A stretch of DNA of 33,950 nucleotides from Ignavibacteriales bacterium CG07_land_8_20_14_0_80_59_12 (GCA_002779395.1 PEWR01000122.1:1-33950), one strand, 5' to 3'. Positions 1 to 33,950 are shown, counted from the first letter of the stretch. The notes: a model not told the origin generated them from the letters alone. Made by a program: numbers and translations.

Positions 1-1
1 C

Positions 2-226
<225 letters not shown>

Positions 227-312
227 TTCCCACTATCTCTTGCCGGGTGTCATGGCGAACGGCGACACGCTGCCATCTGTCGCCGCTTGCCATGTCGACT
301 TCGAGGAGTGTC

Positions 313-543
313 ATGAAGCGATCCGCTCTGATCCTGCTCGCGGCGCTCGGGACGTCGATCGTCCTCACAGCCGGCATGGGCTTTAACGACGGGTTGGTGC
401 TTCTCTTCCCTTCAGCGATTGGCATGGAGTTGTACCTGAAGGCTTTCTTCCTCAAGGGACGCATCGCATCGGTGCGCTTTCAACATTCACAGTTCTACAC
501 AGAAACCGTGATGAGGTCGTACCATGAAGAAAATGACCATTGA
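313..543 (+). CDS. Small hydrophobic hypothetical protein (76 aa), overlaps the pgk start
   Basis: ATG at 313 preceded by a GAGGAG-like [56 protein letters not shown]... with N-terminal hydrophobic segments; 20-bp overlap with pgk. Confidence 0.4.
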
Positions 544-1720
544 CGACATTGCCGTTGCCGGCAAGCGCGTGCTTGTTCGCGTCGATTTCAACGTCCCCCT
601 TGAGAAGGGGAAGATCACTGATGACACCCGAATCGTTGAAACCCTCCCGACCATCCGGAAGCTTCTTGCCGGGAAGGGACGGCTCATCCTCATGAGCCAC
701 CTCGGACGGCCGAAAGGCGGGCCGTCCCTAGAGTTCAGCCTTCAGCCGGTGGCGGTGCGGCTCGGCGAGCTCCTTGGTGTGAGTGTGAAATTCGCCTCCG
801 ATTGTATCGGGGGCGAAGTCGAAGCGACGGCGGAAGGATTGAAGGACGGGGAGGTCCTCCTGCTGGAAAACCTGCGCTTCCACAAGGAGGAGGAGAAGAA
901 TGACGAGACGTTTGCCCGGTCGCTCGCAAAGCTTGGAGATGTCTACGTGAACGACGCATTCGGCAGCGCCCACCGTGCCCATGCCTCGACCGAAGGTGTC
1001 ACACGCTTCCTCAAGCCGGCTGTCGCGGGATACCTCATGCAGAAAGAGCTTGCGTACCTCGGCGGAGCCCTCGAAAACCCTGCGCGACCGTTTGTGGCAG
1101 TCCTCGGCGGCTCGAAGATTTCAGGGAAAATCGACGTGATCCAGAACCTCCTGGGGAAGGTCGACGCGCTTCTCATCGGCGGCGGCATGGCGTTCACGTT
1201 TTACAAGGCGGAGGGGCTTGAAATCGGGAGCTCCCTCCTCGAAGAGGACAAGGTCGCGCTCGCCGCTGACCTCAAGAAACAGGCCCAGGTGAAGAAGACG
1301 AAGATGCTTCTTCCTGTCGACTGTGTGGTCGCGGACCGCTTCGCTGTCGATGCCGAGCGAAAGGTTGTCCGCGAGGACGAAATCCCCGGCGATTGGATGG
1401 CGCTCGACATCGGGCCGGACACCGTGAAGATCTTCAGGGATGAGATACTCAAGGCGAAGACGGTCGTGTGGAACGGGCCCATGGGCGTCTTCGAGATGGA
1501 GCCGTTCGCCGCAGGGACGAACGCGGTGGCACAGGCGCTTGCCGATGCGACGAAGTCAGGCGCGACGACGATCATCGGCGGAGGCGATTCTGCCGCGGCG
1601 ATTGCGAAGGCGGGACTGAAGAACGCCGTCTCGCACGTCTCTACGGGGGGCGGAGCATCGCTCGAATTCCTCGAGGGGAAAATCCTTCCCGGCGTCGCAG
1701 CGCTGACGGACAAGGCGTGA
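524..1720 (+). CDS. pgk: Phosphoglycerate kinase
   Basis: Motifs [61 protein letters not shown]; adjacent to gap. Confidence 0.98.
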
Positions 1721-1786
1721 GGAAACGATTCCCTCTGCGAGGGCGTTATGGTAGCGGAATTCCGCGCGAAGAAATGAGTCCACCAC

Positions 1787-2713
1787 ATGCCGATTGACCT
1801 TAATCCGGGCACACGCCGCGGACAGTATTATCGCCCGAGCTTTCTCGGGGGCGGATTCGGTTTCTTTCCCCCCGTGATCAAGGTCCTCCTCCTCATCAAC
1901 GTAGGAGCGTGGCTTTTCCTCTGGTTCTTCGGGACCTTCGGGATCGACGGATATCCGCTCCGACTCTACGTCTATGAGCTCTTTGGGCTGCGCCCGATCG
2001 GTGAAGGGTTCTGGCTGTGGCAGCTTGTCACGTACATGTTCCTCCACGAGGGACTCGGCCACGTCTTTTTCAACATGTTCGCCCTCTGGATGTTCGGGAC
2101 GCAGCTCGAGAACGACTGGGGTTCACGGAAGTTCCTCACGTACTACATGGTGACGGGGATCGGGGCGGGGTTGAGCAACCTGCTCGTCGCGCCCCTCTTC
2201 GCAACGCCGATGATGACTATCGGCGCGTCTGGTGCCGTGTACGGCATCCTCATCGCATTCGGCATGCTCTACCCGGAGCAGCCGATCTACCTCTACTTCC
2301 TCTTTCCCATCAAGGCAAAGTACTTCGTCGGCTTCTACGTCCTCCTCGAGCTTTTCTCCGGGGTGACGGGGACAACGGACGGGATTGCCCACTTCGCGCA
2401 TCTCGGCGGCGCGCTCGTCGGATTCCTCTACATCATGCTTGACCGCCGCGGCTATGCGCTCGATGAGTACCTGGCGCGCCTGAAGGCACGATGGGAAGCG
2501 CGTCACCGGTCCCCGCTGAGGTACGTCCGGCGGGACGACGAGGTGGTCGATGCGAAATTCGAGGATGTCGAGGAGCGCCAGAAGAGGGAGAAGGAGCAGC
2601 TCCAGCACCGGGTCGATGAGATCCTCGAGAAGATAAGCAAGTCGGGCTATGCAAACCTGACTGAGGAGGAGAAGCAGATTCTCTTTAATGCGAGCAAGAA
2701 ACTTGATGTGTGA
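1787..2713 (+). CDS. Rhomboid family intramembrane serine protease with a charged C-terminal (DUF6576-like) extension
   Basis: GASGAVYGIL (GxSG), HFAHLGGALVGF catalytic His region, multiple TM segments, C-terminal helix ending ...LTEEEKQILFNASKKL. Confidence 0.92.
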   Translation: MPIDLNPGTRRGQYYRPSFLGGGFGFFPPVIKVLLLINVGAWLFLWFFGTFGIDGYPLRLYVYELFGLRPIGEGFWLWQLVTYMFLHEGLGHVFFNMFALWMFGTQLENDWGSRKFLTYYMVTGIGAGLSNLLVAPLFATPMMTIGASGAVYGILIAFGMLYPEQPIYLYFLFPIKAKYFVGFYVLLELFSGVTGTTDGIAHFAHLGGALVGFLYIMLDRRGYALDEYLARLKARWEARHRSPLRYVRRDDEVVDAKFEDVEERQKREKEQLQHRVDEILEKISKSGYANLTEEEKQILFNASKKLDV

Positions 2714-2728
2714 AACGAAGGGCTGGAG

Positions 2729-3835
2729 ATGAATAGCGGAGATGCGGCGGGCATCGGGAGTGCGGTGCGCACGGGTATCCGGCGGCGTTCCCGGCGCGTG
2801 ATGGTGGGCGGCGTGCCGATTGGCGGCGACGCACCGGTGTCGGTTCAATCGATGACGAAAACGAAGACCGGCGACATCGAGGCGACGGTTGCGCAGGTCC
2901 TGGCGCTCGAAGAGGCGGGGTGCGACATCATCCGGATCACGGTGAATGACCGGGAAGCCGCTGACGCCCTTCCCGCGATCGTGCGGCGCGTCCACATTCC
3001 TGTTGTGGCCGACATCCATTTCAACCACGTATTCGCCCTCAAGGCCCTCGAAGCCGGAGTCTCGAAAGTAAGGATAAACCCGGGGAATATCGGGAGCCGC
3101 GACCGCATCCACGAGGTTCTCCGCGCCGCAAGAGAGCGAGGGGTTCCGATCCGGATCGGAGTGAACTCCGGCTCCCTTGAGGAGGACATTCTGGAGAGAC
3201 ACGGGTACCCGACCGCGGAGGCGCTCTACGAGAGCGCGATGCGACACGTGGAGATCTGCGAGGAGTTCGGCTTCAGCGACATCGTTATCTCCGTCAAATC
3301 GACGGACGTCCGTCTCATGATCGACGCCTACCGCCTCGTCGCGGAACGGACCGACTACCCGCTTCACCTTGGTGTGACGGAAGCGGGGACAACGCGTGTA
3401 GGCACGGTCAAATCAGCGGTCGGCATCGGAGCGCTTCTCGCCGACAGGATCGGAGACACGATCCGCGTCTCGCTCACCGATGATCCCGTGAAGGAGATCG
3501 AGGTCGGGAAGGAGATTCTCCGGTCGCTCGGCCTCGCGACGAGAAACGTTGAGCTCATTACCTGTCCGACCTGCGGCCGGCTGGAGGTCGATCTTTTCAG
3601 CATCACGCGCGAGCTTGAAGAGGCCCTCGGACATCTGAAGAAACCCGTGAAGGTCGCCATACTCGGCTGTGCCGTGAACGGCCCCGGGGAGGCGCGCGAA
3701 GCCGACATCGGCGTTGCCTGCGGCAAGGGTGTCGGCATCCTGTACCGGAAGGGTGAGGTCCTTCGGCGTGTGAAGGAGGAAGAAATCGTCTCTGCGGTCA
3801 TCGAAGAGGTGATGAAGTTCCAGCCGGAGACGTGA
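2729..3835 (+). CDS. ispG: (E)-4-hydroxy-3-methylbut-2-enyl-diphosphate synthase (MEP pathway)
   Basis: VQSMTKTKTGDIEATVAQV, GVSKVRINPGNIG, CPTCGR and AVNGPGEA motifs. Confidence 0.97.
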   Translation: MNSGDAAGIGSAVRTGIRRRSRRVMVGGVPIGGDAPVSVQSMTKTKTGDIEATVAQVLALEEAGCDIIRITVNDREAADALPAIVRRVHIPVVADIHFNHVFALKALEAGVSKVRINPGNIGSRDRIHEVLRAARERGVPIRIGVNSGSLEEDILERHGYPTAEALYESAMRHVEICEEFGFSDIVISVKSTDVRLMIDAYRLVAERTDYPLHLGVTEAGTTRVGTVKSAVGIGALLADRIGDTIRVSLTDDPVKEIEVGKEILRSLGLATRNVELITCPTCGRLEVDLFSITRELEEALGHLKKPVKVAILGCAVNGPGEAREADIGVACGKGVGILYRKGEVLRRVKEEEIVSAVIEEVMKFQPET

Positions 3836-3937
3836 ACCTGCCGCCGGCGGGCCGCTTGAGCAACTTGCCTGTAACGACGTCAAGACTCCCCGCCGCCGTC
3901 GGTAGCGGGAGGGTTGTTCTCTTGCATCCCGCCAGGC

Positions 3938-4414
3938 ATGGAGAACCAGTTGAGCAGTCACGAATCGCCCCTGAGAGTATCCATCACCCGTGTGCGTGCC
4001 TCCTCGTACGACCTCCCTGTGCCCCGGTACGCTACGGAAGGGTCGTCGGGGATGGATCTCTGCGCAGATTGCGAGAGTCCGATCGTGATCCCGCCGAAGG
4101 GGATTGCTGTCGTCCCGACCGGGTTCCGCGTTTCTCTACCTCCCGGCTGTGAAGGGCAGGTGCGTCCGCGAAGCGGCCTTGCGCGAAACCACGGTGTGAC
4201 AGTCCTCAACGCCCCCGGCACAATCGACTCGGACTACCGCGGCGAGATACAGGTGATCCTCATCAACCACGGTGAGGCACCGTTCCGGATATCGCGAGCG
4301 GACAGGGTCGCCCAGCTCGTGATCGCACCGGCGGTTCGCATTGAGTGGATTGAATCGGACACACTTGATGCGACGAAACGCGGTGAGGGAGGGTTCGGCC
4401 ACACGGGCCCATGA
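3938..4414 (+). CDS. dut: dUTP diphosphatase
   Basis: Trimeric dUTPase motifs GMDL, RPRSGLA, GTIDSDYRGEI, RADRVAQLVI and the C-terminal RGEGGFGHTG. Confidence 0.96.
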   Translation: MENQLSSHESPLRVSITRVRASSYDLPVPRYATEGSSGMDLCADCESPIVIPPKGIAVVPTGFRVSLPPGCEGQVRPRSGLARNHGVTVLNAPGTIDSDYRGEIQVILINHGEAPFRISRADRVAQLVIAPAVRIEWIESDTLDATKRGEGGFGHTGP

Positions 4415-4451
4415 TCGCCGCGGTTCAGAAAGAGTCTTCACGATTCGAGAG

Positions 4452-5696
4452 ATGCCGATGAATCCACGGAGGGAAATCAAAGTCGAGCGGTGGCAGGATG
4501 CCGCAGTCTTTGCGGTTGGCACTGCGCTTCTCTTCGTGCTGGCCTACACCGTCCGTCAGTATTTCTCCCCCTTTGTGGCTCTTGCGGCGGTCTTCGCCGT
4601 TCTCTACCCGCTCCGCCGCTCGCCCCACGTGAAGGGAATCCTTGCGACGGCCGTCGGGCTCTTTCTCATCTGGTTCATCGGTGAGCTCGTGACCCTCCTC
4701 ACGCCGTTCATCGTCTCGCTCGTTCTCGCGTACATCTTCTCACCGGTCGTCGATTCGCTCGAGCGCCGCCGTGTTCCGCGCTGGGGAGGTGCGCTCATCG
4801 GCGTTGCCGGCTCCGCCGCTGTGATCGTGGCTGCGCTCGTCTTCCTCGGTCCCCTCGTTGCAGGGCAGTTTAAGAGTTTCCTTCTCACGATCGCGCCGGC
4901 GGTCTCATCGTTTGTTCAGCAAATGAATTCCGGGGAGCTCATCGCGAGGCTCCAGGCAATGGGAATCCCGGCCGACCCGCTCAGGGAGCAGATCACCCGC
5001 GAATTCGGCCCCCGGCTCGAGCAGCTCCTCAGCGGCCTTATGACCGCGGCACTTGGCCTCCTCTCGAACGTCGGTGCGATCGCAACCCAGATCGTGAACG
5101 TGATCCTGGTGCCGGTTCTGACGTTCCACATGCTCAAGGATTTCCACAAGGTCAGGAACGCCCTTCTCGACATTCTGCCGGGACGGGCGCGCGTCAAGGT
5201 CGTCAGCTACGGGGCGCGGATCGATACGATGCTCGGACTGTACCTGCGCGGCGCCCTCACCGTGGCCTTCATTGTCGGCTCGCTTTCGACTTTCCTTCTT
5301 TGGATCGCGGGAATCAACTATCCGTTTGTCCTCGGTCCCCTGGCGGGCATGCTCGACCTCATCCCTTACTTCGGGATCCTCACGATTCTCATCGTCTCCG
5401 TCATCGTCGCGCTTCTGAGCGGCGGCAACATCCTCCTCAAAGCCCTCTTTGTGGTCTTCATCTTTGGTGGAATTAACTTCCTTGAGACAACGTTTCTCCA
5501 GCCCCGGATCGTCGGGAGGAAAGTCGGCATTCATCCGCTCCTTCTCATTCTCGCCCTCATTGTCTTCGGCTACTTCCTCGGATTTGCCGGACTCCTCATC
5601 GCGGTTCCGACTACGGCCATCCTCCTCGCGTTGCTCAAAGATGAACGGCGCCTCCGCAAGGAGCGCGGAGCGGCGGCCGCGGAGATCTCAGAGTGA
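4452..5696 (+). CDS. AI-2E/PerM family transporter
   Basis: Multi-TM protein with ...NVILVPVLTFHMLKDF... and ...LEPRIVGRKVGIHPLLLILALIVFGYFLGFAGLLIAVPTTA-type C-terminus (here LQPRIVGRKVG). In-frame ATG at 4452 preferred over 4341, which overlaps dut. Confidence 0.9.
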   Translation: MPMNPRREIKVERWQDAAVFAVGTALLFVLAYTVRQYFSPFVALAAVFAVLYPLRRSPHVKGILATAVGLFLIWFIGELVTLLTPFIVSLVLAYIFSPVVDSLERRRVPRWGGALIGVAGSAAVIVAALVFLGPLVAGQFKSFLLTIAPAVSSFVQQMNSGELIARLQAMGIPADPLREQITREFGPRLEQLLSGLMTAALGLLSNVGAIATQIVNVILVPVLTFHMLKDFHKVRNALLDILPGRARVKVVSYGARIDTMLGLYLRGALTVAFIVGSLSTFLLWIAGINYPFVLGPLAGMLDLIPYFGILTILIVSVIVALLSGGNILLKALFVVFIFGGINFLETTFLQPRIVGRKVGIHPLLLILALIVFGYFLGFAGLLIAVPTTAILLALLKDERRLRKERGAAAAEISE

Positions 5697-6376
5697 GCAA
5701 GCTCGGCGTTCTGTACCTCGTTCCCGTACCTATTGGTAACTACGACGACATCACACTCAGGGGACTTCGCATTCTCCGCGAATGCGACGTCATCGCCTGC
5801 GAGGAATTCCGCGAGGCGCGCCGGCTCCTCTCACATCTTCAGATCATGAAGCCTCTCATCGGAGTGGATGAGCACACAGAGGAGGAAGCAACGAAGGAAG
5901 TTCTGCGTGAGCTCGAAAGCGGGAAGCGCGTGGCTCTGATTTCGGACGCCGGAACACCCGTGTTCTCCGACCCGGGCCTTTTCCTTGTACGTGCGGCCAT
6001 CACGCGGGGTGTGAGTGTTGTTCCTCTTCCGGGTGCCTCCTCGCTCCTTCCCGCACTCATCGCGTCGGGGTTCCGCAGTGATGCGTTCGTGTTTGTCGGC
6101 TGGCTTTCGCCGAAGCGGGATGAGCGCCGGAGGGAGCTCGACAAGCTGAAGCACGAGTGGCGAACGCTTGTCATCATGGATACCCCCTATCGGCTCCTTG
6201 CGCTTCTGAGGGACGCGACAGACGTTCTCGGTAGGAAGCGCCGTGCGGCCATCGCGTTCGACATCTCGGCGCCGGCTGAAGAGATTGTGCGCGGGAGGCT
6301 TGACGAGCTGCGGAAGCGGTTTGAGGCTTCCCCGAGGAAGTCGGAGTTTGTCCTTGTCATCGAAGGGGCGGTGTGA
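5693..6376 (+). CDS. rsmI: 16S rRNA (cytidine(1402)-2'-O)-methyltransferase, short form
   Basis: LYLVPVPIGNYDDITLRGLRIL, CEEFREARRLL, ALISDAGTPVFSDPG, LPGASSLLPALIASG; 4-bp overlap with the upstream gene. Confidence 0.95.
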   Translation: MSKLGVLYLVPVPIGNYDDITLRGLRILRECDVIACEEFREARRLLSHLQIMKPLIGVDEHTEEEATKEVLRELESGKRVALISDAGTPVFSDPGLFLVRAAITRGVSVVPLPGASSLLPALIASGFRSDAFVFVGWLSPKRDERRRELDKLKHEWRTLVIMDTPYRLLALLRDATDVLGRKRRAAIAFDISAPAEEIVRGRLDELRKRFEASPRKSEFVLVIEGAV

Positions 6377-6685
6377 AATAATGGGACTCCCCTCCCTAAT
6401 GTCGGCGACACTCTTCTGACCGTCCGATCAGCCGACCAGATTCTTTCTCCGTTCAGCGGCACGATTCCGGTCCCTTTTTCGCTTGCGCCGGACGCCTCTC
6501 GCTCGTTCACGGTCTGCTATCGCCAGACGACGGCGCCGCGGGCTGACAGCCAGTGGGTCTACCTCCGCGCCGACACACGGGTGTCGCTCTCCATCGCGAT
6601 GCTGTTCGACACGAGCGGCAGCATGAATCAACGAATCGGCCCTTCGGACGCGACCTTGCGGATCACTGCCGCCCACGGCACTTGA
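6377..6685 (+). pseudogene. Relic of a choice-of-anchor/ASH-like plus VWA domain protein, truncated at both ends
   Basis: Continuing in the rsmI frame directly after its TGA: NNGTPLPNVGDTLLTVRSADQILSPFSGTIPVPFSLAPDASRSFTVCYRQTTAPRADSQWVYLRADTRVSLSIAMLFDTSGSMNQRIGPSDATLRITAAHGT*. Has a DxSGS MIDAS-like VWA start (LFDTSGSM), no plausible start codon, and stops just into the VWA domain. Confidence 0.6.
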
Positions 6686-7031
6686 AATAACCGTGATCGG
6701 GTATGCCGACCCGCAGCCGCTCACGGGGGAATACCTGGAGCCGGATGAGATCCATTTTCACGATCTGAATGGTGTGCGTCGCTCGGTAAGTCGGGGTGAC
6801 CGACTCGACAACCTGAAACTATCGGGGTTGCGCGCATGGCATTCGGGCCGGTACCTCGACTCGTTGTTCCTGGGTGCGGCGCGCGAGGGCCACGAGGAAT
6901 ACGCAGAAATGAAGCGGGAGGGGAAGATCAGGTACCGGTGCGTCGGTGGGGAAGTCAGCAGGGAGGAGAGCGGCTATGAATCACGCCGCCGAATCCAGAT
7001 TATCATCACGAGAACCGCGTCAGAGAAGTGA
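6678..7031 (+). pseudogene. C-terminal OmpA/peptidoglycan-binding-like domain remnant
   Basis: ALEITVIGYADPQPL...DNLKLSGLRAWHSGRYLDSLF...GYESRRRIQIIITRTASEK resembles the I-x-V-x-G-x-[TA]-D ... L-S-x-x-R-A ... N/S-R-R-[VI]-[EQ]-I pattern of OmpA C-terminal domains. Open upstream in a different frame from the VWA relic; no clear start or RBS. Confidence 0.5.
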
Positions 7032-7063
7032 CCGACCGAGTCAAGACGCAAAGGGGGAAGACG

Positions 7064-7327
7064 ATGAGCGGAGTCCTCGGCCGGGTTGAACGCACTGCAA
7101 TCGTCCTGGGCTCGCTTGCTCTCTTTGGCGCATGCCCATGGGAGGGGATCGCGCGCAGCTTGAACTCGGTTTTCTTCACGGATCTGAACACCGGCTGGAC
7201 GGTGGGTTGGGGCGAAGAAGAGGGTAGTGTGGCGGTGAGGGACGGAGTGCGGTTTCTCGGGCGGAAGCAGTTTGACCGGGGTATGCGTCAGTGGGCGCGG
7301 TTTGACTTTCCGGCGGGAATTGCGTAA
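7064..7327 (+). pseudogene. N-terminal fragment of a secreted YCF48/BNR-like repeat protein
   Basis: ATG with SD (AAGGGGGAAG); hydrophobic leader then IARSLNSVFFTDLNTGWTVGWG, the recognisable YCF48-type repeat start (SVFFTD.NTGW.VG). The remainder is low-similarity and the stop TAA lies inside the -10 box of the rplM promoter. Confidence 0.5.
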
Positions 7328-7330
7328 ATT
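7302..7330 (+). promoter_or_regulatory. Housekeeping promoter for rplM-rpsI
   Basis: TTGACT (7302-7307) - 17 nt - TAAATTTC (7325-); 40 bp upstream of rplM start. Confidence 0.65.
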
Positions 7331-7369
7331 TCACATCTGAGGGTTGCCTATTTTGGAGGTACAGAGCAC

Positions 7370-7813
7370 GTGCAGACGATGCAACGGACATACGTTCCGA
7401 AGACCGAGGGAATTCAGCGGAAATGGTACGTTCTGGACGCTGAGGGGAAGACGCTCGGGCGGCTCGCAAGCGAGGCCGCGAAGGTCCTCCGGGGAAAGCA
7501 TAAGCCGGAGTTCACACCTCACCTCGATCTCGGGGATTTCGTCGTTGTGGTCAATGCCGCAAAGGTGAGCCTCAGTGGAAAGCGCGCCGAGATGAAGCAG
7601 TATTTCCACTACACCGGATACCCGGGCGGTGCGCGGGTGAAGTCGTTCAAGGAGCTGATCCGGACCAGGCCCGAGTTTGTCATCCAGCATGCGGTGAAGG
7701 GAATGCTCCCGCACAATCGCCTCGGACGGAAGATGCTCAAGAAGCTCAAAGTGTACGGCGGCAATGAGCATCCGCATCAGGCACAGAAACCGGAGCCGTT
7801 TCCAGGCAGCTAA
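7370..7813 (+). CDS. rplM: 50S ribosomal protein L13
   Basis: [46 protein letters not shown]...; followed by rpsI. Confidence 0.97.
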
Positions 7814-7846
7814 TTCCCCCAACCTGTCATTGTGTGAGTTGAACAG

Positions 7847-8239
7847 ATGAGAACACAGAACGTTATCACCGTCGGCCGCCGGAAGGCTTCGGTCGCGCGG
7901 GTCGTCCTCTCACCCGGTTCGGGATCGCTCACGATCAACGACCGGCCGCTCGACACTTATTTCCCGACTGCAGTCCTCAGGAATGATGTCTTGAAGCCGT
8001 TTGCTGTGACGAACATGGCTGAACATTATGACGTTGCGGTGAAGGTCGAAGGAGGCGGCGTCGCCGGTCAGGCAGGTGCCATTCGTCTCGGGATTGCACG
8101 CGCGCTCGTTTCGCTTCATGAGGACCTTCGTCCTGCGCTCCGTGCCGCCGGACTTCTCACGCGCGACCCGAGGATGGTCGAGCGGAAGAAGTACGGACAG
8201 AAGAAAGCTCGCAAGCGCTTCCAGTTCTCCAAGCGGTAA
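7847..8239 (+). CDS. rpsI: 30S ribosomal protein S9
   Basis: [30 protein letters not shown]-terminus [16 protein letters not shown]. Confidence 0.98.
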
Positions 8240-8368
8240 TCCGGCCGCAGTTTTTTCCATACAACGCATGCCTCCGGATTCCCGGTGAAGTGTTCGCCAT
8301 ACTGATGGTGAATAAACCGGGAAGATGAAGGGGGCAGAGGATACAACTTCAACAGCAAGGAGTCCATC

Positions 8369-9130
8369 ATGCCCAGGGTCGAGCTGACAGACCTTCTCTC
8401 CGCAGGTGCGCATTTCGGGCACCTCACCCGCCGCTGGAATCCCAAGATGAAGCCGTACATCTTCATGGAACGGAATGGGATTCATATCATTGATGTGAAG
8501 AAGACACAGGAGCTTATCGAGGAAGCCTCGAACGCTCTCGGTGCCATCGCCGCCGAAGGAAAGAGCATCCTTTTTGTCGGGACGAAGAAGCAGGCAAAGG
8601 AGGTCATCCGCGCCGAAGCAGACCGGGCGGGGATGTTCTACGTCACCGAGCGATGGCTCGGCGGCATGCTCACGAACTTCACGACAATCCGGAAGAGCGT
8701 GAAGCGCCTCACTTCCATCGAGAAGATGGAGCAGGACGGGACGTTCGACAAGCTGACGAAGAAGGAGCGCCTCCAGCTCACTCGTGAGAAGGAGAAGCTT
8801 GAGAAGATCCTCTACGGCGTGAAGGACATGACGAGGCTCCCGGGGGCCGTCTACGTCGTCGATGTGAAGAAGGAGGAGATTGCGGTGAAGGAGGCGAAGC
8901 GCCTCGGGATTCCGGTCTTTGCGATCGTCGACACGAACTGCGACCCTGATCCAATCGACTATGTAATCCCGGCGAACGATGACGCCCTGAAGACCGTCCA
9001 GCTCATCACGACCGTCCTGACCGATTCCGTGGTGGAAGGGAAGGAGCGAAGCTCACGTTCCCAGGCGGAGCGGGAAGCTGACCGCGAGAGAGTGGAGAAA
9101 GAAACAGAGGCCGGAGGAGGAGCTGCGTAG
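8369..9130 (+). CDS. rpsB: 30S ribosomal protein S2
   Basis: [50 protein letters not shown]. Confidence 0.98.
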
Positions 9131-9181
9131 ACGGGCGGGCTTCATAGACACGAGCGAACGAAAAAGGAGCTATCAGAGGGC

Positions 9182-9781
9182 ATGGCAATCAACACCGAAC
9201 AGATTAGATCCCTTCGTGAATCCACGGGCGCCGGAATGATGGACTGCAAGAAGGCGCTTGAGGAAACAAACGGAAACACGGAGAAGGCAGTCGACTACCT
9301 CCGGAAGAAAGGCGCTGCAGTGGCGGCGAAGCGGGCGGACCGCGCTGCAGAGCAGGGTGTCGTCGAAGCGTACATCCATGCAGGTGGCCGCGTCGGGACA
9401 CTCGTCGAGATCAACTGCGAGAGCGACTTCGTTGCGCGCACAGAGGAGTTCAGGGCGCTCGCGCGCGATATCGCGATGCAGGTTACCGCGATGAACCCCA
9501 TGGTCGTGTCGCGTGAGCAGCTCGACCAATCGATCCTCGAGCGGGAACTCGACATCTACCGGACCCAGGCCCGGAACGAGGGGAAGCCGGAACCGCTCGT
9601 CGAGAAGATCGCCCAGGGAAGGCTTGAGAAGTTTTTCCAGGAAGTGTGTCTCATCGAGCAGACGTTCATCAAAGATTCCGGCAGGACAATCAGAGATCTT
9701 GTCAACGAGGCGATGGCGAAAACCGGCGAGCGCGTCAGCATACGGCGCTTCCAGCGGTACTACCTTGGCGAGACGACCTGA
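9182..9781 (+). CDS. tsf: Elongation factor Ts
   Basis: RSLRESTGAGMMDCKKALEETNGN.EKAVDYLRKKG; follows rpsB. Confidence 0.98.
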   Translation: MAINTEQIRSLRESTGAGMMDCKKALEETNGNTEKAVDYLRKKGAAVAAKRADRAAEQGVVEAYIHAGGRVGTLVEINCESDFVARTEEFRALARDIAMQVTAMNPMVVSREQLDQSILERELDIYRTQARNEGKPEPLVEKIAQGRLEKFFQEVCLIEQTFIKDSGRTIRDLVNEAMAKTGERVSIRRFQRYYLGETT

Positions 9782-9852
9782 GCCGATATCACAGAGGGGC
9801 CCCGCGAGCAGCGTAAGGGCCCATGCTTCTTGTCCAACCCATGAGGCAGTGC

Positions 9853-10623
9853 ATGACCGCTGAGCCGGTGTACAAGCGCGTGCTCCTCAAACTGAGCGGC
9901 GAGTCGCTCATGGGGGAGCGCCAGTACGGGATTGACCCGCAGGTCGTGGACCGCTACGCCGAGGAGATCAAGTCAATCTTCGAGCTCGGCGTTCAGGTCG
10001 GCATCGTTATCGGCGGCGGGAACATCTACCGTGGCGTAAAGGACTCGGCCGACGGGATCGACAAGGTCTCCGGCGACCTCATGGGGATGCTTGCCACCGT
10101 CATCAACTCGCTCGCCCTCCAGAACACACTCGAGCACAAAGGCGTCTACACCCGCCTCCTCTGCGCAATACGTATGGAGGAGATCGCGGAGCCGTTCATC
10201 CGCCGCCGCGCCATCCGCCACCTTGAGAAGAACCGCGTCGTTATCTTTGCAGCTGGCACGGGCAGCCCCTACTTTACGACCGACACGGCCGCCGCCCTCC
10301 GGGCGATCGAGATCGAGGCCGACGCCATCCTCAAGGGGACGCGAGTCGACGGTGTGTACGACTCGGATCCGGAGCAGAACCCCGCCGCGCTGAGGTTCCA
10401 GGAAATCACGTACCTCGACGTGCTCGAACGCGACCTGAAGGTCATGGACCTGACCGCCATCACGCTCTGCAAGGAGAACAAGCTCCCGATTGTTGTCTTC
10501 AACATGAACGTACCCGGGAACCTGAGGCGGGTCGTCCTCCGACAGGCGGTGGGGACCACTGTCTCAGAGCTCTCCGGCCGTGACATCGCAAAACCTGAGT
10601 TGGTCCCACCAAAGAGCAGGTGA
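9853..10623 (+). CDS. pyrH: UMP kinase
   Basis: [41 protein letters not shown]; tsf-pyrH-frr order. Confidence 0.97.
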
Positions 10624-10626
10624 TCT

Positions 10627-11199
10627 ATGGCTTCATTGACGGCCGTGAAGGACATTCTGAAGGACGCGGATGACCGCATGCACAAGGCCGTTGAGGCTGT
10701 TCATCACGAACTCATCAAAATCCGTACCGGCAAGGCGACCACCGCTCTCCTCGATGCGGTGAAGGTCGACTACTACGGCACGATGATGCCGCTTGCGCAG
10801 GTCGCAAGTCTAAGCACCCCCGACATCCACCTCATCGCGGTGACACCGTGGGAAAAGGCGATGATCCCGGTGATCGAGAAGGCGATCCTCGGTGCGAACC
10901 TCGGACTCAACCCGTCGAACGATGGGACTGTCGTCCGCGTCCCCATCCCTCCGCTCAGCGGGGAGCGACGGCGCGATCTTGTGAAGCTCGTGAAGAAATT
11001 CGGCGAGGAAGGGAAGGTTGCGATCCGGAACATCCGGCGCGACGCAAACGAACACCTCAAACGCGCGGAAAAGGAGGAGCATCTCTCCGAGGACGAACGG
11101 AAGAAAGGGGAAACGGACGTTCAGAAGAACACCGACCGGTTCATCAAGGATGTGGACAAGATCCTCGAGTTGAAGGAAAAGGAGATCATGGAACTCTGA
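10627..11199 (+). CDS. frr: Ribosome recycling factor
   Basis: IRTGKATTALLDAVKVDYYG, NDGTVVRVPIPPLSGERRRDLVKLVKK, RNIRRDAN. Confidence 0.98.
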   Translation: MASLTAVKDILKDADDRMHKAVEAVHHELIKIRTGKATTALLDAVKVDYYGTMMPLAQVASLSTPDIHLIAVTPWEKAMIPVIEKAILGANLGLNPSNDGTVVRVPIPPLSGERRRDLVKLVKKFGEEGKVAIRNIRRDANEHLKRAEKEEHLSEDERKKGETDVQKNTDRFIKDVDKILELKEKEIMEL

Positions 11200-11269
11200 T
11201 GCACTCTGAAGTCCCACGTTGAAGCTCGCTCCGGCTGGCTTCTTTTGCTTCGTCTTTCCCCCGCCTTGT

Positions 11270-11298
11270 TTGACTCTCTTCATTCGCTTTTCTAATTT
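11270..11298 (+). promoter_or_regulatory. Promoter for the radical SAM gene
   Basis: TTGACT (11270-11275) - 17 nt - TAATTT (11293-11298), 55 bp upstream of the ATG at 11354; supports that start over the longer ORF start at 11219. Confidence 0.55.
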
Positions 11299-11353
11299 CC
11301 TTCAAGCTGAAAACCCGACTGCAGTCCTTCGACATCCACGGACGGAGGTTCCG

Positions 11354-12394
11354 ATGAAGGAAGCAATGTTCCAGGAACGGCGCAGCGACGGAAGGGTGAA
11401 GTGCAACCTTTGCCCCCATTTCTGCGTAATAGGAGAAGGAAAGAAGGGTGCGTGCGCGGTGCGCGAAAACCACGGCGGCGTTCTCTACACGACAGTCTAC
11501 GCAAAATCGGTGGCCTACCATGTTGACCCTATTGAGAAAAAGCCGATATTCCACTTGCGCCCCGGCTCACGATCCTTCTCACTCGCCACAGTTGGATGCA
11601 ACTTCCGATGCAAGTTCTGCCAGAACTGGGAAATCTCCCAGGTCTCAAAGGGGCACGGGGGCCTTGTCGTCGGAGAGTCGCTCACACCCGAGGAGCTCGT
11701 GGGCATGGCGCTGAGCGAAAGGTGTGCGACAATGGCGTACACGTACACAGAGCCGACGATTTTCTTTGAATACGCATATGAGACAGCCCGGCTCGCCAGG
11801 ACGCATGACATGAAGAACATCTTCGTCACAAACGGGTACATCACACCGGAAGCGATTGAGATCCTCGCGCCGATCCTCGACGCGGCGAATGTCGACCTCA
11901 AGGCGTTCGACGACGGGACCTACAAGCGCATCATGGGGGGACGGCTCCAGCCGGTTCTCGAGGCTATCAGGCTCTACCGCAGGCTCGGCGTATGGGTCGA
12001 GGTGACAACACTCATCGTCCCCGGCGTCAATGACACAGAAGAGGAGCTCCGTTCGATTGCGGAGTTCATCGTGAGCAACGGGTCCGAAGTGCCATGGCAC
12101 ATCAGCAGGTTCCATCCCGACTATGAGATGCTGGACCGCGCGTCGACATCGGCGGAGAGCCTCGAGACGGCGGTTCGAATCGGAAGGGAGGTCGGGTTGA
12201 AGTATGTATACACGGGGAACGTTCCTGGCGACCCGAACGAGAGCACGCGTTGTCCGATATGCCGGACCCGCCTCATCCATCGGCAGGGGTTCACAGTCCT
12301 CGAGAACCGAATCGTCCACGGACACTGCCCGGTGTGCGGGACGACTATTGACGGGGTCGAGATGAGCCCCGTGGAACACCGCGCAATTCACTGA
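11354..12394 (+). CDS. amrS: AmmeMemoRadiSam system radical SAM enzyme (AmrS)/PflA-like
   Basis: CNLCPHFCVIGEGKKGACAVREN, VGCNFRCKFCQNWEISQ (CxxxCxxC), YTYTEPTIFFEYAY; C-terminal zinc-ribbon-like CPICRTRLI...CPVCGT. Confidence 0.88.
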   Translation: MKEAMFQERRSDGRVKCNLCPHFCVIGEGKKGACAVRENHGGVLYTTVYAKSVAYHVDPIEKKPIFHLRPGSRSFSLATVGCNFRCKFCQNWEISQVSKGHGGLVVGESLTPEELVGMALSERCATMAYTYTEPTIFFEYAYETARLARTHDMKNIFVTNGYITPEAIEILAPILDAANVDLKAFDDGTYKRIMGGRLQPVLEAIRLYRRLGVWVEVTTLIVPGVNDTEEELRSIAEFIVSNGSEVPWHISRFHPDYEMLDRASTSAESLETAVRIGREVGLKYVYTGNVPGDPNESTRCPICRTRLIHRQGFTVLENRIVHGHCPVCGTTIDGVEMSPVEHRAIH

Positions 12395-12407
12395 TCGAGA
12401 GAAGCCT

Positions 12408-13094
12408 ATGGAAACGCAAGCAGCCAGCGCAGGACTCAAGCGCCTCTACAAATCGCGCCGCGACAAGATGATCGACGGAGTCTGCGGTGGTATAGCGGAG
12501 TACTTCAACGTTGACGCTACCATCATCAGGATCCTCTTTGTCGCCATGGCGTTCCTCGGCGGTGCGGGTGTCATCCTCTACCTTGTCGGGATGGTCCTCA
12601 TGCCGGCGAACCCGGAGCACCTCGCCTCGGGTGCCGTCTCGGCTGGGCGGGAGAAGAACCTCACGCTTGTCTGGGGAAGCATCCTTGTGGTCCTCGGGGT
12701 GGTGCTGCTACTCAGCAACCTCGGGCTGTTCGCCTTCTACCGTGTGTGGGAGATGTCGTGGGGCATCGTCTTCGCTGCGGCTCTCATTCTCCTCGGGCTC
12801 GCCATCATCTCGCGTGAGCGTCGGATTGTATCATCCGGCTCGACGGAGGCTGCGGCCCCCCAGAGTGGCGCGGCGGCCGAGGCTCCAGGTCCGGAGCTGA
12901 AGCGCTCCCGTACGAACAGGAAGTTCTTTGGTGTGTGCGGGGGCCTCGGGAGCTACTTCCGTGTCGACCCGACCGTGGTGCGGATCCTCTTTGTCGTCGT
13001 CGGTCTTGCTTCGTTCGGGCTTGCACTTCTTGTCTATCTCCTCCTCGCCATCCTGATGCCGAAGGAGGAGATTCAACAGCAGACAGTCTCGTGA
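12408..13094 (+). CDS. Membrane protein with two PspC domains flanking a LiaI/DUF5668-like hairpin
   Basis: PspC1 RLYKSRRDKMIDGVCGGIAEYFNVDATIIRILFV...YLVGMVLMP; middle LVVLGVVLLLSNLGLF; PspC2 KRSRTNRKFFGVCGGLGSYFRVDPTVVRILFVVVGL...YLLLAILMP. Confidence 0.9.
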   Translation: METQAASAGLKRLYKSRRDKMIDGVCGGIAEYFNVDATIIRILFVAMAFLGGAGVILYLVGMVLMPANPEHLASGAVSAGREKNLTLVWGSILVVLGVVLLLSNLGLFAFYRVWEMSWGIVFAAALILLGLAIISRERRIVSSGSTEAAAPQSGAAAEAPGPELKRSRTNRKFFGVCGGLGSYFRVDPTVVRILFVVVGLASFGLALLVYLLLAILMPKEEIQQQTVS

Positions 13095-13108
13095 AAGGAG
13101 ACCACTTC

Positions 13109-13645
13109 ATGAAGTCGCGCAGCTCCATCATTGCCTGGGCTTTGATCGCTCTCGGAGTCCTTCTCCTCGTGAATCAGTTTGGGATTGTGACCCTCGGCGC
13201 TGGACGGGTACTCTGGGGTGCCCTCCTTGTCGTCGGTGCTGCGCTCGTCATCCAGTCCGCCTGGCGACACCACAGGGGGAAGCTGTTCTGGGGGAACGTT
13301 CTGTTCCTCTTCAGCCTCTACTTCCTCCTCAGGGAGTTTGACGTTATCAACCACGCGGGGCGGACGTTCCTTCCCGCGGCATTCCTTGCGTTTGGCTTTT
13401 CCTTCCTCCTCCTCTATGCGTACGAACCGCGCGAGATCGCGCGGCTTGTCCTCGGCATCGTCTTTCTTCTTGCAGCGGGGCTCTGGATCGGCGCGTGGGT
13501 GGGGTTCACGGATATCGGTGCGCTCGCCGGAATGGCATCCATTTACTGGCCGGTCGTCCTCGTCGTGCTCGGGCTGGCGCTTCTCTTCCGCCGGCGGGAA
13601 GACGGACAATCGCATCAGGAGGGTGGTGGTACAACGCCGTCGTAA
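13109..13645 (+). CDS. LiaF/DUF5668-like multi-TM membrane protein
   Basis: IIAWALIALGVLLLVNQFGIVTLGAGRVLWGALLVVGAALVI...; in-frame ATG 13109 with GAAAGGAG upstream; immediately after the PspC gene. Confidence 0.75.
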   Translation: MKSRSSIIAWALIALGVLLLVNQFGIVTLGAGRVLWGALLVVGAALVIQSAWRHHRGKLFWGNVLFLFSLYFLLREFDVINHAGRTFLPAAFLAFGFSFLLLYAYEPREIARLVLGIVFLLAAGLWIGAWVGFTDIGALAGMASIYWPVVLVVLGLALLFRRREDGQSHQEGGGTTPS

Positions 13646-13647
13646 GG

Positions 13648-16458
13648 TCAGTGCGCCTCGAGCCAGTTGCTGCCGAAACCGGTCTCGACCTCAACCGGCA
13701 CGTTCAGCGGGAGCGCGCTCTTCATCTCACGCTCGACAACCGCTGAGACCTCATTCACTTCCTCTTTCGGAAGCTCAAAGACGAGCTCGTCGTGCACCTG
13801 GAGAATCATGCGCGCGGCGAACTCCCCCCGGGCAAGCTCCCGGTGAATGTTGATCATCGCGAGCTTGATCATGTCCGCCGCCGTTCCCTGGATCGGCATG
13901 TTAATCGCCTGCCGCTCGGCGTTCTGCCGCACGTTCTGGTTCCGCGAGTTGATCTCCGGCAGGAAACGCCGCCGGCCGAGGAGTGTGGAGACGCAGCCGT
14001 CCCTCTTCGTTCTTGCAACCGTGCTCGCTACGTATGCGCTGACGCCCGGGTAGTGGGAGAAATACGTCGTGATGATCTCCCGGGCCTTCGACTGCGGGAT
14101 GTCGAGCCGGCTGGCGAGGCCATATGGACCGAGCCCGTACATGATTCCGAAGTTCACCGTCTTCGCCTGCCGGCGCATCTCCTTGGTTACATCCGCTTGA
14201 GGGACGCCGAAGATCCTTGAGGCCGTGCTCGCATGGATGTCCTCATTCCTCTCGAATGCCATCCGCAGCCCCGGGTCCTCCGAGACATGGGCCATGATGC
14301 GAAGCTCGATCTGTGAATAGTCGGCCGCGAGGATCCCCCAGCCCTCCCTCCCCGCGACGAACGCCTTCCTCACCTCCCTCCCGAGATCCGTCCGGGCGGG
14401 GATGTTTTGCAGGTTCGGATCGCTGCTTGAGAGCCTTCCGGTCGATGCGATCGTTTGATTGAAGGATGTGTGGACGCGGCCCGTCCGCGTGTTTACCAGC
14501 TTCGGGAGCGCGTCCACGTACGTCGATTTCAATTTCGAGAGCTGCCGGTACTCGAGGAGCTTCTCAATGATAGGGTGGGCGCGGCGGAGGGTCTCGAGGA
14601 CGCTGATGTCGGTTGAGAAACCGGTCTTCGTCCGCCGGATCGTCGGCAGCTTAAGCCGGTCGAAGAGCACCGACGCGAGCTGCTGCGTGGAGTTGATGTT
14701 GAAGGGTCCCCCGGCAAGCCCATGGATGGCGCTCACGAGTGTGCGGATCTGCGTTTCCAGGTCCTTCGCCATCTCGCCGAGGAAAGCGCGGTCGAGAGCG
14801 ACTCCCGTAAATTCCATGTCGGCGAGGACGGGGATGAGAGGGAACTCGACCCTCTCGCACAGTTCCATCATCCTCTCCCGCTTGAGGTCGTGCGAGAGCT
14901 TCTCCATGAGCTCGCATGTCAGGTCGGCATCCTCCGCAGAGTAGTCGGCGAGGCGCTCGAGTTCGACATCGCGGAGGTGAAGCTGGTTCTTTCCGCTCCC
15001 GGTGAGATCTCTGTAGGAGACCGTCCGGTAGTTGCAGTGCTCGAGTGCGAGCGCATCGAGCCCATGCTGACCCTCGGGCTGGAGGACGTAGCTTGCCACC
15101 ATGGTGTCGAACGGGACACTTCCGATCTCGAAGCCGTGGTTTCTGAGGACGAGCATATCGTACTTGATGTTCTGGCCGCACTTCCGGGGTGATGCACCAT
15201 CAAGAAGCGGGCGGAGCGCATTCCGGACTTCCTCGAGCGGAAGGCCGGCGGAGAAGTCTCGCCTTTTCGGTCGGTGCGAGAAGAAATCGTTGGCCTCTCC
15301 CGCTGTTGTTTCTCCCGCTGACTGCGTTTCCTGGACCGGTATGTAAGAGGCCGAGTGCGGCGCAGCGCAGAGTGAAATGCCCACAAGCTCCGCACCCATC
15401 GCATCGCGGGACGTTGTCTCGGTGTCGATGACAACGGATGAAGCACCCAAGAAGGTCTTCACAAGCTCGCGCAGTTCCTTGACGCTGGTCACGATGCGGT
15501 AGGAATGAGGCCGCGTTGTAATGTTCTTCTCTGCCGCCCGCACCTCCGGTGCGGGCGTTAACGGTGCGGCGGTCCCGGATGATGGGAGCCGTGCGAGAAG
15601 AGACTTGAACTCAAGTTCGGTAAAGAGCTCCCGGAGACGTCCGGCAAGAGGCTGTGAAGCCTTCAGCTCGTGGAAATTGATGGGGAGAGGGACGTTCGTG
15701 TCGATCGTGACGAGCTCGCGCGAGAGAAGAGCAAGCTCCCGGTTCTCTTCGAGCTTTTCCTTGAGGGCCGGCTTCCCGATGACGGTGAGGTCACCGTACA
15801 GCACATCGATGTTCCCGAATCGCTGCACCAGGTCAATCGCCGTCTTCTCCCCGATTCCGGGGACGCCCGGGATGTTGTCTGACTTGTCCCCCATGAGGGC
15901 GAGGACATCGACGACCTGGGCCGGCTCGACGCCGAACCGGGCACGTACTCCGTCCTCATCGACAACTTCGGCGTCGATTCCCTTTGTCCCGGGCTTGTAG
16001 ATCTTGACGAGTGGTGAGACGAGCTGCATGAAGTCCTTGTCACCTGTGACCATGAACGTCTCCACGGCCTCGAGCTCAGCCCGCTTTGCGATCGTGCCGA
16101 TCACGTCGTCGGCCTCGAAGCCGGGCACCTCCACGATCGGTATCGCGAAAGCTTCGACGACCTTCTTCAGCATTTCCATCTGTGACGCCATGTCCTCCGG
16201 CATCTTCTCGCGCGTTGCCTTGTACGGGGCGTACCGCTTGTGACGGAAGGTCGGCTCCTTCGTATCGAACACGACAGCGATGTGGTCGGGTTGTTCGTCC
16301 TCGAGGATCTTCATGAGGGAGGTGGTGAAGCCGTAGATGGCACTCGTGTTAAGCCCCTTCGAATTCACAAGGGGTCGCGAGATGAGGGCAAAGTACGCGC
16401 GGTAGGCGAGCGACATTCCGTCGAAGAGGAAGAGCCGCTCGCGCCGGTTCTCAGTCAT
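13648..16458 (-). CDS. polA: DNA polymerase I with 5'-3' exonuclease, apparently intact 3'-5' proofreading and polymerase domains
   Basis: FDGMSLAYRAYFAL, VIDTETTS, GQNIKYDMLVL, YSAEDADLT, ADYSQIELRIMAH, RRQAKTVNFGIMYGLGPYGLA, QVHDELVFE. Confidence 0.98.
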   Translation of the reverse strand: MTENRRERLFLFDGMSLAYRAYFALISRPLVNSKGLNTSAIYGFTTSLMKILEDEQPDHIAVVFDTKEPTFRHKRYAPYKATREKMPEDMASQMEMLKKVVEAFAIPIVEVPGFEADDVIGTIAKRAELEAVETFMVTGDKDFMQLVSPLVKIYKPGTKGIDAEVVDEDGVRARFGVEPAQVVDVLALMGDKSDNIPGVPGIGEKTAIDLVQRFGNIDVLYGDLTVIGKPALKEKLEENRELALLSRELVTIDTNVPLPINFHELKASQPLAGRLRELFTELEFKSLLARLPSSGTAAPLTPAPEVRAAEKNITTRPHSYRIVTSVKELRELVKTFLGASSVVIDTETTSRDAMGAELVGISLCAAPHSASYIPVQETQSAGETTAGEANDFFSHRPKRRDFSAGLPLEEVRNALRPLLDGASPRKCGQNIKYDMLVLRNHGFEIGSVPFDTMVASYVLQPEGQHGLDALALEHCNYRTVSYRDLTGSGKNQLHLRDVELERLADYSAEDADLTCELMEKLSHDLKRERMMELCERVEFPLIPVLADMEFTGVALDRAFLGEMAKDLETQIRTLVSAIHGLAGGPFNINSTQQLASVLFDRLKLPTIRRTKTGFSTDISVLETLRRAHPIIEKLLEYRQLSKLKSTYVDALPKLVNTRTGRVHTSFNQTIASTGRLSSSDPNLQNIPARTDLGREVRKAFVAGREGWGILAADYSQIELRIMAHVSEDPGLRMAFERNEDIHASTASRIFGVPQADVTKEMRRQAKTVNFGIMYGLGPYGLASRLDIPQSKAREIITTYFSHYPGVSAYVASTVARTKRDGCVSTLLGRRRFLPEINSRNQNVRQNAERQAINMPIQGTAADMIKLAMINIHRELARGEFAARMILQVHDELVFELPKEEVNEVSAVVEREMKSALPLNVPVEVETGFGSNWLEAH

Positions 16459-16486
16459 GGCGCTGTTCCGTTACTCTTCATGAAGC

Positions 16487-16515
16487 AAAATGAGGAATCG
16501 GAGTGTGATATTCAA
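16487..16515 (-). promoter_or_regulatory. Candidate polA promoter
   Basis: Minus strand TTGAAT - 17 nt - CATTTTG, 28 bp upstream of polA ATG. Confidence 0.4.
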
Positions 16516-16534
16516 GCGGGGAGTCGAGTGGATA

Positions 16535-16568
16535 ACAAAACACCCCGGATTCTCTCGAAGCCGGGGTG
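16535..16568 (-). terminator. Rho-independent terminator of the 16604-16984 gene
   Basis: Minus strand CACCCCGG-CTTCGAGAGAAT-CCGGGGTG followed by TTTTGTT. Confidence 0.75.
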
Positions 16569-16603
16569 CAGTAAATGCGCGTCGAAGGCAGGCTGTTGAC
16601 GGC

Positions 16604-16984
16604 CTACTTCGCCTTTTCGACTTTGTCAATATCTATGACTCTCACGCCCCCGCGCTCGGAGACTGTCCCGCTGGCGGTCACGTTCTGCGCGATGAAATCG
16701 TAGAGCTCGGACTTTGCCGGCATGTGTCCCTTGACGGCGACGTACACCTTCCCGGACTTGTCAAGGATGCCGATCGGGAGCCCGTTGTTGACGCACATCT
16801 GGGCACACTCCTTGTGCCCATCCCCCTTGGCACCGGCGCTCGCGTAGCAGGTAATGTCGATTACTTCTCCCGTGATTGTCTTCTTGTTCTTCGGATCGCC
16901 CGGGTAACCCTTTGTGAACACCGGGTTGATGACAAGAAACGCGAGGAGTGCAACAGCAACGGCGGCAACATGCATTCGCTTCAT
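16604..16984 (-). CDS. Small exported protein with conserved-looking Cys/His motif (CYASAGAKGDGHKECAQMC)
   Basis: N-terminal signal peptide MKRMHVAAVAVALLAFLVINPVFT, then ITGEVIDITCYASAGAKGDGHKECAQMCVNNGLPIGILDKSGKVYVAVKGH...; followed by a strong terminator. Confidence 0.75.
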   Translation of the reverse strand: MKRMHVAAVAVALLAFLVINPVFTKGYPGDPKNKKTITGEVIDITCYASAGAKGDGHKECAQMCVNNGLPIGILDKSGKVYVAVKGHMPAKSELYDFIAQNVTASGTVSERGGVRVIDIDKVEKAK

Positions 16985-17243
16985 GGTTTTACTCCCGAAT
17001 CATTCCACATCTATCCCGCGCCTTACACGGAAACAAGGTCAAATCCCATACAACGTTCCCCAATCCTACGGTTTGAAGTGGGAAGGGCATTGTTCCGGCG
17101 GCCGGGCGTTTACCGGTTGTATACATAGCAACATTAACCCCCTTTGAAAAGTTTCCCTTTGCGGGGGGGGAAGGAGTTGCATTTTTCTCGGAAAACTAAG
17201 ATTTTAGTGTATCGTATAGGGAAGCCTGCGGAAAAGAGGGACC

Positions 17244-18293
17244 ATGGATAAGAGAATCGTCTACCTGGACAGGAACGAGAACCAGTATGGACCTGCTCCG
17301 AATGTCTTTGATCTCCTTTCTCGACTCGATAAGGAATCACTCTGCATCTATTCCAAGGATTTTGAACGCGGTGTCAAGAGCCGGCTTACGGAACGGCTCG
17401 CGAGGGACTACGGTGTCCCGGAATCGCAGATCATTCCGGGTTACGGCTCCGAAGATCTCCTGAAGCAGGTTGTCCACTGCTATGTGGGTCCGGGGAAGGC
17501 GGTCATGATCCCGAACCAGTCGTGGTGGTACTACAAGAAGCTCGCCGGTGAGGTGGGAGGCATCCAGGTTGAGTACTCCCTGAGGACAAACGGCAGCACC
17601 TTCGAGTACGACCTCGGCCACATGTTCGATCTTTTCCAGCGACACCATCCGAACGTCGTCCTCATCGGTTCACCCAACAATCCGACGGGGAACTCGCTCG
17701 GCCGCGAGCATCTCGAGCGGTTGCTGGAAGGAATGAAGGGGACAGTTGTCGTCCTCGACGAGGCCTATCTCGGCTTCTCCGGCTCGAAGAACCACTATGC
17801 AAAGGCCCTCATCGAAGCTCATCCCAACCTCGCAATCCTCAGAACGTTTTCCAAGTACTATGCCCTCGCCGGGGTCCGGATCGGCTACGCCTTCGTCGGC
17901 AAGGATCTCCCTGAACTTGTGAACTTCAGCGCACGGTATCTCGGCTACAACCGTCTCTCCGAGGAGATTGCCATCGCGGCGCTCAACTCGGAGGCGTACT
18001 ACGAGGGAATCCGGCAAAAGATGATTGAGGATAAGGAGATGTATTATCGCGGGTTCGACGGGCTGCCAGGATTCACAGCATACCGTTCGGACGCGAACTT
18101 CATACTCGTCGAGCATCCCGCCAGGCTCAAGCAGGCGATCAAGGAGTCGCTCGAAGCCCGGGGTGTCCACGTGAAATTCTTCAACGAAGCGCAGTTCATC
18201 AACCACATGCGCATCACACTCGGGACGCAGGAACAGAACCGGCTTGTCATGGAGACCATCACAGCAGCGGTGAAAGTCCCCAATGTGGCTTGA
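17244..18293 (+). CDS. HisC/CobD-like class I/II PLP-dependent aminotransferase or decarboxylase
   Basis: DRNENQYGPAPNV, SPNNPTGN, VVLDEAYLGFSG, RTFSKYYALAGVRIGYAF (PLP lysine region). Confidence 0.85.
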   Translation: MDKRIVYLDRNENQYGPAPNVFDLLSRLDKESLCIYSKDFERGVKSRLTERLARDYGVPESQIIPGYGSEDLLKQVVHCYVGPGKAVMIPNQSWWYYKKLAGEVGGIQVEYSLRTNGSTFEYDLGHMFDLFQRHHPNVVLIGSPNNPTGNSLGREHLERLLEGMKGTVVVLDEAYLGFSGSKNHYAKALIEAHPNLAILRTFSKYYALAGVRIGYAFVGKDLPELVNFSARYLGYNRLSEEIAIAALNSEAYYEGIRQKMIEDKEMYYRGFDGLPGFTAYRSDANFILVEHPARLKQAIKESLEARGVHVKFFNEAQFINHMRITLGTQEQNRLVMETITAAVKVPNVA

Positions 18294-19158
18294 CGACTAC
18301 AGGCGTTCGCTGAAGCTCCCCGCCGCGGAAGAGGTGTTTGACCTGATCATATACCGCCCGCTGGCTTTCCTCTTCGTCCAGCTCGTTCTGCCGACCTCTC
18401 TCACACCCAATGCGATCACGATCACCGCCATGCTGCTCGGGGTCGCGGGGGCGTATCTCTTCTCGTGGCATGGCCCGGCCGCTCTTACCGTAGGAGCGGT
18501 TCTCATCGGCCTCTACAACGTCCTTGACTGCGCCGATGGTCAGCTCGCCCGCCTCAAGCGAAACGGGACCGTGCTCGGCCGGGTGCTTGACGGTGTGATC
18601 GACTATGTCGTCAACATCGCCCTCTACTTCTTCATCGCAGTCGGTCTCGCACATACTTCCCCTGACCCGGTTGGGATCTGGATCCTTGCAGGGATCGCTG
18701 GCGTCAGCACCGGCATCCAGGCAATGCTCTTCGACTACTACCGGAACGAGTTCCTAGGCTCCGTTTTCTGCCGCGGCGACGCCACGGCGGAGGAGTTCGC
18801 CCGGTTCAGCGCCGAGGCCCACAAGCTTGAGAGAAGGCGGATATGGACCGCCCGGCGCGTTCTCATCATTGTCTATCTCGCCTACCTCGGCCTCCAGCGC
18901 CAGCTGGGCAGCCGTGGTGTGGTACTCCGTCAGCGGGTGTCCCCTGTGCAGTACTATCAGAGCAACCGGATCCTCATCAGGCTCTGGAGTTTCATCGGTT
19001 CCACAACGCATGTCACCCTCCTTATCGCCGCAGCCCTCATCGGCAGGCTTGACATCTACTTGTGGGTTGTCGCCACCTTCGGAAATGGATGGATGTTCCT
19101 TCTCCTCATTCTCCAGTATCGCACCGAGCAGGCGCTCATCGCGAGATCCCAATCCTGA
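18283..19158 (+). CDS. CDP-alcohol phosphatidyltransferase family membrane protein
   Basis: Full CDP-OH-P transferase motif DCADGQLARLKRNGTVLGRVLDGVID (DxxDGxxARx8GxxxDxxxD); 11-bp overlap with the upstream gene suggests translational coupling. Confidence 0.92.
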   Translation: MWLDDYRRSLKLPAAEEVFDLIIYRPLAFLFVQLVLPTSLTPNAITITAMLLGVAGAYLFSWHGPAALTVGAVLIGLYNVLDCADGQLARLKRNGTVLGRVLDGVIDYVVNIALYFFIAVGLAHTSPDPVGIWILAGIAGVSTGIQAMLFDYYRNEFLGSVFCRGDATAEEFARFSAEAHKLERRRIWTARRVLIIVYLAYLGLQRQLGSRGVVLRQRVSPVQYYQSNRILIRLWSFIGSTTHVTLLIAAALIGRLDIYLWVVATFGNGWMFLLLILQYRTEQALIARSQS

Positions 19159-19166
19159 AGGATTCC

Positions 19167-19904
19167 ATGAAAGCTGTCATCGTCGCCGCAGGCACATCGT
19201 CGCGCCTGCGCCCTCTCACGGACGCCGTCCATAAAACGCTCCTGCCGGTCGGGGCGAAGACCATCCTCGACCGCCTTGTTGGAAACCTCCTCCAGTGTGG
19301 AATTCGCGACCTAGTCGTCGTGACAGGGTACCGGGCCGACCAGCTTCGAGCCGCGCTGGCGGGACGCGACGACCTCAGTGTGTCGTTCGTGCATAACTCC
19401 GAGTTTGCCGAGACAAACAACGCTTACTCTCTCTTTCTTGCCAGGCGGGAGATCGGTAATGAACCGTTCATCCTCCTCGACAGCGACATTGTGTTTGACC
19501 CTGCGATCCTCCGGCGTCTTCTTGATTCCCCGCAGCCGGATGCACTTGTCCTGCGGACGACCGGCGAGATCGGCGATGAGGAGATCAAGGTTGCTCTCGA
19601 TGGGGCCGGACGCGTGGAGCGCATAGGGAAAGATGTTCCCCGGGGTGAAGCGAAGGGGGAATCCATCGGCATTGAAAAGTTTGGCAGCGCCGGGCCAGCC
19701 CTGTTCAACGCTCTTCAACGACGGGTTGAGGAGGGGAACGGCCGGAACGAGTTCTACGAAGCGGCGTTCCAGGAGATCATTGACGCAGGAATCCCGCTCG
19801 GGACAGTCGACACGGAGAGCCTTCTCTCCATCGAGATCGACACCCTCGACGACCTCGCGGCTGCGCGCCAGGTGGTCCACCGCTGGTTCAAGGATGATGG
19901 ATAG
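19167..19904 (+). CDS. LicC/PntC-like NTP (probably CTP):phospho-alcohol nucleotidyltransferase
   Basis: AVIVAAGTSSRLRPLTDAVHKTLLPVG, NSEFAETNNAYSLFLAR, LLDSDIVFD, GRNEFYEAAFQ; TNN-YSL-LA signature resembles phosphocholine/aminoethylphosphonate cytidylyltransferases. Confidence 0.85.
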   Translation: MKAVIVAAGTSSRLRPLTDAVHKTLLPVGAKTILDRLVGNLLQCGIRDLVVVTGYRADQLRAALAGRDDLSVSFVHNSEFAETNNAYSLFLARREIGNEPFILLDSDIVFDPAILRRLLDSPQPDALVLRTTGEIGDEEIKVALDGAGRVERIGKDVPRGEAKGESIGIEKFGSAGPALFNALQRRVEEGNGRNEFYEAAFQEIIDAGIPLGTVDTESLLSIEIDTLDDLAAARQVVHRWFKDDG

Positions 19905-20093
19905 ATGCGAGATGCGAAATACCGGTACGAAGAGTCGCTGAAATCTCCCCTCTCCGACGAGCTTGTCAATACCTGCCTCCTCCGCCCAGTCGCGGGGCAG
20001 ATCACCAGAATCCTTTACCCGACCCGGATCACTCCGAACGGTGTCACGGCTGCTTCACTATTGGCGAGGACCGCCCTCGCGAGCGATTCTTGA
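19905..20093 (+). pseudogene. Truncated second CDP-alcohol phosphatidyltransferase (N-terminal ~50 aa only)
   Basis: YRYEESLKSPLSDELVNTCLLRPVAGQITRILYPTRITPNGVTAASLL aligns by eye with the start of the intact copy (DYRRSLKLPAAEEVFDLIIYRPLAFLFVQLVLPTSLTPNAITITAMLL), then diverges and stops before the catalytic DxxDG motif. Confidence 0.65.
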
Positions 20094-20119
20094 AACTTTG
20101 CGGACCTCTCCCTATTTTG
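20090..20119 (+). promoter_or_regulatory. Candidate tsaD promoter, positioned for near-leaderless transcription
   Basis: TTGAAA (20090-20095) - 17 nt - TATTTTG (20113-20119); ATG of tsaD at 20128. Confidence 0.55.
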
Positions 20120-20127
20120 AAATCAAC

Positions 20128-21165
20128 ATGAGTGTGATCCTCGGCATCGAAACGTCCTGCGATGAGACCTCTGCGGCGGTCCTGCGGGACGGCATATTGC
20201 TCAGCAACGTGACGAAAACGCAGCTTGTGCACCACCGGTACGGCGGTGTGGTTCCGGAGATGGCGTCCCGGGCGCACCAGAAGCTCATTGTCCCGATCGT
20301 CCGTCAGGCCCTCGAGACCGCAGGCGTCCGCATCGACGAGATCCACGCGGTTGCTGCAGTGTATGGGCCCGGGCTCATCGGGTCTCTCATTGTCGGGCTT
20401 AACTTCGCAAAGGCGTTTTCGCTTGCACGCGGTATCCCCTTCATCGCGGTGAACCACCTCGTCGCCCACCTCTACTCGAACTTCCTTGAAGAGGATAAGC
20501 CCGAGTTTCCCTACGTCGCATTGATCGTTTCCGGCGGTCACACAATCCTCTCATTCGTTGAGGCTCCCTTCGTCCATCGGGTCCTCGGAGAGACACGAGA
20601 TGACGCGGCGGGAGAGGCCTTTGACAAGGTCGCAAAGATGCTGGGTCTGGGTTATCCCGGAGGGCCGGCCATCGACCGCGCGGCGATGGAGGGGGATCCG
20701 GCATACGTCAGCTTCCCCCGGGCAGATATTGGGGGCGCGTACGAGTTCAGCTTTAGCGGGATCAAGACCTCGGTCCTCTACCACCTCCGGAAGAACGGGC
20801 TCCTGCCTGGGAACGGGAAGCGTGTGGAACCGCCGGTGCTGAACCACATTGCCGCGAGCTTCCAGGCGGCCGTTGTTGATGTGCTCACGAAGAAGACCGT
20901 CCGCGCCGCCGGGGAACACCGGGTCAGGCATGTGACGGTCTCCGGGGGCGTCGCGGCGAACAACGCGTTGAGGAAAAGCCTGCGAGGGGAGCTTTCGGCG
21001 CGAGGCATCGCGCTTCACATCCCACGGATGGATTTCTGCACCGACAACGGCGCCATGACCGCCTATATCGGTATGCTGCGGTTGGAGCGCGGAGACCACT
21101 CACCTCTCGACGTGGGCCCGGCGCCGAGCATTGACCTCGTGGATGAAGTGATCTGCCATGCGTGA
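20128..21165 (+). CDS. tsaD: tRNA N6-adenosine threonylcarbamoyltransferase
   Basis: ILGIETSCDETSAAVL, GGVVPEMASRAH, NHLVAH (metal-binding His pair), SGGHT, SGGVAANNALR. Confidence 0.97.
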   Translation: MSVILGIETSCDETSAAVLRDGILLSNVTKTQLVHHRYGGVVPEMASRAHQKLIVPIVRQALETAGVRIDEIHAVAAVYGPGLIGSLIVGLNFAKAFSLARGIPFIAVNHLVAHLYSNFLEEDKPEFPYVALIVSGGHTILSFVEAPFVHRVLGETRDDAAGEAFDKVAKMLGLGYPGGPAIDRAAMEGDPAYVSFPRADIGGAYEFSFSGIKTSVLYHLRKNGLLPGNGKRVEPPVLNHIAASFQAAVVDVLTKKTVRAAGEHRVRHVTVSGGVAANNALRKSLRGELSARGIALHIPRMDFCTDNGAMTAYIGMLRLERGDHSPLDVGPAPSIDLVDEVICHA

Positions 21166-21436
21166 ACCAATTGAAGAGCTGCGGAAGAGGATCGACGAGC
21201 TCGACGGACAGATCGTCGACCTTATCAACGAGCGAGTGAACATCTCCCTGCAGATCAGGGAAGAGAAGATCCGGCGCGGCCTCCCGCTCCGCGACGGGAT
21301 GCGCGAGGATGAGATCATCCGCGGTCTCCAGGCGCATAGCACCGGGCCCGTCACCGCGTCGACGATTGAATCCCTCTTCCGGGCCATCGCGGAAGAAGTG
21401 CACCGCCTTCCGCGCGAGGGTAAGGAGAAAGCGTGA
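21158..21436 (+). CDS. Stand-alone AroQ-type chorismate mutase
   Basis: IEELRKRIDELDGQIVDLINERVNISLQIREEKIRRGLPLRDGMREDEII, about 90 aa. Confidence 0.85.
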   Translation: MREPIEELRKRIDELDGQIVDLINERVNISLQIREEKIRRGLPLRDGMREDEIIRGLQAHSTGPVTASTIESLFRAIAEEVHRLPREGKEKA

Positions 21437-22467
21437 GGCGAAAGCGAAGGCATGCGTGGAGCCTCTGGTTTCCAGCCCTTGCCGCTGTCGGGGCGTTCCT
21501 CGGCCTTCTCTATCTTGCGCTCCTTGCACCGAACCATTTTGACGACCGGCGCGGCAGGATCGTGGTCCTGCCGCGCGGATCGACATTTGTCGGGATCGCT
21601 GACTCGCTCACGGCGAGCGGTGTCGTGAGGAGCAGGCCTCTCTTCATCTTCGCCGGGAAGCTGCTCGGGTGGACTCAAACACTGAGAGCGGGGAAGTACC
21701 TGTTCTCCGACGGCGTGTCGAACTTCGACATTCTCTGGGACCTCCATTCGGGGCGGTCGACCGCCAACGTGTCGGTCGCGCTTGCGGACGGGTGGACTGC
21801 TGCCGGGTATGCGAGCGTGCTGGCCGAGGAGATGGGTGTCGACTCTGCACGGTTCGTTGCGCTTGTACATGATTCCTCGTTCGCCCGGGACTGCGGCGCT
21901 GAGGGTGGATCCCTCGAAGGATATCTCTTCCCTGACACGTACGAGTTCTACTGGCAGGAGGATGAGGCGGTCATCATCAAGCGACTCGTCTCCACGTTCA
22001 TGCGCGTGTACGATGACACGCTTCGGGCGCACGCACGGCTGCTCGGCTTGAGCACCGAAGAAGTCCTCGCCATCGCTTCAATCGTTCAGGCGGAGACCGG
22101 TCTTGAGCGGGAGAGGCCCATCATCGCCGGCGTCTACTACAACAGGCTTCGCCTCGGCATGCCGCTTCAGGCCGATCCAACGGTGCAGTATGCGCTGGGG
22201 AACCGCGAGAGAGTCCATTGGAAGGACCTCGAAGTGGCGTCGCCGTACAACACATATGTCCATACGGGTCTTCCCCCCGGGCCGATCAACAACCCCGGCC
22301 TGAGCTCCATCCGATCGGTTCTCTACCCCGACCATAACCGCTACCTCTATTTCGTGAGTAACGGCCGCGGCGGCCACATATTCTCGCGCAGCTACGAGGA
22401 TCACATGAAGGCCGTCACGAAGTACCGGAAGCTCCGCAGGGAGCGCGAGGGAAACGGCAGAATGTAG
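21433..22467 (+). CDS. mltG: Endolytic transglycosylase MltG
   Basis: LEGYLFPDTYEF, IASIVQAETGLERERPIIAGVYYNRLRLGMPLQADPTVQYALG, YNTYVHTGLPPGPINNPG, YLYFVSNGRGGHIFS. Confidence 0.95.
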   Translation: MRRKRRHAWSLWFPALAAVGAFLGLLYLALLAPNHFDDRRGRIVVLPRGSTFVGIADSLTASGVVRSRPLFIFAGKLLGWTQTLRAGKYLFSDGVSNFDILWDLHSGRSTANVSVALADGWTAAGYASVLAEEMGVDSARFVALVHDSSFARDCGAEGGSLEGYLFPDTYEFYWQEDEAVIIKRLVSTFMRVYDDTLRAHARLLGLSTEEVLAIASIVQAETGLERERPIIAGVYYNRLRLGMPLQADPTVQYALGNRERVHWKDLEVASPYNTYVHTGLPPGPINNPGLSSIRSVLYPDHNRYLYFVSNGRGGHIFSRSYEDHMKAVTKYRKLRREREGNGRM

Positions 22468-22477
22468 GCCGCGCCAA

Positions 22478-22813
22478 TCACGCCGCCCTGCTGCCTCGCT
22501 GGTTCTGGACCTTCGCGTTGAGGCTGACGATTGAATAGAGCGGAGGGAGAATGCCACCACGTGTGAACCACGGAAGTGCCCTGAGCACTCCGAGTGCAAA
22601 GATTGTCGGGACCACTGCGCTGCACCCCTCTCCTCCATACGCTATGGAGAAACCACAGGACTCTTTCCTTTCTCCATAGTTCGAAATGTAAGTCAAAGGT
22701 TTCCCCCCCGTTTCGACCAGCGGAGCCCGAAAACGTGCCCCAATGCGCGCGGCTTTCGCGAACTCCAGGGCGTGCTCGGTGTCCAGTCTCTGGCATGTAG
22801 TTTGCACAAACAA
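22478..22813 (-). pseudogene. Possible coding relic of unknown family
   Basis: Minus-strand frame has coding-like composition (...CSAVVPTIFALGVLRALPWFTRGGILPPLYSIVSLNAKVQNQRGSRAA*) but begins at a TTG directly after a stop, with no clear RBS. Family not recognised. Confidence 0.3.
22642..22679. repeat. Perfect 11-bp inverted repeat (CTATGGAGAAA ... TTTCTCCATAG), 16-nt spacer
   Basis: 22642-22652 and 22669-22679 are exact reverse complements. Confidence 0.7.
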
Positions 22814-22878
22814 TCAATGCGGAAGAAAGCAGCCTATCAAACGCTCCCGCAGACTACCAGGCTGCAGGGGGGGAGACA

Positions 22879-23055
22879 ATGAAGAAGCAGTTTTTCCTTT
22901 CAGTGCGGATCCAGTACCTGGTTCGCCTTGCCTTCCAGAGAATCATCTTCGCGTGCATGGTTGTCTCTCCCGAGATTCTCTTTTTCATCATGTTTGGAAT
23001 CCCGATAGCATATGTCATGATCATGTCCCGGAAGGGGAGGACCTGTCGTACATAA
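22879..23055 (+). CDS. 58-aa putative membrane microprotein
   Basis: ATG after GGGGGGAGACA; MKKQFFLSVRIQYLVRLAFQRIIFACMVVSPEILFFIMFGIPIAYVMIMSRKGRTCRT*; followed 41 bp later by a strong terminator. Too short for the supplied ORF track. Confidence 0.5.
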   Translation: MKKQFFLSVRIQYLVRLAFQRIIFACMVVSPEILFFIMFGIPIAYVMIMSRKGRTCRT

Positions 23056-23096
23056 TGTGGCCGGGACCACTACCCTTCCCCTTCGATCAAGCCACG

Positions 23097-23130
23097 AATC
23101 GTGCCTCTCCCCCCGGGGCACGATTTTTTT
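23097..23130 (+). terminator. Rho-independent terminator
   Basis: AATCGTGCC - TCTCCCCCCGG - GGCACGATT followed by TTTTT. Confidence 0.85.
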
Positions 23131-23209
23131 GCATCCTTCGCACCTTTTGTTTATCATTTTTCTGCGTATCCTGGTCGGAGCTTGTGGCGAAACAGACGGA
23201 GGATGACCC

Positions 23210-24112
23210 GTGAGAGTACTCCCTGAGAAGGACAACTTCCTTGGAATAGAACCTGAGCTGTCGAAATACGAGACCTCGCGCGTCGTTGTTTTGCCAGCGG
23301 CGTACGAGCACACAACCTCCTATGGAAGGGGAACGAAGGAGGGTCCGAGGGAGATTCTCAAGGCGTCGCACTTCGTCGAGTTCTACGACGAAGAGCTTAG
23401 CCGCGAGCTCCACCGGCGAATCGGCATCGCGACCCTTTCGCCGCTCAGCTTCGCGAAGCAAGTCGACGGCGCCGCCGTCGACCATGTGTACAGATCGGTT
23501 GCACCTCTCCTCGCGGATGGCAAGTTCGTCCTCACGCTCGGCGGCGAGCATACCGTTTCCATCGGATCAGTGGCGGCGCATGCCGAACAATTCCCGGGCA
23601 TCTCCATTCTTCATCTCGACGCCCACTCTGACCTTCGACCGTCGTATGAAGGGAACGCGTTCAGCCATGCGTCTGCCATGGCGCGGATCTGCGAGTTCGT
23701 CGACCCGCGGAGGGTTGTACAGGTCGGCGTACGGGCACAGGCTGTTGAAGAAGCGGAGTTCATCAAGGAGCACGGAGTCAATACATTCTATGCGCATGAG
23801 CTTCGCGGTGGGAAGTACACGCGTTTTCTCAGAGGATGGGACGAGGCCGTCATCGAGAAGCTCGGCGATACGGTCTACATCACGTTCGATCTTGACGCGT
23901 TCGATCCGTCCATCATGCCGTCGACGGGGACACCGGAACCGGGAGGTCTCCTCTGGGACGAGACGATGCGGCTGCTGAGAAAAGTGGGGACGCGGAAGAA
24001 GATCATCGGTGCCGATGTTGTGGAGCTTGCCCCAATTCCTGGGTTCCACGCGCCGAACCTCCTCGCGGCGAAGCTCGTTTACAAGATCCTCAACTATGCA
24101 TTCCCCAGGTGA
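23210..24112 (+). CDS. speB: Agmatinase/arginase-family ureohydrolase
   Basis: GGEHTVSIGSV, HLDAHSDLRPSYEG, TFDLDAFDPSIMPSTGTPEPGGL metal-binding motifs; GTG start with GGAGGA SD. Confidence 0.93.
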   Translation: MRVLPEKDNFLGIEPELSKYETSRVVVLPAAYEHTTSYGRGTKEGPREILKASHFVEFYDEELSRELHRRIGIATLSPLSFAKQVDGAAVDHVYRSVAPLLADGKFVLTLGGEHTVSIGSVAAHAEQFPGISILHLDAHSDLRPSYEGNAFSHASAMARICEFVDPRRVVQVGVRAQAVEEAEFIKEHGVNTFYAHELRGGKYTRFLRGWDEAVIEKLGDTVYITFDLDAFDPSIMPSTGTPEPGGLLWDETMRLLRKVGTRKKIIGADVVELAPIPGFHAPNLLAAKLVYKILNYAFPR

Positions 24113-24113
24113 G

Positions 24114-24632
24114 ATGGCCGTCATGCGCGGGGACCGGATCGGTACGACCGTTTATGTGCTTCTCCTCGTCGGTGTTCTCGTCTGGCTTGCACTCATCGTG
24201 CTCGCTCCCGCACTCGCGCGCTCAACAGGAGCCGCGGGTGACCTGGGCGCGATTCTCTACTCCTTCTTCGGGAAAACGTGCCATCAGCTCGATGCCCGTT
24301 CATTTCACTTCCTCGGTCACAAGCTGGCTGTCTGCTCCCGCTGCACCATGGTGTACGCAGGCTTTCTCGCGGGACTCCTCTTCTTCCCCCTCTTCGGCTA
24401 CGCGAGGCTCCGGGATCTCCCCCGTCTTGGGCTCCTCCTCGGCATCCTCCCCATGGCTGCGGACGCGCTTACCGGCATCTCGATGTTTTGGTCGCCGTCG
24501 TTCGTAACGCGGTCCGTCACCGGCTTCATCGGCGGCGCTACGCTCCTTCTCTACATTCTCCCGCCTCTGCGTGAGGCGGCAGGGGACCTCTTCAACAACT
24601 CTGCGGAGCAACAGCATGAATTCGAAACCTGA
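24114..24632 (+). CDS. DUF2085-like membrane protein
   Basis: KTCHQLDARSFHFLGHKLAVCSRCTMVYAGFLAGL (CHQ...R...CxRCxxxYxGF) and TM segments. Confidence 0.8.
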   Translation: MAVMRGDRIGTTVYVLLLVGVLVWLALIVLAPALARSTGAAGDLGAILYSFFGKTCHQLDARSFHFLGHKLAVCSRCTMVYAGFLAGLLFFPLFGYARLRDLPRLGLLLGILPMAADALTGISMFWSPSFVTRSVTGFIGGATLLLYILPPLREAAGDLFNNSAEQQHEFET

Positions 24633-25143
24633 CAAGCTTATGCCTGCGTTGTACGGCGGCATCATCATGGCTCTCATCTCCGGAATCCCCGGCCTCAACC
24701 TGATCAACTGCCTCTGCTGTGCCGGGATCATGCTCGGCGGATTCCTCGCCGTTTTTTTCTACCGCAAAGAGACCGGCGATCCGTCGCTCCCCTTCACGGC
24801 GGGAGACGCGGCCATTGTGGGGCTCCTCGCAGGCGTGTTCGGTGCGGTGTTCGGAGTCATCCTTTCCTCCGGCATCCGGCTCGCGTTTGGGAACTTCGAA
24901 GCGCGGCTGATGGGGTCACTCTTTGAGCGGTGGGCGACTGAGCTTCCCCCCGAAATCTGGGATTCGATCCGTGAGTCGCTTGGGTCGCCTCTCAACGCCG
25001 TTTCACTCATGGTCAGTTTCTTCACCTCGCTTGTCCTCGACGTGCTTTTTGGATTGCTTGGCGGACTCATAGGCTACGTTGTCTTCAAGCCGAAGGCGGG
25101 ATCGATGGTGCCGCCCCCTCCGGCGCCGCTTCCGAGCTCGTGA
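24616..25143 (+). CDS. Hypothetical multi-TM membrane protein
   Basis: MNSKPDKLMPALYGGIIMALISGIPGLNLINCLCCAGIMLGGFLAVFFYRKETGDP...GGLIGYVVFKPKAG; overlaps the previous gene by 17 bp. Confidence 0.7.
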   Translation: MNSKPDKLMPALYGGIIMALISGIPGLNLINCLCCAGIMLGGFLAVFFYRKETGDPSLPFTAGDAAIVGLLAGVFGAVFGVILSSGIRLAFGNFEARLMGSLFERWATELPPEIWDSIRESLGSPLNAVSLMVSFFTSLVLDVLFGLLGGLIGYVVFKPKAGSMVPPPPAPLPSS

Positions 25144-25151
25144 CAGAGTCG

Positions 25152-25180
25152 TTGGAAAAGAAGTCCCTGGAGCGTATATT
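25152..25180 (+). promoter_or_regulatory. Candidate lon promoter
   Basis: TTGGAA (25152-25157) - 17 nt - TATATTTTTC (25175-). Confidence 0.45.
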
Positions 25181-25228
25181 TTTCTTCGGCGTGCGTTTTA
25201 CGTGGGAGTCTTCGAATGCGCCCATGGT

Positions 25229-25252
25229 AGCGGGGTAACCCGCTTTTTCTTT
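25229..25252 (+). terminator. Terminator-like hairpin in the lon leader
   Basis: AGCGGG-GTAA-CCCGCT followed by TTTTCTTTC; lies between the candidate promoter and the lon ATG. Confidence 0.6.
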
Positions 25253-25277
25253 CAATGAGTGGGGCTTTAGATTCTTG

Positions 25278-27686
25278 ATGGCCGACGAGTCGTCTGCTTC
25301 TCAATCCGAAACGACGGAGACGAACCTCCCCGGGCGACTGCCGGTGCTTCCCCTCCGCGACGTTGTGATTTTTCCGTTCATGATGTTCCCTATCCTCATC
25401 GGCAGGGAGTCGTCACTGCGGGCGGCGAATGAGGCGCTCGAGCGGAACAGGTATATCCTTCTTCTCGCGCAGAAGGATCCGCATGTTGAGGAGCCGTCTA
25501 GCAGCGACATCCACCGTGAGGGAACTGTTGCGAAGATTGTCCAGGTCCTCAAACTCCCGAATGGACTCCTGAAAGTCCTGGTTGACGGCGTCGCGCAAGC
25601 GATCGTGAGCGGTTTCGTCAAAGAGAGGAATTTCCTCGAAGCCGATGTTACGGTCAACATGTCTCCAGTCGAGATGACGCCGGATCTCGAAGCGCTCCTT
25701 CGTCACGCGTCCTCCCTCTTTACGGAGTACGTCCAGCTGAACCGGAACATCCCTGGCGAGGTGCTTCTCTCCTTCGATAATACAAAGGATCCTCTCCGCA
25801 GGACGTACTACATGGCGGCCAATCTCCTTCAGGCGGTAGAAGTGAAGCAGAAGATACTCTCGCACATCTACCTCCATGAGCAGCTCTACGAGATCATTCG
25901 TATCCTTAACCGTGAGATCGACATCCTGAAGATCGAGCGGGAGATCGATGGGAAGGTCCACGAGAATATCCAGAAGAACCAGAGGAAGTACTTCATCCAG
26001 GAGCAGATCCGAATCCTTCAGGATGAACTCGGAGATGATGAGTCGACACCGGAATACCAGAAGCTCCGCGACGATATCCTGCGGGCGAAGATGCCGAAGG
26101 GGGTGAAAGAGAAAGCGCTCGAGGAGCTCGGGAAGCTGAAGAGAACTCCGCTGCTTTCCCCCGAGTCGACCGTCCTAAGGAACTACGTTGACTGGCTCAT
26201 CGCAGCACCCTGGTCGAAGAGGACGAAGGACAATCTCGACATCGAGCATGCACGGGAGATCCTTGAGGAGGATCACTTCGGCCTCGAGAAACCGAAGGAA
26301 CGGATCCTTGAGCACATCGCCGTCCTCAACCTTGTGAAGGAGATGAAAGGGCAGATCCTCTGCTTTGTCGGCCCACCGGGGGTGGGGAAGAGCTCTCTTG
26401 CGAAAGGGATTGCCCGAGGGATGGGGAGGAAGTTCGTGCGGATCTCGCTTGGCGGCGTCCGCGATGAAGCGGAGATCCGCGGTCACCGCCGTACGTACAT
26501 CGGCTCCATGCCCGGGAAGATTATCCAGTCGATGCGGCGCGCCGGTGTCGTGAATCCGGTTATGCTCCTCGACGAGGTCGACAAGATGAGTATGGACTTC
26601 CGCGGCGACCCGTCAGCCGCGCTTCTCGAAGTTCTCGACCCGGAGCAGAACGTTGCCTTTGCGGACCACTACCTGGATGTCGACTACGATCTTTCCTCGG
26701 TCCTCTTCATAACGACGGCGAATGTGCGGGACAACATTCCATTGCCTCTCCAGGACCGGATGGAGATCATTGAGCTTCCCGGTTACCTCGAATACGAGAA
26801 AATCGAGATCGCAGAACGGCACATCCTCCCCCGGCAGCTTGCCGAGCACGGCCTGCGCCGGGATGACGTCGTGTTCCGCAACGGCGTCATCCGAAAGATC
26901 GTGCGGGAGTACACGCGGGAGGCGGGTGTGAGGAACCTCGAGCGTGAGATCGCGTCCGTCTGCCGGAAGTCGGCGAAGGAGATCGTCGAGACTCGAAACT
27001 CAGGCCGGAAGCGCTCCGAACGGCGCAGGATCATCATCGATGCTGCAAAGGTTGAGTCGTACCTCGGCGTCCCGCGCTTCCGGAGCCGCGCGGCGGAGAA
27101 GCGAAACCGTGTCGGCTCTGTGACCGGACTCGCATGGACGAGTGTCGGCGGGGAAATCCTCACGGTCGAGGCGACAGTCATGCGCGGTCCTGAGAAGCTT
27201 ACCCTGACGGGACATCTCGGCGATGTCATGAAGGAATCCGCGCAAGCCGCACTCAGCTTCATCCGCTCGAACGCGAGGAAACTCGGCGTTGATCCGGACT
27301 TCTCAAAGGGGAATGAGATCCATATCCACGTCCCGGAGGGGGCGATCCCGAAGGACGGCCCGTCCGCGGGGATCACGATGGCAATGGCGATTCTCTCCGC
27401 GGCGCTCGAGAAACCGGTCCGCAGCAGTGTCGCCATGACGGGGGAGATCACGCTCCGCGGCAGCGTCCTTGCAATTGGCGGGTTGAACGAAAAGCTCCTC
27501 GCCGCGCAGCGGAGCGGCATCCGGACGGTCCTCATTCCCCGCGAAAACGAGAAAGACCTTGCGGAGATCCAGCCGCGCGTGAAAGAGGGGCTCACGATCA
27601 TCCTCATCGACACGATCGTTGACGCGATTGCACACGTCTTCGCGCGTGCGCGGGGGGAACGGACGGCACGGAGGGCGGCATCGTGA
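25278..27686 (+). CDS. lon: ATP-dependent endopeptidase La (Lon)
   Basis: [79 protein letters not shown] (Ser), GLNEKLLAA (Lys). Confidence 0.98.
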
Positions 27687-29410
27687 GCTATATTGTCACG
27701 GCGCGGAAGTGGCGGCCGATGGTATTCGAGGATGTCCTCGGACAGCAGCACATTGCCACCACGCTTTCGAACGCAATCCGCCTTGACCGGCTCGCCCATG
27801 CCTATATCTTCAGCGGACCTCGCGGCGTGGTCAAGACGACGATGGCGCGAATCCTTGCGCGCGCCGTCAACTGCCGCTCTCCACGCGGGGCAAACCCGTG
27901 CAATGAATGCGACATGTGCCAGGAGATCACGGGTGGACGGAGTCTCGACGTCATTGAGATCGATGGCGCCTCGAACCGCGGGATTGATGAGATCAGGAAC
28001 CTCAGGGAGTCTGCACGCTATGCGCCGGTGAAGGGGAAGCGCAAGATCTATATCATCGATGAAGTCCACATGTTGACAAAGGAGGCGTTCAACGCACTCC
28101 TCAAGACGCTCGAGGAGCCGCCGTCGCAGGTCCTCTTCATCTTCGCTACCACGGAAGTCCACAAGGTCCCGAGCACGATCCTCTCCCGATGCCAGCGGTT
28201 CGAGTTCCGGCGCATCCCTGTCGAGCAGATCGTGGAGCGGCTTCGGTTCATTTCGCAGAACGAGGCGATCACCATCGACGAGGAATCGCTCCTACGCATC
28301 GCGAAGAAAGGGGAGGGGTCGATGCGGGACTCCCAGAGCATCTTCGACCAGGTTGCGTCCTTCTGCGGCGAAACCATCCGTGCAGAGGACACGAATCGAG
28401 TCCTTAACGTCGTCGACGAAGCTTTCTTCTTCAGGGTGACGGATCTTGTAAAACAACGCGACACCAAGGAGGCTGTCGCACTTGCCGCGGAGATTGTGGA
28501 CCGCGGCTACGATATCCGCGAGTTCCTCAACTGCACGGCCGAACACCTGCGGAACCTCCTCATCTGTGCCGCTACCGGCGATGCATCGCTCCTCGAAGTC
28601 TCGCCCCAGGTCCGTGTACGGTATGCGGAGGAGGCACGGGAGTTCTCGGAAGAAGACCTGCTGCGGCTCATCACGTTCATCGTGGAGGCCGAGAACGCGG
28701 TGCGGTGGGCTCCGCAGCCGAGGTTCAGACTCGAAGCGTGCTTTGTTCAGCTCGCAAAATTCGACCGGGCGGTTGAGATCCAGCCTCTCATCGAAAGGAT
28801 AGAGCGTCTCACAGGGGGCAGTTCCGGCCCGGAGGGCGGGAACACCGCACCTGCTGACCGTCCGGAGTCGACCGGAGGCGCGTTGCGTTCGTCCGGGAAG
28901 CCAAAGGATACACCCACCCGGGCGGCCGGGGAGGGAATCCCTTCGGCTGCAGCGATCGGTGAGACCGCTCACGCTCGACGCGAGGCTCTATCCCCCGCAG
29001 CGGACCCGCCGAAGGTGCCGATGGTGAGCGGCCCTCCGGATCCCGCGAACGCGGAGGCGGTACTCCCGCAGTGGAACTCTCTTGTTGACGTCGTGCGCAA
29101 GGATAAGATCCACCTGGGGATGATTCTCGACGAGGCGCGTATCGCCGGTGTCGTGGACGGTGTTCTTCGGGTCACCGTGCCGGACAAGCTCCACCTCGCA
29201 CGCCTGAAGAAAGAGAAGCAGTGGCTCACGGAGCGGCTCCAGACGGTCGCCGGCACGAAGCTTCTCCTTGATTTCGAATATGCCGAGCGTCCGGTCTCCC
29301 CCCATGGGTCGTCCGGAACGCAGGCGCCGCCGGCGGGCGGCTCCGAGGGTCTTCATCCGATAGAGCAGACGATCATCCGGGAATTCGGCGCAGAACCATT
29401 GGAGGGGTGA
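27683..29410 (+). CDS. dnaX: DNA polymerase III subunit gamma/tau
   Basis: [36 protein letters not shown] (variant P-loop), [41 protein letters not shown]; 4-bp overlap with lon. Confidence 0.96.
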
Positions 29411-29412
29411 AC

Positions 29413-30435
29413 ATGCATCGAAGCGTGTGGACGGCGATACTGGTGGCCGCGACGGTATCGATTGCGGCTGCGGGGGAGATCCGCATCGGAAGATACGGGG
29501 GTGAGTTCCTTGCCATCGGCATCGGAGGCCGCGCTCTCGGCATGGGAGGCGCTGCGGTAGCCGTGGCGACCGATGTGACCGCCGCGTATTGGAACCCGGC
29601 CGGTCTTGCCCTCATGAAGTATCCGCAGTTCATCCTCATGCACGACGAGCGGTTCGGCAGTCTGGTAAACTATGACTACGGCGCTGCCGCCATCCCGCTC
29701 GGAAAGGACGAGACCGTCGGTCTCAGCATCATCAGGCTCGGTGTGGACGGGATCCCCAACACGAGGAATGCACTCATCGACAACAACGGGAATGCCAATC
29801 TCGACAATGCGGAGCGGCTCGACTACTCGAAGATCACCTACTTCAATGCAGCGCAGTGGGCGGGGATCGTCTCCTACGCGAAACGCGAATCCCCTTCGTT
29901 CACGTACGGCGGCAATGTGAAGTTCATTCACCACTCGATCGCAGACGGGACGGCAAACGGAATCGGATTCGATGCCGGCATCCTCTACACGTACCGTGAG
30001 CGGCTGCGTGTCGGCGTGAATGTGCAGGATGTCACGACGACGCTTGTCGCCTGGAATACCGGCACGAAGGAGCTCATCACCCCGACGTTGAAGATCGGCA
30101 CAGCATACGCATGGGATCTCTTCGGCGGCACCCTTACACCCGCGCTCGATCTTGACCTTCGATTCGAAGGGCGGAAGTATTCTGCCATGATGCATGTCGG
30201 CCCGGTGAGCGCAGATCCGCGCCTCGGAGCGGAATTCTCGTACAAGCAGACCGTCGCCGTCCGCGTCGGATACACAGATGTGAAGCAGCTCACAGTGGGG
30301 GCCGGTATTCACCTCCCGAAACTCGACATCGACTACGCGTTTGCGCGATTCGGGAAAGAGGATGACCTCGGCGGTACTCACCGCATCTCACTTCGTCTCA
30401 CGCTTGAAGAACCACGTTTTGCGAGACCTGAATGA
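29413..30435 (+). CDS. PorV/PorQ (UPF0164)-family outer-membrane beta-barrel protein
   Basis: Signal peptide then GGEFLAIGIGGRALGMGGAAVAVATDVTAAYWNPAGLALMKYPQ-like start (GEFLAIGIGGRALGMGGA..AAYWNPAGLA) typical of the family. Confidence 0.85.
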   Translation: MHRSVWTAILVAATVSIAAAGEIRIGRYGGEFLAIGIGGRALGMGGAAVAVATDVTAAYWNPAGLALMKYPQFILMHDERFGSLVNYDYGAAAIPLGKDETVGLSIIRLGVDGIPNTRNALIDNNGNANLDNAERLDYSKITYFNAAQWAGIVSYAKRESPSFTYGGNVKFIHHSIADGTANGIGFDAGILYTYRERLRVGVNVQDVTTTLVAWNTGTKELITPTLKIGTAYAWDLFGGTLTPALDLDLRFEGRKYSAMMHVGPVSADPRLGAEFSYKQTVAVRVGYTDVKQLTVGAGIHLPKLDIDYAFARFGKEDDLGGTHRISLRLTLEEPRFARPE

Positions 30436-31001
30436 AACACCTCCTCTCGTTTGTCATCGGCGCAGCCGTCGTCTCCTTACTTGCCGGCGGATGCGCGGCT
30501 CCAAAGTATGAGACTCCTCAGCCTCTGACAGCCGAGACTGTGAAGTCCCTCGATGGGAATATCTCGGCGAATGTCCCCGAAGGGTGGTTCGCGGCCACCG
30601 ATTCCGTCGTCGCACCCCAGCTTCTCCTCTGGTTTGTGCGCGACGACTACGCCGCCACGATGGGGCTGCGCGAGATCAATGTGGAACCGGACGAAAGAAA
30701 GCGCATCGAAGAGGACGGCATCAAGGCGGTCGCGGAAGTGAGCCTCGCTCTGAAGAGACTCCACTCCCCGGACGGTTTCCGCATCGTCGCCGAGCCAGAG
30801 ACGTTCAAACGAAGAGGGGAGAAGTACGCATCGTACGAATACGCCCCGAACGGGAAGGACCTCGTCAGGGTGATCGTGTTCGCAGGGAAGGGGCGCTACT
30901 ATGAATTCTCCACGCTTCCCCTCAGCGAGCGGGGTATGCCCGAAGACACCTCCCGGCTCTTCTCGACACAGCAATCGGTGTTTGTTTCGATGAGGTGGTA
31001 G
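30432..31001 (+). CDS. Predicted lipoprotein
   Basis: MKHLLSFVIGAAVVSLLAGGCAAPKYETPQ lipobox (LAGGC); ATGA overlap with the PorV-like gene. Confidence 0.75.
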   Translation: MKHLLSFVIGAAVVSLLAGGCAAPKYETPQPLTAETVKSLDGNISANVPEGWFAATDSVVAPQLLLWFVRDDYAATMGLREINVEPDERKRIEEDGIKAVAEVSLALKRLHSPDGFRIVAEPETFKRRGEKYASYEYAPNGKDLVRVIVFAGKGRYYEFSTLPLSERGMPEDTSRLFSTQQSVFVSMRW

Positions 31002-31030
31002 GGAGGGCAGTCGGGCTGGCGAAATGGAGA

Positions 31031-31056
31031 AGGGCGGCGCTGTGAAAGGCCGCCCT
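31031..31056. terminator. Hairpin between convergent genes, possible bidirectional terminator
   Basis: AGGGCGGC-GCTGTGAAAG-GCCGCCCT between the lipoprotein (+) and rseP (-) 3' ends; no strong U tract on either strand. Confidence 0.5.
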
Positions 31057-31082
31057 CCGCGTTTCGCCGCTCGATCCCGGAC

Positions 31083-32399
31083 CTACAGGTTGGCAATATC
31101 GTTATAGAGCACGAAGGCCATGAAGAGGAGGAGGAGGTAGAAGCCGACCTGTTGGACGACGACCTTGATCTTTGTGGGGATCTCCTTTCCGGTTATTCGC
31201 TCGATGAGGACCATCACAAAATGTCCGCCGTCAAGTCCGGGAAAGGGAAGGATGTTAAGAAGCGCAAGGCTCATGCTGAGAAGCGCCATGAAACTGAGAT
31301 AGCTGACAAATCCTATTTCGGCGCTCTGGGTTGCGTACTGTGCGATCTTGATTGGCCCGCCCACCGCCTTTGAGAAGGGGATCTTTCCGACGATGATCTG
31401 CCAGATCGATTTCACAAAAAGCCGCGTTGCCTCCGCGGCACCCTTCACCGCTTCCGGGATGGCCGTGAAAACGTTATAGGCTTCGTGCCGTACCGGGCCG
31501 GTGTACGCGTCTACAAGCCCGATCCCGATTCGCGCATCCTTTCTGACCGTTCCCGTCCCTGCCAGCTCTTGCTCACCGCGCTTGTACCGAACGATGATCT
31601 TCTTCCCTGCACCGGCACTCACGATGTCGATCACCTGACCCGTATTCGTAACTGGTATGCCGTTGATCTGCGTGATGAGGTCGCTCGGCCTGATCCCCAT
31701 CTGCGCCGCCGGCTGGTTCGGTTCCACATTCGTGATGAGGACGGCGGTGTATGCCGGGAGGATGCCGACCCTCTCCTCCGGCGATGCCGCGAGGGCTTTT
31801 CTCGGAATTGTCACCGTCTGCTCGGAGCCGTTCCTCGCGACGGTGAGCGCGAGGTCGTTGCCGATGTTTTCGAGGTAGACAAGGCTTTGCACCTGGTCCC
31901 AGTCATGGACCGGCTTCCCGTTGATGGTAAGGATCTGATCGCCCGCCTGAAGTCCCGCGTCCGCCGCGGCGCTCTTCGGAACCACTACGCCGATCTCTGT
32001 TGTCTCGCGGATTGACTTCCCCTGCTTCAGGTTGATTCCCCAGAAGATGGCGATGGCGAGGAGAACGTTCATGACGACGCCCGCGGAGAGGACGAGGAGC
32101 TTCTTCGGCGTCGATTTCGCCCTGAACTCCCACGGCTGAGGCTCGTGGCGGAGGAATTCCGTATCCATGCTCTCGTCGATCATCCCCGCGATCTTCACGT
32201 AGCCGCCGATCGGGATCCAGGAGACGCAGTAGTCGGTATCGCCGATCTTCTTCCCGAACGCGCGAGGCGGGAACCCGATGGAGAACCTGTCAACACGCAT
32301 GCCGCTGAGCTTGGCCGTAATGAAGTGGCCGAACTCATGGATAAAGACGAGGACCCCGATCGTGATGATGAAGTAGAAGAGCGTCATGAGAATTCCCAT
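31083..32399 (-). CDS. rseP: RIP metalloprotease RseP (site-2 protease) with two PDZ domains
   Basis: VFIHEFGHFITAK (HExxH), GDQILTINGKPV and SDLITQINGIPV PDZ motifs, ILPFPGLDGGHFVM. Confidence 0.95.
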   Translation of the reverse strand: MGILMTLFYFIITIGVLVFIHEFGHFITAKLSGMRVDRFSIGFPPRAFGKKIGDTDYCVSWIPIGGYVKIAGMIDESMDTEFLRHEPQPWEFRAKSTPKKLLVLSAGVVMNVLLAIAIFWGINLKQGKSIRETTEIGVVVPKSAAADAGLQAGDQILTINGKPVHDWDQVQSLVYLENIGNDLALTVARNGSEQTVTIPRKALAASPEERVGILPAYTAVLITNVEPNQPAAQMGIRPSDLITQINGIPVTNTGQVIDIVSAGAGKKIIVRYKRGEQELAGTGTVRKDARIGIGLVDAYTGPVRHEAYNVFTAIPEAVKGAAEATRLFVKSIWQIIVGKIPFSKAVGGPIKIAQYATQSAEIGFVSYLSFMALLSMSLALLNILPFPGLDGGHFVMVLIERITGKEIPTKIKVVVQQVGFYLLLLFMAFVLYNDIANL

Positions 32400-32414
32400 G
32401 TGCTGTTGCCCTGG

Positions 32415-33584
32415 TTAGTGATGGACTGTATACTCTTCGCGGACTGCCTGCCGTGTCTCTCGGTCGACGGCGATAAGCGTCTCGAGCCCGTCTGCCGGGA
32501 CGGAATCGTGAGCCGCGAGGGCAGACTCGATGATGGCAGGGATATCCGTGAACCGGATCGCGCCGTCAAGGAACAATTCTACAGCGACCTCGTTCGCTGC
32601 GTTGAGGACAGCCGGCATCGTTCCTCCCGCGCGGAGGGCTTCATAGGCAAGAGCAAGACAGCGGAATTTCTCCAGGTCCGGGCGTTCAAAGGTCATCGGG
32701 GGAAGAGTCGTGAAGTCAAGTCTACGGAACCTCGAATGTGTCCGCGCGGGGTACGTGAGGGCGTACTGGATCGGGATCTTCATGTCAGGCAACCCGAGCT
32801 GCGCTTTTATCGATCCGTCGATGAACTCGACCATCGAATGGACGATCGACTGAGGATGGATCACCACCTGGATCCTCTCTGCGGGGAACCCGAACAGGTA
32901 GTGCGCCTCGATGACCTCGAGACCCTTGTTCATGAGCGTGGCCGAGTCGATCGTGATCTTCCGCCCCATTGACCAATTCGGGTGCTGAAGCGCCTGCTCC
33001 GACGTCACCCTAGAGAGGAGATGCGTGGGAGTTCGGAGGAACGGGCCGCCGGAAGCGGTGAGGATGAGGTTCGCGATGCTCTCTCTCGATTCACCGGCGA
33101 AGCACTGAAGAATTGCGCTGTGTTCGCTGTCGATAGGGAGGAGTGTTCCGCCGGTCTCTCTGAGGAGCCGTGTTATAAGCTCCCCTCCCACAACGAGCGT
33201 TTCCTTGTTCGCCAGAGCGACTGTCTTTCCCGCGCGGAGGGCGGCGATCGTCGGCTGAAGACCCAAAAACCCGACGAGTGCGACGATGACCTGATCGATG
33301 TCGTCACGCTGGACGACCTCCGTAAGCGCGCTCTCGCCGTCAAGGACCATGGTCGTGCCGTGGTGAGAGGATGAAGCGAGTCTCGAGCGGAGCTCGGCGG
33401 CGGCACGGCGGTCGGCGACGACAACGCATGAGGGATGGAACCGCTCGATCTGCTCATGGAGCAGGGAGACACTCTTCTGTGCGCTGAGACAGCTCACGCG
33501 GAACTCGTCCGGGAGACTCCCTATGACATCGAGACTGCTTCGACCGATGGAACCGGTCGAACCAAGAACCGCGATCCGCTTCAT
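32415..33584 (-). CDS. dxr: 1-deoxy-D-xylulose-5-phosphate reductoisomerase
   Basis: MKRIAVLGSTGSIGRSSLDVI, ALANKETLVVGGELI, LPIDSEHSAILQCF, LTASGGPFLRT, VIHPQSIVHSMVEFIDGS; in-frame ATG at 33584. Confidence 0.96.
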   Translation of the reverse strand: MKRIAVLGSTGSIGRSSLDVIGSLPDEFRVSCLSAQKSVSLLHEQIERFHPSCVVVADRRAAAELRSRLASSSHHGTTMVLDGESALTEVVQRDDIDQVIVALVGFLGLQPTIAALRAGKTVALANKETLVVGGELITRLLRETGGTLLPIDSEHSAILQCFAGESRESIANLILTASGGPFLRTPTHLLSRVTSEQALQHPNWSMGRKITIDSATLMNKGLEVIEAHYLFGFPAERIQVVIHPQSIVHSMVEFIDGSIKAQLGLPDMKIPIQYALTYPARTHSRFRRLDFTTLPPMTFERPDLEKFRCLALAYEALRAGGTMPAVLNAANEVAVELFLDGAIRFTDIPAIIESALAAHDSVPADGLETLIAVDRETRQAVREEYTVHH

Positions 33585-33751
33585 CGCCTTCTTTCGATTC
33601 TCGAGCTTCTTGTGGCGCCGGCAATGATTGGACGCACCGTGCGCGAAGGAGGATTCAATCCGTCCATGGTCTTCGCCGAAAGGAGATGAATTCCACTCCG
33701 GCACGCTTCTCCCCGAGCCGCTGAGTCCATCCGGTTCCACGCATAAAAAAA

Positions 33752-33780
33752 AATTTACCAAAAGCCCCTCTTCGAAACAA
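33752..33780 (-). promoter_or_regulatory. Candidate dxr-rseP promoter
   Basis: Minus strand TTGTTT - 17 nt - TAAATTTT. Confidence 0.45.
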
Positions 33781-33950
33781 GGAATCCTTTCCTCCACCGG
33801 CGGCCTCCCCGGCCGGCAGCCAACAACTCTAAACCGACTATCCCCGCTCCCGTTCCGTTCCTTCTTCCCCCGAGAGACGCGCCTTCGCCTTCCCCCTCCA
33901 TTCCCCCTTGCAAGGCAGACTCGATCCCGCCGTGCCGTTTGCATTGGTTT

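Follow-up and report, generated by a model that had tools for sequence, protein, structure and literature searches.

To our knowledge, nearly all bacterial aminophospholipid synthesis proceeds via CDP-diacylglycerol (PssA/Psd) or from scavenged choline. The CDP-ethanolamine branch of the eukaryotic Kennedy pathway (PCYT2 and EPT1/CEPT1) takes a different course, in which a kinase phosphorylates ethanolamine, the phosphoester is converted to a CDP-amino-alcohol, and a CDP-alcohol phosphotransferase moves the head group onto a lipid. Treponema denticola has a CDP-choline pathway that consists of LicAC and a CDP-OH-P transferase acting on diacylglycerol (PMC6805115). In the cytidylyltransferase PntC, alanine substitution of R15, K25, or K153 leaves less than 10% of the activity, and E104 and E196 face the amine of aminoethylphosphonate (PMC6697681). 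An alternative inositol-lipid cluster containing NTP, CDP-OH-P, HAD, and MIPS genes has been proposed in Bacteroidetes (PMC9246714). Finally, the available text on Campylobacter Cj1436 and Cj1437 describes enzymes that make ethanolamine phosphate or serinol phosphate (PMC12409886).

The locus analyzed here lies in a window of 33,950 nucleotides (the window being the whole stretch of DNA that was analyzed) and contains genes for a PLP enzyme, a CDP-alcohol phosphotransferase (CDP1), and a nucleotidyltransferase (NTP), which are referred to below as the trio (Table 1). We propose that the trio makes an amino-alcohol head group, activates it with CDP, and transfers it in a self-contained, Kennedy-like pathway, a reading that we consider reasonably probable.

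The ORF coordinates and Pfam matches confirmed the three-gene cassette described in the original prediction, with an 11-bp overlap between the PLP enzyme and CDP1 genes and an 8-bp gap between the CDP1 and NTP genes. All three products scored above the Pfam cut-offs (Aminotran_1_2 [PF00155], 136 bits; CDP-OH_P_transf [PF01066], 42 bits; NTP_transf_3/NTP_transferase, 59/55 bits). The complete CDP-OH-P motif reported for the second gene and the TNNAYSLFLAR signature reported for the nucleotidyltransferase were both present. The mechanically called NTP ORF has an earlier start, at a GTG. The end of the cassette, which had been placed at 20093, required correction because NTP stops at 19904; the excess is a 62-aa ORF (19905-20093) in which part of another transferase gene (CDP2) survives as a remnant that had been overlooked. 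The true start of the tsaD gene is probably at 20128.

Table 1. Features of the trio locus, with coordinates counted from the first nucleotide of the window
Feature	Coordinates	Strand	Length	Assignment
PLP enzyme	17244..18293	+	349 aa	Fold-type I; distinct HisC/CobD-superfamily clade; proposed phospho-amino-alcohol source
CDP1	18283..19158	+	291 aa	Integral-membrane CDP-alcohol phosphotransferase; catalytic motif complete
NTP	19167..19904	+	245 aa (from ATG at 19167)	LicC/PntC-like; proposed CTP:phospho-amino-alcohol cytidylyltransferase
CDP2 remnant	19905..20060 (end approximate)	+		About 50 codons from the N terminus of a second CDP-alcohol phosphotransferase

CDP1 matched PF01066 with 42.3 bits (cut-off, 22) and carried the complete motif DCADGQLARLKRNGTVLGRVLDGVID, which has the form D-x2-DG-x2-AR-x8-G-x3-D-x3-D. 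The motif residues D82, D85, G86, A89, R90, G99, D103, and D107 were invariant in 13 orthologues of A3, and the AF2 model of CDP1 (pLDDT, 91) consisted entirely of helices. When the transferases CDP1 and CDP2 (TRANSFERASES) were compared, the CDP-OH-P motif was found to be complete in both. For CDP1, the Archaeoglobus CDP-alcohol phosphotransferase AF2299 ranked first by both profile and structure, and for CDP2 it ranked first by profile, at a low identity of 17-19%; inositol-phosphate enzymes came next, and eukaryotic choline and ethanolamine enzymes were weak matches.

The ATG of the CDP2 remnant directly follows the NTP stop codon, the frame ends at 20093, and the remainder of the gene is missing. 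The remnant was 67% identical over 46 aa (E, 1e-15) to the intact CDP2 of a related genome (G002; L053:8066-9007), and the similarity was then lost. None of the four PF01066 matches of the window's genome was an intact CDP2. The truncated gene is therefore either a remnant or an assembly fault in an assembly of 148 contigs. Intact CDP2 genes were located immediately 3' of NTP in L053, L056, L064, L065, L005, L132, L136, L139, and L140, and relatives carried CDP1, CDP2, or both. The retention of both transferases in some genomes suggests that one activated head group may be delivered to two acceptors.

In full-length profile comparisons against the PDB, NTP (CYTIDYLYLTRANSFERASE) matched LicC with 100 bits and PntC with 92 bits, and other nucleotidyltransferases scored 61 bits or less. 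Specificity for sugar phosphates, which the original prediction had named as a point that would count against it, found no support here: the LicC and PntC profiles were best, sugar enzymes scored much lower, and the amine-contact residues were kept. Residues R13, K23, K155, D105, and E198 were invariant in 25 trio orthologues. In the alignment, R13, K23, and K155 corresponded to PntC R15, K25, and K153, and D105 and E198 corresponded to PntC E104 and E196; the LicC column at 105 is off by one in the MAFFT alignment, and the HMMER alignment puts LicC D105 there. The same alignment provided two controls. The NTPs of PEP-mutase clusters (L006 to L008) had H105 and T198, and those of inositol-type clusters (L100 to L102) had T105 and a gap. 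The amine-contact acidic pair was absent from the NTPs of both kinds of cluster, and therefore the pair tracks amine-bearing substrates. The residue comparisons offer good support for the view that NTP would be suited to an amine-bearing phosphoester.

As had been noted in the original prediction, no PEP mutase is located near the trio, and other phosphonate genes were not recognized there either. The PEP mutase model TIGR02320 gave no match over its cut-off in 16 genomes, 15 of which were PLP genomes; the sole weak match, below the cut-off, came from a genome without the PLP enzyme (G032). Since no PEP mutase was found in the PLP genomes, the substrate of NTP is most likely a phospho-amino-alcohol. 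The archaeal PEP-mutase clusters with NTP homologues contain an Fe-alcohol dehydrogenase, from which we infer that they act on hydroxyethylphosphonate. No choline/ethanolamine kinase was recognized next to the trio, where most neighbors were read by eye.

The PLP enzyme had been described as HisC/CobD-like, and model searches and structure comparison upheld the fold, although they did not assign the protein to either family. It scored 228.9 bits against TIGR01141 (HisC; cut-off, 276.55), its best family match, and 137.1 bits against TIGR01140 (CobD; cut-off, 290.55). When the AF2 model (pLDDT, 89) was used in a Foldseek search, bacterial and plant HisC proteins headed the list (TM, 0.73-0.86), and CobD came next (TM, 0.81-0.82). 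Judging from the model, the PLP enzyme is a member of the HisC/CobD branch of fold-type I. In a tree with the HisC-like proteins of the class, the PLP family formed a single clade with a support of 100/100, and a wide score gap separated the family from HisC. The fold-type I residues N146, D172, Y175, K204, R212, and R323 were invariant in the 25 PLP orthologues; hence, the PLP lysine and its surroundings were in place. Invariant residues of the clade were W94, W95, Y96, Y97, K204, K311, and R323, and the hisD-linked HisC proteins examined had an Arg at the place matching K311. The WWYY block (94-97) and K311 are specific to the clade and probably mark a remodeled pocket that would still bind an anionic substrate. 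The N-terminal motif LDRNE..GP is HisC-like. The reaction may be a decarboxylation or a transamination, as the LDRNE N terminus and a HisC score above the CobD score leave the latter open.

The original prediction had suggested the co-occurrence of the trio in relatives as a check, and the association proved to be strong. We searched 61 genomes of the class for both the PLP enzyme and NTP, and PLP orthologues were counted at about 46% identity or more. The PLP enzyme was present in 15 genomes and NTP in 16, with both in 15, NTP only in 1, and neither in 45 (Fisher test, p = 2e-13, uncorrected for phylogeny). When 396 genomes of the phylum were searched with a profile, the PLP family proved to be confined to the class (17 matches with 448-602 bits; next match, 172 bits). 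This search yielded ten further PLP genomes, all of which had NTP. Thus, NTP was present in 25/25 genomes bearing the PLP family, and these genomes span families f1, f2, f3, f6, f9, f12, f13, f17, and f19 of the class. Outside the phylum, the profile detected no PLP orthologue in the genomes of L006, L009, L011, and L012.

The PLP, CDP-OH-P, and NTP genes were side by side in 18 of the 25 PLP loci. Five loci had PLP-CDP1 only, and at two the PLP gene stood by itself, CDP1-NTP being located at another site; in the split genomes, the link between the PLP enzyme and NTP is one of co-occurrence only. Three gene orders were observed (PLP-CDP1-NTP, PLP-NTP-CDP2, and CDP1-PLP-NTP-CDP2). Because gene order varies and membership is kept, the association looks functional, as opposed to leftover synteny. 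As exceptions to the coupling, NTP and CDP2 were found without a PLP orthologue in the G032 genome and without a PLP enzyme in the 16.7 kb examined at L005. The genes flanking the trio were variable housekeeping genes, and no glycan or solute genes recurred. In families f9 and f19, a gene for a LysE-like membrane protein is located directly upstream. GAPDH-like and phosphoglycerate-kinase-like genes, as read by eye, immediately precede the PLP gene in f13 genomes.

In the proposed pathway, the PLP enzyme would draw on a central metabolite to make a phospho-amino-alcohol; the most probable reaction is the decarboxylation of O-phosphoserine to phosphoethanolamine. NTP would then use CTP to form the CDP-amino-alcohol, a step that is well supported by the residues described above. 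CDP1, as its fold and motif suggest, would transfer the phospho-amino-alcohol to a lipid hydroxyl, such as that of diacylglycerol, with the release of CMP; the acceptor lipid and the lipid produced are both predictions. We favor the conversion of phosphoserine to phosphoethanolamine on two grounds: phosphoserine is commonly present in metabolism, and Cj1436, according to the available text, shows the chemistry (PMC12409886). That the head group is specifically phosphoethanolamine is a tentative proposal, to which we give somewhat less than an even chance. Compared to the original prediction, the proposed pathway retains the unit of PLP family, NTP, and CDP-alcohol phosphotransferase and the CDP activation of an amine substrate, and it drops the phosphonate option.

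The trio genomes also contain pssA and psd, and the idea that the trio is the sole PE route was rejected for this reason. The presence of PssA and Psd counts against our main reading to the extent that a second route to PE would call for an explanation. Given these two enzymes, the trio would add a lipid and not replace PE synthesis; its product is probably a distinct lipid, or goes to a distinct acceptor, beside the existing PE. A more far-reaching version is that a new PLP family supplies a de novo CDP-amino-alcohol pathway for an undescribed aminophospholipid (e.g., one with a serinol or isopropanolamine head or a non-diacylglycerol acceptor), with two transferases serving two acceptors. 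We regard this version as conceivable and more doubtful than not. With regard to a possible sphingolipid acceptor, the serine palmitoyltransferase model gave a match below its cut-off in nearly every genome of the class and thus did not distinguish genomes with the trio from those without it.

Several other explanations were considered, and most concern the PLP enzyme. It could be the organism's histidinol-phosphate aminotransferase in an accidental neighborhood, an objection anticipated in the original prediction, since it is the only HisC-like match (E <= 1e-12) in its own genome and, among the family models, matches TIGR01141 best. However, no histidinol dehydrogenase (HisD) was found in 14 of the 15 PLP genomes tested, including that of the window, and in the one PLP genome with HisD (G052), a separate, ordinary HisC adjoins HisD. 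Together with the score below the HisC cut-off, the clade separate from hisD-linked HisC, and the presence of NTP in every PLP genome, these findings led us to reject this explanation, which has hardly any chance of being correct. An aminotransferase of another kind is a more serious candidate. Such an enzyme would convert a DHAP-type phosphorylated ketone to serinol phosphate, and the head group would be serinol or another amino alcohol. The HisC-like N terminus and the higher score of HisC models than of CobD models are in line with this idea, but score and motif likeness do not fix the reaction type, and the NTP residues specify an amine, not which amine. The gene pair before the PLP gene in f13 is a weak pointer in the same direction, and the available text on Campylobacter describes Cj1437 as an enzyme that converts a dihydroxyacetone substrate to serinol phosphate (PMC12409886). 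Overall, we consider the aminotransferase unlikely, though with an appreciable chance. The structural likeness to CobD raises another candidate, a CobD-like decarboxylation of O-phosphothreonine giving an (R)-1-amino-2-propanol head group. Known CobD enzymes make aminopropanol phosphate, but this route requires a dedicated L-threonine kinase, and none was recognized on inspection of the clusters. Moreover, no CobD above the family cut-off was found in the 61 genomes, and we view this route as improbable.

The remaining explanations concern the head group and its acceptor. The closeness of NTP to PntC and the archaeal NTP homologues in PEP-mutase clusters would fit a phosphonate head group, which the original prediction had allowed; the PLP enzyme would then act as an aminoethylphosphonate transaminase. 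This option was rejected because PEP mutase was absent from the 15 PLP genomes tested, and the archaeal homologues have other residues in place of the amine-contact pair; its likelihood is very low. Alternatively, the CDP-amino-alcohol could be real but be used on a polymer, either soluble or at the surface (compatible solute or glycan), instead of a membrane lipid. The second profile match of CDP2 was 4mnd, which we take to be an archaeal IPCT-DIPPS enzyme, and archaeal IPCT-DIPPS uses the same two enzyme types for a soluble phosphodiester product. On the other hand, CDP-OH-P enzymes act mostly on lipids, and the neighbors of the trio vary without recurring glycan or solute genes. We consider a polymer acceptor rather unlikely.

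The route that the three enzymes would form appears to be new, in that a HisC/CobD-type PLP enzyme has not previously been described as the first step. Our literature search found no description of the PLP family or the gene set, and a search among papers available without subscription for a serine-phosphate decarboxylase tied to CDP-ethanolamine returned nothing relevant beyond the Campylobacter work. If the proposal is correct, a self-contained Kennedy-type route, present in no fewer than nine families of a single bacterial class, would represent a new form of membrane head-group synthesis. A function would thereby be assigned to proteins that are liable to be annotated as histidinol-phosphate aminotransferases in organisms apparently without histidine synthesis. 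Finally, the pathway predicts a specific, testable lipid in organisms that carry the trio.

The trio shares with the Kennedy CDP-ethanolamine branch the sequence of phospho-amino-alcohol, CDP-amino-alcohol, and lipid. In contrast to that branch, the phosphoester would be made by a HisC/CobD-type PLP enzyme; the cytidylyltransferase belongs to the LicC/PntC family, and CEPT1 is a weak profile match to CDP1. T. denticola likewise combines a bacterial LicC-type cytidylyltransferase with a CDP-OH-P transferase to produce a phospholipid, but it scavenges choline, phosphorylates it with LicA, and uses no PLP enzyme. At the position of LicC D192, NTP carries E198. Around LicC Trp136, which we take to be part of an aromatic box, the aligned region of NTP contains no aromatic residue. 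With respect to PntC, all five functional positions are kept in kind (R15, K25, and K153 are identical, E104 is D, and E196 is E); the system around PntC differs in its PEP mutase and phosphonate genes. The closest known chemistry appears to be that of Campylobacter Cj1436 and Cj1437, which we liken to the PLP enzyme by their described reactions; Cj1436 is presumably a PLP enzyme of the same superfamily. According to the available text, the Campylobacter product amidates capsule glucuronate, and no CDP activation is described there (PMC12409886). In its logic, the trio comes closest to the alternative inositol-lipid cluster proposed in Bacteroidetes, which also activates and then transfers, although MIPS takes the place of the PLP enzyme there and the NTP of such clusters is without the amine-contact residues. 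Inositol-type clusters of the class itself (L100 to L102) contain CDP-OH-P proteins that are homologous to CDP1 (25-28% identity).

The gene for the second CDP-alcohol phosphotransferase (CDP2) was uninterrupted in many relatives but was truncated in the window (see the table). On another contig of the same genome (C44; locus L104, from ~868), the frame of phosphatidylserine decarboxylase, which belongs to the standard phosphatidylethanolamine route, contained a single in-frame TAG; a run of N lay beyond the TAG, and pssA came next. The TAG could reflect an error in sequencing or assembly; alternatively, the gene may be broken.

In families f9 and f19 of the same bacterial class, a LysE-type membrane protein gene was located immediately 5' of the trio (PLP enzyme, CDP1, and cytidylyltransferase). 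PF01810 was matched in the two LysE-type proteins scanned, and it is possible that the f9/f19 protein is a transporter tied to the trio pathway. In families f13 and f6 (L059-L063 and L066), a rhomboid protease gene adjoined the cytidylyltransferase gene, followed in most cases by ispG/GcpE; the same rhomboid-ispG pair was present in the window, ~15 kb upstream of the trio. The gene between polA and the trio encodes a small, probably secreted protein that matched nothing in Pfam.

Features and their coordinates
Feature	Location	Strand	Context
CDP2 remnant	window 19905-20060		immediately 3' of cytidylyltransferase gene
LysE-type gene	L133:8161-8961; L137:6119-6922; also L134, L135, L138		immediately upstream of trio
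Rhomboid-ispG pair	window 1787-3835		
126-aa protein	window 16604-16984	-	between polA and trio
Phosphonate cluster	L006:4268-9415		archaeal (UBA543)

The archaeal cluster contained a PEP mutase-nucleotidyltransferase fusion, an Fe-alcohol dehydrogenase, a LicC-like nucleotidyltransferase, a CDP-OH-P protein, and, probably, the halves of phosphonopyruvate decarboxylase, a gene content that suggests a CMP-activated phosphonate lipid. Three further clusters, of the inositol type (L100, L101, and L102), combined a nucleotidyltransferase, a HAD-like protein, and a remote CDP-OH-P homologue of CDP1; myo-inositol-phosphate synthase was also present in L100 and, as judged by eye, in L101. These three clusters are akin to the alternative inositol-lipid cluster proposed for Bacteroidetes (PMC9246714).
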